A program made the translations under genes and the position numbers. This document shows, in pieces, positions 1 to 61,736 of a DNA stretch of 61,736 bases (the stretch's first letter is position 1; every line of letters begins with the position of its first letter). Origin of the DNA: an uncultured Saprospiraceae bacterium. GTDB lineage: Bacteria > Bacteroidota > Bacteroidia > Chitinophagales > Saprospiraceae. The notes beneath the pieces are model-generated. The model saw only the letters and a list, made by a program, of their open reading frames with translations, had not been told where the DNA came from and did no database searches. The stretch lies in assembly GCA_937923345.1 (NCBI GenBank), contig CAKZVJ010000033.1, forward strand, positions 1 to 61,736. The letters run 5' to 3'.

Positions 1-3000
1 ACTGTCGACCCTGTCAATGATGTGCCTGTATTGACTCCAGTTGTCATTACTCCTTTACCTGAAGATAGTGTGATTGTTATCTGTACTCCTTTTGCAGATC
101 CTGATATGGGCGACACTTTCACTTCTAGTGTGTGTGAGGAAGCCGATAATGGATCCACTACTACTGCTATCGTAAATGGCGAACTTTGTTTGACTTACGA
201 ACCAGACATGAATTTCAATGGATTGGATTCTATGTGCATCATGGTATGTGATCAGGTCGGAGCTTGCGATAGTACTATCGTTACTATTGAAGTGACTCCG
301 GTCAACGATCAGCCTGTTGCTGTGGATGATAATGTTGCGACGCAAGAAGATAATACTATCAGTATTGATGTTCAAGATAATGACTCTGATGTCGATGGCG
401 ATGACTTGACTACTTCTATTATCGGAACTAGTTCTCAAGGTGTCACTCCTACTGTCGAAGTTGATGGAAGCATTAGCTATACTCCACCTTTGGATTTTGT
501 AGGTACGGATACCATTACTTATGAAGTATGTGATAATGGCAATCCTGTGCTTTGCGATACTGCTATCGTTGTAGTCACTGTAGACCCTATCAATGATGTA
601 CCCGTATTGACTCCAGTTGTCATTACTCCTCTACCTGAAGATAGTGTGATTGTTATCTGTCCTCCTTTTGCAGATCCTGATATGGGCGACACTTTCACCT
701 CTAGTATTTGTGATGAGGCGGATAGTGGAACCTCTACTACTGCTATCGTAAATGGCGAACTTTGTTTGACTTACGAACCAGACATGAATTTCAATGGATT
801 GGATTCTATGTGCATCATGGTTTGTGATCAAGTTGGTGCTTGCGATAGTACTACCCTTACTATTGAAGTGACTCCGGTCAACGATCAACCTGTTGCTGTG
901 GATGATAATATTTCTACACAAGAAGATAATACTATCAATATTGATGTTCAAGATAACGACTCTGATGTCGATGGCGATGACTTGACTACTTCTATTATCG
1001 GAACTAGTACTCAAGGCATCACTCCTACTGTCGAAGTTGACGGAAGCATTAGCTATACCCCACCGATGGATTTTGTAGGTACTGATACTATTACTTATGA
1101 AGTATGTGATAATGGCAATCCTGTGCTTTGCGATACTGCAATCGTTGTCGTCACTGTCGATCCTATCAATGATGTGCCCGTATTAACTCCAGTTGTAATT
1201 ACTCCTTCACCTGAAGATAGTGTGATTGTTATCTGTACTCCTTTTGAAGATCCAGATATGAGCGACACTTTCACCTCTAGTATTTGTGAGGAAACCGATA
1301 ATGGAACCGCTACTACTGCTATCGTTAATGGTGAACTTTGTGTAACCTATGAACCAAACATGGATTTCAATGGATTGGATTCTATGTGCATCATGGTATG
1401 TGATCAAGTTGGAGCTTGCGATAGTACTACCCTTACTATTGAAGTGACTCCAGTCAACGATCAGCCTGTTGCTATGGATGATAGTGTTGCTACCCAAGAA
1501 GATAATGCTATCAGTATTGATGTTCAAGATAACGACTCCGATGTCGATGGCGATGATTTGACTACTTCTATTATCGGAACTAGTACTCAAGGTGTCACTC
1601 CTACTGTCGAAGTTGATGGAAGCATTAGCTATACTCCATCTTTGGATTTTGTAGGTATCGATACCATTACTTATGAAGTATGTGATAATGGCAATCCTGT
1701 TCTTTGCGATACTGCTATCGTTGTCGTCACTGTAGACCCTATCAATGATGTGCCCGTATTGACTCCAGTTATCATTACTCCTTTACCTGAGGATAGTGTG
1801 ATTGTTATTTGTACGCCTTTTGCAGATCCTGATATGGGAGACACTTTCACCTCTAGTGTGTGTGAAGAATCCGATAATGGAACCGCTACTACATCTATTG
1901 TAAATGGTGAGCTTTGTGTAAGCTATGAACCGGACGTGGATTTCAATGGATTGGATTCTATGTGCATCATGGTTTGTGATCAAGTCGGAGCTTGCGATAG
2001 TACTATCCTTACTATTGAAGTGACTCCGGTCAACGATCAGCCTGTTGCTGTGGATGATGTCGCCATAACAGTAGAAGATCAGTCTACCCCTGTAGATGTT
2101 CAACTGAATGACTCTGACGTAGATGGAGATATACTAAGCACAAGTGTTATCAATGTTAGCACTGGTCAAGCCATTGTATTTAATGCTGATAATATCCTTT
2201 ACATACCTGCGCCAAACTTTGTAGGTATAGATACAGTAACTTATCAAGTATGTGACAATGGAGCACCAGTGCTTTGTGATACTGCCATAGTACTAATATC
2301 AGTAGAGCCAGTAAATGACTCCCCTGTATTAACTCCGATTGACGTTACACCTGTTCTTGAAGATAGCATCAATGTTGTTTGTACTACATTTTCAGACATT
2401 GATATGGGAGATAGTTTTACATCTAACATTTGCAATGATGCAGAAAATGGATCAACCTCTATTTCAATTGAAAATGGGGAACTGTGCCTCACCTATGAAC
2501 CTAACAAAGACTTCAATGGTATTGATTCAATTTGCATAATGGTTTGCGATCAATCTGGAGCTTGTGATAGTACTACTGTTACGTTTGAAGTAACACCAGT
2601 AAATGATAGTCCTATTGCCCTTGATGATAATGAATCTCTAGTAAACTCTAGTGAAACTGTGATTGACGTACAAGCCAATGATTTTGATGTCGATGGTGAT
2701 GTGCTAACTACAACTATTCTAAACCTAGCATCTATACAAGGTACAGCCCTAGTATTAAATGGGGATAGTATTTCGTATTCAGCACCTTTAAACTATGAAG
2801 AGATTGACACAATAGTATATCAAGTTTGCGATAGTGCAAGTCCAACTCTCTGTGATACTGCCGTAGTAATTATAGAAGTTGAACTAGATATTTGTCAGAT
2901 ACTTGAAAATGAGCCAAGTCATCCAATAGGTGAAGAAGACTATGATGGTGGCGGGGTAAGCAATGCCACAGAATGTGAGAACGGTAATGACCCTAAAAAC

Positions 3001-5511
3001 GATAGTGATGATCTTGCTATCTTAGAAGGATTTGTTTGGGTGGACACCAATAGTGATGGAATACAAGATCCAGAAGAAGCTGGCGAAGAAAATGTAACCG
3101 TATACCTAATTGATAGAGCTGATGAATTTGATTCAGGCAACCCTACCAGACAGGCAAACGGAGATACATTAGATGTGACTTTAACCGACATTAATGGAAA
3201 GTTTACTTTCATTGATGTAGAAAGTGGTCTATATCAAGTTGCGTTTGACGCTTCTACGAGCTTGTATGGTGACGACTACAATTATACCATTCAAGATCAG
3301 GGTTTAGAGATTGAAGATAGCGACGCAAATTCTTCTGGAACAACTGACATATTTGATTTTGACGCTGGCGATCCAATGGGGTCTTCTATTTCTGCAGGAC
3401 TTTCTCTACAACCTAGAGTTGGAAACGTTATATGGATTAATCAGGCCTACGAAAATGAAGATGGCTATATCGAAGTTAATATGTCTATCGGTGTTAGAAA
3501 TACTGGAGTAGTACCATTGACGGATGTTGCTTTGTCAAATGATATGTCTCATTTAGAATCAGGTTTTATAGGAATAAAAAATCAACCTAGCATCGCGAGT
3601 TCAAGTGTATTGAACCCACCTCAAGTTAATTCAAACTATGACGGTATCAATAGTCTAGAAATTTTTGCCCCAGCTAGTAATGTAAGATTAGAAATAGAAG
3701 AAGAAGTTACTATTTCATTAACTGCAATATTCGACCCTCAAGAGATCGAATTCCCAGTGATGGTACAGTCTTCAGTAAACGCAATCGGTAGAGATAAAAA
3801 TGGAGAGCCATTTACAGATATAAGCGGTGCTACAAAGATGGCGTTAGATTTATCTGATTCTGGACAGCTTTATGAAGATACCAATTCTGGTGAACCAGGA
3901 GATACTGGTTCATCTGACGATGGTACTTCAATAAATTGCTTTGATGCTAAGCTTGAAATAGTTGGAAATGACAATGTACTTTGTATTGGTGATGAAGTCA
4001 CATTAGAAGTTAACTCATCATTTAAGAGTGTAAGTTATAAATGGACAATAATGGGCGAAGATGAGATTATTTCCACTTCGAATGAAAACACCTTCTTTCC
4101 AGGTCAGTCTACAACTTATGTGGTGACAGCATCATCGGACCATAATACATGTTTGTTTAATGCAAGAGATACAGTAGAAGTAATAGTAAGTGATGCCTTG
4201 AGTGCAAACATTACTAACAATGGTACAGACTGTAATGCTCAAGGTGCATCAATAGAGTTGAACAGTAACTTAAGTGGCGGAACGGCTCCATTTGTGTACC
4301 AATGGACTGGACCTAATGGGTTTATTTCAACACAAGCAAGCCCTTCACTTATATTAAACGATGAGGAAGTTAATGGAATATATACAGTTGAAATTCGAGA
4401 TGCGAATGGATGTACCCTTAGTGGAGAAACTACGCTTGACATTAAATTCACTCCGGATGATCCAGATGTATTTACAGAACAAGCAGTTTGTGAAGGTAGT
4501 GACATTATCCTAAGTGTTAATAATCCGAACCCAGAACAACTGTATAGATGGTATAGAAGCACAGACAATAGTGAAGTTGGACAAGGTGCATTACTAACTA
4601 TTCCAAATGCTACCCAAAGTGAAGAGGGAGGATACTATGTGACAGCTAATACAAGTAGCTGCTCTTCGAATAACTCTAACATTGTTGACGTGGTGGTTGA
4701 TGAACATTCGAGTGAAATAGCCATTGCCGGCACTGATGAGTTTGTTTGTGAAGATAACTTTACACTTACTGCGTCACCAATCAATATTGGAGAAGGTAGA
4801 TGGGTAAATATCAATACTACCGCAACATTATTGAGTCCAAATGAATCACAAACAGTGGTAACTGGTCTTCAGGTTGGTGAAAATCAATTTGCTTGGCATG
4901 TCAGCAATGGAGCATGTGTAGATACTTCTATTGATACCATCAATATCACTTATGACTTAACACCTACTGCGCAAGATGACATTTATGCGACTGAGCTTAA
5001 TCAAACGTTAGTTGAAAACGTCCTAGACAATGATTCACCTAATACAAAAGAATTTACCTTAAGCAGCTTTGTAGAGCCGCAAAATGGAGAACTTGAATTA
5101 GATAATGATGGTGTATTTAGATACACTCCAAATCCAAACTTTGTTGGAACGGATAGCTATCAATATGAATTGTGCCATCTTTATTGTCCAGACAAATGTG
5201 TTGAGGCCACTGTGTTCATTACAATTGGTGAAAATGCAGAATGTTTCGCTCCTACTATAATGACTCCCAATGAAGATGGTATCAATGATACATTTGTAAT
5301 TCCTTGCCTCAATAATTTTACAGATAGCCACATGTGCATATTCAATAGATGGGGTGATGAAGTATTTAGTGTTGCGGACTACAAGAACGACTGGGATGGT
5401 ACAAATCAGTTCAACGGAGAAACATTACCGAGTGGCACCTACTTCTATCAACTAAGAGTGAACGATGGAAATGACACTGTAATGGCTGGATACATTTATG
5501 TACAGCGATAA
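1..5511 (+). CDS. Giant repeat adhesin with T9SS type B C-terminal domain (5' partial)
   Basis: The reading frame is open from base 1, so this is the last 1,836 residues of a larger secreted surface protein. The N-terminal two thirds are repeated pairs of about 95-residue Ig/cadherin-like folds; one fold begins around VPVLTPVVITP, the other carries QPVAVDD, DNDSDVDGDDL and FVGTDTITYEVCD. A calcium-binding-like DYDGGG...NDPKNDSDD stretch and an SdrD-B-like domain (bases about 3010-3410) follow, then more Ig-like modules and a last cadherin-like fold (about 4970-5230). The end, from CFAPTIMTPNEDGINDTF to the stop, matches the gliding-motility type B sorting domain: a NEDGINDTF motif, FNRWG and a PSGTYFYQL strand. 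Families of this kind are exported by T9SS and act in adhesion or gliding. The PorP/SprF-like gene lies 44 bases downstream, as expected for a type B substrate. The start lies outside the window. Confidence 0.93.
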   Translation, partial: TVDPVNDVPVLTPVVITPLPEDSVIVICTPFADPDMGDTFTSSVCEEADNGSTTTAIVNGELCLTYEPDMNFNGLDSMCIMVCDQVGACDSTIVTIEVTPVNDQPVAVDDNVATQEDNTISIDVQDNDSDVDGDDLTTSIIGTSSQGVTPTVEVDGSISYTPPLDFVGTDTITYEVCDNGNPVLCDTAIVVVTVDPINDVPVLTPVVITPLPEDSVIVICPPFADPDMGDTFTSSICDEADSGTSTTAIVNGELCLTYEPDMNFNGLDSMCIMVCDQVGACDSTTLTIEVTPVNDQPVAVDDNISTQEDNTINIDVQDNDSDVDGDDLTTSIIGTSTQGITPTVEVDGSISYTPPMDFVGTDTITYEVCDNGNPVLCDTAIVVVTVDPINDVPVLTPVVITPSPEDSVIVICTPFEDPDMSDTFTSSICEETDNGTATTAIVNGELCVTYEPNMDFNGLDSMCIMVCDQVGACDSTTLTIEVTPVNDQPVAMDDSVATQEDNAISIDVQDNDSDVDGDDLTTSIIGTSTQGVTPTVEVDGSISYTPSLDFVGIDTITYEVCDNGNPVLCDTAIVVVTVDPINDVPVLTPVIITPLPEDSVIVICTPFADPDMGDTFTSSVCEESDNGTATTSIVNGELCVSYEPDVDFNGLDSMCIMVCDQVGACDSTILTIEVTPVNDQPVAVDDVAITVEDQSTPVDVQLNDSDVDGDILSTSVINVSTGQAIVFNADNILYIPAPNFVGIDTVTYQVCDNGAPVLCDTAIVLISVEPVNDSPVLTPIDVTPVLEDSINVVCTTFSDIDMGDSFTSNICNDAENGSTSISIENGELCLTYEPNKDFNGIDSICIMVCDQSGACDSTTVTFEVTPVNDSPIALDDNESLVNSSETVIDVQANDFDVDGDVLTTTILNLASIQGTALVLNGDSISYSAPLNYEEIDTIVYQVCDSASPTLCDTAVVIIEVELDICQILENEPSHPIGEEDYDGGGVSNATECENGNDPKNDSDDLAILEGFVWVDTNSDGIQDPEEAGEENVTVYLIDRADEFDSGNPTRQANGDTLDVTLTDINGKFTFIDVESGLYQVAFDASTSLYGDDYNYTIQDQGLEIEDSDANSSGTTDIFDFDAGDPMGSSISAGLSLQPRVGNVIWINQAYENEDGYIEVNMSIGVRNTGVVPLTDVALSNDMSHLESGFIGIKNQPSIASSSVLNPPQVNSNYDGINSLEIFAPASNVRLEIEEEVTISLTAIFDPQEIEFPVMVQSSVNAIGRDKNGEPFTDISGATKMALDLSDSGQLYEDTNSGEPGDTGSSDDGTSINCFDAKLEIVGNDNVLCIGDEVTLEVNSSFKSVSYKWTIMGEDEIISTSNENTFFPGQSTTYVVTASSDHNTCLFNARDTVEVIVSDALSANITNNGTDCNAQGASIELNSNLSGGTAPFVYQWTGPNGFISTQASPSLILNDEEVNGIYTVEIRDANGCTLSGETTLDIKFTPDDPDVFTEQAVCEGSDIILSVNNPNPEQLYRWYRSTDNSEVGQGALLTIPNATQSEEGGYYVTANTSSCSSNNSNIVDVVVDEHSSEIAIAGTDEFVCEDNFTLTASPINIGEGRWVNINTTATLLSPNESQTVVTGLQVGENQFAWHVSNGACVDTSIDTINITYDLTPTAQDDIYATELNQTLVENVLDNDSPNTKEFTLSSFVEPQNGELELDNDGVFRYTPNPNFVGTDSYQYELCHLYCPDKCVEATVFITIGENAECFAPTIMTPNEDGINDTFVIPCLNNFTDSHMCIFNRWGDEVFSVADYKNDWDGTNQFNGETLPSGTYFYQLRVNDGNDTVMAGYIYVQR
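25..2322 (+). repeat. Tandem 576-bp coding repeats in the adhesin
   Basis: The phrase encoding VPVLTP recurs at bases 25, 601, 1177 and 1753, exactly 576 bases apart, and again at 2323 after 570. Units 1-3 and the first half of unit 4 are nearly identical even at silent positions; the second half of unit 4 and unit 5 have diverged. Each unit encodes 192 residues, two Ig-like folds. The silent-site identity points to recent duplication or gene conversion. Confidence 0.95.
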
Positions 5512-5555
5512 TTTCAAATTAACTAAAATTTAATAGAATTCTTAAATCAATAAAA

Positions 5556-6509
5556 ATGATAAAAAAGTTAAATATATCAGTCATTTTAATGCTATTCACC
5601 CTGTTGAGCCTAGAGGCTCAGCAGGATGCACAGTACACTCAATGGATGTTCAACAAATTGAGTATTAATCCTGGATATGCCGTAAGTGGGGAACACAGCT
5701 GCTTTTCTGGACTACACAGATCTCAATGGGTAGGTTTAGAAGGAGCTCCAATAAATCAATCCTTTAATGCTAGAGTACCCATACAGGGAAAAAACATTGG
5801 CGTTGGTCTATCCGTTAATCATGATATTATTGGCCCCACAAATTCATGGACCGTAAGCGGAATCTATGCTTATAAATTTGATTTCGGTAAGGGTAAAAAA
5901 CTTGGAATAGGTCTTCAAGCAACTGCAAGAAATTACCGTATCAATTTTTCAGAAACTAGCGCGATTACACCAGGTGATGGTACAATACCTACTACGGACC
6001 AAGCTCGAATAATGCCAAATTTTGGGGCAGGATTATATTATTATACTCCTAAATACTACGTAGGCATTTCTGCTCCAAGACTATTAGAAAACGACTTAAC
6101 ACTCTTCAATACCAATCTAACTAGTTCAGATTTTTCTAGGGAGGAGATACATGCCTATCTTATGACAGGTGCAGTAATTACTTTAAATGATATACTTAAG
6201 CTAAAGCCGTCATTATTAGTAAAATATGTAAAAGATGCTCCGATAGACTTTGATTTACATACGAGCGTAATTTTTTACGACGCGTTTTGGGCAGGACTCA
6301 CCTATCGCATAGGTGGCTTCGATGGAAGCCTAGGAGAATCCCTTGACTTAGTACTTCAAGTTCAAATAAATAGACAAATTCGATTAGGTTTTGCATATGA
6401 CTATTCTCTAAGCAAAATTAGAGATACCAATAGTGGAACTTTTGAACTTGTATTGGACTACTGTCTAAAGCCTGATAATGTAAATCTAACTAACCCTAGA
6501 TTCTTTTAA
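5556..6509 (+). CDS. PorP/SprF family T9SS outer-membrane protein
   Basis: The 317-residue product has a signal peptide (residues 1-21, ending LSLEAQ) followed by the family opening QDAQYTQWMFNKLSINPGYA and alternating beta-strand, glycine-rich sequence typical of an outer-membrane barrel. PorP/SprF proteins assist secretion or surface attachment of T9SS substrates with type B C-terminal domains; SprF for SprB in Flavobacterium is the known example. It sits 44 bases after the adhesin and 18 bases before an OmpA/PD40 gene, so the three probably form one transcript. I infer that its client is the upstream adhesin. Many paralogues usually exist per genome, so a specific symbol is not justified. 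Confidence 0.92.
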   Translation: MIKKLNISVILMLFTLLSLEAQQDAQYTQWMFNKLSINPGYAVSGEHSCFSGLHRSQWVGLEGAPINQSFNARVPIQGKNIGVGLSVNHDIIGPTNSWTVSGIYAYKFDFGKGKKLGIGLQATARNYRINFSETSAITPGDGTIPTTDQARIMPNFGAGLYYYTPKYYVGISAPRLLENDLTLFNTNLTSSDFSREEIHAYLMTGAVITLNDILKLKPSLLVKYVKDAPIDFDLHTSVIFYDAFWAGLTYRIGGFDGSLGESLDLVLQVQINRQIRLGFAYDYSLSKIRDTNSGTFELVLDYCLKPDNVNLTNPRFF

Positions 6510-6527
6510 TTTCAAACCCATTAGAAC

Positions 6528-8663
6528 ATGAAAAATATCAAAAAAATCATCTCAGCATTGTTTGTGCTGCTTATCTCTGGATATACTATGGGACAAAGTA
6601 ACAAAACTGCGCTTAGCGTATACAAAAAACATGGATACAGAGCTTCTATACCTTTGCTAGAAAAATCAGCAGCAAACTCAATTGAAAACAAAGAAAAAAT
6701 TGCTAACAGCTATCGACTCAATCATGATACCGAAAATGCCGAAATATGGTATCAGCAAATAATAGACAATACCTCTGACCCTATTCATTATCTCCATTAT
6801 GCGCAGGTACTACAAAGTAATGAAAAATTTGCTCTTGCAGATCAATATTATTCGATGTATGAGCAAGAAACGGGTGATGCAAGATTTACTGATCGTAAAA
6901 CCATTACAGGAGTTGATAAACAGAATACAAATAATCATTCTGTAAGGGTTAAAAATATCCCAGAAATTAATTCAGAAAAAATAGAATATAGTCCATATTA
7001 TTTTGAAGATCAGCTAATCTTTCTCTCAAATAGATTTGATAAACATTTATCAACAGGGATTGCTGATTTATGGACAGATGATAATTTTATGTCGATTTGG
7101 ACAGCTAAGATAAGCGAAGATGGCTCTTTAGGTACTCCTGCTCCATTGTCTATGAAACTAAATTCTAAATACAACGAAGGCCCTGCTTGTATCAGTAGAG
7201 ATGGTGATAAAATCTTTTTTACTAGGAATAATTATCATAATGGAAAGAGAAAAAATAATTCAGAAGGGGTAATGAAATTATCTATTTATAGTTCTGTTAA
7301 AAAAGGAAATGACTGGAGCGAACCAAAGTCCATTAATTTAAATACGGAAGAATACGATGAAGCACATCCTAGTATCAGTTACAATGGAGATCGTCTTATC
7401 TTTAGTTCTGATCGTAAAGGTGGATTTGGAGGCATGGATCTTTACTATAGTGATTTTGTAAATGGAAGTTGGAGAGAACCAATAAATCTAGGCCCTGAAA
7501 TTAATACTCCAGGAAATGATGTATTCCCTTATATTCATAAAGATGGTACTCTTTATTATGCATCTAATGGAAGATTGGGATACGGAGGTTTGGATTTATA
7601 TCAAGCGAAGAAAGATGAGAATAAAGATTGGACCCAAGTTACCAATATGGGTGCTCCATTTAATTCTCCTAAAGATGATTTTGCGATGGTGATGAATGAA
7701 TCAAAAACAGAAGGATTTCTCAGTTCAGCTAGACTAGGCGGATTAGGTAAGGATGACATTTACTCTTTTCAAAGCGAGCAGCCAATAGACGCCTTTCAAA
7801 CAAAAGGTAAAAAAGATACGCCTACTACTATAGTCAAGGCTAAGATAAGTGTTCCACAAAATGAATCAAAAACAATACAAACAGAATTGGCATCAGAGGA
7901 TACAAAATTAAGTAGTACACATAAAGTAAAATCTCCAGAGCTATCCATGGATAATACTTCCGACTCAAATAGTGATCGGGTACAAAGTAGTATTACATCA
8001 GAATTAAAGTCTGATATCACTAAAACATCAAATAGCGATTTGAATACTGCAAAAGAACTAAATCTAGACGCATCAAGCGATAGTGATATAACTGAGGATA
8101 AGAGTAATACAAATAACAACAATGCCTTGGTAAAAGCTAATACCTTAGAAGACAATTCATTAACCAGAAACAAAATCAATAGCTCAAGAGGTAAAGAAGA
8201 AGATAAATCTAACAAGGCAGACATAATAGAGTTACCCTATGTGTACTATGATTTCAATTCATCTTATCTGAGAAATGATGTAAAAGATAATTTTTCAAAT
8301 GTGATTAGTTTTATGAAGGAAAACCCTAATATAAAAATTGAATTAAGATCACATTCTGATTCTAGAGGAAGTGCCTCATATAATTTGATGTTATCGCAAA
8401 AAAGAGCAGAATCATTAGTAAAGTATTTAATTGCGCAAGGAATCGATTCTGAAAGGTTAGTTGCCAAAGGATATGGAGAAACTCAGCTCAAAAACAAATG
8501 CGGTGACTACAGTAATTGTTCTGAAGAAGAACATCAGTCCAATCGAAGAACAGAGATTCGAATAATCGGGAACAATGAAAACACAATGGTAATCAAACAA
8601 CTAAATAATCCACCTCAAAAAGTAGACAAAGCAAACCCAAATAGAAAATGGGACTGGAATTAA
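6528..8663 (+). CDS. OmpA-family protein with TPR and PD40 beta-propeller (PorE-like)
   Basis: The 711-residue protein has a signal peptide (1-22, GYTMGQ), a TPR-like helical region (about 25-130), and a WD40-like PD40 propeller (about 150-415) with repeated ISRDGDKIFF, ISYNGDRLIFSS and IHKDGTLYYAS strands. A low-complexity Ser/Asp/Asn/Lys linker (about 420-560) leads to a C-terminal OmpA peptidoglycan-binding domain (about 568-680; YYDFNSSYLR, HSDSRGS, SQKRAESL, GYGE, NRRTEIRI). This resembles the T9SS component PorE, but without an obvious carboxypeptidase-regulatory domain. Such proteins are thought to tie outer-membrane T9SS parts or adhesins to the cell wall. Last gene of the adhesin cassette; a terminator hairpin follows. 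Confidence 0.9.
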   Translation: MKNIKKIISALFVLLISGYTMGQSNKTALSVYKKHGYRASIPLLEKSAANSIENKEKIANSYRLNHDTENAEIWYQQIIDNTSDPIHYLHYAQVLQSNEKFALADQYYSMYEQETGDARFTDRKTITGVDKQNTNNHSVRVKNIPEINSEKIEYSPYYFEDQLIFLSNRFDKHLSTGIADLWTDDNFMSIWTAKISEDGSLGTPAPLSMKLNSKYNEGPACISRDGDKIFFTRNNYHNGKRKNNSEGVMKLSIYSSVKKGNDWSEPKSINLNTEEYDEAHPSISYNGDRLIFSSDRKGGFGGMDLYYSDFVNGSWREPINLGPEINTPGNDVFPYIHKDGTLYYASNGRLGYGGLDLYQAKKDENKDWTQVTNMGAPFNSPKDDFAMVMNESKTEGFLSSARLGGLGKDDIYSFQSEQPIDAFQTKGKKDTPTTIVKAKISVPQNESKTIQTELASEDTKLSSTHKVKSPELSMDNTSDSNSDRVQSSITSELKSDITKTSNSDLNTAKELNLDASSDSDITEDKSNTNNNNALVKANTLEDNSLTRNKINSSRGKEEDKSNKADIIELPYVYYDFNSSYLRNDVKDNFSNVISFMKENPNIKIELRSHSDSRGSASYNLMLSQKRAESLVKYLIAQGIDSERLVAKGYGETQLKNKCGDYSNCSEEEHQSNRRTEIRIIGNNENTMVIKQLNNPPQKVDKANPNRKWDWN

Positions 8664-8692
8664 AAACTTGTAATTATATGCTCAAATATTTA

Positions 8693-8728
8693 CAAAATCC
8701 AAGATTTTTTTCTTGGGTTTTGTTTTTA
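8693..8728 (+). terminator. Rho-independent terminator of the adhesin cassette
   Basis: A stem AAAATCCAAGA / TCTTGGGTTTT with a T-rich loop is followed by TGTTTTT. It begins 30 bases after the stop of the OmpA/PD40 gene. Confidence 0.8.
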
Positions 8729-8839
8729 ATTTCCTTCAATGAAGATAATACAGAAGTATAATATTATCACAGGCTTTAGAGTCTAATCTAAAGTCTTTCT
8801 ACCTGCAATTCATGAATGTCAATATAAGACCCTAGTAAT

Positions 8840-9385
8840 CTATTTTTCAGAAAAATCACAATTCACTAGAACATAGGTCTTATCAGTAGTATTTTCTATT
8901 TCTTCCATCCACATCAGCGCTTGACTCTTATTGAGATTACCCGCAAACCTTGAATAAAAAACCACAAAAGTCTTGTCTTCTATAGAGACTTCTTTTCCCT
9001 CTATACTGTATAAATTTTCCTTTATCTCTCTTATGATATAAGTCGAATCCACCTGCGAAACAAAGTTATTTGCTTCTACTTTCTTTATGAGCTTATAGCC
9101 ATCTGCACAGCTCACAATAGGGTACTCATATAACTCTCCGTTATCCGCGTACATTAGGGAAGGAATTCTCCTGGAAGTGAAAGAAGGCGCCGAGCCCTCC
9201 GCGTAATGACTTATCCTAAAGATATCGCCCTCATGATCAAATATTTTTTTCGTGTATTTTATAACCTCAGCATCGGATTTGTACTCTGGGGGATGAGCGC
9301 CTACTAAAAGCATAATCACTTTAGTGCAAGAGAAGGTACTAAGTAAAATTAGTGCCAGAAAGGCAAGTAACAGTCTTGATTTCAT
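8840..9385 (-). CDS. Hypothetical lipoprotein
   Basis: The product is 181 residues from the ATG at 9385. I prefer this start to one 25 codons upstream because MKSRLLLAFLALILLSTFSC is a clean lipoprotein signal with the acceptor Cys at residue 20. The mature part has no motif I recognise; it is mixed alpha/beta, ends in a strand-rich TYVLVNCDFSEK, and contains YKLIKKVEANNFVSQVDSTY. It is monocistronic, reading towards the adhesin cassette terminator. A minus-strand gene remnant lies upstream of it. Envelope location is inferred; function is unknown. Confidence 0.7.
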   Translation of the reverse strand: MKSRLLLAFLALILLSTFSCTKVIMLLVGAHPPEYKSDAEVIKYTKKIFDHEGDIFRISHYAEGSAPSFTSRRIPSLMYADNGELYEYPIVSCADGYKLIKKVEANNFVSQVDSTYIIREIKENLYSIEGKEVSIEDKTFVVFYSRFAGNLNKSQALMWMEEIENTTDKTYVLVNCDFSEK

Positions 9386-9454
9386 TGATTGGCTTATTCT
9401 AATTTGGTTTGTATTCGGTTTCAAAAATAACATAAGTAGTAGACTTGACACAAA

Positions 9455-9500
9455 AAACAAAGCCCCAACTTCTTTTCAGAAATTAGGGCTTTGAAGAAAA
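9455..9500 (-). terminator. Terminator of the decayed minus-strand gene
   Basis: Read on the minus strand, AAAGCCC and GGGCTTT flank a 16-20 base loop and are followed by GTTTTTTGTG. It lies 40 bases beyond the stop codon at 9540 of the pseudogene fragment, so it probably belonged to that gene. Confidence 0.65.
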
Positions 9501-9539
9501 TGAATGAGTAAATTCTTTTTAATAAATGAAAATATTCAG

Positions 9540-9668
9540 TTAGAATGCTACGATACCTTGAACATTATTTACTGGTAGGTCACCAGTTTGTACTTCTACT
9601 AGATTAAGTGTAGCACCATTGATTTAGTATACTGAAATGGCCCCTGTCAGACCTTGAAGCTGGTATAT
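9540..9668 (-). pseudogene. C-terminal remnant of a degraded gene
   Basis: On the minus strand a coherent reading frame runs GIYQLQGLTGAISVY, stop, INGATLNLVEVQTGDLP, VNNVQGIVAF, stop at 9540. One internal TAA interrupts it. An intact terminator follows. Upstream, the frame runs straight into the 163-bp palindrome, and no longer ORF continues. I read this as the last 40 or so codons of a lost protein gene. The family is not recognisable. The alternative is chance, given the short length. Confidence 0.4.
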
Positions 9669-9828
9669 ACCCTTCGGAAAATGGTTTGGGACTTTTCTAC
9701 TTTTTATTATGGGCAATCCCTGCGTTAAAAATTTGCTGTGATACACTGGCATCGAAGCAAATTTTTGCCTTGGCCTTACCCATAATAAAGTCGTATAAAT
9801 TATCCCAGACCAAATTACGAAGGGTATA
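9666..9828. repeat. 163-bp long imperfect palindrome
   Basis: The left arm starts TATACCCTTCGGAAAATGG and the right arm is its imperfect reverse complement ending CCAAATTACGAAGGGTATA. Pairing continues through TTATTATGGG / CCCATAATAA and AAAAATTTGCT / AGCAAATTTTT to an 18-base loop, so the whole stretch could fold as one hairpin. It contains no ORF. It looks like a MITE- or REP-type non-autonomous element inserted into or next to the decayed gene. No second copy was noticed in this window. Confidence 0.8.
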
Positions 9829-9978
9829 AATGATTGCTATCATCAGAAATCCACTTATCAATCCATCCTAAAGTAGTAGCAAGATAAAAAAATCAAATTC
9901 CTATCTTTATTATACGAGTATGCCTATTTTTATGCATCCTTATTTTTAAAACTAGCGCATACCCAAAAATAAAAATCA

Positions 9979-10320
9979 ATGACCCAATCAAAAGTGAAGA
10001 AACAAATCTATGCTGTGCTATCTCTAGTGGCTGGTTTACTAGGTTTTAATCTGATTGCGATAGCACAATCCATGAACTATATGCGCATAAAGCACTATAT
10101 GAAGACAACTGAAAATGTGGATCTCATACCATTGGCCATAGATATCAGCGGTGGATATAAAACAACTTGTATGATACTAGGCATCTCCGCACTGATCTGC
10201 TGCTATCTATATACTAGGGCTCCTGAAAATAATGCCCGTCTCTTCAATAGCCTTGGGGGCATCTTAGGTCTTATTACAATTGTACTTGCCTTGTTTCCTG
10301 TTTATCAGTGGCTTCTATAA
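9979..10320 (+). CDS. Small hypothetical membrane protein
   Basis: The 113-residue product has three predicted membrane segments: about 10-30 (IYAVLSLVAGLLGFNLIAIA), 62-81 (TTCMILGISALICCYLY) and 90-112 (LGGILGLITIVLALFPVYQWLL). The N-terminus is basic. It has no motif I recognise. It stands alone between two repeat-rich spacers, with no clear promoter or terminator. It is probably a real inner-membrane protein because the hydrophobic segments are well formed and the frame is clean; its role is unknown. Confidence 0.6.
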   Translation: MTQSKVKKQIYAVLSLVAGLLGFNLIAIAQSMNYMRIKHYMKTTENVDLIPLAIDISGGYKTTCMILGISALICCYLYTRAPENNARLFNSLGGILGLITIVLALFPVYQWLL

Positions 10321-10450
10321 TCATTGATAAAAAAAATGAAAATTACTTTTTTTGTCTCTCAAAATAAATAAGATCGATATATCTAATTAGCAATATCATT
10401 ATAAATTACTTCCATTTTATTTTTTTTGAGCTAGCGCTGTGCAGTAGTGG

Positions 10451-10636
10451 CACCCTTGTATAGTAGGTTGCTTTTTTTTTGCAACCTGCTATACAAGGGT
10501 GACAGTCCAAGAGCCGGCCTTTTTCAGGCAGGTTCGCAGGACTGAGCGAACAGCGAACTACGGAACATAGCGACGCCAGTGATACTGTCGAAGCCTTTTC
10601 GGCGAAGGCAGCATCACTGGGGTAGATCCCAAATAA
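10451..10636 (+). repeat. Structured intergenic element, copy 1
   Basis: Hairpin 1 (10451-10501) pairs two 21-base arms around a run of T. Then come AGTCC (10504-10508), a small hairpin, GGACTGAGCGAACAGCGA (from 10539) and ACATAGCGACGCC, hairpin 3 (10576-10620, CCAGTGAT / ATCACTGG), and CCCAAATAAAA. It ends about 60 bases upstream of a TATCTTG box and 100 before the ptrB start. The spacer 10321-10450 before it holds nothing I can identify. Confidence 0.75.
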
Positions 10637-10698
10637 AACTACTCTACTTTGACGCCAAATAATTACCACTGAAATGTATCGAATAACTTAAGATGCAC

Positions 10699-10705
10699 TA
10701 TCTTG
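10699..10705 (+). promoter_or_regulatory. Candidate -7 box for ptrB
   Basis: TATCTTG resembles the Bacteroidota -7 consensus TAnnTTTG, lacking one T. It is 31 bases before the ptrB ATG. No good -33 TTG is visible at the usual spacing. Confidence 0.4.
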
Positions 10706-10736
10706 CTGGACCAAATAAAATGTATAATAAAAGAAG

Positions 10737-12815
10737 ATGAAAGAATCAGAAATGTTTGACAAGGTGGCGATGGATGCGCCGGTGGCCAAAAAAATAGCAA
10801 AGGAAATGACCATCCATGGTGACACGCGTGTGGACGACTATTACTGGATGAATCAAAGGGAAGATCAGGCGGTGATAGATCATCTGAATGCAGAGAATGC
10901 GTATAAGGATGCGATGCTTGCGCACACTGTAGATTTTCAAGAAAAGTTGTTTGAGGAAATAAAAGGAAGAATCAAGCAAACGGATATGTCGGTGCCGGTG
11001 ATGAAAAATGGATATTCTTATCGGACTAGGTTTGAAGAGGGAAAAGAATATCCAATCTATGCGAGAAATAAAGGTAGCAAAGATGGGCCAGAAGAAATCT
11101 TGCTAGATGTAAATGTGTTGGCTGAAGGATACGACTATTTTAAAGTAGCTTCAAGATCAGTGAGTGAGGACAATAAAATATTGGCCTATGGCGAGGATAC
11201 AGTAAGTAGACGCATCTACACCATAAGGTTTAAAAATTTAGAGACTGGAAAAATGTTGAGCGACGTTATACCCAACACAACAGGTAACGCTGTTTGGGGA
11301 AATGACAACAATACGATTTTCTACACGATGAAGGACGAAACCTTGAGAGCGTATAAAGTCTATAGGCATATCTTGGGTAGCGATCCGAGTCAAGATGAAT
11401 GTGTGTATCATGAAAAAGATGACACCTACAATGTATATTGCTGGAAAAGTAAATCCAAAAAATATATCATGATTGGTTCTTTTGCAACTTTAGCATCTGA
11501 GTATAGAACATTGGATGCCGATCAACCAAGAGGTACGTTTGAAATTTTTCAGGAACGAGACTATGCCAATAAATTAGAGTATACGGTGACGCACTATGAA
11601 GACAAATTTTATGTGCGCACAAATAAGAATGCGAACAATTTCCGGCTGATGGAGACCCCCATCGGTGCGACTGGCCAAGAAAATTGGACGGAAGTAATCG
11701 CGCATCGAGATGATGTTCTGCTCGAAGGAGTAGAAGTTTTTAAGGACTTCATGGTGCTCTCAGAACGTGTCAAAGGGAACACAAACTTGCGCGTGATAAA
11801 ATTTTCTGGCGAAGACTTCAATATCAAATTTGCTGATAGCGCTTACTATGCGTATACCTCGACAAATCCAGAATTTGACACTCACTTATTGCGGATTGGG
11901 TACACTAGTTTGACTACCCCCAACAGTACCTATGACTTCGATGTCAATACTTCTAAAATGGAATTGCTAAAGCAGCAAGAAGTACTCGGCGATTTTAGTG
12001 CGGATGAATATACTTCTGAAAGAGTCTTTGCCAAAGCCCGAGACGGCGTAGAAGTCCCAATCAGTATAGTGTATAAAAAAGATACCGAATTAGGCGCCTC
12101 TACTCCACTCTTGCTATATGGTTATGGCTCTTATGGCAACAGTATGGATCCATATTTTTCAAGTGCTAGGTTGTCCTTATTGGATAGAGGATTTGTATTT
12201 GCTATTGCGCATATACGAGGTGGTGAAGAGATGGGAAGACAATGGTATGACGATGGCAAACTTCTGAAAAAGAAAAATACTTTTTATGATTTTATTGATT
12301 GTGCAGAATTTTTGATCACCAATAATTATACTTCTAAGGATCAACTGTACGGCTTGGGTGGTAGTGCTGGCGGTTTGCTGATGGGTGCAGTTATAAACAT
12401 GCGTCCTGATCTTTGGAAAGGCATCATCTCTGCGGTTCCTTTTGTGGATGTAGTGACGACTATGCTGGATGAATCCATCCCACTGACTACGGGAGAATTT
12501 GACGAATGGGGCAATCCGAAGGTCGAGGAATATTATCATTACATAAAATCTTATTCGCCCTACGATAATATTGAGGCGAAAGACTATCCCGCTATGATGG
12601 TGACAACCGGACTGCATGATAGTCAAGTCCAATACTGGGAGCCGGCCAAGTGGGTAGCCAAGTTAAGAGAGATGAAAACTGACCAAAATCCACTGCTGAT
12701 GCACTGCAATATGTCTACAGGGCACGGGGGTGCTTCAGGACGTTTTGAACGGTTTAAAGAGACGGCGATGGAGTATGCTTTTTTTCTGGATTTAGCAGGG
12801 AAAATGGACGCTTAA
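10737..12815 (+). CDS. ptrB: Oligopeptidase B (S9A serine peptidase)
   Basis: The 692-residue product has the S9A layout: an N-terminal beta-propeller region (about 70-410, opening with DDYYWMNQREDQAVIDHLNAEN) and a C-terminal alpha/beta-hydrolase domain. The visible catalytic triad is Ser543 in GGSAGG, Asp628 in GLHDSQV and His663 in GHGG. Oligopeptidase B cleaves small peptides after Arg or Lys, usually in the cytoplasm. There is no signal peptide, consistent with a cytosolic enzyme. The length matches the family (about 690). It is monocistronic, preceded by a structured intergenic element and closed by a hairpin shared with the convergent glycosyltransferase gene. A second S9A enzyme at 41852 is a lipoprotein, so the two act in different compartments. 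Confidence 0.92.
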   Translation: MKESEMFDKVAMDAPVAKKIAKEMTIHGDTRVDDYYWMNQREDQAVIDHLNAENAYKDAMLAHTVDFQEKLFEEIKGRIKQTDMSVPVMKNGYSYRTRFEEGKEYPIYARNKGSKDGPEEILLDVNVLAEGYDYFKVASRSVSEDNKILAYGEDTVSRRIYTIRFKNLETGKMLSDVIPNTTGNAVWGNDNNTIFYTMKDETLRAYKVYRHILGSDPSQDECVYHEKDDTYNVYCWKSKSKKYIMIGSFATLASEYRTLDADQPRGTFEIFQERDYANKLEYTVTHYEDKFYVRTNKNANNFRLMETPIGATGQENWTEVIAHRDDVLLEGVEVFKDFMVLSERVKGNTNLRVIKFSGEDFNIKFADSAYYAYTSTNPEFDTHLLRIGYTSLTTPNSTYDFDVNTSKMELLKQQEVLGDFSADEYTSERVFAKARDGVEVPISIVYKKDTELGASTPLLLYGYGSYGNSMDPYFSSARLSLLDRGFVFAIAHIRGGEEMGRQWYDDGKLLKKKNTFYDFIDCAEFLITNNYTSKDQLYGLGGSAGGLLMGAVINMRPDLWKGIISAVPFVDVVTTMLDESIPLTTGEFDEWGNPKVEEYYHYIKSYSPYDNIEAKDYPAMMVTTGLHDSQVQYWEPAKWVAKLREMKTDQNPLLMHCNMSTGHGGASGRFERFKETAMEYAFFLDLAGKMDA

Positions 12816-12844
12816 TTAAAAAATAAATTTCAATGTATACAGAT

Positions 12845-12880
12845 AAAAAAAGAGGCTCTAAAAGTAAAGTCTCTTTTTTT
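12845..12880. terminator. Bidirectional terminator between ptrB and the glycosyltransferase
   Basis: AAAAAGAG and CTCTTTTT arms flank a short loop, with A and T tracts on either side. It lies between two convergent genes and can serve both. Confidence 0.65.
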
Positions 12881-12882
12881 AT

Positions 12883-13980
12883 TTAGTGAAATTTATCATA
12901 AATGCGGAGCAATTTATCTTCTTCATTTTCCCAACATAAATCAGCTGCAGCTATCTGACAATTTTGTTTTAGTCTATTATAACGGTCATCATCTTCCATA
13001 GCTTTGACTGCTTTAACTATCGACTCCACAGTTAGATCTGGAACCAATTCTGCGATGTGGTACTTTTCATTGATGGCTCTATATTCTGGAAAATCCATGT
13101 GTATCGCCGGCACCCCGGCTTGAATAAAATCGAAAGTTCTGTTGGCTAAAGAGTAGTAATAACTCAAGCCAATATTTTCTAATAAATTGATACCAACCCA
13201 AGCTTGCTTTGTCATCTCTTTCAATTCCTTTGGTGGTACATAGCCAAACATTTTTATACGCGTCTTAGCGACGGTAGCAAGCGAAGCATCTTTGATCTCC
13301 TCGTATAAATCTCCGTCTCCAATGATCCACAATTTAATATCCTCATCTAAGTGAAGCATAGCTGTGATCATTTCTTTGAGCCCTCTCCCTGCATTAATAG
13401 CACCTTGGTACAAGATTATTTTTTCACCTGCCTTAGAGTGGTGGATAGCTTGTCGCTGAGGTACATTTCTTATCACAGAAAATTCTTGGTTATATTTTTC
13501 TTCAAATATCTCTGCGATGCTAGGCCCTACCGTATAGCTCGCCCAAGCAGTAGGTACAAATTTGTTTTCTATCCAAGACCATATTTTATGCAAATACGGT
13601 CGGCTCACTATTTCAGGAACTTCCGTAAATAATTCGTGGGCATCGTACACCATCGGCTTTGACTTTATTCTTGCCGCAAGACTCGCGGGTATTATGGTGT
13701 CAAGGTCAACCGCATTGACAATGTCAAATCGATGGGTAAGTAAGTAAATCAGTACTCGAATATTAAACTCGAGATACATTATAAAACCAGAGTAACTAAA
13801 GCACAATATACGCTTCTGCTCAAAAGGCTGCTCAGTTAAGTCAACAGACTTATCTTTTATCCTTCCTAGCAACACAACGTCATAGCCTTCTTTTGCTAGC
13901 GTGGCACATACCCGGTGCATGCGTTGATCATAGCTAAGATCATTGATGACAGTACAAATTATTTTTTTTCGTCTGCCCAT
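12883..13980 (-). CDS. Glycosyltransferase (GT4-like)
   Basis: The 365-residue protein has a two-Rossmann GT-B layout. The N-terminal half includes YDQRMHRVCATLAKEGYDVVLLG (donor-independent sugar-acceptor side, about 15-40) and FDIVNAVDLDTIIPA. The C-terminal half has ILYQGAINAGRGLKEMI, LWIIGDGDLYEEI and the donor-binding stretch SYYYSLANRTFDFIQAGVPAI. It probably adds a sugar to a surface polysaccharide or lipid in the cytoplasm; the sugar cannot be told. Its ATG overlaps the last 22 bases of recQ, so the two genes are co-transcribed and perhaps translationally coupled. I know of no functional link between them. Confidence 0.85.
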   Translation of the reverse strand: MGRRKKIICTVINDLSYDQRMHRVCATLAKEGYDVVLLGRIKDKSVDLTEQPFEQKRILCFSYSGFIMYLEFNIRVLIYLLTHRFDIVNAVDLDTIIPASLAARIKSKPMVYDAHELFTEVPEIVSRPYLHKIWSWIENKFVPTAWASYTVGPSIAEIFEEKYNQEFSVIRNVPQRQAIHHSKAGEKIILYQGAINAGRGLKEMITAMLHLDEDIKLWIIGDGDLYEEIKDASLATVAKTRIKMFGYVPPKELKEMTKQAWVGINLLENIGLSYYYSLANRTFDFIQAGVPAIHMDFPEYRAINEKYHIAELVPDLTVESIVKAVKAMEDDDRYNRLKQNCQIAAADLCWENEEDKLLRIYDKFH

Positions 13981-15908
13981 GTCAAATTATCATTGTCCGT
14001 TTTTATAAAACCTTCATCAATCAAATAGGTCAAGAGGTTCACTATTTTTGCTCTTGTTTTAGTATGGAATGACTCGACAACCTCTTTATTACTTAGAGAT
14101 TCTTTGAGCAGCATTCGCTTGATTTTATTCTTTAGACGCAGTCCTTCTTCAGAAGTCATTCCTTCTACTCGGATAGATCTACAAATATCACAAGTACCGC
14201 ATCTTTCGACCTCTTCTCCAAAATAATTGAGCAGTTGTATTTGTCGACACGTTTCCTCTTCTGCATATCGAATGATGGCATTTATATTTTCTCGATACCT
14301 TTCTTTCAAAAATTTCAATCGTTTAAAATCTAAGACCAAATCATCAGCATTTTCACGTGGCAATAAGTAAGTCAACTGAGGTTTATTTTTTGCGGGTGTA
14401 TAATAGATAATATTGAATTTGTGCAGTTCTTCAAAGCGCTGAGCAAGTATTTTTTTATCCATCTTCATAAACTTGGCCAACTTCATTTCGTCTACGTTCA
14501 CAGGAAACTCAAAAGCACCTTGGTACACTCTTAGGATAGCCTTAATAATAATTTCATACTTTTTATTTTTCAATAAAAAATCATACAAAACATCTTTGGA
14601 CACCTTTACTTTCACTTTCGCCAAAATTGAAACAGACTCTGAAATAGAGATGTATCCATCCGTCTCCAAAATCTTTAAAGCATTGTAAGTGGGCAGTGGT
14701 TCAAAATTAAATCGGTTAACAAATTCTTGCAAGTGAAAATCAAAACTACGCCCCATACCACTACCGATGGCCAACTGATAATAGTTTCCTAGCGCTCGAT
14801 AAACTCGCCGTATATCTTCTGTAGGTGGATAGCTATTTTCAAAGTTACGCTCTAGTTTTATTCTATCCTCATCGTTGTACAATAGCGCTGCATAGGATTG
14901 CTCTTCATCCCTTCCCGCTCTGCCCGCTTCTTGAAAGTACGCTTCGATAGAATCGGGCAAATCCATATGCACCACGATCCGAACATTAGGTTTGTCTATG
15001 CCCATCCCAAAGGCATTTGTCGAAACGATAATGCGCGTCCTATCAGATATCCAGTCTTCTTGTTTTTTAGATCGTTGCTCGTTGGTCAAGCCAGCATGAT
15101 AAAAATCTGCTGTAATTTTATAGTGCCGTAGAACCTTTGCGATTTCGACTGTTTTTTTTCGGCTACGCGTATAGACAATTCCAGAACCCGGAATTTTTTG
15201 CAATATCTCTAGTAGTTTTTTTCGTTTATTTTCTTCGTGCACAACCACGTACCAGAGATTATTTCTTTGGAAACTTTTTTGCATTAAATTGTGCTGCTTA
15301 AATTCCAATTTTTCTTGGATATCAGCTACCACCTTTTCTGTGGCAGTGGCAGTCAGTGCAAGGATTGGCACTTGAGGAAATATTTCTCTAAGTGCAGCAA
15401 TTTCTAAATAAGATGGTCGAAAGTCATAGCCCCATTGGGAGATGCAGTGCGCCTCATCCACCGCGATCAGCGAGACATTCATTTGTGATATTCGCGTCAG
15501 CGCCAAATCCGTTTTCAAGCGCTCTGGCGAAACGTATAAAAATTTTATATCTCCAAATTTACAATTGTCAAGGATGCGATCTATATTGGATTTTGAAATG
15601 CCCGAGTAGATGGCCTCTGCTTTTATATTTTTTGATCGTAGATTGGCCACTTGATCTTTCATCAAGGCGATTAATGGAGATATGACGATGCAGATTCCAT
15701 CCTTGCATAAGGTAGGCACTTGAAAACAGATAGACTTTCCTCCACCTGTGGGTAACAAGGCCAAGGTATCTTTTCCATCAAGTACGGCTTCGATTATTTC
15801 TGCCTGTAAAGGACGAAAAGAATCATAGCCCCAAAATTGTTTGAGAATAGTTTTAGGTAAGGCGACGGAGGTCAAATTTTTTAGGTAAAAATACCATTTA
15901 TTATGCAA
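13959..15908 (-). CDS. recQ: ATP-dependent DNA helicase RecQ
   Basis: The product, up to 649 residues, carries Walker A TGGGKS (Lys58), the DEAH box (151-154), motif VI region QEAGRAGRD, and the RQC zinc-binding cysteines in CRQIQLLNYFGE...CGTCDIC. RecQ unwinds DNA 3' to 5' in recombination and fork repair. There is no clear C-terminal HRDC domain; a winged-helix-like tail follows the zinc site. The start is uncertain: the frame has no ATG before Met84, so a TTG at 15908 or a TTG at residue 12 (15875) must be used; homology begins near ALPKTILKQFWG (residue 16 on). It is followed, with overlap, by a glycosyltransferase gene. A structured intergenic element ends about 30 bases upstream. Confidence 0.93.
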   Translation of the reverse strand: MHNKWYFYLKNLTSVALPKTILKQFWGYDSFRPLQAEIIEAVLDGKDTLALLPTGGGKSICFQVPTLCKDGICIVISPLIALMKDQVANLRSKNIKAEAIYSGISKSNIDRILDNCKFGDIKFLYVSPERLKTDLALTRISQMNVSLIAVDEAHCISQWGYDFRPSYLEIAALREIFPQVPILALTATATEKVVADIQEKLEFKQHNLMQKSFQRNNLWYVVVHEENKRKKLLEILQKIPGSGIVYTRSRKKTVEIAKVLRHYKITADFYHAGLTNEQRSKKQEDWISDRTRIIVSTNAFGMGIDKPNVRIVVHMDLPDSIEAYFQEAGRAGRDEEQSYAALLYNDEDRIKLERNFENSYPPTEDIRRVYRALGNYYQLAIGSGMGRSFDFHLQEFVNRFNFEPLPTYNALKILETDGYISISESVSILAKVKVKVSKDVLYDFLLKNKKYEIIIKAILRVYQGAFEFPVNVDEMKLAKFMKMDKKILAQRFEELHKFNIIYYTPAKNKPQLTYLLPRENADDLVLDFKRLKFLKERYRENINAIIRYAEEETCRQIQLLNYFGEEVERCGTCDICRSIRVEGMTSEEGLRLKNKIKRMLLKESLSNKEVVESFHTKTRAKIVNLLTYLIDEGFIKTDNDNLTWADEKK

Positions 15909-15936
15909 TTAAGGATAGTAAGAGGATAAGGATAAT

Positions 15937-16063
15937 TTGGGCGACTGCCCCAGGGCATCAGGCTATCCATGGGTCCGTGTTCACTCCCGTCCCTACCTTA
16001 CGTTACACTACACTCGGGACTGCTTCGCCCTCAGAAAAAATCGGGCTCGCACCATTCCTATCC
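15937..16063 (-). repeat. Structured intergenic element, copy 5 (minus)
   Basis: Read on the minus strand: hairpin 1 (GCCCGA...GGGC), AGTCC (16021-16017), a loop, GGGACGGGAGTGAACACGGA, CCATGGATAGCC, a short hairpin TGCCC/GGGCA, and GCCCAAA ending at 15937. It is oriented towards recQ. The remaining spacer up to 16145 holds no gene. Confidence 0.7.
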
Positions 16064-16145
16064 TTGTCGCATTTTATATTTTGGTAGCTTTATGGGAAAA
16101 ACTATATAGTAGGATCATCGAGGCATAACACCTCAATGAGTATTA

Positions 16146-17087
16146 CTATTTACGTTTTTTACGCTTCTTGCTTCTTTTAGAAATATTCACTCGATACTTG
16201 CTACTTTTAGTCTCTTTGGGAAGTGGGTCTTCTGAAAAAGATCTGTAGGTTCTATCCCACTCCATACCATAAGCATCTGTAAGATTAATCGAGAAATTGA
16301 TTGCTGCAATGAAATACCAATCTGCATTATCTGGGTTTCCTCTAGTACGGTTACGCGCATCTGTAAAATCCAAATTTGGATTGTACTCATCAGCTCTGTA
16401 GGACAATGTCGCCGCCAGAGGATCTTGTTGTGCTAGTAATTCTAGATTTGGATATCGGCCTGACACATCATCTAGGTAGTCAGTGGTCGTGATGCGCATA
16501 CCAAAGTCTGCTCCAATGTTTATCAGAGGACTTACATTCCATTTGAATCCAAAGCCAAATGGAATAGCAAAACCGATAGCACTATAGGGTTTTGTACCTG
16601 ACACTACATTTCCTTGCCCCTCCGTTCCGAGTGGTCTTAAATCATAAAAAATTCCTTTAAATTCGGCTTGCGGGTTGTAGTGAAAACCTGAAATGCCTAC
16701 AAAAACATAAGGCAGGGCATCTTTTTCTTCTCTTGGACTATAAGGCGTGATGCTAATTTCATTTACAATACCCACCTCGATAAGATTGGTTCTAAAACTC
16801 AAATTTCGTTGTCGTAGCCCACTGGTGGTTCTATTATTTGCATCCGATCCAGAAAGTTCAACTTTATTAATGTATCCTTTGAAGGAGATGTATTTTGACA
16901 TTTGATATCTACCGAAAGCGCCAAACGACAGATTGTACTCTTGAGGGGCAAGGTGCCCTTCTACCAAGTCTCCCATATAATTTGAAGTGCCTAAGGAGAA
17001 GCCAGCTTCTAGCCATTGAGCGGTGAGGCTATTCAGAAAGATATTAGCACCCAAAAGAAAGAAGAAAATACAAGCTAAACGTCTCAT
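16146..17087 (-). CDS. DUF6089-like outer-membrane beta-barrel protein
   Basis: The 313-residue product has a signal peptide (residues 1-23, ending SLTAQ) and the family opening WLEAGFSLGTSNYMGDLVEG, then alternating aromatic strands typical of a small barrel (FGRYQMSKYISFKGYI, YVFVGISGFHYNPQAEF, LGTEGQG). The tail is very basic (SKRSKKRKKRK). It is the second of two tandem paralogues; the neighbour at 17251 shares the LRPLGTEGQG and DYLDDVSG blocks. DUF6089 proteins are Bacteroidota outer-membrane proteins of unknown role. The lysine tail may contact nucleic acid, LPS or peptidoglycan, but that is only inference. Confidence 0.85.
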   Translation of the reverse strand: MRRLACIFFFLLGANIFLNSLTAQWLEAGFSLGTSNYMGDLVEGHLAPQEYNLSFGAFGRYQMSKYISFKGYINKVELSGSDANNRTTSGLRQRNLSFRTNLIEVGIVNEISITPYSPREEKDALPYVFVGISGFHYNPQAEFKGIFYDLRPLGTEGQGNVVSGTKPYSAIGFAIPFGFGFKWNVSPLINIGADFGMRITTTDYLDDVSGRYPNLELLAQQDPLAATLSYRADEYNPNLDFTDARNRTRGNPDNADWYFIAAINFSINLTDAYGMEWDRTYRSFSEDPLPKETKSSKYRVNISKRSKKRKKRK

Positions 17088-17106
17088 TTGTAGTATTTTA
17101 TATGTT

Positions 17107-17150
17107 CAATGGGCAATATCACTAGCGAAATGTACTGATATTGCCCATTG
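17107..17150. repeat. Perfect inverted repeat between DUF6089 paralogues
   Basis: CAATGGGCAATATC and its exact complement GATATTGCCCATTG (14 bases each) flank a 16-base loop. There is no T run after it on the minus strand, so it could be a processing or stability hairpin rather than a simple terminator. Confidence 0.7.
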
Positions 17151-17250
17151 TATGCGATGTTTATAATCACACATATATAAATTACCTATACAAATAAGGT
17201 TCCAAACTTGGTTCGAGCCAGAGCTCAAGTCCTGCTAAAAAATAGATTTG

Positions 17251-18120
17251 TTAGAATGTAGGACAGCCAGTCTTTTTCCTAGACTTGCTTCTACCTCCTA
17301 CTAGACCATTATCTGAAAAGTTGTATGAGATAAATACAGCACCAATGATATAGGTATCATCTCTTTCCGCATTCCCTCTTTGACTTGTTTCTCTTCTAAT
17401 GATAGGCTCATTAGTGATTTCTCCAGCTCTATCGTTTAGAATACCAGCTAACTCACCGTTTCCAGCAGTAATTACAGCATTGTCTCCGTAAAGACCACTT
17501 ACATCATCAATATAGTCTGTAAACGTTTTTCTAAGTCCAACCTCCAAGCCTACATTCCATTGGTCATTGATAGCATATTTCACTCCTATTCCTAGCGGAA
17601 TATTGATTTCCCATAATTTATAAGGCTCATCAAAGCCATCAAGTCCCTGGCCCTCAGTCCCCAAAGGCTGCAAATCAATCCATTCATTGTCGTAAAAGGC
17701 TTGCGGATCAAAATGAAAATATCCAACGCCTGCAAAAACATACGGGGAAAAAGTCCGCTCAAAGTTGTACGGTTGGTAGCCGAGAATATTAAATTCTGCT
17801 GTAATAGCCCCTTCAAAAACATTCGATCTAAAACTTAAATTTCTTGATTGTTGACTTTCAGATGCAGCATTCGCATCATCTGCTGATAGTTTAGCATAAT
17901 TGACGGCTACTTTAGCAGCAAGGAAATTATTGATGTTGTATCTCCCAAAAACACCTCCGGAGAAGTGCAATTGACTAAAACTACCACTAATTGAACTAGG
18001 AGCAAGATCTCCTTGGTATGTTGATAAGCCGACAGATAGCCCTGCTTCTAACTGAGCTGTAGCAGACTGCTGGAGGATAAAAACGTTTAAAGTTAAGAGT
18101 ATTAATAGTACTTTTTTCAT
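17251..18120 (-). CDS. DUF6089-like outer-membrane beta-barrel protein
   Basis: The 289-residue product has a signal peptide (1-22, SATAQ), then LEAGLSVGLSTYQGDLAPSS, which matches the paralogue at 16146 block by block. Shared blocks include SPYVFAGVGYFHFDPQAF, LQPLGTEGQG and TDYIDDVSGLYG. It is a predicted outer-membrane barrel of unknown function. The basic tail is short (GGRSKSRKKTG). A -7 box on the minus strand at 18163-18170 gives a leader of about 40 bases, and the next paralogue follows after a palindrome, so the two may share a transcript. Confidence 0.85.
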   Translation of the reverse strand: MKKVLLILLTLNVFILQQSATAQLEAGLSVGLSTYQGDLAPSSISGSFSQLHFSGGVFGRYNINNFLAAKVAVNYAKLSADDANAASESQQSRNLSFRSNVFEGAITAEFNILGYQPYNFERTFSPYVFAGVGYFHFDPQAFYDNEWIDLQPLGTEGQGLDGFDEPYKLWEINIPLGIGVKYAINDQWNVGLEVGLRKTFTDYIDDVSGLYGDNAVITAGNGELAGILNDRAGEITNEPIIRRETSQRGNAERDDTYIIGAVFISYNFSDNGLVGGRSKSRKKTGCPTF

Positions 18121-18162
18121 CTTCTATTTACTTGAATATCCATAAAATCATAATTAACAACG

Positions 18163-18170
18163 CAAATCTA
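18163..18170 (-). promoter_or_regulatory. -7 box TAGATTTG for the DUF6089 pair
   Basis: Minus-strand TAGATTTG fits TAnnTTTG exactly and lies 42 bases before the ATG at 18120. No clear -33 TTG is seen. Confidence 0.5.
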
Positions 18171-18249
18171 ATGCTAATTAATGCGTTTTCATGAAAATAT
18201 TAAGATTTTATTAAATCATAATAGCACATTACGATTCGTTATAATTTCC

Positions 18250-18257
18250 TATTTTTG
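18250..18257 (+). promoter_or_regulatory. -7 box TATTTTTG for the subtilase
   Basis: An exact match to TAnnTTTG, 29 bases before the subtilase ATG. The -33 element is not obvious. Confidence 0.5.
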
Positions 18258-18286
18258 AACCATATTTAAGATAAAAAACTATAATT

Positions 18287-19948
18287 ATGACATGTAGATC
18301 GATGATGATCATTTGCCTTGTATTTTCTATGCAAAGCTTATTTGCTCAAGCTCCACAAGATTGGTTTCATTTGGACAATGCAACTGATGGATACAATGGT
18401 GTAAGTACCAACAAAACATACAAAGAATTACTTAAAGGAATGACCTCAAATACTGTAGTTGTTGCTGTTATTGATTCAGGTGTAGATACAGAACACGAAG
18501 ACCTAGCTTCTGTTATGTGGGTCAACTCTGATGAAATTCCTGGAAATGGCATCGATGATGACAACAACGGATACATCGATGATATCCATGGTTGGAATTT
18601 TATTGGTGGAAAAAATGGCAATGTAGATAAAGATACCTACGAAGCCACTAGAGTGTACAAGAAACTCCATGCTATATATGCTAATGTCGACGGCTCTAAG
18701 CTAAAAGGAAAAAAGAAAGCTGAATTCGATAAGTATGTTAAAGTAAAAGAAGAAGTTGAATCAAAGAAGACATCCGCTGAGGCAGGGCTTGCACAACTTA
18801 GTCAAACAGAAGCATTGGTTTCTAGCGCCTTTGACGCGCTTGAAAAAGCATTAGGTGATAAACCATTAACAAAAGAAAATGTGGATGGTATCGATCCTGG
18901 TTCTGACGAACAATTAGGCATTGCTTTAAACATTATGGGTAGAGTATTTGCTCAAGGAGAAGACGTAGGAAGCATCGCAGAAATGAGAGAGGAATTAGCT
19001 TCTCAAATCGAAGGTCAAGGAGAATTTTATAAAGCGCAGGCAGAGTACGCATACAATCCAGATTTTAATCCAAGAACAGTCATAGGAGATGATTATAGCA
19101 ATTCTTATGAAAAAGGATATGGCAACAATGACTACGAAGGTCCAGATGCATTTCACGGTACACACGTATCTGGTATCATAGCAGCTGCAAGAAATAATGA
19201 CATCGGTATGGATGGTGTTGCCGATAATGTTCGTATCATGACTTTAAGAGCAGTACCAGATGGTGATGAAAGAGATAAGGATGTAGCTAACGCAATCCTT
19301 TATGCTGTTGACAATGGTGCTTCTATCATCAATATGAGTTTTGGTAAGGGATATAGCTGGGATAAGAAAGCGGTAGACAAAGCAGTAAAATATGCTAACA
19401 AAAAGGATGTTTTACTTGTACACGCTGCTGGAAACGCTGCGCAGGATAATGATACTGCAGAAAATTATCCAAGAGATGAATATTTCAAGAATAATGGAAA
19501 ACCTAAGGGAAAATTTGCTCCTAATTGGTTAGAGGTAGGTGCTTTGTCTTGGAAAGATGGCGCTGATCTTCCTGCTACTTTCAGTAACTATGGTAAGAAG
19601 AATGTTGATTTATTCGCACCAGGTGTAGCTATTTACTCTACTATACCAGACAATGAGTACAGAAATGCTCAAGGGACATCAATGGCCTCTCCTGTAGTAG
19701 CAGGTGTAGCTGCGATATTGAGATCATACTTCCCTACCCTTACTGCACAACAAACAAAAGAAATATTAATGTCATCTTCTATCAAGTCAACGGAAAAGGT
19801 AAACGTACCTGGTTCTGATGAGATGGTTCCTTTCTCACAACTTTCAGTCAGTGGAGGTATTGTGAATACATACACTGCTGTTCAAAAAGCTAAGAAAGTA
19901 AAAGGAAATAAGAAAGTGAAGAATGTAGGTAAAGTGGTATATCCATAA
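18287..19948 (+). CDS. Secreted subtilisin-like serine peptidase (S8)
   Basis: The 553-residue product has a signal peptide (1-20, QSLFAQ). The catalytic triad is visible: Asp63 in VVAVIDSGVD, His290 in HGTHVSG and Ser465 in GTSMASP; the oxyanion Asn is in HAAGNAA. About 225 residues separate Asp and His, far more than in subtilisin; the extra, from GWNFIGGKNGN to about 260, is Lys/Glu-rich and probably a helical insertion. There is no T9SS sorting tail; the protein ends with a basic VKGNKKVKNVGKVVYP. It is therefore likely a periplasmic or outer-membrane-facing peptidase. Monocistronic, with its own promoter box and a strong terminator. Confidence 0.93.
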   Translation: MTCRSMMIICLVFSMQSLFAQAPQDWFHLDNATDGYNGVSTNKTYKELLKGMTSNTVVVAVIDSGVDTEHEDLASVMWVNSDEIPGNGIDDDNNGYIDDIHGWNFIGGKNGNVDKDTYEATRVYKKLHAIYANVDGSKLKGKKKAEFDKYVKVKEEVESKKTSAEAGLAQLSQTEALVSSAFDALEKALGDKPLTKENVDGIDPGSDEQLGIALNIMGRVFAQGEDVGSIAEMREELASQIEGQGEFYKAQAEYAYNPDFNPRTVIGDDYSNSYEKGYGNNDYEGPDAFHGTHVSGIIAAARNNDIGMDGVADNVRIMTLRAVPDGDERDKDVANAILYAVDNGASIINMSFGKGYSWDKKAVDKAVKYANKKDVLLVHAAGNAAQDNDTAENYPRDEYFKNNGKPKGKFAPNWLEVGALSWKDGADLPATFSNYGKKNVDLFAPGVAIYSTIPDNEYRNAQGTSMASPVVAGVAAILRSYFPTLTAQQTKEILMSSSIKSTEKVNVPGSDEMVPFSQLSVSGGIVNTYTAVQKAKKVKGNKKVKNVGKVVYP

Positions 19949-19970
19949 TTGGATTACCTATAGTGCTAGT

Positions 19971-20016
19971 AAAGAAAGCCATTTCAAACATAAGTTTGAA
20001 ATGGCTTTCTTTATTT
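19971..20016 (+). terminator. Strong terminator after the subtilase
   Basis: A perfect 19-base stem AAAGAAAGCCATTTCAAAC / GTTTGAAATGGCTTTCTTT with a 4-base loop is followed by ATTTTG. It can also serve the convergent recF operon. Confidence 0.9.
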
Positions 20017-20041
20017 TGTATTAAGGTTTGAGCCCGCTCCA

Positions 20042-20332
20042 TTACATTAAAACTACTTCTTTTAAATAATCCTCGCCAAGCCATTCATTGATATTTTGCT
20101 TTATCTTTTCTCTTCCTAAGGTTAACTCATGCTTCACACTTGCAGAACTGATGTGCACATACAGTTTATTATCCTTAATTCTAATCTGAGTGGTATATCT
20201 ATTAGCAAGAGGATTCATTTCTTCAATCCAATAATTGCGGATTTTATACTCGTAATATTTTGGTCTCAGTTTGTAATGATCGATAAAACTGTTGACTAAA
20301 TCTTTTATCCCCTTATCGTTATGCCGATTCAT
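20042..20332 (-). CDS. DUF721/DciA-like protein
   Basis: The 96-residue product fits the short DUF721 family: the central YTTQIRIKDNKLYVHISSASVKHELTLGREKIKQNIN gives the typical beta-beta-alpha pattern (V-x-V x-S-x-x-x-x-x-E-L). DciA proteins load or assist the replicative helicase DnaB in bacteria without DnaC, and DUF721 genes commonly follow recF in Bacteroidota. Its start overlaps the end of recF by 14 bases, so it is translationally coupled. It acts in the cytoplasm. The helicase-loading role is inferred from the family and not visible in the sequence. Confidence 0.8.
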   Translation of the reverse strand: MNRHNDKGIKDLVNSFIDHYKLRPKYYEYKIRNYWIEEMNPLANRYTTQIRIKDNKLYVHISSASVKHELTLGREKIKQNINEWLGEDYLKEVVLM

Positions 20333-21431
20333 GAGTGGCTATTTGTCCCTGATTTACAATAAACTCTTTATGTGGTTTGGCTAGTTCTTTGACAATATTA
20401 TTTATGCGGTCTTCATCTGTATCCGTGATAAAAACTTGACCAAAAGTTTTTTCTTGGAGAAGATTGATTACTTTGGATACCCGTTCTGAGTCTAGCTTAT
20501 CAAAGATATCATCTAGTAGTAGTAAAGGCTTTATCTCTTTACGACGTCTCAGAAATTCGTATTGCGCTAGTTTTAAACTAATTAAGAATGATTTTCTCTG
20601 ACCTTGTGAGGCAAACTTTTTTAGCGCTTTCTCTCCAAATTTAAAAACTAGATCATCTCTATGTATGCCCGAGGAGGTATATTCAAGATAATAATCTTTT
20701 TCGAAAGTTGACTCTAATAGGTCTTTATATCTGCTTTCGTTTAGTTGGCTCTTATAGAAGATGTCTACAGGTTCATTCCCTCCTGATATCACTAGATAAA
20801 CTCCTTTGAATACTGGTAGGAATGCTTCTAAAAATAGGCTTCTCTTTTGATGAATATAGCTGGCTGGTTCTGCCAGTTGTTCATCATAAATGCTGATAAG
20901 GGTACGATCATATTGATTGGCTTGTCTGATTTTTTTGAGTCCAGCATTTCTTTGTTTAATAACTTTATTATAAGTCATTAGATGAGAAAGATAAGCAGTA
21001 TCTTCTTGGCAAAGCACGTTATCGACAAACTTTCTGCGTGTTTCACCACTTTCTTGGATCAACTTTACATCATCTGGAGCCACCATGACAATTGGCAGTA
21101 CCCCTATGTGCTCCGCTAACTTCTCATAAGGAACTTTATTCTTTTCGACTACTTTTTTTTGCCCCGCTTGATACTTGATCACTAGGTTCAAATCTTTGTC
21201 CTCAACATCTAAACGACTATCGATTCTATAAAAGCGCTCTTCGTGCTTAATCACCTGTCTATCAGTGACATTGAAATATGACTTAGTCATACATAAATAA
21301 TAAATAGCATCTAAAAGATTGGTCTTACCGCTCCCATTGAGTCCAATAAAACTGTTAATACCTGAAGAAAAGGCTAAGGACGTATCCTGAAAATTTTTAA
21401 ACTGTGTAAGTTTTATCTCCTTGATATGCAA
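20319..21431 (-). CDS. recF: DNA replication and repair protein RecF
   Basis: The 370-residue product has the RecF opening HIKEIKLTQFKNF, Walker A GLNGSGKT (30-37), the IHRDD block, the ABC-like signature SQGQRKSFLISLKLAQ, and Walker B LLLLDDIFDKLD. RecF loads RecA at gapped DNA with RecO and RecR. The start codon is a TTG at 21431: no in-frame ATG precedes the conserved opening residues, and the first residue aligns with the usual RecF start. It overlaps the DUF721 gene downstream. It is divergent from pdhA across a 220-base spacer that holds the pdhA promoter. Confidence 0.95.
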   Translation of the reverse strand: MHIKEIKLTQFKNFQDTSLAFSSGINSFIGLNGSGKTNLLDAIYYLCMTKSYFNVTDRQVIKHEERFYRIDSRLDVEDKDLNLVIKYQAGQKKVVEKNKVPYEKLAEHIGVLPIVMVAPDDVKLIQESGETRRKFVDNVLCQEDTAYLSHLMTYNKVIKQRNAGLKKIRQANQYDRTLISIYDEQLAEPASYIHQKRSLFLEAFLPVFKGVYLVISGGNEPVDIFYKSQLNESRYKDLLESTFEKDYYLEYTSSGIHRDDLVFKFGEKALKKFASQGQRKSFLISLKLAQYEFLRRRKEIKPLLLLDDIFDKLDSERVSKVINLLQEKTFGQVFITDTDEDRINNIVKELAKPHKEFIVNQGQIATHESA

Positions 21432-21606
21432 TTCTTAGGTATTTTGGCTGTAAGAGAATAGTATTTGCACAAAATCAATGAAAAGATGTATGAAATAAGG
21501 CCTATAATCATCTATTTTCTGGATTAATGCGTTAAACAAAAGTAGTTTCTTCAATTGAACAAAAAGAATTTTCAATGTCTAAAACACTTGATTATTCAGA
21601 ATGGAC

Positions 21607-21636
21607 TTTGCAGGAATCATAATATGCGCTATCTTG
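21607..21636 (+). promoter_or_regulatory. Promoter of pdhA
   Basis: TTTG (21607-21610), a 19-base spacer and TATCTTG (21630-21636) match the Bacteroidota -33/-7 pattern closely; the -7 box lacks one T. The start codon is 16 bases beyond the box. Confidence 0.6.
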
Positions 21637-21652
21637 CGGAAAAGTATAAAAT

Positions 21653-22681
21653 ATGGCTCCAGTGGCAACAAAAAAGAAAGCAAAATCTGGTAATAAATCC
21701 AAGGTATCAAAAAAGACTTATCTAGAATGGTATACTTTGATGCTGAGAATCAGAAAATTTGAAGAACGTGCGCTTATGATGTATGGGCAGCAAAAGATCA
21801 GAGGTTTTTGCCATGTCTACATAGGACAAGAGGCAGTAGCGGCTGGGATTGAATCTGCTATTACAAAAGATGATTGTATCGTTACCGCTTATAGACAGCA
21901 TGGTATCGCTATAGGAAGAGGAGTTTCTAGTGATGCAGCTATGGCTGAGCTTTATGGCAAAGAGACTGGTGTAAATAAGGGTAAAGGAGGATCAATGCAT
22001 TTTTTCTCTAAAGAACATAACTACTTTGGCGGTAATGGCATCGTAGGTGCACAAATCCCAATCGGTGCAGGAATCGCATTTGCTGAAAAGTATAGAGACA
22101 CTAAAAATCTATGTGTGACCATGTTTGGTGATGGAGCTGCTAGACAAGGCGCACTGCATGAGGCCTTTAATATGTCTATGGCATGGAAATTACCAGTCCT
22201 TTACATCTGCGAAAACAATGGGTATGCCATGGGGACCTCTGTAGAAAGAACCTCTAATGTACCAGATATTTACAAATTAGGTCTTGGGTATGAGATGCCT
22301 TGTGAAGCAGTAGACGGAATGGATCCTGAAGCAGTGCATAACGCAATCAGCAAAGCAGCTGCCCATATCAGAGCAGGTAAAGGACCATACTTCCTAGAAA
22401 TAAAGACGTATAGATACAAAGGGCACTCTGTATCAGATCCAGGCAAATATCGCTCTAAAGATGAGGTAAAGGAATACAAAGATAGAGATCCAATCAATGT
22501 CTTAGAAAAGAAGCTCATCAAAGAAAAGATGGCTACTGAAGCTGCTATCAAAAAAATAAAGGATGCTGTGAAAGCGGAAGTTGATCAAGCTGTAAAATTT
22601 GCTGAAGAATCGTCTTTCCCTGACGCAAGTGAGTTATATACAGATAACTATCTTCAAGATGATTATCCTTTCTTGACGTAA
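21653..22681 (+). CDS. pdhA: Pyruvate dehydrogenase E1 component, alpha subunit
   Basis: The 342-residue protein shows the E1-alpha plan: RKFEERALMMYGQQKIRGFCHVYIGQEA, the thiamine-diphosphate motif GDGAARQG...ENN (159-189), and the YRYKGHSVSDPGKYR loop. With the beta subunit it decarboxylates pyruvate and passes the acetyl group to E2 lipoate. The N-terminal 20 residues are Lys/Ser-rich and poorly conserved. The gene is alone here, with its own promoter and a terminator; no pdhB or E2 gene is next to it. Assignment to pyruvate rather than a branched-chain 2-oxo acid rests on overall likeness and is probable, not certain. Confidence 0.92.
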   Translation: MAPVATKKKAKSGNKSKVSKKTYLEWYTLMLRIRKFEERALMMYGQQKIRGFCHVYIGQEAVAAGIESAITKDDCIVTAYRQHGIAIGRGVSSDAAMAELYGKETGVNKGKGGSMHFFSKEHNYFGGNGIVGAQIPIGAGIAFAEKYRDTKNLCVTMFGDGAARQGALHEAFNMSMAWKLPVLYICENNGYAMGTSVERTSNVPDIYKLGLGYEMPCEAVDGMDPEAVHNAISKAAAHIRAGKGPYFLEIKTYRYKGHSVSDPGKYRSKDEVKEYKDRDPINVLEKKLIKEKMATEAAIKKIKDAVKAEVDQAVKFAEESSFPDASELYTDNYLQDDYPFLT

Positions 22682-22737
22682 AGAAATCATTCATCAGTGG
22701 TTTAAGACTATTTAAATCGAAGCTGATAATAGAAAAT

Positions 22738-22775
22738 AAAAAAGGCTAGCTTCGATTGAAGCTAGCCTTTTTAGG
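22738..22775. terminator. Terminator between pdhA and the P-domain operon
   Basis: AAAAAGGCTAGCTTC and GAAGCTAGCCTTTTT form a 15-base stem with a 4-base loop. A and T tracts flank both sides, so it can end both convergent units. Confidence 0.9.
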
Positions 22776-22818
22776 TTTTGTACTAAACTATTCCGTTTAA
22801 GCAAAGTCTAGTAGAAGG

Positions 22819-23763
22819 TTAAGCCACATAATTTTCTAAAGCTTCTTTGGCCAACTGTCGCATCTGATCGATGTTTACATCTTTCATATCAACTTTAGCT
22901 TTTTCAAGTACCTCTTTCAACTTATTAGGTGTAGAACTAGCTAACTTAGAAAATGAATTGATACCTGCAGTCTCCAAGGCTTTCTTAGCATTGCTATTCA
23001 CACCTTTAATGTTTAGCAAGTTGTCCACTGGTTCGTAATCCATAAACAACTTCCATTTGCGCAGTTTACCTACTTTAGTGTTGCCATCAAAATCTTGAAC
23101 TGACAACTTCCAAGTTCCATTTGTGCGTTCACCAGAAAAAGCTTTAGTAGAATTGGTGTCATAAGTCGTCTGCATGTACTTACCATCACCAGATTTATCA
23201 TGTAAAGTGATTGACTTTCCAGAAGGAGAAGACAACTTTACCACTAAATCTTTCTTATTGGGATGGTCAATATCTACGAGCACTTTCATTGCACTCACTG
23301 TTCCATTAAATCTGCAAAACTGATTACTTACTAAAGTTTCTGCTTTAGCGTTGTTTGTAAACACTTCATTAGGGCAATTTGCTCCAGGCTTGCAACCAAC
23401 ATTCAGAGACCAGTTATTTAATACAGATACGTTCTTATTAGAATGGTTTTTAGCAATTAGCTTCCATCTTCCCTTTGAGGTTGCTCCAACTAAGGAACTC
23501 AAATTTTGTCCTTCAAATGTTTTACGAAACGGAGTAGGCGCAACAGCGGCATTGGTATTTCCTTTAGCTTGTAAGGAAATCGATTTACCGTTTGGAGCCA
23601 CTAGTTCCAATTGGATATCGTCAGGATTTGCATTTTTAATATCTACATCTACTGAGATATTCTCAATATTACCTTCTTTAAGTACTTCTACTGTAGAAGT
23701 CAAGCCGTTATGGTCGCTAGGAATTCTTGAGTTTACTCTTACCTCCTTATGTAATCTAAACAT
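22819..23763 (-). CDS. Double P-domain protein with degenerate HhH-like C-terminus
   Basis: The 314-residue product contains two proprotein-convertase P-domain-like sandwiches. The first (about 15-125) has NISVDVDIKNANPDDIQLEL, APNGKSISL and GRWKLIAKNH; the second (about 145-240) has VLVDIDHPNKKDLVVKL, SPSGKSITL, NGTWKLSVQD and GKLRKWKL. The last 70 residues (LLNIKGVNSNAKKALETAGINSFSKLA) align with the helix-hairpin-helix module of its operon neighbours but lack the MHDPGSWP block. There is no signal peptide; the protein opens MFRLHKEVRVNSRIPS. P-domains are usually found in secreted proteases, so a protease-free, signal-less version is odd. Last gene of a four-gene operon. Function unknown. 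Confidence 0.8.
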   Translation of the reverse strand: MFRLHKEVRVNSRIPSDHNGLTSTVEVLKEGNIENISVDVDIKNANPDDIQLELVAPNGKSISLQAKGNTNAAVAPTPFRKTFEGQNLSSLVGATSKGRWKLIAKNHSNKNVSVLNNWSLNVGCKPGANCPNEVFTNNAKAETLVSNQFCRFNGTVSAMKVLVDIDHPNKKDLVVKLSSPSGKSITLHDKSGDGKYMQTTYDTNSTKAFSGERTNGTWKLSVQDFDGNTKVGKLRKWKLFMDYEPVDNLLNIKGVNSNAKKALETAGINSFSKLASSTPNKLKEVLEKAKVDMKDVNIDQMRQLAKEALENYVA

Positions 23764-23838
23764 ATATCTTTATTGAATTATTTTTTTTAAATTTTTGACT
23801 GCTGTCAAGAATGCATTGTGAATGAATTTGCAAATTTC

Positions 23839-24816
23839 CTATTTGCCTCCCATCAATTCATCTTGCAGTTTTTCTAACTTCTCCCATTCGTTTTTAAAAG
23901 CAAGATTAGATTGTCTTGGCCAAGACCCTGGATCATGCATTTGAAATCTGGGACCTGCATTGTTGAGCACCTTTTTGAGGCGGGGAACATCGGCTTCTGC
24001 CAACTTTCTAAAAGTCTCGATACCATCTCTATTCAATAGTGCCTCTATTTTCGGACCTATGCCTTCAATTTTTTTCAAGTCATCCTTTTGGATGGACATA
24101 AATAACTTCCACTTGCGTAACTTTCCGATACGCGAATTCCCTTCGGCGTCATTAACAGATAACTTCCAAGTACCATGAGCGGGCTGGCCAACTAGTGCTT
24201 TAGTCACATTATTTTCGTACGTGTTTTGTCCAAACTCACCATTTCCAGCTTTGTCGTGCAAGGTAATTGTTTTGCCAGTTGGTGATAATAACTGGACGGT
24301 TAAGTTTTTCTGATTTGGGTGGTCAATATCTACCATTACCTTCATCGCTCCTACTGTACCATCATACTTACAAAACTGCTCACTATTTAAAATTTCTTTA
24401 TCTGCATTTTTTGTAAATACTTCGTTTGGACAATTTTCTTTTGCTTGACAGCCAAAGTCAATAGACCAATTATTCAGAACACTCTGAGAATTATTTGCGT
24501 GATTTTTTGCAATCAGAGTCCATCGTCCTTTAGAAGGAGCACCATGCATCGGCTTTAAAGAATCTCCTTTGAAAGATTGACTATAAGCAGATGGAGCTCC
24601 AAAAGAACCCGATTTTCCTTGCTTTAATGTTACCGATTTACCATTAGGAGCAACCAGATCCAAATGCAGATTATCAGCCGAAGCATTTTTAATGTTTACA
24701 TCTACAGACAGATTCTCTATATTTCCTTCTTTTAAAACTTCTACAAAAGAAGTTAAGCCATTTTGATTAGCTGGAATACCACTATTAATTCTAGCTTCTT
24801 TGCGTAATTTAAACAT
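23839..24816 (-). CDS. Double P-domain protein with HhH/MHDPGSWP module
   Basis: The 325-residue protein is a paralogue of the next gene, with the same opening (MFKLRKEARINSGIP, then NGLTSFVEVLKEGNIENLSVDV). It has two P-domain-like sandwiches (about 15-125 and 145-238), then a C-terminal module of about 85 residues: DDLKKIEGIGPKIEALLN (helix-hairpin-helix), a second helical pair, MHDPGSWPRQSNLA and KLEKLQDELMGGK. The same module ends the 738-residue repeat protein encoded just upstream. There is no signal peptide or membrane segment. The shared module suggests that the operon products bind a common partner or one another. Function unknown; P-domain and HhH assignments are by motif only. Confidence 0.82.
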   Translation of the reverse strand: MFKLRKEARINSGIPANQNGLTSFVEVLKEGNIENLSVDVNIKNASADNLHLDLVAPNGKSVTLKQGKSGSFGAPSAYSQSFKGDSLKPMHGAPSKGRWTLIAKNHANNSQSVLNNWSIDFGCQAKENCPNEVFTKNADKEILNSEQFCKYDGTVGAMKVMVDIDHPNQKNLTVQLLSPTGKTITLHDKAGNGEFGQNTYENNVTKALVGQPAHGTWKLSVNDAEGNSRIGKLRKWKLFMSIQKDDLKKIEGIGPKIEALLNRDGIETFRKLAEADVPRLKKVLNNAGPRFQMHDPGSWPRQSNLAFKNEWEKLEKLQDELMGGK

Positions 24817-24898
24817 AGATATAGGAATTTTAATGAGATTAAAAAATAGGCTAGACAGTAGCAGTTGCTACTGTCTAGCTATGCTGACGATATCTTAT

Positions 24899-27115
24899 TT
24901 ATCTACCGCCTTGTAGTTTATCCTGCAGCTTATCGAGTTTCTTCCACTCCCCTTTTGCCGCAAGATTGGATTGCTTTGGCCATGAACCTGGATCATGCAT
25001 TCTGAATCTAGAACCAGCGTCATCAAGAATTTTTCTTAATCTGCTCACCTTAGCATCTGCTAATTGCTTCCACGTCATAATTCCATCTTTATTCAACAAT
25101 TGCTCAATCTTAGGTCCGATTCCTTCAATCTTCTTTAAGTCATCCTTTTTAGATTTTGCAACTGTAGCTTTCTTCTTTGGTGCCGCTTTAGCTTTTACCT
25201 TGGTAGTCGTCTTAGATTTAGATGTAGACTTTTTGGTAGCTTTTTTATTGCTTCCAGCCTTTACTTCTCTTCTTTCTACTACTTTAGCTCCTTTAGCAGT
25301 TCTTGTTTCACCAACGACTTGCTTAGAAACAACCTCTGTGTTCATATTCATCATCATACTCTTAAGCGAATCAAAGTCAATTTGCTTAACTACCTCTACT
25401 TCTTTGACGATTTCAATTGGTACTTCTTTTATAACCTCAATCTCTCTAATGACTTCTACTTCTTTCGGCTTCTTAGCCAATTCTTTTTCAAGTCTTGAAT
25501 TCTCCTTTTTTATAGAAGAAGCTTTGGAGTCTAGATCTTTGTACTTGGCTTTCCACTTATTGAGTTCTTTATCGTTAACTACTTCTTTTGTAACAATCTT
25601 TTCAACCTCAACTTTTACAGGAACTTCCTTAATAACTTCAACTTCTTTTGGCTTTTTAGCCAATTCTTTGTTTAACTTATTAATTTGAGCTTCGTACGTT
25701 TTACCGGCATCAGAAAGTGTCTTAATACGTTGATTAGCTGCAATCATTTTGCCATCGAGATCTCCGAATTTAGCTTTCCACTTATTCAGCTCTTTCTCAT
25801 TTACTACCTCCTTGATTACTTCTACTTCCTTGATTACTTCTACAGGCACCTCTTTGGTTACCACTTTTTCTACTTCTTTGATAACTTCAACTGGTACTTC
25901 TACTTTTTTAATCACTTCCACCTCCTTAGGCTTCTTGTTAAGATCTTCGTTAAGTTTAGCAATTTGAGACTTGAAGTTGATAGCAGATTTATCTAAATCA
26001 GCTATTTTGTTGTTAACCGATTTGTGTTGGTCTTCCAGTTCAGAGTAACGCTTTCTCCACCTATTAACTTCGTCTTCATTGACAACTTCTTTGATGACTT
26101 CAACAGGTACTTCTACCTTCTTTTCAACAATCTTTTCTACTTCTTTGATTACTTCTACAGGCTTTTCAACAATCTTTTCGATTTCAATTTCTTTAATGAC
26201 CTCGAAAGGGACTTCCTTAGTGACAATCTTTTCTACCTCTTTGATTACTTCTACTGGTACTTCTACTTTCTTTTCAACAATCTTTTCTACCTCTTTGATT
26301 ACTTCGACAGGTACTTCTACCTTCTTTTCAACAATCTTTTCTACAATCTTTTCTACTTCTTTAATCACTTCGACCTCCTTGATCACCTCTACAGGCTTCT
26401 CTACGATTTTCTCGATTTCGATTTCCTTAATTACTTCAACAGGAACCTCTTTAGTTACAATTTTTTCAACTTCTTTGATGACTTCAACAGGTACTTCCAC
26501 CTTCTTCTCAACGATCTTCTCTACCTCCTTCAGCACTTCTACAGGAACCTCTACTTCTTTGGTAACGATCTTTTCTACCTCCTTTATTACTTCCACCTCT
26601 TTGATCACTTCCACAGGCTTCTCTACGATCTTTTCTACTTCCTTGATCACTTCTACCTCTTTGATCACTTCTACAGGCTTCTCCACTATCTTTTCTACTT
26701 CCTTGATCACTTCTACTTCCTTAGGTTTTCTTGCTAAGTCAGCAGTTAAAGAGGCAATTTGAGACTTCCATCCAACACTAGATTTGTCTAAATCCATGAA
26801 CTTCATGTTGATAGATTTTTTCTCATTTTCTAAGTCTGCGTATTTCTTCTTCCACTTGTTCACTTCATCTTCGTTGACCACTTCCTTTATTACCTCTACT
26901 TCTTTGGTAACAATCTTTTCGATTGGTACATCCACGGGCTTACTCAATAAGCTAACGCCTTCTATTTCTTTTACAACCTCAACAGGTCTTTCTACAATTT
27001 TATCTTGGTATATTAATTTCTCTTTAGGTCGTCTTAATAACCAACCTATCCAGCCTCCTAAAAGGCCTAGCAATCCACCAAATAATAATGGTAACCAAAA
27101 ACACCATCCGAACAT
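24899..27115 (-). CDS. Membrane-anchored VEVIKE-repeat protein with HhH module
   Basis: The 738-residue product begins with a membrane segment (about 5-27, WLPLLFGGLLGLLGGWIGWLL) and a basic stop RRPKEK. Residues about 35-610 are dominated by runs built from VEVIKE, VEKIVEK and KPVEVIKEV, broken four times by heptad-like segments of 45-60 residues (for example NEDEVNKWKKKYADLENEK). A Lys/Ala/Thr-rich basic stretch (about 610-655, AAPKKKATVAKSKK) leads to the C-terminal DDLKKIEGIGPKIEQLLN...MHDPGSWPKQSNLA module (656-738). The VEVIKE runs step in sixes rather than sevens, so a plain coiled coil is doubtful. It may be a long fibre or spacer at the inner membrane. It follows the OmpA-like gene by 28 bases. 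Confidence 0.85.
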   Translation of the reverse strand: MFGWCFWLPLLFGGLLGLLGGWIGWLLRRPKEKLIYQDKIVERPVEVVKEIEGVSLLSKPVDVPIEKIVTKEVEVIKEVVNEDEVNKWKKKYADLENEKKSINMKFMDLDKSSVGWKSQIASLTADLARKPKEVEVIKEVEKIVEKPVEVIKEVEVIKEVEKIVEKPVEVIKEVEVIKEVEKIVTKEVEVPVEVLKEVEKIVEKKVEVPVEVIKEVEKIVTKEVPVEVIKEIEIEKIVEKPVEVIKEVEVIKEVEKIVEKIVEKKVEVPVEVIKEVEKIVEKKVEVPVEVIKEVEKIVTKEVPFEVIKEIEIEKIVEKPVEVIKEVEKIVEKKVEVPVEVIKEVVNEDEVNRWRKRYSELEDQHKSVNNKIADLDKSAINFKSQIAKLNEDLNKKPKEVEVIKKVEVPVEVIKEVEKVVTKEVPVEVIKEVEVIKEVVNEKELNKWKAKFGDLDGKMIAANQRIKTLSDAGKTYEAQINKLNKELAKKPKEVEVIKEVPVKVEVEKIVTKEVVNDKELNKWKAKYKDLDSKASSIKKENSRLEKELAKKPKEVEVIREIEVIKEVPIEIVKEVEVVKQIDFDSLKSMMMNMNTEVVSKQVVGETRTAKGAKVVERREVKAGSNKKATKKSTSKSKTTTKVKAKAAPKKKATVAKSKKDDLKKIEGIGPKIEQLLNKDGIMTWKQLADAKVSRLRKILDDAGSRFRMHDPGSWPKQSNLAAKGEWKKLDKLQDKLQGGR

Positions 27116-27143
27116 GTCTATATTTTTTTTAAGTTAGTTAATT

Positions 27144-28082
27144 TTATTTCTCAGTCAATCTTACCTCTACGCGTCTATTTTTCTTCCAAGCCGCTTCGTT
27201 ATTACCTCTGTCTACTGGTCTCTCTTCTCCGTATCCTACGACATTGATTTTATTCATAGAGATGCCGTATCTTCTTGACAATTCTTTTGCTGCAAAATTC
27301 GCTCTACCTTGAGATAATTTCTTGTTATAAGCAGCGTCTCCTCTATTGTCTGTATGACCAGATACATTCAGTCTAGCAGCAGGTGTTGCATCCATGTAGG
27401 CTTTGATGTCCTTCATGTCTTGCTTTTCTTTAGCTGATAATCTTAATTCATCTTTGTTGGTCCCGAAATAAATCGTCATGTCTTTACCTACCAAATTCTT
27501 TCCTGCAGCGACTGCTGTAGCGGCTCCAGCTAAATAAGATGTCGCTGATCTGGCCTTTAGATTTGACGTTCCAGAACCTTTAGGATAAAAAGTAAAGAAG
27601 GCCCCTCTACATAATGTATCGGAATGCACTACGTCTTCTCTTAGTACTTCTGAATCAACTTGCAATTGATCAGATGGTACACCCATCTTGGTTAATCTTG
27701 ATTTGACATCATTCGCTCTGGCGATACCGATGTTGGTGTTAGAATTAGCATTTTTCTCTACTGATTCGTATAAACCAGTAATTTTCAGCATTCTGTCTTT
27801 ATTTTTCTTAAGATAGTTTACTGTGCTGCTAATAGCATTTTGAAAATCCTCTCTATTGGAGGCTATACTCTTGGTCTCATTACGCTTGAATCTATAATAT
27901 CTGCTGGATTCAGCCCGGAAGGTTTCTCCATCATCGAACGCCCACGTGCCGCATGAATTGCTGGCAGCTACTGGAACTGCTGCTGGCACAACCCCACAAA
28001 AGGTCTTAGATATGTACCAAGCTCCAAGGAGCAACAATCCAATAAAGAGTAAGATTAGAATAATAATTAGTGGCTTATTCAT
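27144..28082 (-). CDS. Membrane-anchored tandem OmpA-like protein
   Basis: The 312-residue product has one N-terminal membrane segment (about 4-26) rather than a cleaved signal. A first OmpA-like domain (about 60-170) is degenerate (FQNAISSTVNYLKKNKDRMLKITG, NIGIARANDVKSRLTKMGVPSDQL). The second (about 190-312) is canonical: TIYFGTNKDEL, HTDNRGDAAYNKKLSQGRANFA, VVGYGEERP and NRRVEVRL, the peptidoglycan-binding fold. The layout resembles MotB or other inner-membrane proteins that grip the cell wall. It is the first gene of the four-gene operon (22819-28082) and is likely its cell-wall anchor; that role is inference. Confidence 0.88.
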   Translation of the reverse strand: MNKPLIIILILLFIGLLLLGAWYISKTFCGVVPAAVPVAASNSCGTWAFDDGETFRAESSRYYRFKRNETKSIASNREDFQNAISSTVNYLKKNKDRMLKITGLYESVEKNANSNTNIGIARANDVKSRLTKMGVPSDQLQVDSEVLREDVVHSDTLCRGAFFTFYPKGSGTSNLKARSATSYLAGAATAVAAGKNLVGKDMTIYFGTNKDELRLSAKEKQDMKDIKAYMDATPAARLNVSGHTDNRGDAAYNKKLSQGRANFAAKELSRRYGISMNKINVVGYGEERPVDRGNNEAAWKKNRRVEVRLTEK

Positions 28083-28533
28083 CTTCGTTTTGAATATTTT
28101 AATAGTTAAAAAATAATGTAAGATTATAATTGTTTTGCGTTGGTATAGCTAGGGTGAGTGACGCTAATATATAGATAATAATCTAAAAAACAATGACATT
28201 CAGAATATTAGATAGTCTGATTAGAAGTAATGTAGATTCATATAGCAGACATCATGCTGAAATAAGAAAGCAAATATTTGCTTGGTTTTAGTTTGTCTTT
28301 TCACTCAACTTTATGACGGCAAAATTGACAAAAAGTATCAGGATTACAGTTTCTATTTAGACTTATAGATAGTGGAATATGCACTTGGAAAATTAATAAC
28401 AAAGTATAGGTTATAACAAATTGATTACATATATAATACATAATAAATTTTTTTGAATAGTTTTTAAATTAATATGAGATATAGCTGCATATAGACTTTT
28501 ATATTAATATACCGACCTATCGCTGCGGCGTAT
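28083..28533. other. Gene-free spacer upstream of the OmpA/P-domain operon
   Basis: About 450 AT-rich bases with no ORF I can support and no box fitting TAnnTTTG on the minus strand close to the operon start. A 32-codon frame at 28193-28291 is too weak to call. The operon promoter must lie here. Confidence 0.5.
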
Positions 28534-28710
28534 TGAAGGACTTTATCGATGAGCCTTTTAAGAGGGGCGTCGATAATGGCCTTCAGTCCTAGCTAAGGAT
28601 GTGCGCAGGCATGGACCGAGCGAAGAGCGAGATACATAGCATAGCGGCCATACTCTTTGCCAAAAAAGACTGGAAGGATGATGTGGCAAAGAGTATGGCA
28701 GGTCCCAAAA
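28534..28710 (+). repeat. Structured intergenic element, copy 2
   Basis: Hairpin 1 (28534-28585; TGAAGG / CCTTCA with inner TTATCGA / TCGATAA), AGTCC (28585-28589), GGACCGAGCGAAGAGCGA (from 28613), CATAGCATAGCGGCC, hairpin 3 (28648-28698; 15-base arms CCATACTCTTTGCCA / TGGCAAAGAGTATGG), then GTCCCAAAA. The next 240 bases hold only the promoter of the TPR gene. Confidence 0.78.
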
Positions 28711-28851
28711 GATCACAATATAAAATCTTGTCACATATATTTATTTTGAATATGTATATAATTATAATCTAGTATTTTACATCATGTATGAGAATTAGCT
28801 ACGGGTGATTGTGGGCCAATTGTGATTTGAAAGGCAAGAAATCAAGGAAAG

Positions 28852-28884
28852 TTGTGCATAGTAAGGCAAGAATATGTATTTTTG
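28852..28884 (+). promoter_or_regulatory. Promoter of the YfgM-like gene
   Basis: TTG (28852-28854), 22 bases, then TATTTTTG (28877-28884), an exact TAnnTTTG box. It leaves a leader of about 65 bases and lies well downstream of the structured element. Confidence 0.6.
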
Positions 28885-28953
28885 CGCCGCTTTATAGAAC
28901 TTTTGTTCCATAAAAACGAATACATTAAAGCACATAATTTCAAAAATTGATAC

Positions 28954-29673
28954 ATGGCAAAGAGAAGATTTGGAGTAGACAATACAGAGAATCCAGCTAA
29001 CGAAGCTGACGAAGTATTAGTAGACGCGATAGAAGCAAAAAAGGAAGGTTCCGACTGGTTTGAAGAAAATCAGAAAACCATCGTAGGGGTATTATTAGGG
29101 CTAGCTGTGCTCGTGGTAGCTTATTTTGCGTTTCAGAACTTGGTAAAAAAACCAAAAATGAATGAGGCTGCTTCAGTGATGTATCAAGCACAATATCAGT
29201 TTGAGCGTGATTCTTTTTCAGCTGCGTTGACTAACCCAGGTGGTGGTCATCCTGGTTTCTTGTCCATAATTAGTGATTATGGAAGTACTCCAGCTGGCAA
29301 TGTAGCCAATTATTATGCTGGTGTATCTTACCTACATTTAGGGGATTACAACAAAGCGATTGAGCACCTAAAAGATTTTTCTGCTCGTGGCGAGACCATG
29401 CCGATTATGAAGGATGGTACTTTAGGCGATGCTTATTCTGAATTAGGGGATTTTGATAAGGCCATCTCTTATTATGAGAGCGCTACGAATAGTGACAATG
29501 AATTTTTGACTTCTCAGTATTTGAAAAAATTGGGAATGGCTTATGAAAAGCAGCAAAACTTTACAAAAGCATTGGCTGCCTATGAAAAAATTAAAACGCT
29601 ATATCCTAAGTCTGCGGCTGGTGGAGAAGCAGATAAATATATAGCAAGAGTATCTGCAGTAGCAGGGAAGTAA
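28954..29673 (+). CDS. YfgM-like TPR membrane protein
   Basis: The 239-residue product has an acidic cytoplasmic N-terminus (1-42), one membrane helix (about 44-63, IVGVLLGLAVLVVAYFAF) and a periplasmic TPR domain (about 75-235; NYYAGVSYLHLGDYNKAIEHLKDF, DAYSELGDFDKAISYYESA, GMAYEKQQNFTKALAAYEKI). This is the plan of YfgM, an inner-membrane chaperone partner of the Sec translocon and PpiD. In Bacteroidota a gene of this type commonly sits just before ribH, as it nearly does here, so the neighbourhood is conserved. Function beyond a TPR scaffold is inferred. A strong terminator follows. Confidence 0.82.
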   Translation: MAKRRFGVDNTENPANEADEVLVDAIEAKKEGSDWFEENQKTIVGVLLGLAVLVVAYFAFQNLVKKPKMNEAASVMYQAQYQFERDSFSAALTNPGGGHPGFLSIISDYGSTPAGNVANYYAGVSYLHLGDYNKAIEHLKDFSARGETMPIMKDGTLGDAYSELGDFDKAISYYESATNSDNEFLTSQYLKKLGMAYEKQQNFTKALAAYEKIKTLYPKSAAGGEADKYIARVSAVAGK

Positions 29674-29692
29674 TAGCGAATTTATTAAAAAT

Positions 29693-29734
29693 AACAAAGG
29701 GGCATGTCGTAATGATGTGCCCCTTTGTTGTTTT
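29693..29734 (+). terminator. Terminator after the YfgM-like gene
   Basis: AACAAAGGGGCA and TGCCCCTTTGTT form a 12-base stem around a short loop, followed by GTTTT. Confidence 0.88.
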
Positions 29735-29827
29735 GGATATGAATCAATAAGCTCACTTCGGAAATTTTAACGGGCTGATTCGCAATATTTTAATTCTGAA
29801 TTAGTTTTAAAATAAAAATCAAACCAA

Positions 29828-30253
29828 ATGAAAAATATATTATTAGTTCTATCCATTCTGTTTGTCTGCCAATTTACTCACGCTCAAGATGCGTATACAA
29901 TCTATAAGATGGAAAGTATCTATCTAGAAGGCAGCAAGTATATTAAAAATGATGTCAAATATCCGATCGGCATTTTTGCATCCAATCTTGCACAAGAGAT
30001 GGAGGTAAGTCCACATGCAGCAGCGGAATGGAAGAAATATAAGACATTCAGAAACTGGGGCCTAGTCACCTCTTTAGTTGGGCTTGGGCTAAGCATTGGA
30101 GCATTGCGTGTGGAAGATAATAATGAACTACGCGCTGGTTTAGCTATTAGTGGTCTTGGACTAGCTCTAGTCTCCATCCCACTTAGTATAAAAGCCAGTA
30201 ATCAAATCCAAAAATCCATTTGGACCAGAAATCGGGATATCCTATTATTTTAA
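29828..30253 (+). CDS. Small hypothetical envelope protein
   Basis: The 141-residue product has a signal peptide (1-19, CQFTHAQ) and two hydrophobic segments near the C-terminus (about 79-92 and 103-121, GLAISGLGLALVSIPLSI). The middle is hydrophilic, with YIKNDVKYPIGIFASNLAQEM. I do not recognise a family. It lies alone between the TPR gene and ribH, reading the same way; no promoter box is clear. Confidence 0.65.
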   Translation: MKNILLVLSILFVCQFTHAQDAYTIYKMESIYLEGSKYIKNDVKYPIGIFASNLAQEMEVSPHAAAEWKKYKTFRNWGLVTSLVGLGLSIGALRVEDNNELRAGLAISGLGLALVSIPLSIKASNQIQKSIWTRNRDILLF

Positions 30254-30299
30254 ATTTATAGAGCCTTAGCAATAGAACGCTATTTTAAAATGGTATGGC

Positions 30300-30307
30300 T
30301 ATATTTG
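30300..30307 (+). promoter_or_regulatory. -7 box TATATTTG, 4 bases before the ribH ATG
   Basis: An exact TAnnTTTG match with only CTGT before the ATG at 30312. Transcription from it would start at or next to the ATG, giving a leaderless mRNA. A -33 TTG is not seen at the usual distance. Confidence 0.5.
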
Positions 30308-30311
30308 CTGT

Positions 30312-30827
30312 ATGGCAAGTGAATTAAAAAATCTATCCGAATTTGGCCCAAAAGGACTTCCTGACGCAAGTGAAAAGAAAATCGGAATTGTAGTCTCTGA
30401 ATGGAATACAGAAATCACCTCCGCGCTGGCAGATGGATGTATGAAGACGCTCGAAGCGGCTAAAGTAGCACAAGAAAATATTTACCGTATAGAAGTCCCT
30501 GGCTCTTTTGAGCTGACTGTTGGCGCTAAATTGTTGCTCAAGCGATATGCTTTAGATGCGGTGATCTGTCTAGGATGTGTGATTAAAGGGGAGACCAGTC
30601 ACAATGAATACATCAATCAGTCTGTTGCAAATGGGTTGACCACTTTGGGGATTGCCTCTGGAGTACCATGTATTTTTGGCTTGCTCACTCCCAATGACGA
30701 GCAGCAGGCTAAAGATAGAGCGGGTGGAAAGCACGGCAATAAGGGTATAGAAGCAGCATACACTGCCTTGTGGATGGCTGAAACTAAAGGAAATCTTCAA
30801 GACAATACTCACAAAATAGGATTCTAA
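30312..30827 (+). CDS. ribH: 6,7-dimethyl-8-ribityllumazine synthase
   Basis: The 171-residue product has the lumazine synthase blocks: IGIVVSEWNTEIT, EVPGSFELTVGAKLL, CVIKGETSHNEYI and IASGVPCIFGLLT, plus the C-terminal NKGIEAA helix. It condenses 5-amino-6-ribitylamino-uracil with dihydroxybutanone phosphate in riboflavin synthesis, in the cytoplasm. Its TAA shares a base with the ATG of the next gene (TAATG), so ribH, the MBL hydrolase and the HsdR_N-like gene form a tightly coupled operon. A likely leaderless start is noted separately. Confidence 0.95.
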   Translation: MASELKNLSEFGPKGLPDASEKKIGIVVSEWNTEITSALADGCMKTLEAAKVAQENIYRIEVPGSFELTVGAKLLLKRYALDAVICLGCVIKGETSHNEYINQSVANGLTTLGIASGVPCIFGLLTPNDEQQAKDRAGGKHGNKGIEAAYTALWMAETKGNLQDNTHKIGF

Positions 30828-31696
30828 TGAAAGTAAGTTTTGTACATGCCGGATTGTTCAAGCTGGACGGTGGCGCTATGTTTGGTGTAGTGCCAAAACG
30901 TATGTGGAACAAACTCAATCCCAGTGATGCTAATAATATGTGTACTTGGTCTATGCGTTGCCTATTGATAGAAACGGAAGATCGAAAGATCTTGGTGGAT
31001 ACCGGAATGGGCGATAAGCAAGATGCGAAGTTTCGGTCTCACTTTGAGCCTCACGGAGATTATGATTTGATTTCTTCGCTCCTTGATTATAGCTTGAAAG
31101 TAGAAGAAATTACTGATGTTTTTCTAACCCATTTGCATTTTGATCACGTAGGGGGCGCCCTTAGTAAAACGGAAAAAGGTGAGCTCTACCCTACTTTTCC
31201 GAATGCAAGGTATCATACCAACCAACTTCACTATGACTGGGCTATGAATCCTAACCCAAGAGAACGTGCGAGCTTCCTTAAAGAAAATTTTGTCGAGCTT
31301 AACAGCCTTGGTGTACTGGACTATATAAATATCCAACACGAAACAGAGGCTTTCAATTGGCTGCCAGGATTAGATATTCAATTATACTATGGGCATACGC
31401 ATGCCATGATGGGCTTGCATATATATACAAGCAATAAGCACATGAAATATGTAGCAGATTTGATGCCTTCCTCATTTCACGTGGGTTTGCCTTATGTCAT
31501 GAGTTATGATATCGATCCGCTAAAAAGTATAGAGGAGAAAAAAGCGTTTCATCAACGCGTATTGGATGAAAAAGCTTTGATAATGTTTGAGCATGACCCA
31601 GTGAATCCAGCAGCAACCCTACAAGTCAATCAAAAAGGGAGGACAGTATTGGGAGACGTGCAAGCCATAGAGACATTTTTAGCCGCATCTGTATGA
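30827..31696 (+). CDS. MBL-fold metallo-hydrolase
   Basis: The 289-residue product carries the metal-binding motif THLHFDHVGG (first His about residue 102), then further ligands in YGHTHAMMG and FEHDPVNP, placing it in the metallo-beta-lactamase superfamily near the AHL-lactonase/quorum-type hydrolases. The opening VSFVHAGLFKLDGGAMFGVVPKRMW is typical of that subgroup. It has no signal peptide. It overlaps ribH by one base and the next gene by four (ATGA). The substrate cannot be told from sequence; a lactonase or phosphodiesterase-like activity is possible. Confidence 0.88.
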   Translation: MKVSFVHAGLFKLDGGAMFGVVPKRMWNKLNPSDANNMCTWSMRCLLIETEDRKILVDTGMGDKQDAKFRSHFEPHGDYDLISSLLDYSLKVEEITDVFLTHLHFDHVGGALSKTEKGELYPTFPNARYHTNQLHYDWAMNPNPRERASFLKENFVELNSLGVLDYINIQHETEAFNWLPGLDIQLYYGHTHAMMGLHIYTSNKHMKYVADLMPSSFHVGLPYVMSYDIDPLKSIEEKKAFHQRVLDEKALIMFEHDPVNPAATLQVNQKGRTVLGDVQAIETFLAASV

Positions 31697-32157
31697 AAAT
31701 AGAATTGGACTTGATGCAGTGGAAAGACGAATTGAGTTTTTCTAATACCCCTGATGGAAGACATATCTTTTGTCATATCCGAAAGCGCTTTTTGGTAAGT
31801 ACCCCTGAAGAACTTGTGAGACAATTAATGATACAATATCTGATCCATGAGGCGAACTATGCAAAAGGAATCATCAGTTTAGAAAAGAGTATAAGTGTAA
31901 ATGGCTTAAGTAGAAGATTTGACTTAGCGGTATATGACTCCCAAGGGGAGGTCTCGATTTTAATTGAGTGTAAAGCGCCCAGTATATCTTTGAGTCAAAA
32001 AACCTTTGATCAAGTGGCTGCCTATAATTTGGAGGTCAAAGCTCCCTTTTTAGTCATTACAAATGGATTGCATACTTATTGTGCTCAAATCAATTTTGAG
32101 GAGCGTAGTTACTTCATGCTTAATGAGTTACCTATGAATACTAAGTCTGAAGGCTAG
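31693..32157 (+). CDS. HsdR N-terminal-like PD-(D/E)XK protein
   Basis: The 154-residue protein matches the restriction type I HsdR N-terminal fold: RRFDLAVYDSQGEVSILIECKAP (about 75-97) gives the D...ExK catalytic pattern, followed by QVAAYNLEVKAPFLVITNG, the usual QxxxY motif region. It is a free-standing domain with no helicase, and no HsdM or HsdS is nearby. Such stand-alone proteins are common in Bacteroidota and of unknown role. It overlaps the MBL gene by four bases, so it is translated with the ribH operon. Nuclease activity is inferred from the motif only. Confidence 0.83.
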   Translation: MKIELDLMQWKDELSFSNTPDGRHIFCHIRKRFLVSTPEELVRQLMIQYLIHEANYAKGIISLEKSISVNGLSRRFDLAVYDSQGEVSILIECKAPSISLSQKTFDQVAAYNLEVKAPFLVITNGLHTYCAQINFEERSYFMLNELPMNTKSEG

Positions 32158-32254
32158 GCTTACATTTCATCATTGATTTATGTTGGAGATATTTCGATTT
32201 TCTATGTAAAAGAGAGTAATATTTTCTTTAATTTCACTGTGAAATCCAATCGAA

Positions 32255-33232
32255 ATGAGCTCAGAAAAGATTCTTATCACAGGTTCCAATGGTCAATTAG
32301 GAACGGTAATAGCAACGCGACTAATTGAAAAGCATGGCCATGATAACGTCATCCTATCTGACATAAAAGGACCTTCCGAATCTGTCCAAAAATTTGAATT
32401 TTTAGATATTCTCAATAAAAATGCGCTTTCAGAAGTTTTTAAAAAGCATAATGTGACGCAAGTGTATCATCTCGCCGCAATCCTTTCTGCGACCGGCGAA
32501 AAGATTCCTATGAAATGCTGGGAAGTAAATGTCACGGGTTACCTAAATGTATTAGAAGCATGTCGAGAGACTGGAGTAAAAAAGATATTTTTTCCTAGTT
32601 CGATTGCTGTTTTTGGGAGTGATGCTCAGAAAAAAAATGCACCTCAAAATTCTGCACTCAATCCAAGTACAGTTTATGGAATGAGTAAGGTAAGTGGAGA
32701 GCATTGGAGCAGTTATTACAGCCACCGCTATGATATGGATATTCGCTCATTGCGTTATCCTGGAGTTATAGGGTATCAATCATTGCCTGGTGGCGGGACC
32801 ACTGATTATGCTGTGGAAATATTTCATGAGGCTATTCTCCATGGAAAGTATACTTGCTTTTTATCAGAGCATACTGGTCTACCAATGATATACATGGATG
32901 ACGTCGTCAATGCCACCATGATGCTCATGGAGGCACCAAAGGAAAACATCACGATCCGTACTTCCTACAATCTTGAAGGAGATAGTTTTACCCCTGCGGA
33001 AATCGCTACAGAAATACAGAAACATATACCAGCATTTGAAATGAGCTATGCGCCTGATGAAAGGCAACAAATAGCTGATAGCTGGATAGATAGTATGGAC
33101 GATACTGCCGCGAGGAAAGATTGGAAATGGAGACCTAAGTTCATACTACCAGATATGGTAGAGGATATGCTAACTAATCTTAGGGAGTTAGGTCTAGAAT
33201 CAAAAAAAAAAATATATAATTTAGAAAATTAA
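32255..33232 (+). CDS. tdh: L-threonine 3-dehydrogenase (SDR type)
   Basis: The 325-residue enzyme is an extended short-chain dehydrogenase: the NAD-binding GSNGQLG (10-16), PSSIAVFG (114-121) and the YxxxK pair Tyr141/Lys145 in VYGMSK. It resembles the NAD-epimerase-like threonine dehydrogenases rather than the zinc-dependent ones. It oxidises threonine to 2-amino-3-oxobutyrate. The neighbouring gene, 10 bases downstream, is the next enzyme of the pathway, which strongly supports this substrate. Confidence 0.9.
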
Positions 33233-33242
33233 ACTAAACCAT

Positions 33243-34430
33243 ATGTACAATCCAGTTGACGCTGCTATACAAGAAGAATTAGATTCGATAAAAGATGCAG
33301 GTCTTTACAAAAAAGAGCGCATCATCGTTTCTCAGCAAGCTGCTGAAATAAAAACTAATCAAGGAATAGAGGTACTGAACTTTTGTGCTAATAATTATTT
33401 AGGTCTCTCCTCACATCCAGACATTATACAGGCAGCAAAAGATACCATTGACTCGCATGGGTTTGGGATGTCAAGTGTGCGCTTTATATGTGGAACGCAG
33501 GATATCCACAAAGAGCTAGAAGCAAAGATTGCTGCTTTTGTGGGCTTAGAAGATGCCATATTGTATGCGGCAGCATTTGACGCCAATGGCGGACTTTTTG
33601 AGCCACTACTAGGTAAAGAAGATGCCATCATCTCGGATTCTTTGAATCACGCTTCTATCATAGATGGGATTCGATTGTGCAAGGCGCAGAGACATAGATA
33701 TGCGCACTCGGATATGGCAGACCTAGAAGAAAAATTAATTGCTTCGCAAGATGCTCGACGTAGGTTGATTGCTACAGATGGCGTATTCTCTATGGATGGA
33801 GATATTGCTTTGCTAGACAAAATATGTGATCTAGCGAAAAAGTATAATGCATTGGTGATGGTGGATGACTGTCATGCGTCTGGCTTTATTGGCAAAACGG
33901 GCAGAGGATCCGCCGAATACAACAATGTTATGGGAGAGGTGGACATCATTACAGGAACCTTTGGAAAAGCCTTAGGGGGTGCCTCTGGTGGCTTTACCGC
34001 AGCCAGCAAAGAGATTGTTGCTATTTTGCGTCAGCGCTCTAGGCCGTATTTATTTTCTAATACTTTAGCGCCTGCTATCGTTGGGGCATCGATCAAGGTA
34101 CTAGACATACTGGAAGGCTCTACGGAGCTGAGAGATAAGTTGGAGTCCAATACGAAACGATTTAGAACGGGAATGGAAGCAGCAGGCTTTGACTTGCTCA
34201 AAGGAGATAGTCCGATTGTCCCCATTATGCTATACGATGCCAAACTTTCACAGGATTTTTCAAATCAACTGCTTGAAGAAGGAATCTACGTGATTGGTTT
34301 TTTCTACCCAGTGGTAGCCAAAGGGCAAGCGAGGATACGCGTACAGCTCTCTGCGGGTCACGAAGAGCATCATATTGATAAAGCCATTGCAGCATTTACA
34401 AAAGTGGGTAAAAATTTAGGGGTAATATAA
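33243..34430 (+). CDS. kbl: Glycine C-acetyltransferase (2-amino-3-ketobutyrate CoA ligase)
   Basis: The 395-residue product is an alpha-oxoamine synthase: [40 protein letters not shown] and the pyridoxal-phosphate Lys242 in GTFGKALGG. It splits 2-amino-3-ketobutyrate with CoA into glycine and acetyl-CoA. Paired with tdh it makes the threonine-to-glycine route, which the two genes complete as an operon. The length equals that of E. coli Kbl within a few residues. A clean terminator follows. Confidence 0.94.
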
Positions 34431-34460
34431 ACTCGAAATTATTACATACGGGTAGAATAT

Positions 34461-34494
34461 AAAAAGCAGCATATTATTTATGCTGCTTTTTTTA
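34461..34494 (+). terminator. Terminator after kbl
   Basis: AAAAAGCAGCAT / ATGCTGCTTTTT stem with a short ATTATTT loop and a following T run. Confidence 0.9.
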
Positions 34495-34550
34495 TTTTAT
34501 TTGTTATTTTTAGTTGATAGAAATTTTTTCTGAGAATCAACCAAAAATAA

Positions 34551-36119
34551 GTGAACTGGAGAGAGGCCCCTTTAATTCGTCCTTTATTATTTCTTATCTT
34601 AGGAATTATAGTTACTTCCTACTGCCCTATCTTTTCTCCTCTTGTTTACCTTTCTGTATTTCTTGCCTTTACTACTGTCGCACTTGGATTACAGTTTCGT
34701 ACTGTGAAACGATCTGCACAAAAATACATTGGTGCTTTAATCTCCATTCTATTTTTTATTCTAGGTTGTTTTCTTACCAGTGTTCAGCTAGCTGAGCACA
34801 ACCCTATTCACATTTCTAATCTGTCCACAAATAAACTTACATGCATTGGTGAGATATGTTCTACTCCAAAGATCAATTCTAAAGTACAGGTTCATGTTTC
34901 GCTAGATAAAATTATTCGACAGGGCATAGAAAGTAAAGCAGAAGGCAAGATAATTTCCTTTCTCCCCATTGACAAAGAGAGTAAGCAACTAAACTATGGA
35001 GATAAAATATGGCTTGATGTCCAGTTGAATGAAATCTCCTCCTCTATGCATGCTTCTGGATTTGATTTTAAAAAATACTATGCGAATAAGGGTATACATC
35101 ACAACGCTTTTGTTTCCGACTGGAAATTAATAGAAAAGAAAAAAGGGATCCATAATTTCATTTTACAGCAAAGAGCGCATTTATTAAAGGTACTTGAGAA
35201 GTATCTACCAACGGAAAATGAATTTGCAGTTGGTGCAGCATTATGTCTAGGCAATAAAGAATTGCTCTCGGATGAACTCAAAAATGAGTTCGCCACTGTT
35301 GGTGCAATGCACGTATTAGCAGTTTCAGGTTTGCATGTTGGGATTATCTTCTCCTTATTATTTAAAATTTTAAATCTCTTTAAAACGAGGAAAAAAGTAT
35401 GGGTATTCGCGAAAATTGCACTTACCATATTGTGCATCTGGTTGTTTGCCCTTTTAACTGGAGCTAGTCCTTCTGTACTCAGGGCAGCCATTATGTTCTC
35501 ATTCATTACGATTTCTCTTTATAGCAGACGATTTAGGAATACCTATAATACCTTGGCGGCAGCGGCCTTACTGCTGCTCCTTTACGATCCTTATCTACTT
35601 TATGATGTGGGTTTTCAACTATCCTTTACTGCAGTGACTGGCATTGTTTACCTACATCCAAGAATATATACACTCTTCGATTTTAAATGGAAGGTTCCAG
35701 ATTACTTATGGCAAATCACCAGTGTTGGTATCGCAGCCCAGTTGGCTACCTTTCCCATTGGCTTGTATTACTTTCATCATCTTCCAATCAACTTTATGCT
35801 GACCGGGCTCTTTGTCGTGCCCTTTGCTTTCCTTATTCTAAGTCTAGGTATTGCGCTTTTTGTGGTACAAGTCGCATCGAGTAGCTTGGCTAGTGTAGTA
35901 GGCCTCGTATTGTATGCGGCTATCTGGATAAATAATGCATTAATCCACTTGGTGTTTTCATTACCGACCAACGACTTTGGTCATTTTGTTTTAAGTGGAT
36001 TGGGTTTAGTAGGGATCTATGGATTATACCTACTTCTAGATCAATATTTAAAAACGAGCCGCTCAGCATATCTTTGCTTGAGTTTTGGGGTATTAATTTT
36101 AGCGATATTTAGTATTTGA
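34551..36119 (+). CDS. ComEC/Rec2-family membrane protein
   Basis: The 522-residue product starts at a GTG and is rich in membrane helices. It has a DUF4131-like N-terminal part (about 1-210, with LDVQLNEISSSMHASGFDFKKYYANKGI) and the competence core (about 220-490; GAALCLGNKELLSDELKNEFATVGAMHVLAVSGLHVGII, LTGASPSVLRAAIM, YDVGFQLSFTAVTGIVY). ComEC forms the inner-membrane channel for DNA uptake. The C-terminal MBL domain found in longer members is absent, as is common in this phylum. It lies alone between tdh-kbl and a repeat-bearing spacer. Confidence 0.9.
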   Translation: MNWREAPLIRPLLFLILGIIVTSYCPIFSPLVYLSVFLAFTTVALGLQFRTVKRSAQKYIGALISILFFILGCFLTSVQLAEHNPIHISNLSTNKLTCIGEICSTPKINSKVQVHVSLDKIIRQGIESKAEGKIISFLPIDKESKQLNYGDKIWLDVQLNEISSSMHASGFDFKKYYANKGIHHNAFVSDWKLIEKKKGIHNFILQQRAHLLKVLEKYLPTENEFAVGAALCLGNKELLSDELKNEFATVGAMHVLAVSGLHVGIIFSLLFKILNLFKTRKKVWVFAKIALTILCIWLFALLTGASPSVLRAAIMFSFITISLYSRRFRNTYNTLAAAALLLLLYDPYLLYDVGFQLSFTAVTGIVYLHPRIYTLFDFKWKVPDYLWQITSVGIAAQLATFPIGLYYFHHLPINFMLTGLFVVPFAFLILSLGIALFVVQVASSSLASVVGLVLYAAIWINNALIHLVFSLPTNDFGHFVLSGLGLVGIYGLYLLLDQYLKTSRSAYLCLSFGVLILAIFSI

Positions 36120-36141
36120 AATCGATATAATTACGGAAGGC

Positions 36142-36303
36142 TTAGAAGTGATTTCTAACTTTGATTATCTTATCAAAAAACGAATTAAAATTCTCTAGTA
36201 ATTCTATGTCAAGTGAACCGCTTGGAACATCAGGGTTTTCCTGCCCATTAATAATATTATATGTTAAAAAAGTAAGGAGGAAAATAATCAATAACTTATA
36301 CAT
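36142..36303 (-). CDS. Small secreted peptide, 53 codons
   Basis: This short frame runs from an ATG at 36303 to TAA at 36142. The product opens MYKLLIIFLLTFLTYNIING, a well-formed signal peptide with a likely cut before QENPDVPSGS, followed by a 33-residue mature part ending NSFFDKIIKVRNHF, partly amphipathic. It is convergent with comEC, whose stop is 23 bases away. No homologue is recognised and no promoter box is clear. The signal peptide makes it more than a random frame, but the mature part is short. Confidence 0.45.
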   Translation of the reverse strand: MYKLLIIFLLTFLTYNIINGQENPDVPSGSLDIELLENFNSFFDKIIKVRNHF

Positions 36304-36388
36304 AGACTGGTAGGTTTATATTTTTGTTAAAAAAATATAATAAAATTTATATTGCATCAATAAACATATCTTCGTGCTAATTAAAATT

Positions 36389-36540
36389 GCGCACCCGGTA
36401 GAAGCGATACGATGCTGACCAGAAGTACTATGAATGAAGGAGTCCTGACGGATGAGTGGATGAACGAATACTAAGGACGACTATCATGAATGTACTTATG
36501 GGTAGTGGAGTACAAGCGGATGACGGGTTAATGCGCCAAA
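36389..36540 (+). repeat. Structured intergenic element, copy 8 (divergent)
   Basis: AGTCC (36441-36445) pairs with GGAC (36475-36478). Hairpin 3 is TGTACT / AGTACA (36491-36514). The end GCGCCAAAAC resembles the CCCAAA end of other copies. An outer stem GCGCACCCG / CGGG...GCGC encloses the whole. The core differs from the others, so membership is tentative. Confidence 0.45.
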
Positions 36541-36564
36541 ACAAATAGCCAAGCAACAAAACAT

Positions 36565-37584
36565 CTATTTCTCATTTAACCAATCAAAAAATGACTCTAC
36601 TTCGTCTGGGTGTTCTAAGCACCATTTGTCAGCGCTCGCGTTGGCACCTTGCAGAATATAGTTGCAAAAGGTCTCGAAGTGATCGCTAGCAGTAAGCTTC
36701 TCAAAAAAGGGTATATAAAACTCCGTCCAGATGTCTTGCCTAGGGATTTCTAGGCTACCTAAACTTCCCAAAATAGCCTGTGAGTTCGTCATGAACAACA
36801 CTTCTTTGGGGATATCTTGTTGCTCCGTGGTACGCATGGCAGCCGATAAAAGACCAATCATCATTTCAGTAGAGGCATAAGGATTGTCATCATTGCCATC
36901 AATGAGAATGTTGATTTGATTCGCATCAATAGGGTCAGCGGAAACATCTCCACTTAGGGTCTCCGTTAACAATTTATAGGCATTCGCAGCGCGTTCTGAT
37001 TTTGGCTCCAAGAGGAGGAAGTAATAATTAGGCAATAAGGACTGGACTACTTCCTCTTTTCGTTTTTGAGCCAAAGCCAAATAAAGGTGGCTACTACTGT
37101 GCAATTGATTTTGCTGTATGGCAGCGATAAATTGATTAGTCGCTTCATCTAATTGGCCTAGTTTAAAGTAGTTGATGCCAAGATTAAAATTGAGTAGATA
37201 GTGGCCTTGGGTTTCCTTGAGCGCCTTATTGAAAAGCTTTATTGACTTTTTGGTTTTGCCTTGTTCATCCAAAACATTTCCCTTCACCATATAGGCTTCG
37301 ACCAAATGTTGATCTCTTTGCTTCAGTACTTTGTTGGCGTGAGAAAGGGCTTTCTTATAATCTGGTATTTCAGAATAGGTTAGCGCTAATTCATAATGTA
37401 CTAAGGTAGACTTAGGGTCTATATTTAGCGCCTTGGTATACTCTGCAATAGCTTTATCGTATTCTTTTTTGTCATGATAGAAGATGCCGTCCTGAACAAA
37501 CTGGCTTATCTTTTCTTCATCAGTTTGTGCGAGTGCATAAATTGAAATACTTAAAAAGATAGTAACAAGCAATAGTCTTTGCAT
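36565..37584 (-). CDS. TPR-repeat periplasmic protein
   Basis: The 339-residue product starts at the ATG at 37584, chosen over one 8 codons upstream because it gives the clean signal peptide MQRLLLVTIFLSISIYALAQ. Four or five TPRs follow (about 30-185; YDKAIAEYTKALNIDP, YKKALSHANKVLKQRD, TKKSIKLFNKALKETQ, LDEATNQFIAAIQQN). The C-terminal half is a non-TPR helical domain with LIDGNDDNPYASTEMMIG and MTNSQAILGSLGSLEIP. Probably a periplasmic or outer-membrane-associated scaffold. It lies 63 bases after the cytochrome gene in the same direction and may be its last operon partner. Confidence 0.8.
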   Translation of the reverse strand: MQRLLLVTIFLSISIYALAQTDEEKISQFVQDGIFYHDKKEYDKAIAEYTKALNIDPKSTLVHYELALTYSEIPDYKKALSHANKVLKQRDQHLVEAYMVKGNVLDEQGKTKKSIKLFNKALKETQGHYLLNFNLGINYFKLGQLDEATNQFIAAIQQNQLHSSSHLYLALAQKRKEEVVQSLLPNYYFLLLEPKSERAANAYKLLTETLSGDVSADPIDANQINILIDGNDDNPYASTEMMIGLLSAAMRTTEQQDIPKEVLFMTNSQAILGSLGSLEIPRQDIWTEFYIPFFEKLTASDHFETFCNYILQGANASADKWCLEHPDEVESFFDWLNEK

Positions 37585-37647
37585 GGTTTTTAGTTTTAGG
37601 ATAATCATCTAGGCAAACGTCAGAAAAACCTATATGCTTTGTTTCAA

Positions 37648-39591
37648 TTAAGGCCTCAATACTTTCTTAGTGATCTGAGTTCCGTCTTTAAAGAGAATTT
37701 TTAGATAGTACATGCCAGCCGTTTCTGGCAAATGGTACTGGCCATTGTGAAAAGGTAAGATATCACTACGGCCTGAATTGTCTGCGCAAGAAACTTGTTG
37801 TATTTGCTTCTCTGTTGCTATGTCTATTTTTCCATGAGTGGCTGGATTAGGATATATACGTACCGGCGTATCGCTCAGTTCATCTGCCGCAAGCGCATTC
37901 ACAAAAAGGTTGGCAATCGTATCACTCATCATGAGTATGGGTTCATTATCATTCGCCTCGAACATAGATCTAAAGGACGCAATCTCAGGCGTATTCGAAT
38001 CTAACATCGGTTGCAACCATCTTGGAGGCAAGGGTTGATAGTACACAGAAGCATATACATTGACAATGCCAGAATAGTTTTGGAGGGGTATCTTATAATG
38101 AACTATATCGGATCCTGCGCCCTCTAGGTTCTGGTCAAAATTAAAATCCTCATCTTGCAATGCGTTTCCAACAATAGTAACAGTATCATACGTACTATGA
38201 TTTTTGAAAAAACCACGGGGTGGAATCCTATTGTCCTTTAGGCCTACGAAAGCCTGCTCTAATAAGGTCGTGAATTTCCCTTCGCTATCACCAGTGACAA
38301 ACTCGTAAATCTGCACTTGGCTCTCATCATCAATCACATTATAATGAGGCTCAAACTCTGAGTCCAAATCATTCACCTCCCACTGATCATCAAATACACC
38401 ACTTCGGAAAAGAGTATCGCCAGATTCCGTCACCACCACAAACTGTAATACCGCTCTCCTACTCGGATATCCAGAAGGAAACTTATGTCCGGCAAGGTTT
38501 GTAATTTTTGCGGCAAATGAAATCGTGTCTCCGCTTTCTTCTACTAAGGATACATCAAGGTCTAAAGATCTTCGCTGCAACATATCTCGAGTAGCCGCAA
38601 TAGTCTCCTCAAAAGCCTCATCATCCGCATCAATGCCCAAGGCCTCTTTGTTGTCTTTCATCAGATTGAGCATAGTAACGTTGCCGCCTACCATCTCATG
38701 CAGCCCAAAAGGAGTGCGTCCTTCTAGGAAGGCAAAATTGGCAGAAATAACGATGGAGTCATTGAGCTGAGGAAGATGACAAGACTGACAGGTCCGCTTT
38801 TCTTCTCCCCTGGCGTAAATGGAATTTAACCACTCATGATAAGTAGCTTGCTCGGCAAAAAAATTATCCGTTTCGTTTCCTTGGACATCGTAGCTATTGG
38901 TCACTAGCGTATGACATCCTGCGCATAGCCCTTCATCGTTGATGTGTTCGCTAAACTCAGGTGTGAAGCCCACAAAGTCTGCCATAGGAGAAGCAAATGG
39001 AAACTCAAAAGGTCCATACATGACACGGGTGGTATCATAAATAAGTTCACCTGAAAAAAGACTGCCTAAATTTGTCTCTGACATCTGGTGGCAAGCCCCA
39101 CAGCTCACCCCGTCGAGACCGACGGTATCTATCAATAAATCGGCTATACTGTATAAACCATGCCCTCGCACATGATGCGTAAAGTGCCCCTGTGGAGCGT
39201 GACAAGAAGTACACTTGTCTTCTGTGGCAGCTTGGTGCTGTGGAAAGGTGGCCACCTCATGACTTACCTTCGCTCGCCAAAAAGGATCTTTGGCCGAATT
39301 AGCCATCATACTCGTCTGCCAATCATCAAAGACGTTGACATCATTTCCATCCCTATCTATATAGGCATTGCCCATAGGATCTTTACCATGACAACCCTCG
39401 CAGGCTGATCCAACTGGAAAAATCAAGGCACTGTCAACAGGAGCATGATTAGTGATAAAACCGAAATAGGCTCTCTCTTCTGCGGTATGAAAGTAAGTCG
39501 CTTTTTGACTGAGGGGCATAAAAGAAAAGAGTAGAATCATGCATATGATTCCTCCTCCAACCAGGTTTATATTTTTATGCCTTTTAATCAA
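37648..39591 (-). CDS. Pentaheme c-type cytochrome with T9SS type A C-terminal domain
   Basis: The 647-residue product has an N-terminal signal sequence (about 11-29) and five CxxCH haem sites: residues 64-68, 127-131, 164-168, 223-227 and 268-272. Many other His residues could be distal ligands (HHVRGHG, HEWL, HEMVGG). Residues about 330-560 form a beta-rich region without haem. The last 80 residues (YPNPATHGKIDIATEK ... PETAGMYYLKILFKDGTQITKKVLRP) are a type A T9SS sorting domain. Haem is attached in the periplasm, so the sorting tail implies that a folded cytochrome is then moved to the cell surface. An electron-transfer or multihaem reductase role is likely; the substrate is unknown. It follows miaE by 10 bases. 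Confidence 0.9.
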   Translation of the reverse strand: MIKRHKNINLVGGGIICMILLFSFMPLSQKATYFHTAEERAYFGFITNHAPVDSALIFPVGSACEGCHGKDPMGNAYIDRDGNDVNVFDDWQTSMMANSAKDPFWRAKVSHEVATFPQHQAATEDKCTSCHAPQGHFTHHVRGHGLYSIADLLIDTVGLDGVSCGACHQMSETNLGSLFSGELIYDTTRVMYGPFEFPFASPMADFVGFTPEFSEHINDEGLCAGCHTLVTNSYDVQGNETDNFFAEQATYHEWLNSIYARGEEKRTCQSCHLPQLNDSIVISANFAFLEGRTPFGLHEMVGGNVTMLNLMKDNKEALGIDADDEAFEETIAATRDMLQRRSLDLDVSLVEESGDTISFAAKITNLAGHKFPSGYPSRRAVLQFVVVTESGDTLFRSGVFDDQWEVNDLDSEFEPHYNVIDDESQVQIYEFVTGDSEGKFTTLLEQAFVGLKDNRIPPRGFFKNHSTYDTVTIVGNALQDEDFNFDQNLEGAGSDIVHYKIPLQNYSGIVNVYASVYYQPLPPRWLQPMLDSNTPEIASFRSMFEANDNEPILMMSDTIANLFVNALAADELSDTPVRIYPNPATHGKIDIATEKQIQQVSCADNSGRSDILPFHNGQYHLPETAGMYYLKILFKDGTQITKKVLRP

Positions 39592-39601
39592 AAGAAATGG
39601 C

Positions 39602-40216
39602 TTAGTGCATACGGTCGCCCCGTATTTCTATGTTTTTTAATATTTCTGCCTCGTAGTCCAAAAACTCCTGCCATCTAGCCAGTACTCGTTTTTCCCCGCC
39701 ATACTCTTTTGCCAAGTCTAAAAACAAACGGTAATGACCGGCTTCTGAGACCATAAATTTGTGATAAAATTCTCGCATACGCTCTTCTTCCAAATGCAAG
39801 GAAAGTAGTCTAAAGCGTTCACACGATCTTGCTTCTATGAGCGCATTGATCAATAAGCGATCAATAAATCGACCTTCTGGATCTCCCCCTTTTTGTTGAA
39901 AATCAAGCAACTTATTTACGTACTCATCTTTACGCTGTTTACCGAGTTTGAGTCCACGCTTATCTAGCTCCGCAAGTACTTGTCTAAAATGCCCCCACTC
40001 CTCCGTCACGATGGGTGCCAACTCTCTGACCATTCGCTCTCGCTCTGGATTTTTTTGGATCAAGGTAATACAGCTGGTTGCTGCCTTCTGTTCGCAGTAT
40101 GCATGATCGGTCAGTACATCCTCCAGCTTCATTTCCGCCAAATTTACCCATCTTGGATCAGTAGGCAATTTCAATCCTAACATTTGAAGGCTATCGCTTT
40201 CACTTAATTCTGCCAT
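39602..40216 (-). CDS. miaE: tRNA-(ms2io6A)-hydroxylase
   Basis: The 204-residue protein fits the MiaE family: a four-helix di-iron fold with ligands in DHAYCEQKAA, VTEEWGHF, ALIEARSCERF and VSEAGHYRLF. It hydroxylates the isopentenyl group of ms2i6A at position 37 of some tRNAs, using O2, in the cytoplasm. It begins one base after the stop of the upstream lysine-rich gene and is followed within 10 bases by the cytochrome gene. The operon mix looks incidental. miaA and miaB are not in the window. Confidence 0.93.
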   Translation of the reverse strand: MAELSESDSLQMLGLKLPTDPRWVNLAEMKLEDVLTDHAYCEQKAATSCITLIQKNPERERMVRELAPIVTEEWGHFRQVLAELDKRGLKLGKQRKDEYVNKLLDFQQKGGDPEGRFIDRLLINALIEARSCERFRLLSLHLEEERMREFYHKFMVSEAGHYRLFLDLAKEYGGEKRVLARWQEFLDYEAEILKNIEIRGDRMH

Positions 40217-40217
40217 A

Positions 40218-41678
40218 TTATTTATCTAAGCAATTCAATTGGTTTATTAAAAAATCAGTTTCATAGATCGTGTAATCTTCATAGCCTGTACTCCACACTA
40301 AACGTACCATATCAATATCTACTTTAGACAAAGTCTTGACATGTTCATTTGGTATGAGATACTGCGCTTTGTACAACACTTCCTTTTTTAATGGATCTAA
40401 GAAACCATAATCTGTCTTATTGTTATACAGATTCACAGTAGTCCCATCTACTAGCTTTAATGAAAGTAAACCTTGTTTTTCTATACTTCCGTAACTTCTT
40501 TGCGCAGTCTCTGATGCTACAGTTACTTCTATACACACAAACTTATATCCACCTGCTACAGCACTCATGTAAGCTTCGCATTCAATCATATCTCCTTCCT
40601 CAAAATAAGATCTCATTTTATCACTTGTGAAAGAGAAAAAAGGACTTTTTCCCAAGTCAATTCTTCTTTTACCGCTGAAGGTGTCTTTACCCTCAAAAAC
40701 GATATTGCAATCTGGCACTGAAGCCTTCTCCACATCTGGCCTACTACTAGGGTAAGAGACTTGATAAGCCTGTGCCTTTTTAGCCTTACTTTCCGCATAC
40801 TCACCATTAGATTTATGCTTAGCTTTGCCTTTAGTCGGAGGCGAGGTGATTTTTGCCTGCTTACCTTTTTTAGATTTCTTAGCTTTAAAAACTTTCTGAT
40901 TAGACCTTGACTTCTTGTTTGTTTGCGAAATCACATATGCCTCTTCCTCAATAACAGGCACTGACTCAAAATCTTTGTTATACTTATTAGCCAATTTAGT
41001 ATACGCCTTAGCGTATAGACCTGGATCTTTATTCAAAATTGACTCATAAGCGCGACGTTGTCTGAGTAAAACTTTATTTTGATCACGTGCTAGCTTGAGT
41101 CTTAACTTTGCCTCTTTGCGCTTTGCTGACAGAGCATTCAACTTACTTTTGTCGAGCTTTCTTTTCTTAGCCAGAGAAAGCTCTTTATCATATTTTTGAG
41201 TAGCAAAATTGGCTATCCTTTCTTTCTCAAAAGCCATGCTTTGTTTATCCCTAATGCTTAAAATTTCTTTGTTAATTATTCGCTTGTAGTTTTGGCCTGA
41301 GGTGATAGAAGTGGATGCATTTTTATCCTTTTTCTTTTTGGGCTTATTGGTAGCATAGGATTTACTCTTCTTAGGCTTATCCTTTTTGACCTTCCCTGTC
41401 TTCACCTTGGCCACTTTATCCTTTTTTACTTTTGAGGATTTTTTTGGTTTGGTCGCTTTGGGCTTCTTTGCCTTTTCTGTAACGGTATTTAATAAGGCTA
41501 CATCAGCAGGATCATTCTCATCAAAGTATCTCCAGGATCCATCGGCGTAGAGCACTATCTTCTCACCATTCTGATTTTGACTGATGGTTTGCGCTGCCAT
41601 ATATGATGTTCCTGCAAGCATGAAAAGCAGGGCCAAAATCCAGGATTTATGCGAACTATGTAAGCTGTTTAGTTTCAA
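40218..41678 (-). CDS. Secreted lysine-rich protein of unknown function
   Basis: The 486-residue product has a signal peptide (1-30, YMAAQ), then NGEKIVLYADGSWRYFDENDP, a short motif seen in many Bacteroidota secreted proteins. Residues about 70-125 and 265-310 are Lys-rich low complexity (PKKSSKVKKDKVAKVKTG; KAKKSKKGKQAK). Between them lies a long charged helix (about 140-235), probably a coiled coil. The last 160 residues form a globular domain with NIVFEGKDTFSGKRRIDLG and DYTIYETDFLIN. The extreme positive charge suggests binding to anionic surface or nucleic acid, which is inference. Its promoter is the minus-strand box at 41774-41781. Confidence 0.75.
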   Translation of the reverse strand: MKLNSLHSSHKSWILALLFMLAGTSYMAAQTISQNQNGEKIVLYADGSWRYFDENDPADVALLNTVTEKAKKPKATKPKKSSKVKKDKVAKVKTGKVKKDKPKKSKSYATNKPKKKKDKNASTSITSGQNYKRIINKEILSIRDKQSMAFEKERIANFATQKYDKELSLAKKRKLDKSKLNALSAKRKEAKLRLKLARDQNKVLLRQRRAYESILNKDPGLYAKAYTKLANKYNKDFESVPVIEEEAYVISQTNKKSRSNQKVFKAKKSKKGKQAKITSPPTKGKAKHKSNGEYAESKAKKAQAYQVSYPSSRPDVEKASVPDCNIVFEGKDTFSGKRRIDLGKSPFFSFTSDKMRSYFEEGDMIECEAYMSAVAGGYKFVCIEVTVASETAQRSYGSIEKQGLLSLKLVDGTTVNLYNNKTDYGFLDPLKKEVLYKAQYLIPNEHVKTLSKVDIDMVRLVWSTGYEDYTIYETDFLINQLNCLDK

Positions 41679-41773
41679 TTTATTGCGTTTTATGTAAACC
41701 GGTACTTTAGGTAAACTAGATTATACTAAGGTATAACGCTAATGTACATAATATATCGTTCGAATAATTTACA

Positions 41774-41804
41774 CAAATGTAAGTTTATCCTGTTTTTTTA
41801 ACAA
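41774..41804 (-). promoter_or_regulatory. Promoter of the lysine-rich gene operon
   Basis: On the minus strand, TTG (41804-41802), a 20-base spacer and TACATTTG (41781-41774) match the -33/-7 pattern. The start codon lies 95 bases downstream. Confidence 0.6.
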
Positions 41805-41851
41805 TAATTGGATAGTATCCCTTTTATTTGTGTTCAAAATTTCCCCTTTCA

Positions 41852-44008
41852 ATGGTTACTACAACAATAAACAAACTACTGCTTTTCTGCTTTACATTCT
41901 CTTTTATAGTTAGCTGCCAAACAGACTTTAGTCAAAAAATGGACAAATCAGTATTCTCCTACCCAACCACCACCAAATTGGATGCTTTTGACATGTTTCA
42001 CGGAGAGAAAGTACCAGATCCATATAAGTGGCTCGAAGATGACCGCAGTAAAGAAACTGTTGCTTGGGTAAAGTCTCAAAATGATTTGAGTGGGGACTAT
42101 ATGAGTTACCTTCCGCAGCGTAAGGCTATTCACAATAGACTCAAATCACTTTGGGCTTACGAGCGATACCAGAACCCAACCAAAGTAGGAGAATACTATT
42201 ATTACCTAAAAAATGATGGTCTACAAAATCAAGACGTGCTCTACAAACAAAAGGGACTTGAAGGAGAGCCAATTGTCCTCTTAGATCCAAATACATTTTC
42301 GGCTGATGGCACAGCCTCCCTGGGCGCGATAAATTTCAGTCCTAATGGAAAATACCTTGCTTATCAAAAATCTGTTGGTGGCTCTGATTGGCATGAAGTG
42401 AACGTACTTGATTTGGAAACAGGTAAAAAACTCACCGACAAAATTGAGTGGGTTAAATTTTCTCAAGTAAGTTGGACCGACAATGGCTTTTATCATTCTC
42501 GCTACCCAGCCCCTAAAAAAGGACAAGAAAAAACAAGTTTAGCACAAAATCAAATGGTATACTTTCACAAAATAGGGACGGAAAGTTCAGATGATGAGAC
42601 CGTCTATTTTGATAGAGCAAATCCTATCCGTGGGTTCAATATTTTCACTTCCGAAGATGACAGCATCCAAGTATTACAGAGTTGGGAGAGTACCAGTGGA
42701 AACGCGCTTTCGATCAGAACCAACAAAGATCATGGTTTTGCTCCTATCATAGAATCCTTCGACCATGATTATGAATACATCGGGCATCTGAATAAAGACC
42801 TTTACTTTCTAACTAATGGAGGAGCATTAAATAAAAAAATCGTCAAGATAAATACAGCTAACATTGAAAACCCTATTTGGGAAACGGTGATCAACGAGGC
42901 TGAAGACGCCATTTCATCGGCGTCAATTTATGGCAACAATTTAGTGTTGAATTATATTCATAATGCTGCTAGCAAGATTAGGATATTCAATACGGAGGGC
43001 AAACTTATTCATGAAGTAAAATTGCCTGGCATCGGCACAGTGCAATCTATGTCTGGTACAAAAAAAGAAAAGCAAGCCTTTTTCTCCTTCGCTTCCTACA
43101 CGCAGCCTACTTCTATTTATACTTTAGATATAGATAGCGGTCAGATTAGTCCATATAAAATTCCAAAAATCAATTTTGACTCTGACAAATATGTTACAAA
43201 GCAGGAAGTATTCACTAGCAAAGATGGTACTAAAATACCTATGTTTATTTCTCACAAAAAAGGCTTAAAAATGGATGGTCAACGACCTACCATGTTGTAC
43301 GGATACGGAGGATTTAACATCTCCATTTTACCAAGTTTCAATACCTCTCGGCTCTCTATGGCGCCCGTCATGATGGAAAACGATGGCATCTTTGCAGTAG
43401 CCAATATTAGAGGCGGTGGAGAATTTGGAAGCGATTGGCATAAAGCGGGCACTAAAGAAAACAAGCAAAATGTTTTTGATGATTTTATTGCTGCAGCGGA
43501 GCATTTGATAGAAAAGGGCTACACCTCTTCTGACAAACTAGCCGCCTACGGGCGCTCCAATGGAGGGCTACTGATAGGCGCATGTATGACACAGCGACCT
43601 GATTTATTCAAGGTGGCATTGCCAGCGGTGGGCGTCCTAGACATGCTCCACTATGAGCAATATACGATAGGTTGGGCATGGGCTAGCGATTATGGATCCG
43701 TCAAAGAAGAGAAAGCGTATCGTTATTTGAAAGCCTACTCCCCTGTACATAATGCCACTCCACAAGAGTACCCAGCAACCTTAGTGACCACTGCAGATCA
43801 CGACGATAGGGTCGTGCCCGCTCACTCATTCAAGTTTACGGCCGCCTTACAAGAGGCACAGACCGGGGATGATCCCATTATGATTCGGGTAGGTATTAGC
43901 GCCGGTCATGGGGATGGCAAATCCACGGAAGAGAAAATAAACGAAGCAGCAGATGTTTTAGCTTTCACGTTTTACAATTTTGGGCTCGATGTTTACGAGC
44001 AGCGCTAA
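41852..44008 (+). CDS. Prolyl oligopeptidase family lipoprotein (S9A)
   Basis: The 718-residue product starts at the ATG at 41852; a TTG 8 codons upstream is less likely. The signal MVTTTINKLLLFCFTFSFIVSC ends in a lipobox, so it is probably a lipoprotein. Residues about 35-100 match the prolyl oligopeptidase start (DMFHGEKVPDPYKWLEDD), followed by a propeller and an alpha/beta-hydrolase domain with Ser569 in GRSNGG, Asp652 in HDDRV and His686 in AGHGDG. It cleaves short peptides after proline, here probably in the periplasm or at the outer membrane. It is distinct from the cytosolic ptrB-like enzyme at 10737. Confidence 0.9.
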   Translation: MVTTTINKLLLFCFTFSFIVSCQTDFSQKMDKSVFSYPTTTKLDAFDMFHGEKVPDPYKWLEDDRSKETVAWVKSQNDLSGDYMSYLPQRKAIHNRLKSLWAYERYQNPTKVGEYYYYLKNDGLQNQDVLYKQKGLEGEPIVLLDPNTFSADGTASLGAINFSPNGKYLAYQKSVGGSDWHEVNVLDLETGKKLTDKIEWVKFSQVSWTDNGFYHSRYPAPKKGQEKTSLAQNQMVYFHKIGTESSDDETVYFDRANPIRGFNIFTSEDDSIQVLQSWESTSGNALSIRTNKDHGFAPIIESFDHDYEYIGHLNKDLYFLTNGGALNKKIVKINTANIENPIWETVINEAEDAISSASIYGNNLVLNYIHNAASKIRIFNTEGKLIHEVKLPGIGTVQSMSGTKKEKQAFFSFASYTQPTSIYTLDIDSGQISPYKIPKINFDSDKYVTKQEVFTSKDGTKIPMFISHKKGLKMDGQRPTMLYGYGGFNISILPSFNTSRLSMAPVMMENDGIFAVANIRGGGEFGSDWHKAGTKENKQNVFDDFIAAAEHLIEKGYTSSDKLAAYGRSNGGLLIGACMTQRPDLFKVALPAVGVLDMLHYEQYTIGWAWASDYGSVKEEKAYRYLKAYSPVHNATPQEYPATLVTTADHDDRVVPAHSFKFTAALQEAQTGDDPIMIRVGISAGHGDGKSTEEKINEAADVLAFTFYNFGLDVYEQR

Positions 44009-44054
44009 ACTATTTCTCCAAAAAACTCAATATAGTATATAAACTAATACGCCC

Positions 44055-44585
44055 ATGATTTTGCATCGAGTAGAAGAATTTCAATTGACCACCGCTATAC
44101 ACGCAAAGATTAGGTCACTACTCGCATTATCCTTTGAGGACTACCCTAACAATAGAAACTTTCTTCACCAGACTCCGAGCTTTAGATACTTGATGTTAGA
44201 TGATAAATCCTTGATAGGACATATGGCTGTAGATCATAGAGTCATTCAATTAGATGGAGAAACCCTTTCGATTTTTGGTATCACAGACCTTTGTGTACAT
44301 CCCGAACACCAACATCAGCACAGTGCGTCCAATATGCTCGCAGAGTTGGAGGATTTAGCAAAGTCACACGACGTAGACGCCCTATTGCTTTTTACCAATT
44401 TATTTCCTCTGTATCTCAAACTAGGCTTCACCAAACAGCCCAACAAATGCCGCTGGCTAATGATTCAAAATGATGTTAGTCTTGGTGTCGCCCGCCGTTC
44501 CTTGGAAGATTGCCTAATGGTCAAAATGTTGTCCGATAAAAAATGGACAGAGGGCGAGGTAGATTTATTAGGGCACGTATTTTAG
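44055..44585 (+). CDS. GNAT-family N-acetyltransferase
   Basis: The 176-residue product shows the GNAT fold: SIFGITDLCVHPEHQHQHSASNMLAELEDLAKSHDVDALLLFTN spans beta-4, the acetyl-CoA loop (degenerate Q/R-x-x-x-x-A form: HQHQHSAS) and helix 3, followed by YLKLGF. It transfers an acetyl group from CoA to an unknown amine. It starts 46 bases after the prolyl oligopeptidase, with no clear promoter, so it may share that transcript. Confidence 0.78.
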   Translation: MILHRVEEFQLTTAIHAKIRSLLALSFEDYPNNRNFLHQTPSFRYLMLDDKSLIGHMAVDHRVIQLDGETLSIFGITDLCVHPEHQHQHSASNMLAELEDLAKSHDVDALLLFTNLFPLYLKLGFTKQPNKCRWLMIQNDVSLGVARRSLEDCLMVKMLSDKKWTEGEVDLLGHVF

Positions 44586-44601
44586 CATCTTATTTTTTTT
44601 G

Positions 44602-44749
44602 TTTGGGGGTGCCTCTGATGCATCACCCTTCACCACGCCCAACACGCCCAACACGGGTGCCACAGCAGAGTCGGGTCATCCATGACTTCGCTTCGCTACG
44701 GTCCTTCAGCTGCCTGCCGGCGAGCTTCGGACTGGGGTGAAAATACCCC
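44602..44749 (-). repeat. Structured intergenic element, copy 6 (minus)
   Basis: On the minus strand: hairpin 1 GGGGTATTTTCACCCC (44749-44734), AGTCC (44733-44729), a GC-rich hairpin, GGACCGTAGCGAAGCGAAGT, CATGGATGACCC, hairpin 3 closed by CTCTG / CAGAG, then CACCCCCAAAC. It points at the 3' end of the GNAT gene. The rest of the spacer to 45035 holds no ORF; an isolated TATTTTTG at 44797-44804 has no gene after it. Confidence 0.75.
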
Positions 44750-45035
44750 ATCATTCCTACCCCTCACCCGAAAAACTTCAACAACAAAAGACCTTCTATT
44801 TTTGTATGATAAATTATAATATAGTCTATTCATCAACTCTTACAACTTCGATCAACTCAAAAAAATAATTCCTAAATAGGAGACTGATTTTGGACACGAA
44901 TTTCCTTTTATCGAATTGTTAGTATAACAAGTAAAAGAATAATTACAGAACCTATATCTATTGCTTGTATATCCAGCAAGCGTTAATACTTTTAGTCTTT
45001 ATTTGGATAACTCCAAAGTAATATTAGAGGGATAT

Positions 45036-45869
45036 TTATGCCTGCTCTAATTCAAAAATAGTAATCTCAGGCCGCATATTAAATCGAACTTGGTGAAGAT
45101 GCCCTAGCGCCCTATTGATATAAAGCGTTCTGCCGTCATTCAGTGCTATCTCACCTGCAGAATATCGTTTATTTTTTACGGGTAGCATTGGAGCAGGTAG
45201 AAAGGGAGGCTTACATTGTCCTCCATGAGTATGCCCAGATAGTATCCAGCCCTTATGCTCCTTCCATACCATTAGATCACATACATCAGGATTATGGCAT
45301 AGCACAATATTAGACTTACTTGAATCGTAGTAATTCATCACTTTTAGTGGGGCAAAATTTGGGCCCCAATAATCATCAAATCCTATAAAATTTAGGCCAT
45401 TATATTCCTTCTGGGTATTTTTCAATACATCAATTCCGGCATCTTGCAGTTGGAATGTAATTTTATTTGCAACAGATTGTTCTTTCCACTTGTCTCCATA
45501 ATCATGATTTCCTAGCACACCTACAGTAGCCAGCTTGCCCTTCACCGTATGCTTAAGAACTTCTGCTAACTGATTGTATTGCTCGGGTCCTTCGTAACTA
45601 ACATAGTCACCTGTGTAAGCGACAAAATCAGGGTTGTACTTCTGTGCCTCTTTGAAAGACTCAATGATGTATCCGTAGTCAAATCTATTCCCCACATGTA
45701 CATCGCTTATCTGCATCAATGTCTTCCCTACTAGATGCGCTGGAAGATTTTTGACTGGCATTTGCTTACGTACAAACTCTAACCAAAAAGGTTCCACTTG
45801 CCAAGTATACAAACCTGTCAGACCCACTAGACTCCAAAAGGATCGTCCCATAAACTTTCTTCTATTCAT
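45036..45869 (-). CDS. Metallophosphoesterase (YkuE/YaeI-like)
   Basis: The 277-residue protein has the calcineurin-like motifs DVHVGNR, GDYVSYEG, GNHDYG, LCHNPDVCD and SGHTHGGQ. The N-terminus (MNRRKFMGRSFWSLVGLTGLY) looks like a Tat-type or uncleaved membrane anchor, as in YkuE. It probably hydrolyses phosphodiester or lipid pyrophosphate bonds at the outer face of the membrane, as the LpxH/YaeI-like members do; the substrate is inference. It is alone, with no clear promoter box. Confidence 0.88.
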   Translation of the reverse strand: MNRRKFMGRSFWSLVGLTGLYTWQVEPFWLEFVRKQMPVKNLPAHLVGKTLMQISDVHVGNRFDYGYIIESFKEAQKYNPDFVAYTGDYVSYEGPEQYNQLAEVLKHTVKGKLATVGVLGNHDYGDKWKEQSVANKITFQLQDAGIDVLKNTQKEYNGLNFIGFDDYWGPNFAPLKVMNYYDSSKSNIVLCHNPDVCDLMVWKEHKGWILSGHTHGGQCKPPFLPAPMLPVKNKRYSAGEIALNDGRTLYINRALGHLHQVRFNMRPEITIFELEQA

Positions 45870-46053
45870 TACGGATAATTATTTGGCGTAGACACTCAAA
45901 AACTTTCATGGCACCGCTATTAACCTCTGAATTGAGATAGAATCAATTTTAATACTGAAAGACACGCTAAGACCGAGGCCTGCTTATATACCATATTTTG
46001 TTTTTATCCAATGAATGCGGTTGATAGAGGTTTCTTATATTCATTCAATATCC

Positions 46054-46728
46054 CTAGTTCACAGGATTTGGTGTAACTGATTTAAAACTAGGAATTTCGA
46101 ATGTAGCATCATCTACTGGTTCAGCCTTAAATTCCATCGCTTCTAAGGTAAGTTTACCCATCAGGCCTTCTTGTTTTATCATAAGCGGAAGACATCCTAT
46201 CTTATCAGTAATTTGTTCAAAGTGGGCATAGACATGTCCCTTATAAAGTGAGGGATCAACTTGTAAGTGTTCTGAATTATACCATAAAGTCATTGTACCA
46301 AATCCAGACTTAACGATGATACTTTTGCATTCAATACCAGCGATTGTTTCTACTCCAGTTCCTTCTGATATCTCTGTTAATTTATCCATTTGCTTACGAC
46401 TATCTAGAGTTACTGCTTCTTCAGTATCCTTAGCCCAGCTATAAATCAAACTATCTTCATGGTTATAAGCTTGATATCCCAATTGCTGACCAGCATCGAT
46501 TTCAGACATATACCTATTTCCTTTGTAGTAGTATTTCTGAACCATATACCCTCGCTCCCCGAGTTGTTCCTTCATGATAGTATTCCAATCTTCATCTGAC
46601 ATCGCCTCTGGATTCGGGTTGCCCATAGTCACCTTATAAGTAATAGTTCCTTCAAAGGACTGAGCACAGAGTAAATAAATGGAAAAAGAAAAAAGAAGGG
46701 TTAAAAATACCTTAGCAGTTTGATGCAT
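46054..46728 (-). CDS. GLPGLI/DUF4412-like secreted protein
   Basis: The 224-residue product starts at the ATG at 46728: it gives the signal peptide MHQTAKVFLTLLFSFSIYLLCAQ, and a TATCTTTG box lies 45 bases upstream, whereas a start at 46899 would add 57 poor codons and overlap dinB. After FEGTITYKVTMGNP, features include VETIAGIECKSIIVKSGFGTMTLWYN and DDATFEIPSFK, the pattern of Bacteroidota proteins that bind a ligand in a lipocalin-like fold. Function unknown; probably periplasmic. Confidence 0.72.
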   Translation of the reverse strand: MHQTAKVFLTLLFSFSIYLLCAQSFEGTITYKVTMGNPNPEAMSDEDWNTIMKEQLGERGYMVQKYYYKGNRYMSEIDAGQQLGYQAYNHEDSLIYSWAKDTEEAVTLDSRKQMDKLTEISEGTGVETIAGIECKSIIVKSGFGTMTLWYNSEHLQVDPSLYKGHVYAHFEQITDKIGCLPLMIKQEGLMGKLTLEAMEFKAEPVDDATFEIPSFKSVTPNPVN

Positions 46729-46772
46729 GTCTGACAATTTTAGTTTTATAGTAATAATTGATGTGATACTGT

Positions 46773-46780
46773 CAAAGATA
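46773..46780 (-). promoter_or_regulatory. -7 box TATCTTTG for the GLPGLI-like gene
   Basis: Exact TAnnTTTG match on the minus strand. It lies inside an upstream extension of the reading frame and so supports the shorter start at 46728. Confidence 0.5.
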
Positions 46781-46895
46781 ATCAAATCCTTCTTGGAATG
46801 ATGTAATTGGGTGCAATTATGAAAAGTATACTTTGAAAAGGTACTACCAACTTGATTAGCATAGATTTGTTTGAAATTGACTATTTTAATCGAAA

Positions 46896-47351
46896 TCAAC
46901 TGTTTGGTCTATCCAACAACCTTCGATGGTAGTTGACCTGCCCCAAATGGTAGCTCAAATGCGTTGATAAATGAACTAGCATGTATTCTATGCTTGTTTT
47001 CTCTTCAAATACTTTGACTGGGAACTCCTTGCTCAGGTCTTCTTCCTCCATTCCTTCTATTGCAGAATTAACCACTTTTATAGTTTCTACAATAGCATTA
47101 AGTAAATCTTCTTTGGGTACGTTTTTGCCTGCAAATTCAAACTTTCGGTCTCTTATATAGCCCGTATGCCCTAATTGAGCCCCAATAAAGGCCTTTAGAT
47201 TTCCTACCAAATGAAGGCATAGATTACCTGCTGAATTGGCAATACTTTTATCTATTGCCCACATTCTTTCTTCGTCTTGATATAGTTCTATTTCTTTCTT
47301 TAGTCGGTTGAGATCTCTCTCAAATAAAGCTTGTAAAGTATGTAGTAACAT
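46896..47351 (-). CDS. DinB-family protein (DUF1572-like)
   Basis: The 151-residue product is a four-helix DinB/YfiT-type protein with metal-ligand His in NLCLHLVGN and in HLSTHLSYHLGQVNYHRR. Members are metal-dependent, often thiol transferases or stress-induced proteins, but most are uncharacterised. The first Met is an ATG at 47351. It is followed by the GLPGLI-like gene, which has its own promoter box. A MITE-like element lies just upstream. Confidence 0.85.
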   Translation of the reverse strand: MLLHTLQALFERDLNRLKKEIELYQDEERMWAIDKSIANSAGNLCLHLVGNLKAFIGAQLGHTGYIRDRKFEFAGKNVPKEDLLNAIVETIKVVNSAIEGMEEEDLSKEFPVKVFEEKTSIEYMLVHLSTHLSYHLGQVNYHRRLLDRPNS

Positions 47352-47402
47352 AAGGCCTAAATTCTATTATTGAATAAAGGTAAAGAAATGAATTTTAATT
47401 TG

Positions 47403-47639
47403 TCCGCTCCGAAAAGTCATGAAAGCACAAAATAGATCTTTTGATGATATTTCCCATTTTATCAATCCACTGAAGCCTGTGCGACAACTAGTTGGCGTGC
47501 TCGTGCATCACTTCATTTCCAAAAGCAAAAATCTCATTCAAAATTATTCATTTTATGGAATTTGTCTTTCTTCAAAATGGCCCCATGTATCTCATCCAAA
47601 ATAGCCTATTTTTTTCAATCTGCTAGTTTCCGGAGTGGA
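47403..47639. mobile_element. MITE-like element with terminal inverted repeats
   Basis: The left end TCCGCTCCGAAAA and the right end TTTCCGGAGTGGA are imperfect inverted repeats (11 of 13 positions). The 237-bp interior has no coding capacity. Its first 75 bases and an internal CATCACT...AAAATCTCATCCAAAAT-like stretch recur in the right-edge copy at 61612, which marks it as a dispersed non-autonomous element. No transposase is visible and I cannot define a target duplication. Confidence 0.7.
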
Positions 47640-47680
47640 ATCTAAAAACCAGCATTAATTCCAATTGAAATCACATTTCT

Positions 47681-48610
47681 TCAATATCCATTCTCCATAT
47701 CCACCACATTCAGTAATTCCACTCTTTTTTGAAAATTTCGATAGTTTTTCACAATGAGATCTGAGGCGGAGGCCACATTGGTAATCGCCGCGATGTGCGG
47801 TGTTATTTTTATCTTTTCATGAGTCCAAAAAGGATGATTTTTGGGCAAGGGTTCTGTTCTAAAAACATCTAATAGGGCACCTGATAAATGCTGACTCTCC
47901 AACAAATCTAACAAATCGGTTTCTACGAGATGCTCCCCTCTTCCTACATTAATCAGGTAGGCGCCTTGATTTAATTGTTGTAAATTCTGTGTATTTAGGA
48001 TATCTTCCGTTTGCTCTGTAAAGGGTAAAATATTGATGAGAATATCCGTTGAGTGAAGTGTTTTGTGAAGGCCATCAACTCCATGATAGCAGGCAACTTT
48101 CGCTATGTCTTTTTGCGATCTCGACCAACCTTTTACTTTGAATCCAAAAGCTGCTAATCTTAAAGCGACGTATGCACCAATCTTACCTAATCCTAAGATG
48201 CCTATAGATACCTCCTCTATAGATTTGTATGGAATAGGTTGCCATTGTTGGTCTTTTTCAAATTGATTGTATTCATCAAACCTTTTCAAATGGGACATGA
48301 TCCCCACCAACACATATTCGAACATGTCTTCAGATAGCTTATCGTCTACCATTCTGCACAGAGCAATATCTTCGTTTAGCGTTTGATGATTGAGCACATG
48401 ATCTATAGATGCCCCTACAGATTGTACCACTTTCAAATTTGGGAATCGAGAAAATAAATCTTTGTCTGCTTTCCAGCATAGTATGAAAGAGATTTTATCG
48501 TAGTCTTTTATATCGGGGTACACTTCAATGTTTACTTCTGGAAGCTTTGCCTTCAAGGCTGCAGCCCAGGGTTTTGGATCTTTATGATTGAAACAGATTG
48601 CTATGCTCAT
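47681..48610 (-). CDS. D-2-hydroxyacid dehydrogenase, GhrA-like
   Basis: The 309-residue protein has the D-isomer dehydrogenase layout: SVGASIDHVL, the NAD(P)-binding GILGLGKIGAYVALRLAAFGFKVKGWSRS, INVGRGEHLVETDLL, and the catalytic His in ITPHIAAITN. It resembles glyoxylate/hydroxypyruvate reductase A. The N-terminal domain is short, as in GhrA. It reduces 2-oxo acids such as glyoxylate; the true substrate is inference. A TAAATTTG box (minus strand, 48663-48670) lies 53 bases upstream. Confidence 0.87.
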   Translation of the reverse strand: MSIAICFNHKDPKPWAAALKAKLPEVNIEVYPDIKDYDKISFILCWKADKDLFSRFPNLKVVQSVGASIDHVLNHQTLNEDIALCRMVDDKLSEDMFEYVLVGIMSHLKRFDEYNQFEKDQQWQPIPYKSIEEVSIGILGLGKIGAYVALRLAAFGFKVKGWSRSQKDIAKVACYHGVDGLHKTLHSTDILINILPFTEQTEDILNTQNLQQLNQGAYLINVGRGEHLVETDLLDLLESQHLSGALLDVFRTEPLPKNHPFWTHEKIKITPHIAAITNVASASDLIVKNYRNFQKRVELLNVVDMENGY

Positions 48611-48662
48611 GTTGGCTCGAAAAAAATCTACTCTTGATCTATTGTGAATTAATATCTACTTT

Positions 48663-48670
48663 CAAATTTA
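48663..48670 (-). promoter_or_regulatory. -7 box TAAATTTG for the GhrA-like gene
   Basis: Exact TAnnTTTG on the minus strand, 53 bases before the ATG at 48610. No -33 TTG is obvious. Confidence 0.45.
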
Positions 48671-48740
48671 GGGAAAACTTATCTTATGTCCACTTTTAAT
48701 TTTGGCATTGCAGCGGATGCGGGCTAAGGATGGGAATGAT

Positions 48741-48870
48741 GGCTCTATTTCAGAGCCAGTCCAAGCCTTGCCGATAGGTAGGCGTAGGACGGAAGCGAAG
48801 CGGACTCATGGACAGCCTGCCCATAGGAGTCGGCTTTTTCTGCCGACTCCTATGGGAGCCCCCAAAAAAT
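48741..48870 (+). repeat. Structured intergenic element, copy 3
   Basis: Hairpin 1 GGCTCTATTTCAGAGCC (48741-48757), AGTCC (48758-48762), a small hairpin, GGACGGAAGCGAAGCGGA (from 48787), CTCATGGACAGCC, hairpin 3 (48820-48856, 15-base arms CCCATAGGAGTCGGC / GCCGACTCCTATGGG), then GCCCCCAAAAAA. An apparent N-terminal extension of the M20 frame reads through it, but the promoter lies after it. Confidence 0.8.
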
Positions 48871-48905
48871 AAGGATACAGGTACTTTTAAGCGACCATAT
48901 TTGTG

Positions 48906-48913
48906 TACTTTTG
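48906..48913 (+). promoter_or_regulatory. -7 box TACTTTTG for the M20 dipeptidase
   Basis: Exact TAnnTTTG, 20 bases before the ATG at 48934. Its place inside the upstream open frame shows that the ATG at 48934, not the one at 48808, is the start. Confidence 0.6.
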
Positions 48914-48933
48914 CGCATACAAAAAATGACATC

Positions 48934-50322
48934 ATGAAAGGACTTAAGAAATATTTGAAAGATAACGAGAAAAGGCATTTGGAAGAGTTGATAGATCTAC
49001 TCAAGGTGCCTTCGGTGAGTGCGGATCCGGCGTACAAAAAGGATGTCGCGAAGACGGCAAAGATGATTGCGGATTTTCTCAAAAAGGCGGGTGCGAAGAA
49101 GGTTGAAGTGTGTAAGACGAAGGGGCATCCGATTGTGTATGGGGAGCGTATCGTGGATAAGAAATTGCCGACGGTACTCGTGTATGGGCACTATGATGTG
49201 CAGCCTGCGGACCCGATCGAATTGTGGGACTCGCCGCCATTTGAGCCAGTGATAAAGAAGACGAAGATACATCCGAAGGGGGCGATTTTTGCACGCGGTG
49301 CTTGTGATGATAAGGGGCAGATGTTTATGCATATCAAGGCGTTTGAGGCGATGGTGGCAAATGATGCGCTGCCGTGTAATGTAAAATTTATGATAGAAGG
49401 CGAAGAGGAAGTAGGTTCGGAAAATCTTGGGGTTTTCTGTCGTGCGAATAAAAAGCGTCTGGCTTGTGATGTGGTGCTCGTATCGGACACGGGGGTCATC
49501 TCCAATAAGCAGCCGTCGATCACGGTCGGTCTGCGTGGATTGAGTTATCTAGAGGTGGAAGTGACGGGTCCTAAGAAGGACTTGCACTCTGGGCTATATG
49601 GTGGTGCAGTTGCGAACCCTATCAATATTTTGTCTAAGATGATTGCTTCGCTACAGGATAAAAATAATAAGATATCGATTCCTGGATTCTATGATGACGT
49701 AGAGCGCGTGTCGAAAAAGGAGCGTACAGAAATGAATAAAGCACCATTTAGTTTGGCGGCATATAAGCGAGGATTGGATGTGAAAGATGTGCATGGGGAG
49801 AAAGGCTACACGACGTTGGAGCGTGCTTCAATACGTCCAACGCTAGATGTCAATGGTATCTGGGGTGGCTATATTGGTGAGGGTGCCAAGACGGTTTTGC
49901 CATCAAAGGCCTACGCGAAAATCTCGATGCGTCTGGTGCCGAATCAAGATCCCGATAAGATCACGAAGTTGTTTACGAAGTACTTCAAGTCTATCGCGCC
50001 GAAGTCGGTAAAGGTAAAGGTCACTCCGCATCATGGGGGCGAACCTGCAGTCACGCCTACCAATACGCCGGAGTATCAAGCGGCGTACAACGCGATGAAG
50101 GCGACGTACAAAAAGAATCCAATACCAGTGCGTAGTGGCGGGTCCATTCCGATTGTTTCTTTGTTTGAAAAAGTGTTGGGCATAAAAACAGTGTTGATGG
50201 GTTTTGGTCTGGACAGCGATGACATTCACTCTCCAAATGAACACTACGGTTTGTTTAACTACTATCGTGGGATAGAGACGATTCCTTACTTTTATGAGGA
50301 ATATGCGAAGCTCAAGAAATGA
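48934..50322 (+). CDS. M20-family dipeptidase
   Basis: The 462-residue product has the M20/M28 metallopeptidase motifs: VYGHYDVQPADPIELWDSPPFEP (His86), GACDDKGQ, EGEEEVGS (the Glu-Glu pair) and the C-terminal HSPNEH. It fits the beta-Ala-His (carnosinase-like) dipeptidase group and binds two zinc ions. There is no signal peptide, so it is cytoplasmic. Codon use is unlike most neighbours: many GCG, GCC, CGT and GGG codons. Start chosen from the promoter box and typical family opening MKGLKKYLKDNEKRHLEELIDLLKVPSVSA. It is followed by argS after 123 bases. Confidence 0.9.
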   Translation: MKGLKKYLKDNEKRHLEELIDLLKVPSVSADPAYKKDVAKTAKMIADFLKKAGAKKVEVCKTKGHPIVYGERIVDKKLPTVLVYGHYDVQPADPIELWDSPPFEPVIKKTKIHPKGAIFARGACDDKGQMFMHIKAFEAMVANDALPCNVKFMIEGEEEVGSENLGVFCRANKKRLACDVVLVSDTGVISNKQPSITVGLRGLSYLEVEVTGPKKDLHSGLYGGAVANPINILSKMIASLQDKNNKISIPGFYDDVERVSKKERTEMNKAPFSLAAYKRGLDVKDVHGEKGYTTLERASIRPTLDVNGIWGGYIGEGAKTVLPSKAYAKISMRLVPNQDPDKITKLFTKYFKSIAPKSVKVKVTPHHGGEPAVTPTNTPEYQAAYNAMKATYKKNPIPVRSGGSIPIVSLFEKVLGIKTVLMGFGLDSDDIHSPNEHYGLFNYYRGIETIPYFYEEYAKLKK

Positions 50323-50329
50323 AAAATTT

Positions 50330-50420
50330 CTTGAGAATTATAAATTGTGAATTATAAATTATAAATTTTCTAGAGTGGCTTAGCAGCGCCTACGGCACCT
50401 TAATAAAGGATTTATAATTT
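50330..50420. repeat. AT-rich ATTATAAATT repeats before argS
   Basis: The motif AATTATAAATT or a variant occurs three to four times between 50337 and 50370, and a related TTTATAATTT near 50411. A similar pair follows the helicase at 61588-61605. Their role is unknown. Confidence 0.5.
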
Positions 50421-50445
50421 AGTTATTTTTTAAAGATAGATTGAA

Positions 50446-52296
50446 GTGAGTAATATAATAAGTGAAATACAGGCGGCAACTGTCGAGGTGGTAAATGATC
50501 TATATAGTGCGAAACTGGATTTGGCGAAGGTCAATGTCTCTGCTACTCGTAAAGATATGGAGGGGGACTACACGATTGTGGTTTTTCCATTCACCAAGAT
50601 GGCGGGTAAGAAGCCAGAGGAAGTGGGTGAAGAATTGGGGGCGAAGCTTGTCGAGGCGCATCCTCATATCAGTGGCTATAATGTGATCAAGGGCTTTCTC
50701 AATTTGAGTGTGGCTGATGATTACTGGTTGTCTGTATTAGGAGATATCGCTGCGGATGCGGACTTTGGAAAAAATGAAAAGAAGGAAGATACGGTAGTCG
50801 TAGAGTTCTCTTCTCCAAATACCAATAAGCCGCTTCACTTAGGGCATATCAGAAACATTCTATTGGGCTGGTCGGTTTCTAAAATTTTACAGGCGGATGG
50901 CTACGAGGTCAAGAAAGTGCAGATCGTGAATGATCGCGGGATTGCTATATGTAGATCGATGTTGGCTTGGCAAAAATTTGGTAATGGTGAAACGCCGGAA
51001 TCTACGGGCATGAAAGGCGATCACTTTGTAGGAAAATACTATGTGAAGTTTGCTAGTGAGTTCTCTAAGGAGTATGAGGCTTGGCAATCGACACCAGCTG
51101 CGGATGAGGCTTTCGAAAACAGAGAGAAAAAATACCAGGCCCTAGATAAGACTGCCTTTATCAAGGAGTATAAAAATGATTATTTCAATACCCACAGTGC
51201 ACTCGGTGCGGAGGCCAAGGCGATGCTTATCGCTTGGGAAGCGGAAGACCCTGAGGTGCGTGCACTATGGAAGAAGATGAACGGCTGGGTACTGAGCGGT
51301 TTTGATCAGACTTACAAGACACTGGGGGTTGACTTTACAAAATTGTATTTTGAGTCCGACACCTACTTGCTGGGCAAGGACATGATAGCGGATGGGCTGG
51401 CAAAGAACATCCTCACACAAGAGGATAAGCGAGTCATGATAGATCTCGAAAATATTGGCTTGGCGACGAAGACCATCATCAAGAGTGATGGGACTTCTAC
51501 TTATACGTCTCAAGATTTGGGAACAGCGCAGTTGCGCTGGGATGACTTCGCGGCGAAGAAGATGATCTATGTGGTGGGCGATGAACAGATTGCACACTTC
51601 CAAGGGGTATTCGAAATCCTAAAGCGCATGAAAGCACCTTATGCGGATGGACTTTTTCATCTGGCGTATGGGATGGTCGACTTGCCGACGGGTCGCATGA
51701 AGTCTCGTGAAGGCACCGTGGTAGATGCCGATGACCTGGTCAATGAGGTGAAGTCTCTAGCGCGCACTAATCTCACGGAACGAGGCGAACTCGAGGTCTT
51801 GACAGCGGAAGAGAAAGAGGACATTGTACACCGAATCGCACTCGGTGCCCTCAAGTATTATATCCTAAAAGTAAATCCTACGCGTCGGATGGTTTTCAAT
51901 CCGGAGGAGTCGTTAGACATGCAGGGCGACACGGGGCCTTATATCCAGAATGCCTATGTGCGTATTCAATCTATCTTGCGCAAGGCGAATCCAGATGGCG
52001 CTGCCCTTACTTACTCCTACCCTAGCTTGGCTCCAGTGGAGAAGAATTTGATCATGCTGCTGTCTTCTTACCCGAGTGTGATTGCGAGCGCGGCGGCTAA
52101 GTATGACCCTTCAGAGGTGGCTGCTTTTTGTTATGCGCTTGGCAAGACATTCCACAAATTTTATCACGACATGAGCATCATGAAGGCGGAGTCTGAGGAT
52201 GCGAAGAATTTCAGAATTGTGTTGGCGACTACGGTTGGGAAGGTTTTGGCGAAAGGGATGGATTTGGTTGGGATTGAGATGCCGGAGAGGATGTGA
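50446..52296 (+). CDS. argS: Arginyl-tRNA synthetase
   Basis: The 616-residue product has a class Ia ArgRS plan: an N-terminal tRNA D-loop-binding domain, EFSSPNTNKPLHLGHIRN (the HLGH signature at residues 131-134), the Rossmann core with VYVVGDEQIAHF-like sequence near residue 385, and a C-terminal DALR anticodon domain from DTGPYIQNAYVRIQSILRKA. It charges tRNA-Arg in the cytoplasm. The start is a GTG at 50446, with no earlier in-frame start and no strong Shine-Dalgarno. GC-rich codons resemble those of the M20 gene before it. A hairpin right after the stop (52330-52360) may end the transcript. Confidence 0.96.
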   Translation: MSNIISEIQAATVEVVNDLYSAKLDLAKVNVSATRKDMEGDYTIVVFPFTKMAGKKPEEVGEELGAKLVEAHPHISGYNVIKGFLNLSVADDYWLSVLGDIAADADFGKNEKKEDTVVVEFSSPNTNKPLHLGHIRNILLGWSVSKILQADGYEVKKVQIVNDRGIAICRSMLAWQKFGNGETPESTGMKGDHFVGKYYVKFASEFSKEYEAWQSTPAADEAFENREKKYQALDKTAFIKEYKNDYFNTHSALGAEAKAMLIAWEAEDPEVRALWKKMNGWVLSGFDQTYKTLGVDFTKLYFESDTYLLGKDMIADGLAKNILTQEDKRVMIDLENIGLATKTIIKSDGTSTYTSQDLGTAQLRWDDFAAKKMIYVVGDEQIAHFQGVFEILKRMKAPYADGLFHLAYGMVDLPTGRMKSREGTVVDADDLVNEVKSLARTNLTERGELEVLTAEEKEDIVHRIALGALKYYILKVNPTRRMVFNPEESLDMQGDTGPYIQNAYVRIQSILRKANPDGAALTYSYPSLAPVEKNLIMLLSSYPSVIASAAAKYDPSEVAAFCYALGKTFHKFYHDMSIMKAESEDAKNFRIVLATTVGKVLAKGMDLVGIEMPERM

Positions 52297-52380
52297 TCGA
52301 GCGGTGCGCAGCAATTTTGATCCAGTGGATCAAAATAGTGAGTGAACCGAGGCTCCTGCCGAGGCTTGCAGTAAGGCTCT
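52297..52380 (+). repeat. GC-rich hairpin spacer after argS
   Basis: ATTTTGATCCA and TGGATCAAAAT form a perfect 11-base stem with a one-base loop just past the argS stop. A second pairing, CCGAGGC...GCCGAGG, follows. It may terminate argS. Its GTGAGTGAACCGAGG resembles the cores of the structured elements but I cannot place it in the family. Confidence 0.5.
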
Positions 52381-52415
52381 AGTGGAGAGTGGAGAGTGGA
52401 GAGTGGAGAGTGGAG
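52381..52415. repeat. Five exact copies of a 7-base repeat
   Basis: AGTGGAG is repeated five times without a mismatch, an expected site for slippage. No ORF crosses it. AT-rich ATAATTAATAATT-like repeats fill 52460-52530. Confidence 0.95.
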
Positions 52416-52540
52416 TTTAAAAAACTGCTTTATACTTGGTACCGCTAAAGCAAAAAATACAGCTAATTAATAATTATTCCATTGCAAATTGATAATTGAC
52501 ACATTGCACATTGATAATTAATAATTGATTTCGGCTGTGT

Positions 52541-52624
52541 CTCCGATTTCGCCGAAGCTGCATCGGAGTCGGGCCATCCAGCACTTCACTGTCGTTTCGG
52601 TCTCCCGTGAAAAAACGGTAGACT
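52541..52624 (-). repeat. Structured intergenic element, copy 7 (minus)
   Basis: On the minus strand: AGTCT (52624-52620), a loop with a CCG...CGG pairing, AGACCGAAACGACAGTGAAG, TGCTGGATGGCCC, then hairpin 3 (52568-52541; CTCCGAT / ATCGGAG) and ACAGCCGAAAT. The AGTCT/AGAC pair replaces AGTCC/GGAC of the other copies by compensatory change. Hairpin 1 upstream is not clear, so the end at 52660 is uncertain. Confidence 0.6.
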
Positions 52625-52850
52625 CCTCCTTACAGTCGGCTGCTTACTACCCCTCACAGAAAAAGTCTTTATTTTGATAGGAGTAGATAACACCTAAATC
52701 ATACTAGATATTAATGAGACTATTTAAATAATTATGAAATGTAATCTGTGGTCAAAATTCGTGTATTTTTCTTTGTTTATAAATTTATTAATTCAAAAAA
52801 ATGCTATATTCGGAATAATATATGATTTTCAAACCAATGAAACAGAACGT

Positions 52851-55358
52851 ATGAATAAATTATTATACTTATTATTATTTTCTTTTATATCCATACTTTG
52901 CTCAGCCCAAAATTATGGTATACAAATTAGTGGCACAAATAGTGAAATTCAACTTTGCCACAGTGAGGATTTCAATGTGGGTTCAAACTTCACGGTAGAA
53001 GCTTGGATATATGCAGTAAATTGGAAAGCCGAATCTTGGCAAGGCACCATCATATCAAAAGATTATCAAAATTCTACAACTACAGGCTTCGTGCTCCGTG
53101 CTGGAAAGGAAGGAACATTAAGTTTTGCCCTAGGAAATGGTTCTTGGCCAGAATTAAAAACAGAACCATTTATGAATGAAGATCAGTGGTACCATGTTGC
53201 TGCAGTAAAAGAAGGGTCTTCTGTACGACTTTTTATTAATGGACAACTTGCTGCAAGCAGTACAATTACTGGTGAACCAAACCACAACACTGGAATCCTA
53301 AAAATAGGTGAATCCGCTGGCTTTCCAGGTCGGGATTGGGATGGCTTTTTAGATGAAATAAGAATTTGGAATGTAGCGAGAACAGCTCAAGAGTTGATAG
53401 ATAATCAAACAACTGAGTTTAATGGAAATGAACCTGGGCTTGTAGCTTACCTCCCTATGAATGAAGGAAGTGGCAACACAAGCGCTAATCTAAGTGATAG
53501 TAACTGCAATGCGAACCTTATAAATCTAAATAACTCTAGCTGGGTTGAAGGATTTTCCATACCAGGAGAAGATATTGGTATTGTGAACATTTCTGCCCCA
53601 GATGTAGTATCCATTTTTCAAAAACCGGTAAAAATTCGTGCGGAAATACAAAATTTTGGACTGGAAGAAATAAGCAATATCCCTGTACAGGTTTCAATAG
53701 ATGAAACCGTAGCTTTTACTCAAAATTTTAATATTACAATTCAACCAGGAGAAGTTGTTGAAGTCATCTTTGACCAAATCATCGATCTATCTGACAGTGA
53801 AAGTACTTCTCTTTCATTAAGTACCATGCATCCAAATGATGGTAATGCTCTGAATGATTCTCACGTCGTCGATTATAAAAAATCGGATAACGAAAACATG
53901 GTTACCATTCTGGATAGAACACAATTTAATTTTTCTGATGCTGGACAAACTCAATTTACTATAATGAATCTTCCAGAAAACACAGAAGACTACGAGCAGC
54001 TTCTGCTGCACATCTCTGTTGAATGTCCAAGTACGGGTTGTGACCCTTGGGATCAACCTGCAAAAATATCTGTGAATACAGATCAAGGATCTCATGAGAT
54101 TGCCAGATTTGTAACTCCATTCGGTATCGGTTGTGGTAACTGGACAGTAGATGTTACTGATTTTAAATCTATATTAAGAGGAAATGTTACATTCCAGTCA
54201 TTTGTACAAGTATGGGGACCATCTGGTTGGCTTACAACTGTAGAGCTAGAATACGTACGCGGTGATGAACCTAGTTACAACATTTTCACCCCGCTTTGGG
54301 AAAATAATTACCTGGTCTACGGAGATCCTGCAATCTCTCATGATTTAGAGGAACAAAGTATTTCTTTGAATAAAAATACTGAAAGTAATCATATCCGAAT
54401 GACTATGTCAGGTCATGGACAAGGAAATACAGATAACGCTGCTGAATTTTCTGATAGAACACATACTTTTTACCTGAATGGTCAAAACTTTGCTCCACAT
54501 AAACTTTGGAAAACAGATTGCCCACAAAACGAATGTGCCAATCAACTTGGCACTTGGCTGTTTAGTAGAGCTGGATGGTGTCCGGGTCAAGCAGTAGAAC
54601 CATTTATTGTGAATACTACTGGTGTTGTGGCTGCTGGTGAAAACTTAAATATAGATTATGTATTAGAAGATTATACGAACTTACTAAACACGGGCTACAA
54701 TAATGCGGGCCATACAGAGCCCCATTACCGTATATTTTCTTACTTCGTAGAAACCTCGAAAAATAGATTTGTAGACTATCGTAATCTTAAAGCAGATAAT
54801 ATTAACATTGTATCGAATGGTGATATTAATAATCCTGCTATTGAATCCTTGGACTTCACTATCTCAAACACAGGAAACATAGATATGAGCAACTTCAACA
54901 TTTCGTACTGGGTGAACGAAGAATTCATCTCCGAACAAACCGTAGCTACGAGTATAGCAGCTGGTGAAAGTCAGACCATTTCGTTTAGCAATATTTCTGG
55001 CTTTGACTTCGGCACCGACAATGAAGTAATTGCAGTAATAAACGCCGTAGGTGATGAAAATCTAAATGATGATGCGGCAAAAGCCAATTTCAACAACAAT
55101 ACTGTAAGTGTTGCTGAAATAGAATTAGCTGAAGTGCAGCTATCCCCTAATCCTTCTTCTGGCATCATTTACATGGATGTAGAGGACGCTTTCATTAACG
55201 GCAACTTACGTGTTATAGACATATTAGGAAGAGAAGTCAAAGTTCAAAAGATTTTATCGCCGAACTCGAAGATAGAATTAACTGAAACTGGTGTTTACTT
55301 TTTTAATTTTGTAACTACAAATGGGACACATCGCACTGAGAGAGTAATCGTAGAATAA
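52851..55358 (+). CDS. Secreted PNGase F-like protein with LamG domain and T9SS type A tail
   Basis: The 835-residue product starts at the ATG at 52851 (signal MNKLLYLLLFSFISILCSAQ); a longer frame from 52734 is unlikely. Domains: LamG/concanavalin-like (about 22-230; FTVEAWIYAVNW, WYHVAAVKEGSSVRLFINGQL, DEIRIWNVART), CARDB-like (about 240-345), PNGase F N-terminal and C-terminal sandwiches (about 350-670; CPSTGCDPWDQPAKI with Asp398, SGHGQGNTDNAAEF with His522 and Glu532, FSRAGWCPGQAVEPF), a second CARDB-like domain (about 680-755), and a type A sorting tail (LSPNPSSGIIYMDVE...TGVYFFNF). The conserved Asp and Glu match positions needed in Flavobacterium PNGase F, so removal of N-glycans outside the cell is plausible, for nutrition or host/prey interaction. 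Confidence 0.85.
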   Translation: MNKLLYLLLFSFISILCSAQNYGIQISGTNSEIQLCHSEDFNVGSNFTVEAWIYAVNWKAESWQGTIISKDYQNSTTTGFVLRAGKEGTLSFALGNGSWPELKTEPFMNEDQWYHVAAVKEGSSVRLFINGQLAASSTITGEPNHNTGILKIGESAGFPGRDWDGFLDEIRIWNVARTAQELIDNQTTEFNGNEPGLVAYLPMNEGSGNTSANLSDSNCNANLINLNNSSWVEGFSIPGEDIGIVNISAPDVVSIFQKPVKIRAEIQNFGLEEISNIPVQVSIDETVAFTQNFNITIQPGEVVEVIFDQIIDLSDSESTSLSLSTMHPNDGNALNDSHVVDYKKSDNENMVTILDRTQFNFSDAGQTQFTIMNLPENTEDYEQLLLHISVECPSTGCDPWDQPAKISVNTDQGSHEIARFVTPFGIGCGNWTVDVTDFKSILRGNVTFQSFVQVWGPSGWLTTVELEYVRGDEPSYNIFTPLWENNYLVYGDPAISHDLEEQSISLNKNTESNHIRMTMSGHGQGNTDNAAEFSDRTHTFYLNGQNFAPHKLWKTDCPQNECANQLGTWLFSRAGWCPGQAVEPFIVNTTGVVAAGENLNIDYVLEDYTNLLNTGYNNAGHTEPHYRIFSYFVETSKNRFVDYRNLKADNINIVSNGDINNPAIESLDFTISNTGNIDMSNFNISYWVNEEFISEQTVATSIAAGESQTISFSNISGFDFGTDNEVIAVINAVGDENLNDDAAKANFNNNTVSVAEIELAEVQLSPNPSSGIIYMDVEDAFINGNLRVIDILGREVKVQKILSPNSKIELTETGVYFFNFVTTNGTHRTERVIVE

Positions 55359-55380
55359 ATACATTTTATTTTACTGTTCA

Positions 55381-55420
55381 AAAAGGGCTACTAGCATATG
55401 TTTAGTAGCCCTTTTATATT
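55381..55420 (+). terminator. Terminator after the PNGase F-like gene
   Basis: AAAAGGGCTACTA / TAGTAGCCCTTTT with a short loop, then a T-rich run. Confidence 0.9.
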
Positions 55421-55745
55421 TTTATTGCTACTAAATAAAATGAAAATATATACAGAATACGCCAATTAACATAATGCAACGCGATACACTCCTCAAAGAA
55501 ATAGTTTATTTTTCTATAATTTTGATATTGAAATTAATAGTCACTACTTCATATCCTACACCCTTTATTATTAAATAGGAATGTTCAGCAATATCATATT
55601 TCGTTGAGATTAAACTTTTTGCATCTTAAAATCTCTAAATGATTACGCCCTTTTACATATTATTACTTTAAAAACCGGGTGATTCTTAGACTCAATTTGT
55701 CATGATTTTTAAAAGAAAATCACGCCAAATTGGTTCTTGCCTCGC

Positions 55746-55785
55746 TAATAACCCAGGGTTGTCACCCTGGGCTTTAATATGACCA
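55746..55785. repeat. REP-like palindrome
   Basis: AACCCAGGGTTGTCACCCTGGGCTTTAATATGACC-type sequence: CCCAGGGT pairs with ACCCTGGG across a TGTC loop, followed by a TAATATG tail. This resembles REP units linked with RAYT (TnpA-REP) transposases in Bacteroidota, from memory of their look. The surrounding gap 55421-55983 has no ORF I can support. Confidence 0.55.
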
Positions 55786-55983
55786 CCCACCGAAAAAAAT
55801 CGGGGCAAGCTCTCCGGGGTTCTTCTCTTACTTCTGAACATCCCCAAATAGTACACCTCGATTTAAAGGAGAAAATACAATGAGATTATATATTGCGACT
55901 CTATTTTGAATTGTCACTTCTAGAATCTTCCTATTCTATATTGAAATATGCCTCTTACGTTATTTTACTATCACAATGGTAAT

Positions 55984-56349
55984 TTAAAATTTCAAGATAT
56001 GATAGCGTTTCCACAGTACATAATTTTTAAGCGTGTAGGCAAAGGGTTTTGATTCTAGACTTTCGAAGGTTCTTTTAGACATTCTAGAATAGTATAGAAC
56101 TTTTGGGATACGCTCTTCATTAGAGTCAGATTGCTCTAGCCTACTTAGGGTAAGCTTATGTTTATTTTTTTGATAGGTTCCTTTTTCTATGATGGTATAC
56201 GTATCGCCGATCAAGTTTTGCTTGTAATATTCGTACTGTTTGGTACTGTAGAACTTTAGTCTCCAAATATGATCAGGAGTCACTCTTAGCGTAAAGGATT
56301 CATTTACGTCTTGAGCATTGATGGCGATATAATTTAGGAGTATGAACAT
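55984..56349 (-). CDS. Hypothetical secreted protein
   Basis: The 121-residue product opens MFILLNYIAINAQ, a signal-like start but very short; the codon before this ATG region runs into an in-frame TAG within 18 bases, so a longer signal is impossible. The body (VTPDHIWRLKFYSTKQYEYYKQNLIGDTYTIIEKGTYQKNKHKLTL) looks like a small beta-rich domain of the kind that records a stress-like value in Bacteroidota secreted proteins. No family is recognised. It may be a 5'-truncated gene. Reads towards the repeat-bearing gap. Confidence 0.55.
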   Translation of the reverse strand: MFILLNYIAINAQDVNESFTLRVTPDHIWRLKFYSTKQYEYYKQNLIGDTYTIIEKGTYQKNKHKLTLSRLEQSDSNEERIPKVLYYSRMSKRTFESLESKPFAYTLKNYVLWKRYHILKF

Positions 56350-56413
56350 AGGTACAGAACAATACTATTTAGGTTTCCATATTTTCTTAGGGATATGTAG
56401 CTGATACTATATC

Positions 56414-57040
56414 CTACACTTTACTAGCCCATAGATAATTTTCAATTCTATCCTCCGATTCTGAAAATTCATACAATATCAAGGTTTGATATGCACCTGT
56501 TAGAAAATAGGTTGTATTGTAGGTTTGACTATTAAAAAATTTATGATAGACTGGTGTAGTGAGACGCGCCATAGTTAGAGAGCCATTATTATTGATTGTT
56601 GCTTTTGTGTCTCCTATGCTAATTGATGTATTATGGTAGTTCTGAGATTCATGTTTCTTATTAACTGAAGTTCTTATAATAGCAATGTCTTCTCTCCTAA
56701 AAGATAATCTTTCCGTATTGAGGATGATAATAAATCTATAATCAAATGTGGTATCTACAAATACATCGATGTCTCTATCTTCAAATTCTAGAGCCCTGAG
56801 TTCATCTTCTATATATCTTAAACGAGCGCTGTCTCTTTTTAATAGAGGCATATCTTCATTCAATCGGTATCTTGAGGATCTTTTAAAATCCTTTGGGAGA
56901 AGGACTGTTATTTCTTCGTTTGTTAAATAATGCTCTTGCGCATTAGAGAATATAGGGCGTGCCTTTTTGTTATTTTCACAGGAAAGAGAAAATATCAACA
57001 ATAAGGCATAGATAAAAATAAAAATGGCTCGTACTCTCAT
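56414..57040 (-). CDS. Hypothetical lipoprotein
   Basis: The 208-residue product starts at the ATG at 57040 (a TTG three codons upstream is not needed). The signal MRVRAIFIFIYALLLIFSLSC ends in a lipobox with Cys21. The mature part includes EEITVLLPKDFKRSSRYRL and DVFVDTTFDYRFIIILNTERLSF; the middle is a beta-rich domain with a glycine-poor, charged surface. I recognise no family. It precedes the previous hypothetical gene in the same direction, separated by 64 bases, and they may form a pair. Confidence 0.62.
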   Translation of the reverse strand: MRVRAIFIFIYALLLIFSLSCENNKKARPIFSNAQEHYLTNEEITVLLPKDFKRSSRYRLNEDMPLLKRDSARLRYIEDELRALEFEDRDIDVFVDTTFDYRFIIILNTERLSFRREDIAIIRTSVNKKHESQNYHNTSISIGDTKATINNNGSLTMARLTTPVYHKFFNSQTYNTTYFLTGAYQTLILYEFSESEDRIENYLWASKV

Positions 57041-57131
57041 AAAAGTCAAAATGGCTTGATTTTTTTTGTTTTCAAGTTAGATTTCAAGCAATATAAGAAA
57101 ATAAATATTTCACTACTAAAATATCACAATC

Positions 57132-57911
57132 CTACTCTCCTACTGCCTCGATCAAAGAAATAATTTTCACATCGTCTCTTTTCTTCAGGGCTCTTAGGAA
57201 CCAGCCTTTGTGTCCAGCGCCGTAGGTAATCAAGATGCGTTTTCCTTGATCGTTGTATTTCTCTAGGGCATCTGCAATGTGGCCAAAGTGGGATTCGTTG
57301 ATATTGTCCCAGCCGCCTGGTCCTAGCTCCTCATTGAATAAATCGTTGTAGGTACCGAGTTCTATTTCTGCGATTTTATCGTATTCATCAGAGTTGATCC
57401 AGTATGGGTCATATTGTCTTCCGCTAGCTTTCATCAATGAATCGGACTTTGCTCCAGCCTCCGTAAATATCTCCCAATCTATTGCTCGTGTGCTGTCTTG
57501 TGATATTGCTTTGAGTTGTAGACTTCTTTGATCTGCCATTTCTTTTGTCCAACCTGCGGTGGGGACCATCTCAAAGTCCATGGTTTTGGATAGCGGGAAG
57601 ATAACATCTACATATTCTGGGAAGCGCATAACTCTTGGTTCTGAAATGGTATCGTCTCGCATAAATCCTTCGACTGCGGCGTCAAAACGGTCGGGTGGTA
57701 TTTCTGTAAGAATCACATCAGGGTTGATTTTCTTTATCAAGTCAGTGAGTACGTCTAAACCAAACTCACTGTGCTTGAGATGACCGCTGTGGATCGTACC
57801 TAATACGAGTACTTCATTTTTCTTGTGCTCTTTTGTATTTGTACTGGTGCTTGATGGACCAGAACAGGAGAGTATGATCAGTGCGATGGTTAAATATAAA
57901 AGTGATCTCAT
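57132..57911 (-). CDS. TraB/ChaN-like lipoprotein (DUF5694-like)
   Basis: The 259-residue product starts at 57911; the 14 codons before are poor. Its signal MRSLLYLTIALIILSCSGP ends in a lipobox (Cys16). The family signature is VLVLGTIHSGHLKHSEFG with VILTEIPPDRFD, later ILITYGAGHKGWFLRAL, which matches the TraB/TIKI/ChaN superfamily (Glu and His metal-site residues). Members are putative metalloproteases or haem-binding proteins. Substrate unknown. It is divergent from the aldehyde dehydrogenase across a 122-base spacer. Confidence 0.75.
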   Translation of the reverse strand: MRSLLYLTIALIILSCSGPSSTSTNTKEHKKNEVLVLGTIHSGHLKHSEFGLDVLTDLIKKINPDVILTEIPPDRFDAAVEGFMRDDTISEPRVMRFPEYVDVIFPLSKTMDFEMVPTAGWTKEMADQRSLQLKAISQDSTRAIDWEIFTEAGAKSDSLMKASGRQYDPYWINSDEYDKIAEIELGTYNDLFNEELGPGGWDNINESHFGHIADALEKYNDQGKRILITYGAGHKGWFLRALKKRDDVKIISLIEAVGE

Positions 57912-58001
57912 TGGTTTGTATTTGGAATAGTAAGATATCATAATGATAAGCAAAATTTCAATTTATTTGATGAGCCCTTTTTTTGAACTGGATTATTTAC
58001 A

Positions 58002-58008
58002 TATCTTG
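58002..58008 (+). promoter_or_regulatory. Candidate -7 box for the aldehyde dehydrogenase
   Basis: TATCTTG, one T short of TAnnTTTG, with TTTG at 57982-57985 but a 16-base spacer, shorter than usual. The ATG is 25 bases downstream. Confidence 0.35.
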
Positions 58009-58033
58009 ATTCCAAAATATAATAGGATAAAGA

Positions 58034-59401
58034 ATGACGATATCAAGTACCAATCCATACGATGAGAAAATCATAAAACAGTATGAGTCCTGTTATCCCA
58101 AGCAAGTAAAAGAGATCATACAAGATGCTGAACATGCTTTTCTGCAATGGAAAGAAGTCAGCATAAAGTCCAGAGCAAAATACATGAACAAGGTCGCTGA
58201 ATTGCTGATAAAGAGAAAGAAGCCCTTGGCATTGCTCATGGCAGAAGAAATGGGTAAGCCAATTACTGCGGGGGTAGCTGAGATAGAAAAGTGTGCTCGT
58301 GTCTGTCGCTACTACGCTAAGCACGCAGCCTCTTTTTTGAAAAATAAGAGGATAGAAACCGAGGCTCAAAAAAGCTATGTGACGTATCACCCCCTTGGTG
58401 CCATCTTAGCGGTGATGCCTTGGAATTTTCCTTTTTGGCAAGTGATGCGATTTGCAGCTCCGACTCTGATGGCGGGAAATACAGCTATCTTGAAACACGC
58501 ATCAAATGTGCCAGGCTGCGCATTGGCTATTGAAGAAATATTCATGGAGGCAGGTCTCCCTAAAGGGGTGTTTACCGCACTGCTTATATCTTCTAAAGAA
58601 GTAAAAAAAGTAATCAAAAATAAGGCAGTCAAAGCGATAAGCTTGACGGGTAGTGGTCCAGCTGGTAAGGCTGTGGCCTCGCTAGCTGCAAAGCACTTGA
58701 AAAAGTCGTTGTTGGAGTTAGGAGGCAACGATGCGTATCTTATACTGGCTGATGCAGATTTGAAATTGGCAGCTAAAAAGTCTGTTGAAAGCAGAATGGT
58801 CAATGCTGGGCAAAGCTGTATTGGTGCTAAGCGCATCATAGTAGATGCATCTGTTTATAAGCCATTCTTACAACTAGTAAAGACTGAACTCAAGAAATAT
58901 AAAGTTGGCGACCCACGTAAAAAAGAAACGAAAATCGGACCCATGGCGCGAGTAGATCTCCGAGATGAAGTACATCAACAAGTCACTGAAAGTGTAGCCA
59001 AAGGGGCAAAGCTGGAGTTGGGTGGAAAAATCCCAAAACGTAAAGGTGCTTTCTATCCAATTACGGTACTGACTCAGGTCGAGAAAGGAATGCCTGCCTA
59101 TGATGATGAGATATTTGGACCAGTAGTGAGTATCCTAAAAGTAGGTTCAACCGAAGAAGCCATTCGGGTAGCTAATGATTCTGATTTTGGTTTGGGGGCT
59201 GCCATTTTCTCTAAAGATATACAACAAGCAGAACAAATAGCAGCCAGCCAGCTACAGGCGGGGACAGTTGCCATCAATGATTTTGTTCGGTCTGACCCTA
59301 GACTGCCCTTTGGTGGGGTAAAGCAAAGTGGATTTGGGAGGGAGTTGTCTAAGGAAGGTATAATGGAATTTGTGAATGTGAAGTCGGTGGTGGTTGCTTG
59401 A
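58034..59401 (+). CDS. NAD(P)-dependent aldehyde dehydrogenase (succinate-semialdehyde type)
   Basis: The 455-residue enzyme has the ALDH motifs: MPWNFPFWQV, Glu228 in LELGGNDAYL, catalytic Cys262 in NAGQSCIGAKR, and EIFGPVVSILKV. Overall likeness is to the compact (about 455 residue) succinate-semialdehyde dehydrogenases of the GabD/Sad group rather than the 480-500 residue ones. It oxidises an aldehyde to the acid in the cytoplasm. Substrate not proven. It is monocistronic; the divergent gene is a lipoprotein. Confidence 0.9.
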   Translation: MTISSTNPYDEKIIKQYESCYPKQVKEIIQDAEHAFLQWKEVSIKSRAKYMNKVAELLIKRKKPLALLMAEEMGKPITAGVAEIEKCARVCRYYAKHAASFLKNKRIETEAQKSYVTYHPLGAILAVMPWNFPFWQVMRFAAPTLMAGNTAILKHASNVPGCALAIEEIFMEAGLPKGVFTALLISSKEVKKVIKNKAVKAISLTGSGPAGKAVASLAAKHLKKSLLELGGNDAYLILADADLKLAAKKSVESRMVNAGQSCIGAKRIIVDASVYKPFLQLVKTELKKYKVGDPRKKETKIGPMARVDLRDEVHQQVTESVAKGAKLELGGKIPKRKGAFYPITVLTQVEKGMPAYDDEIFGPVVSILKVGSTEEAIRVANDSDFGLGAAIFSKDIQQAEQIAASQLQAGTVAINDFVRSDPRLPFGGVKQSGFGRELSKEGIMEFVNVKSVVVA

Positions 59402-59530
59402 GTTTCAAATTCAAGGTACAGTAGTCTTTTACGCTTATTTTAAAAAAAAGTACACACGTCCTTGATTATCAAACTAATACAGGTATACATTTATCAACCT
59501 ACGGTTTGCTATAAATACCTGAACAAGACG

Positions 59531-59697
59531 CTCATGGCGTGGCGTACAGCCTAAGCGGGTCGAGGGGACCGAGCTGGACTAGCGGGAGTAGTGGTATCCT
59601 GATACTGGCGGTAGCCAGGTCAGGGTAGGAACGGATCACGCGACTCGTGTAGTCGTAGGCAAGGCCGGAGACTACATCGAGGAGGCCCCAAATAAAA
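59531..59697 (+). repeat. Structured intergenic element, copy 4
   Basis: GGGGACCGAGCTGGACTAGC (from about 59563) resembles the GGACCGAGCGAA core and can pair with an upstream GGTC. Several hairpins follow, among them GGTATC / GATAC and the last, hairpin 3 (59644-59681; CTCGTGTAGTC / GACTACATCGAG). It ends GGCCCCAAATAAAA at 59697. The hairpin-1/AGTCC part is less clear than in other copies. The first part of this spacer (59402-59530) holds nothing I can name. Confidence 0.65.
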
Positions 59698-59722
59698 ACC
59701 AACACACTATACATATATATAG

Positions 59723-59730
59723 TATCTTTG
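59723..59730 (+). promoter_or_regulatory. -7 box TATCTTTG, 5 bases before the helicase ATG
   Basis: An exact TAnnTTTG match, with CGCCC between it and the ATG at 59736. Transcription would begin at about the ATG, so the mRNA is probably leaderless. Confidence 0.55.
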
Positions 59731-59735
59731 CGCCC

Positions 59736-61577
59736 ATGAATAAATTTGAAGAATTGGGATTGAGGGATGAGATCCTTAAAGCGATTGGCGATCTTGGCTT
59801 TGTAGAGCCTACGCCAATCCAAGACAGGGGAATTGAACATCTGATGGAATCCAATCAAGACCTCATCGCCGTGGCGCAAACGGGTACGGGTAAGACGGCA
59901 ACTTTTGGGCTGCCGCTGCTCCAAAAGATAGAGGCAAGGGATGAGTATCCCCAGATGATCATATTGAGTCCGACTCGTGAACTGTGTCTTCAGATCGCAA
60001 AGGATATGAAAAATTATGCGAAGTATCTGGACAATATCCGAATAACTGCTGTATATGGTGGTTCTGCGATAAGTGATCAAATCAAGTCTTTGCGTAAGGG
60101 AAGTCAAATCATAGTGGGTACGCCAGGTCGAACCTTGGATCTTATCAATCGTGGCAAACTGAAGCTGGACAGGCTACGTTTTGTCGTTCTGGATGAGGCG
60201 GATGAGATGCTGTCTATGGGTTTTCAAGAGGACCTGACCGACATCCTAGCTTCTTCACCAGATGATAAGCAGACCGTTTTGTTTTCTGCGACTATGCCGA
60301 AAGGGATAAAGCAGATTGCTAAAAAATATATGCGTGAGGCAGCAGAGATTTCTGTAATCAGTAAGAATGCTACAGCGACTAATGTCACACACTCCTACTT
60401 CATGGTGAGTGCGCGGGATCGCTATTTGGCGGTGCGTCGTATCGCTGATGTGCATCCGGATATCTATGCTATCATATTCTGTAGAACTAGAAGAGAAACC
60501 AAGGAGGTGGCAGAGAAGCTTGGACAGGATGGCTATAATGTAGATGCTCTTCATGGTGATTTATCTCAAGCTCAACGTGATTTTGTGATGAACAAGTTTA
60601 GACGTCGTTCGCTGCAACTGCTTGTCGCTACTGATGTGGCTGCTAGGGGTATCGATGTGAATGACCTGACACACGTCATCAACTATAATCTACCGGATGA
60701 TAATGAAACCTATGTACACCGCTCTGGTCGTACTGGACGTGCGGGCAATCACGGATTGTCATACATCATCATACATAGTCGTGAGAAAAGTAAATTGCGT
60801 AGGCTGGAGAGCTTTATCAAAAAGCCGATAGAATATGCGAAGGTGCCTAGTGGTGAGGACATCACCAAGGCGCAACTCATGACACTGGTCAAGAGGCTAA
60901 AAGAGGCAACATTTAACGAAAAGCAACTGTCTCACTATCTCCCTGAAATAGTAGCACAGCTAGAAGATCTATCTAAAGAGGAACTAATAGAGCGATTTGT
61001 AGCTACCGAATTTGAGCGGGTATTGAAAGACTACAAGGGCGCTAAAGACATCAACATCGCACCAGGTAGTAGAGATAGTGGACGTGATAATGACCGAGGC
61101 GGAAGAGGTCGCGATAGAGATCGTGGACGTGGGCGAGACAGAGGCCGTGATCGTGATCGTGGAAGAGATAGAGATCGTGGACGTGATAGAGGTAGAGATA
61201 GAGGGCGTGATAGAGAAGAGGGCGGCTACCGTCGTGATCGCTCTGAAGACTTCGATAGACATGAGCGCAAAGTAAGTCAAGACTGGTCTCGCTTTTTTAT
61301 CAATCTAGGTAGTAAACACAAATTTAATCCAAAGACACTCCTTAATCTCATCAATGAGAATATGCCTAATGATAGTGTCGAGGTAGGTAAGATAGACATC
61401 CAAAAGTCATTTTCATTTTTTGAAGTGGAGGAGAGGCATGCTAAAAAATTGCCTAAGGGTTTTAAGGGCTCAGAATATAAAGGCGTAGATGTCGTGGTTG
61501 AACCTTCTAATCCATTTCCCGATAAAAAGGATCGCCGTATTCATAAGAAAAAGAGCAAGAAGAAGTATAAGAAATAA
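59736..61577 (+). CDS. DEAD-box RNA helicase with DbpA-type C-terminal domain
   Basis: The 613-residue product has all DEAD-box motifs: the Q motif FVEPTPIQ, Walker A AQTGTGKT (47-54), PTRELCLQ, DEAD (153-156), SAT, and the second domain with HGDLSQAQRD, ATDVAARGID and HRSGRTGRAG. After it comes an Arg/Gly/Asp-rich stretch (about 445-510, repeats of DRGRDRGR type) and a C-terminal RNA-binding domain (about 515-590; FFINLGSKHKFNPKTLLNLINENMPN) like that of DbpA/DeaD/CshA helicases. It remodels RNA, probably in ribosome assembly or cold adaptation. The opening MNKFEELGLRDEILKAI matches the family, so the start is sound. A copy of the MITE-like element follows 34 bases after the stop. Confidence 0.93.
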   Translation: MNKFEELGLRDEILKAIGDLGFVEPTPIQDRGIEHLMESNQDLIAVAQTGTGKTATFGLPLLQKIEARDEYPQMIILSPTRELCLQIAKDMKNYAKYLDNIRITAVYGGSAISDQIKSLRKGSQIIVGTPGRTLDLINRGKLKLDRLRFVVLDEADEMLSMGFQEDLTDILASSPDDKQTVLFSATMPKGIKQIAKKYMREAAEISVISKNATATNVTHSYFMVSARDRYLAVRRIADVHPDIYAIIFCRTRRETKEVAEKLGQDGYNVDALHGDLSQAQRDFVMNKFRRRSLQLLVATDVAARGIDVNDLTHVINYNLPDDNETYVHRSGRTGRAGNHGLSYIIIHSREKSKLRRLESFIKKPIEYAKVPSGEDITKAQLMTLVKRLKEATFNEKQLSHYLPEIVAQLEDLSKEELIERFVATEFERVLKDYKGAKDINIAPGSRDSGRDNDRGGRGRDRDRGRGRDRGRDRDRGRDRDRGRDRGRDRGRDREEGGYRRDRSEDFDRHERKVSQDWSRFFINLGSKHKFNPKTLLNLINENMPNDSVEVGKIDIQKSFSFFEVEERHAKKLPKGFKGSEYKGVDVVVEPSNPFPDKKDRRIHKKKSKKKYKK

Positions 61578-61611
61578 TGGTGAAAAGTAATTATAAATTA
61601 TAAATGGTGAG

Positions 61612-61736
61612 TCCGCTCCGAAAAGTCACGAAACCATAAAATGACTCTTTTGGCGATATTTTTCATTTTCTCAATCCACTGATGCTCAGGCATCACTAAA
61701 TTTCGAGAATAAAAAATCTCATCCAAAATAGCCCAT
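61612..61736. mobile_element. Right-edge copy of the MITE-like element (truncated by the window)
   Basis: TCCGCTCCGAAAAGTCACG matches the 5' end of the element at 47403, with further agreement at TCAATCCACTGA, GCATCACT and AAAATCTCATCCAAAATAGCC. Its other end lies outside the window. Confidence 0.7.

Follow-up and report, generated by a model that had tools for sequence, protein, structure and literature searches.

The window, that is, the whole stretch of DNA analysed here (61,736 nucleotides), is contig C33 of the 4.47 Mb draft genome of an uncultured Saprospiraceae bacterium, and its positions 22819-28082 are occupied by four adjacent minus-strand open reading frames (ORFs), encoding a tandem OmpA protein, a VEVIKE protein tethered by a transmembrane (TM) segment, and two P-domain proteins. 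The four-gene layout given in a preliminary description of this DNA was thus recovered in full. The features are listed below in the order in which the genes are read:

27144-28082, minus strand: gene 1, predicted inner-membrane OmpA protein, 312 residues (TM segment, divergent OmpA-like domain, canonical OmpA domain; Pfam, hhalign)
27588-27953, minus strand: divergent N-terminal OmpA-like domain (OMPN) of gene 1 (alignment, hhalign)
27147-27482, minus strand: canonical OmpA domain of gene 1 (Pfam, alignment)
24899-27115, minus strand: gene 2, TM-anchored arm protein, 738 residues (TM segment, four helical segments with VEVIKE linkers, KMM motif, basic linker, HhH module)
27035-27106, minus strand: TM helix of gene 2, residues 4-27, followed by RRPKEK
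26069-26725, minus strand: VEVIKE low-complexity stretch of gene 2, residues 131-349 (composition, shuffles, predicted disorder)
25295-25402, minus strand: KMM motif of gene 2
24902-25144, minus strand: HhH module of gene 2, residues 658-738
24850-24879, minus strand: intrinsic-terminator-like hairpin between genes 2 and 3 (fold z -6.5)
23839-24816, minus strand: gene 3, tandem P-domain-like beta-sandwiches and HhH module, 325 residues
23842-24084, minus strand: HhH module of gene 3, residues 245-325
22819-23763, minus strand: gene 4, paralogue of gene 3, 314 residues, with a degenerate HhH region and the MHDPGSWP half lost
22739-22772, minus strand: terminator-like hairpin at the cluster end, between convergent genes, scoring on both strands

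Genes 1 and 2 are separated by 28 bp. The hairpin between genes 2 and 3 consists of a 13-bp stem with a T-run and folds 6.5 SD better than its shuffles, and in a congener (G118) a hairpin with a T-run occupies the same position with a changed stem sequence. Since a general terminator scan showed no excess (4 sites against 4.0 expected), the case for termination at this point rests on the individual hairpin and its counterpart in the congener, and we read it as a putative conserved attenuator or terminator, so that the P-domain genes would probably be expressed at a different level. The four genes had been described as an operon; they do form a cluster on one strand, but the hairpin splits it, and a cluster with attenuation or with two transcription units is more probable than a simple operon. 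An Rfam search of the window returned no RNA family. The gap of about 870 bp upstream of gene 1 contains a perfect 16-nt inverted repeat at 28647-28699 (GCCATACTCTTTGCCA, 21-nt spacer), likewise without an Rfam match, and the left end of the window (22-5511) encodes a repetitive, cadherin-like protein of great length whose C-terminus is of gliding type, followed by PorP/SprF-like and PorE-like genes.

Gene 1 matches the Pfam OmpA family (PF00691) with an E-value of 1.5e-24 and 86.6 bits, against a gathering cut-off of 27.2, and its upstream OmpA-like domain is related to this canonical copy (hhalign probability 97%, E 1e-10), which confirms that the protein is a tandem OmpA protein whose first domain is divergent. 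The canonical domain contains D245 and R260 at the D-x14-R spacing expected of diaminopimelate-binding OmpA domains, which we take to be the equivalents of the diaminopimelate-binding Asp/Arg pair known from A. baumannii OmpA. Both wall-binding residues are kept in 13 of 13 aligned OmpA C-domains; the divergent N-terminal domain keeps the Arg (R122) and lacks the Asp. At several other loci (L049 5286-5768, L051 5380-5892, L204, L205 and L209 among them), short OmpA genes of 160-178 residues comprise the divergent N-terminal domain only. These short forms still adjoin an arm gene in spite of having no canonical wall-binding domain, and, judging from them, wall binding is not universal in the OmpA gene family. 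K/R counts alone do not decide the orientation of the OmpA protein, which follows here from taking the OmpA domain as periplasmic.

The four helical segments of gene 2 start at residues 79, 344, 437 and 512, each opening with the common motif VVNEDEVNKWKKKY..., and VEVIKE linkers lie between them. The main linker (residues 131-349) is 83% P, E, V and K, with G, A and S absent; V and I make up 43% and charged residues 49%, with 0% G and A, and acid-base dyads occur at 17.8 per 100, as against 11.4 +/- 2.0 in shuffles of the linker itself. AlphaFold, applied to the single chain here as for gene 3, models the linkers as coil with pLDDT below 35 and no strands, and the C-terminal module with pLDDT above 90, so that the VEVIKE stretch is predicted to be disordered. 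Such a composition recalls the epiplastins (alveolins, articulins) of protist membrane skeletons, which contain about 33% V and I and about 35% charged residues and nearly exclude G and A, and whose membrane-apposed medial domain of V, I, E and K, with acid-base dyads, is predicted as beta-strand or random coil; epiplastin-like proteins have already been noted in Caulobacter (PMC6212826). The gene 2 linker agrees with them qualitatively in composition, differing in a charge above the published range, in more E and K, in the absence of R, and in being a prokaryotic, TM-anchored coil without strands at pLDDT below 35. The resemblance is compositional, not one of homology, and gives no evidence of common descent. 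A fold search with the gene 2 model gave nothing at E <= 0.001, the weak matches to RadA-type and Pol iota HhH structures being limited to the C-terminus.

Genes 3 and 4 are paralogues (54% identity) with two P-domain stretches each (PF01483, E 1.7e-31 and 1.3e-33; 108.6 and 115.3 bits against a gathering cut-off of 21). The AlphaFold model of gene 3 (mean pLDDT 86) shows two beta-sandwiches and then a six-helix module with pLDDT above 90, and Foldseek matches the former to the P-domains of furin and of the Aeromonas serine protease (ASP) with a probability of 1.00, TM-scores over the whole query being low since one domain alone aligns. In contrast to P-domain proprotein convertases, neither protein has an S8/subtilase catalytic domain according to Pfam, and gene 3 has neither a signal peptide nor a TM segment. 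At E <= 1e-20, 197 other genomes of the class yielded no member of the P-domain subfamily, and a search for related loci with gene 3 alone as query returned nothing.

Genes 2 and 3 end in the same HhH module of 81 residues, identical at 58 of the 81 positions (E 1.9e-36), a likeness for which chance is not a plausible explanation. The module has an invariant GxGPK-type hairpin; in gene 4, this hairpin and the entire MHDPGSWP half are gone, and HHH_5 matches merely at 3.8e-4. The shared terminal module is thus that of genes 2 and 3, whereas in gene 4 the HhH region is degenerate. The genome contains 12 good copies of the module, of which two belong to the cluster described here, three to two further OmpA/TM pairs and one to an HU-like protein. 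The hosts of the others are ribosomal proteins S16 and L27, a complex III subunit of NrfD/ActC-like type, a protein resembling CBM48 and two minor ORFs. It is thus not a private handle of the cluster. A module found mainly in unrelated solitary proteins was named in the preliminary description as a second point that would count against it, and this is about half true. The module recurs inside the cluster, and it has many unrelated hosts.

In other genomes, the module is found on L21, L17, L20 and S1, with hosts assigned from their N-termini, and L27 spans the module in a single alignment in at least 22 of 61 genomes of the family. The full module is present in 9 of 149 genomes of the class, its own genome included, so that it is largely a Saprospiraceae habit within the class. 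Four class genomes (G189, G211, G234, G264) have it solely on a ribosomal protein and encode no TM-HhH protein, so that the module must have another partner there. The ribosomal and ActC copies are acidic (net charge -5 to -9) and the P-domain copies near neutral. C-terminal HhH extensions of ribosomal proteins were seen at L067 (5206-6156), L068 (10433-11155), L212, L214, L218, L219, L221 and L149; those of S16, L27, L21, L17, L20 and S1 occur in Saprospiraceae and a few other Bacteroidia and are acidic where measured. Moreover, a CBM48/AMPK-CBM-like glycogen-binding domain is fused to the module in several genomes (L072 5168-5839, L038, L045), and a glycogen synthase-like glycosyltransferase has a C-terminal HhH module (L147 4407-6101). 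The same HhH half (H3TH, COG3743-like) is found in proteobacterial L21, S2, NuoE and phasin PhaH (NCBIfam NF008916, NF008966, NF009040, NF045508), at the same C-terminal position on unrelated cytoplasmic proteins; the matches are far below the family cut-offs, with the module alone aligning, and here, in contrast, the module is part of a membrane-anchored, OmpA-linked system. The habit of C-terminal HhH extensions is thus already known from annotation, and no paper on its role was found: in open-access papers, nothing appeared on the Saprospiraceae module, on OmpA combined with HhH or on HhH on ribosomal proteins, and one COG3743 paper mentions it as a domain match only.

Related loci were retrieved with an alignment of the KMM motif and the HhH module, part profiles were built, and ORFs were parsed in the fetched loci, many of which come from draft metagenome-assembled genomes (MAGs). 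Among named relatives that have this cluster, the nearest is a MAG of an uncultured Saprospiraceae bacterium from the same genus (L075, CALIEI010000018.1), and in the congener comparison dN is 0.12-0.29 with synonymous divergence saturated. The recurrent order is an OmpA gene, then a TM-(VEVIKE/coil)-HhH gene, then often an HU-like-VEVIKE-HhH gene, a gene for a P-domain protein that may or may not carry the module, or both; the genome itself has three paralogous OmpA/TM-HhH pairs (C33, C117, C178). Within the HhH-selected set, OmpA and TM-HhH genes are neighbours in 46 of 51 cases (median gap 35 bp). The same-strand gene after the arm gene is of the HU-like-HhH type in 32 cases and of the P-domain type in 10. 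For a sample not skewed by retrieval through the module, the N-terminal OmpA-like domain alone was searched; it is present in 35 of 61 family genomes and 7 of 198 class genomes, its own genome included. A TM(-HhH) gene lies directly downstream on the same strand of 23 of the 28 well-scoring OmpA genes whose surroundings were read in this unselected sample, three of the 23 being cut by contig ends after the TM segment and before the HhH; two OmpA genes have it in divergent orientation and three stand alone. In two linked cases from beyond the family (L210, L211), the TM-HhH proteins are short, at 205 and 259 residues. With 25 of 28 unselected OmpA genes adjoining a TM-HhH gene, the genes are clearly co-conserved in relatives, contrary to the non-conservation that the preliminary description had named as counting against it. 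The OmpA/TM-HhH pair is thus the conserved core, to which the family adds the HU-like and P-domain genes as elaborations.

The HU-like type, a head followed by VEVIKE and HhH, is a further gene of relatives that is absent from the window's cluster. It shares with arm proteins the KMM motif (EVEVVKxIDFxSLxxMMxxMxTxxVSKxVVGETR), and its N-terminal helices align with the genome's own HU over about 30 residues (hhalign 82%). Full membership of the HU family was rejected: the best Pfam E-value against PF00216 is 0.056, the likeness ends after two helices, and the DNA-binding arms are absent.

Several lines of sequence evidence bear on the side of the membrane at which the module lies. Across 53 arm proteins, K/R counts are 0.5 before the TM segment and 2.6 within the 15 residues after it, and in two-TM variants of the arm the charges are at the N-terminus, with the C-terminus again predicted inside. 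The C-terminus of gene 2 is accordingly predicted to be cytoplasmic. TM-like or signal-peptide-like N-termini are absent from the P-domain and HU-like proteins, save for one HU-like ORF, and since ribosomal proteins carry the module, it does function in the cytoplasm. Because of the positive charges after the TM segment, the missing signal peptides and the ribosomal hosts, the side that bears the module is very probably cytoplasmic. A respiratory cluster of the same genome (C157) has a CoxB with an OmpA domain and an ActC with an HhH module; at this locus (L071, C157:10000-25600), the two ORFs are a cytochrome c oxidase subunit II-like protein with an OmpA ending and an ActC-like protein with HhH (5817-7322, 10346-12178). 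In another locus (L138), the OmpA domain is found on an ActE-like monohaem subunit instead of CoxB, and ActC again has HhH. This is a second, independent case of OmpA outside and HhH inside, as would be expected if both devices hold membrane complexes from both sides.

Our preferred reading, to which we assign a probability of roughly 0.5, is that the products of the locus make up a docking scaffold at the inner membrane, anchored to peptidoglycan. Gene 1 would sit in the inner membrane, with its OmpA domains extending into the periplasm and the second one binding peptidoglycan. Beside it, gene 2 would project a long arm of helical segments and extensible VEVIKE linkers into the cytoplasm, with the HhH docking module at the end, and genes 3 and 4 (in relatives, the HU-like protein) would be soluble cytoplasmic clients or cross-linkers. 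Module-bearing clients may come together with the arm either on a partner common to both or by contact between the modules themselves, and the outcome would be a tether or submembrane mesh that keeps cytoplasmic assemblies at the envelope. The genomes with ribosomal copies only speak against a simple tag-meets-tag model, since another partner is needed there, and they also weaken a homotypic ribosome-to-membrane tether as the sole role. Two further points count against the scaffold: the hairpin between genes 2 and 3 implies that the levels of genes 3 and 4 are uncoupled from those of genes 1 and 2, and gene 4 has lost most of its module.

No described counterpart of the gene set was found in open-access papers or family libraries, in agreement with the earlier statement that no such system was known. 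The closest layout is that of the HubP/FimV polar landmark proteins, in which a peptidoglycan-binding periplasmic domain, a TM segment, a long, low-complexity charged cytoplasmic region and a C-terminal docking domain follow each other (PMC12918733), that is, functions in the same order as in genes 1 and 2. HubP/FimV is one polypeptide with LysM and a TPR-type FimV domain, whereas here two adjacent genes supply OmpA and the HhH module: Pfam found LysM in neither gene 1 nor gene 2 (gene 1 gives OmpA), the C-terminus of gene 2 has the HhH module in place of a TPR-type FimV domain, and no sequence relation was found. Given the different domains and the division of roles between two genes, the relation is, by analogy, a likeness of layout and not membership; should the layout inference fail, the gene set would be without any known counterpart. 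Zorya ZorA/ZorB and MotA/MotB likewise combine an inner-membrane OmpA protein with a membrane partner whose cytoplasmic part is long. The match of gene 1 to ZorB profiles (E 1.7e-10) is confined to the generic OmpA domain, the gene 1 TM segment is without an acidic residue, gene 2 has a single TM segment instead of a MotA-type multi-TM ion channel, ZorC and ZorD are missing, and PADLOC gave no match for genes 2-4 or the HU-like protein. Since the generic OmpA domain alone matches, assignment to the Zorya/MotAB family was rejected.

Among the alternatives to the scaffold, ordinary domain shuffling, although unlikely, survives best. The module would then extend the C-termini of proteins throughout the family and act on each host separately, for instance on its stability or assembly, the OmpA/TM pair would be real and functionally separate from the P-domain genes, and module sharing among neighbours would imply no common partner. 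This is what the many unrelated hosts, the genomes with a ribosomal copy only and the hairpin between genes 2 and 3 suggest, as do the P-domain proteins that dispense with the module (L096, L100, L101, L107, L109, L135). Across many genera, however, genes of the OmpA, TM-HhH, HU-like-HhH and P-domain types are linked time and again, which is hard to account for without joint function, and the arm and HU-like proteins have the KMM motif in common besides HhH. We consider it quite improbable that the system fastens the nucleoid to the inner membrane as well as, via OmpA, to the wall, with HhH modules, lysine-rich linkers and HU-like heads binding nucleic acid. The invariant GxGPK-type hairpin, the HU-like helices, the K/S/A-rich linkers (one with a weak Hc2 histone match) and the weak RadA/Pol iota matches of the gene 2 C-terminus would fit such a chromosome tether, but the acidic ribosomal and ActC modules and the near-neutral P-domain modules weaken DNA tethering as the main reading, the HU likeness is confined to two helices without arms, and the window's own cluster has no HU-like gene. 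The multi-part envelope or surface structure of the preliminary description, with arms and P-domains outside the inner membrane, agrees with a wall-facing OmpA part and with the P-domains typical elsewhere of secreted proteases, but is very improbable given the positive-inside charges of gene 2, the absence of signal peptides and the ribosomal hosts, which make it doubtful on the module side.

The locus defines a conserved and apparently undescribed gene set that would connect the wall, the inner membrane and the cytoplasm in a large family of environmental bacteria. It also links up with a long-standing oddity, namely the same small HhH extension, of no known role, on ribosomal, respiratory and granule proteins: should the arm be one docking site of this extension, the function of the tag becomes testable, and likewise the placement of ribosomes and respiratory complexes. 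As a speculative extension of the scaffold, to which we give little credence, the HhH module might be a general Saprospiraceae address tag, carried by ribosomes (S16, L27, L17, L20, L21, S1), a complex III/oxidase supercomplex and glycogen-binding proteins and displayed by the wall-anchored OmpA/TM-arm scaffolds on their springy arms. All of these together might make up a cytoplasmic skeleton beneath the membrane, by which large machines are arranged at the envelope. If true, such an organisation of the bacterial cell would be without a described precedent.

Follow-up and report, generated by a model that had tools for sequence, protein, structure and literature searches.

A 61,736-nucleotide contig of an uncultured Saprospiraceae bacterium, here called the window, encodes a pentaheme c-type cytochrome that carries a type IX secretion system (T9SS) tail on the same chain. 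This pairing of five CxxCH sites with a T9SS tail had been noted in a preliminary description of the gene; we confirm it, and find it to be a property of a whole protein family. The reading that we favor, and consider probable, is that the protein is a cell-surface cytochrome of the c552/ExtKL/MccSep (PHC) superfamily, a T9SS cargo that passes electrons outside the cell or reduces a small substrate.

The window cytochrome gene

The gene occupies exactly the interval originally assigned to it and lies on the minus strand, with a TTG start at 39591 and a stop at 37648-37650. The N-terminus of the 647 amino acid product has a hydrophobic stretch with an end resembling a signal peptidase I site, ..LSQKA/TYFHT, as judged by eye. 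All five CxxCH sites were located, and 10 of the 12 cysteines fall within them; three or more such sites arose in 0 of 200,000 shuffles of the window protein. The features are listed below, where A1 denotes an alignment of 35 family members.

37648..39591, minus strand: pentaheme c-type cytochrome gene with T9SS tail, 647 aa, TTG start (shuffle test)
39502..39591, minus strand: N-terminal signal peptide, residues ~1-30 (by eye; relatives end alike before FHT/FHS)
39388..39402, minus strand: heme site 1, CEGCH, residues 64-68 (motif, shuffle test)
39304..39306, minus strand: Met96 (SMMAN), His (SMHA) in cytochrome c552 (HMMER alignment to 5ze8; invariant in 35/35 A1 rows)
39199..39213, minus strand: heme site 2, CTSCH, residues 127-131 (motif, shuffle test)
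39088..39102, minus strand: heme site 3, CGACH, residues 164-168 (motif, shuffle test)
38911..38925, minus strand: heme site 4, CAGCH, residues 223-227 (motif, shuffle test)
38776..38790, minus strand: heme site 5, CQSCH, residues 268-272 (motif, shuffle test)
38455..38490, minus strand: GHKFPSGYPSRR loop, residues 368-379, in the C-terminal beta domain (profile alignment)
37651..37869, minus strand: T9SS sorting domain, residues 575-647 (profiles, AlphaFold model comparison)

A family of tailed pentaheme cytochromes

A scan of genome contigs yielded 364 relatives of the window cytochrome, and the best 80 were retained, 4 of them cut by a contig edge. All 80 are from Bacteroidota; Saprospiraceae predominate, and Chitinophagales and Flavobacteriales account for some of the records. 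Every one has exactly five CxxCH sites at near-constant spacing (63-65/36-38/59-61/42-48), and a T9SS-like tail is visible by eye in each retained relative whose gene runs to its end. Among 150 same-family genomes, including that of the window, 53 matched at E<=0.001; on reading, 41 of these contained the body of the cytochrome (E<=4e-77), the other 12 being tail-only or weak matches. The same design recurs in hundreds of relatives. Judged from sequence, pentaheme cytochromes are tied to T9SS across hundreds of genomes.

The preliminary description called surface electron transfer through T9SS poorly explored. In agreement, a literature search found no paper joining T9SS or type IX secretion with multiheme cytochromes, which is weak evidence as subscription journals lay mostly outside its reach. 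For Saprospiraceae of activated sludge, secreted multi-heme proteins have been predicted and extracellular electron transfer suggested, in the portions available of a study (PMC11495043) whose main text has 0 occurrences of "T9SS" or "type IX". No T9SS-tailed cytochrome appears in the available parts of PMC3534657, PMC7399161 and PMC11748539.

The T9SS tail and the predicted route to the cell surface

Taken alone, the window tail is a near miss, because it falls below both curated cut-offs: residues 579-644 score 20.9 bits with TIGR04183 (E 2.6e-4, cut-off 23), and the tail scores 16.6 bits with PF18962 (E 0.0098, cut-off 27). TIGR04183 is matched by 32 of the 35 A1 members at E<=0.01. Against solved structures, the tail region of the A1 profile matched the T9SS C-terminal domains (CTDs) 8glk, 5hfs, 5ag8, 7pq4 and 5ag9 at E 0.003-0.03, among them the CTDs of Endonuclease I and of gingipains, and matched RemZ (8gl8) more weakly at E 0.14. 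The tail of the AlphaFold model (residues 575-647) superposes on the RemA CTD (8gl6, chain D) over 68 of 76 residues at 2.4 A with Z 7.5, and Foldseek gave E 3.9e-3 for the same chain; with Z under 8, this match is support and not proof. The type A C-terminal domain of the preliminary description therefore stands for 32 of 35 family members and for a RemA-CTD-like fold, but the window's own tail is sub-threshold. Along A1 the body is kept and the tail is variable save for one glycine. Sorting domains are usually little conserved in sequence.

Profile searches identified SprA (2370 bits) and PorU (1219 bits) in the window genome (91% complete, 335 contigs), together with a CcsA-type heme-attachment gene. 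T9SS-tailed places number at least 150 there, a lower bound, 150 of 236 candidates having been scored and the window gene lying outside the scored list. In c-type cytochrome maturation heme is attached in the periplasm, and T9SS exports folded cargo. The signal peptide read from the sequence by eye would direct the cytochrome to Sec export, and in the periplasm the Ccs system would attach five hemes to the CxxCH sites. The folded cytochrome would be exported through SprA, guided by its C-terminal domain, which PorU would remove, leaving the cytochrome anchored. On the surface it might pass electrons between a donor and an external acceptor, or act on the cell's outer side as a reductase of some small substrate. 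With T9SS type A cargo (RgpB, RemA and others) the window protein shares a C-terminal CTD, SprA and PorU in the genome and, judged by eye, probably a signal peptide; it differs in that the cargo is a multiheme cytochrome. The family predicts that a folded cargo with covalently bound heme crosses SprA.

Alternatively, the protein could be a periplasmic cytochrome whose degenerate tail no longer directs export. The sub-threshold score of the window tail would fit such a protein, as would the 3 of 35 A1 members without a TIGR04183 match at E<=0.01 and a tail-less sister clade, described below, in genomes that retain SprA. However, almost every member of a large family has retained the tail, the modelled fold of the tail resembles that of a T9SS CTD, and the tail-less rows are one clade lacking the entire domain. 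We regard a periplasmic location as improbable; a surface location of the window cytochrome is well supported in silico.

Fold and superfamily

The AlphaFold model built on A1 has a pLDDT of 73.6 and a pTM of 0.68; it is weak near residues 174-227 and 249-273 and contains no heme. Its best Foldseek match is the penta-heme cytochrome c552 of Thermochromatium tepidum (5ze8, E 6.9e-12), and VIA-align superposed model residues 54-561 on 5ze8 with Z 16.9 at 3.7 A over 337 aligned residues, the next row having Z 9.1. The A1 profile matches 5ze8 and a second solved structure, 9wt8 (MccSep), and the ExtKL model NF040886 is matched by 35 of 35 A1 members (E<=0.01). By these model and profile comparisons, the body of the window protein belongs with the pentaheme cytochromes c552, ExtKL and MccSep.

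In common with 5ze8 the family has five hemes and the fold, and the two can be aligned by sequence at heme sites 2, 3 and 5 and across the GHxxPxG beta domain. Nothing in the solved 5ze8 chain (435 aa) aligned to the T9SS tail, and 5ze8 has His at the position of Met96 and Ala at that of Tyr375. With ExtKL of Geobacter and MccSep the family shares the NF040886 match and the GHxxPxG beta domain. In the profile alignment Tyr375 of the GHKFPSGYPSRR loop stands at the selenocysteine, U325, of MccSep, whose deposited structure 9wt8 is the mutant U325A. The window protein was rejected as an ExtKL equivalog, with Tyr at the selenocysteine position and a local NF040886 match (357-397) of 30.2 bits, far under the cut-off of 250. 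The ext cluster, in the available part of its description (PMC5877670), includes a porin gene, extI, whereas none lies near the window gene. The PHC family was defined with ExtKL and has been linked, citing others (Baquero et al. 2023), to c552 and the archaeal nanowire AvECN (PMC11976967, available part). Members of that family in cable bacteria are described as ExtKL- and c552-like pentahemes, a likeness that the window protein shares; the same part of PMC11976967 places them among periplasmic cytochromes with no mention of T9SS, in contrast to the tailed family described here.

Met96 and Tyr375 are both invariant in 35 of 35 A1 rows. In a search that accepted only M or H at position 96 (5 of 62 rows unreadable), Met was found in 38 of 43 tailed rows, the readable ones, and in 11 of 11 tail-less rows paired with a predicted barrel (see below), and His in 8 of 8 more distant, lipoprotein-like pentahemes. 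Outside A1, some of the tailed relatives have Ile or Phe in place of Tyr375, and the lipoprotein-like ones have Ala, Ser or Thr. Met96 is possibly a His-to-Met swap of a distal heme ligand, which would raise the potential of that heme.

The two functions allowed for in our favored reading could also be set against each other, with the protein a surface reductase, for example of an oxyanion, and not a relay, its hemes feeding a site around the GHxxPxG loop. Several residues of this loop are invariant in 35 of 35 A1 rows, the closest kin include MccSep, deposited as a mutant at its selenocysteine, and ExtKL, a predicted five-heme selenoprotein, is named in the part available of PMC5877670 as a candidate for reducing selenite. 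Yet the selenocysteine position is Tyr in the window protein, and the examined loci hold no conserved substrate or operon for a reductase. We think such an enzyme rather unlikely. Much less likely still is assembly of the exported protein into extracellular cytochrome filaments, a notion that draws on the superfamily match to c552 and on the c552-PHC-AvECN link; speaking against it are the large beta domain and the tail, additions with no evident part in a filament.

Other resemblances were rejected. Among the folds listed, matches to transglutaminase and RbmA structures are matches to the beta domain and were not counted as kinship. For the pentaheme nitrite reductase NrfA, TIGR03152 was matched by 1 of 35 A1 members (E 0.005), and the window protein had no PF02335 match at E<=0.1. 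The scans also returned more divergent proteins. A related cytochrome of 1056 aa (L175, G104:C70) has six CxxCH sites and a long N-terminal extension, and the C-terminal part of a pentaheme-like protein (L211:223-2601, plus strand) contains a MopE metal-binding motif (PF11617). Lipoprotein-like signals mark the distant five-CxxCH relatives at L156-L158, L160, L200, L202, L203 and L205; some of the lipoprotein-like relatives have acidic residues directly after the cysteine (CKDD, CREDE) and might be surface lipoproteins.

Possible electron transfer across the outer membrane

The surface decaheme cytochromes OmcA and MtrC provide an analogy, in that the window protein would share with them a presumed role in surface electron transfer. 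It differs from them in having five hemes, no MtrB-type partner that we could find, and T9SS instead of a porin-cytochrome complex. The MtrB-type porin (PF11854) had no match in the window genome, and 1 of 32 genomes (G062) had a marginal one (E 7.5e-4). The MtrC-like domain PF22113 likewise had no match in the window genome at E 0.01; it scored 24.9 bits against the window protein (cut-off 30), and an MtrC/MtrF-type domain was rejected as sub-threshold. The window genome has 321 CxxCH coding sites, compared to 151 for the reversed pattern, and no second cluster of five was seen by eye among the 100 of the 321 places listed. With no MtrB porin, PF22113 match or other five-CxxCH cluster listed, no outer-membrane electron route was seen. 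Given its kin, ExtKL and cytochrome c552, surface electron transfer by the window cytochrome is plausible.

Neighboring genes

Two genes flank the cytochrome gene on the same strand:

39602..40216, minus strand: MiaE-like (PF06175) gene, upstream, 10 nt before the cytochrome
36565..37608, minus strand: TPR protein gene, downstream

These and a neighbor encoding 486 aa were rejected as a functional operon, as their order is repeated only in a near relative (L031), and the MiaE-like gene is for the same reason probably no functional partner. The gene order is absent from a genome of the same genus (G009).

In many relatives, a T9SS-tailed protein of ~920-950 aa that contains FG-GAP repeats as well as UnbV_ASPIC and Ig domains is encoded near the cytochrome, for example:

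L045:2758-5517, minus strand: FG-GAP/UnbV_ASPIC/Ig protein with T9SS tail, pentaheme neighbor

Such a gene was found at 10 of 21 larger loci (hand-picked, window included) and at 19 of 80 named loci; among the 42 of these with >=3.5 kb on both sides, it was found at 12. Conversely, 14 of 19 full- or near-full-length relatives of this protein (E<=1e-95) lie within ~1.5 kb of a cytochrome, in 12 genomes of which 9 were chosen because the pair had already been seen; the same 12 genomes have 27-83 matches each to FG-GAP/UnbV-type proteins. The copy in the window genome (G000:C274:6625-9393, 949 aa, T9SS tail 42.6 bits) is unlinked to the cytochrome. This beta-propeller-like protein is likely a co-exported surface partner in many relatives.

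Elsewhere in the window, we noted three proteins encoded on the plus strand. An adhesin-like protein of 1829 aa (22-5511) combines Big_9/cadherin-like repeats with a CHU_C type IX secretion domain; an 874-aa protein (52734-55358) has PNGase F-like domains together with one that is laminin-G-like, and its T9SS tail is weak; and a ComEC/Rec2-like protein of 522 aa (34551-36119) matches its model only to position 427 of 663.

A tail-less sister clade and its predicted cytochrome-barrel neighbor

Of 395 genomes from the phylum, 22 (window genome included) have the cytochrome body (E<=2e-122), and these divide evenly into 11 tailed and 11 tail-less, the tail-less proteins stopping at about profile residue 560. 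In a tree of 62 body sequences, made by a quick method with labels set by eye and with one flagged long branch (L159), the tail-less, barrel-paired rows form one clade, with support of 100, among tailed groups. SprA is present in all 32 genomes examined, tail-less ones included, which rules out absence of T9SS as the cause of tail loss.

In all 7 of the tail-less neighborhoods that were retrieved, the adjacent upstream gene has the same orientation as the pentaheme gene and belongs to one family. In its members a cytochrome c of class I (PF13442, residues 56-142) precedes a region with weak matches to PF13557, which we take to be an outer-membrane barrel family. Loci encoding this predicted fusion include:

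L161:7959-9143, minus strand: cytochrome c-barrel fusion, upstream of tail-less pentaheme
L164:4742-5929: cytochrome c-barrel fusion, upstream of tail-less pentaheme
L165:5069-6226: cytochrome c-barrel fusion, upstream of tail-less pentaheme
L167:7536-8729, minus strand: cytochrome c-barrel fusion, upstream of tail-less pentaheme
L176-L186: cytochrome c-barrel fusions, further loci

A profile of the fusion gene gave long matches (E<=1.6e-161) in 11 of 11 tail-less genomes, each lying no more than ~170 bp upstream of the pentaheme gene and one of them (G387) with an internal stop, and in 0 of 21 other genomes, where there were at most cytochrome c domain matches. PF13557 was matched by 9 of 9 members of the upstream family (best E 1.4e-4; 0.019-0.067 for the first three tried). 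The AlphaFold model of the fusion is of low confidence (pLDDT 32.5), a count of amphipathic strands gave no clear barrel signal either way, and the profile of the fusion protein returned only cytochrome-type matches among solved structures. As structure prediction failed, the predicted barrel rests on the nine PF13557 matches, the strands of the low-confidence model and a C-terminal Trp. The upstream protein may thus be a cytochrome c joined to an outer-membrane barrel, and possibly a single-chain electron conduit; its single-heme-plus-barrel layout presumably recalls Cyc2.

This pattern, a tail or a cytochrome-barrel neighbor, is the most interesting new element of the analysis. It leads us to suggest, tentatively and with more doubt than confidence, that Bacteroidota have two interchangeable ways of placing one ancestral pentaheme cytochrome at the outer membrane, a C-terminal tag for T9SS export or, in the tail-less clade, a dedicated single-chain cytochrome c-barrel partner that carries electrons through. 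If so, the T9SS route would be one of extracellular electron transfer in which a secretion machine replaces the porin-cytochrome complex. The tagged and barrel-paired sister clades offer a natural comparison for the exit of electrons from Bacteroidota cells.

A separate observation comes from a same-family genome, in which a protein of 1087 aa (L212:642-3902, plus strand) has a C-terminal part with no Pfam match that appears barrel-like by eye, preceded on the same chain by an N-terminal pentaheme part.
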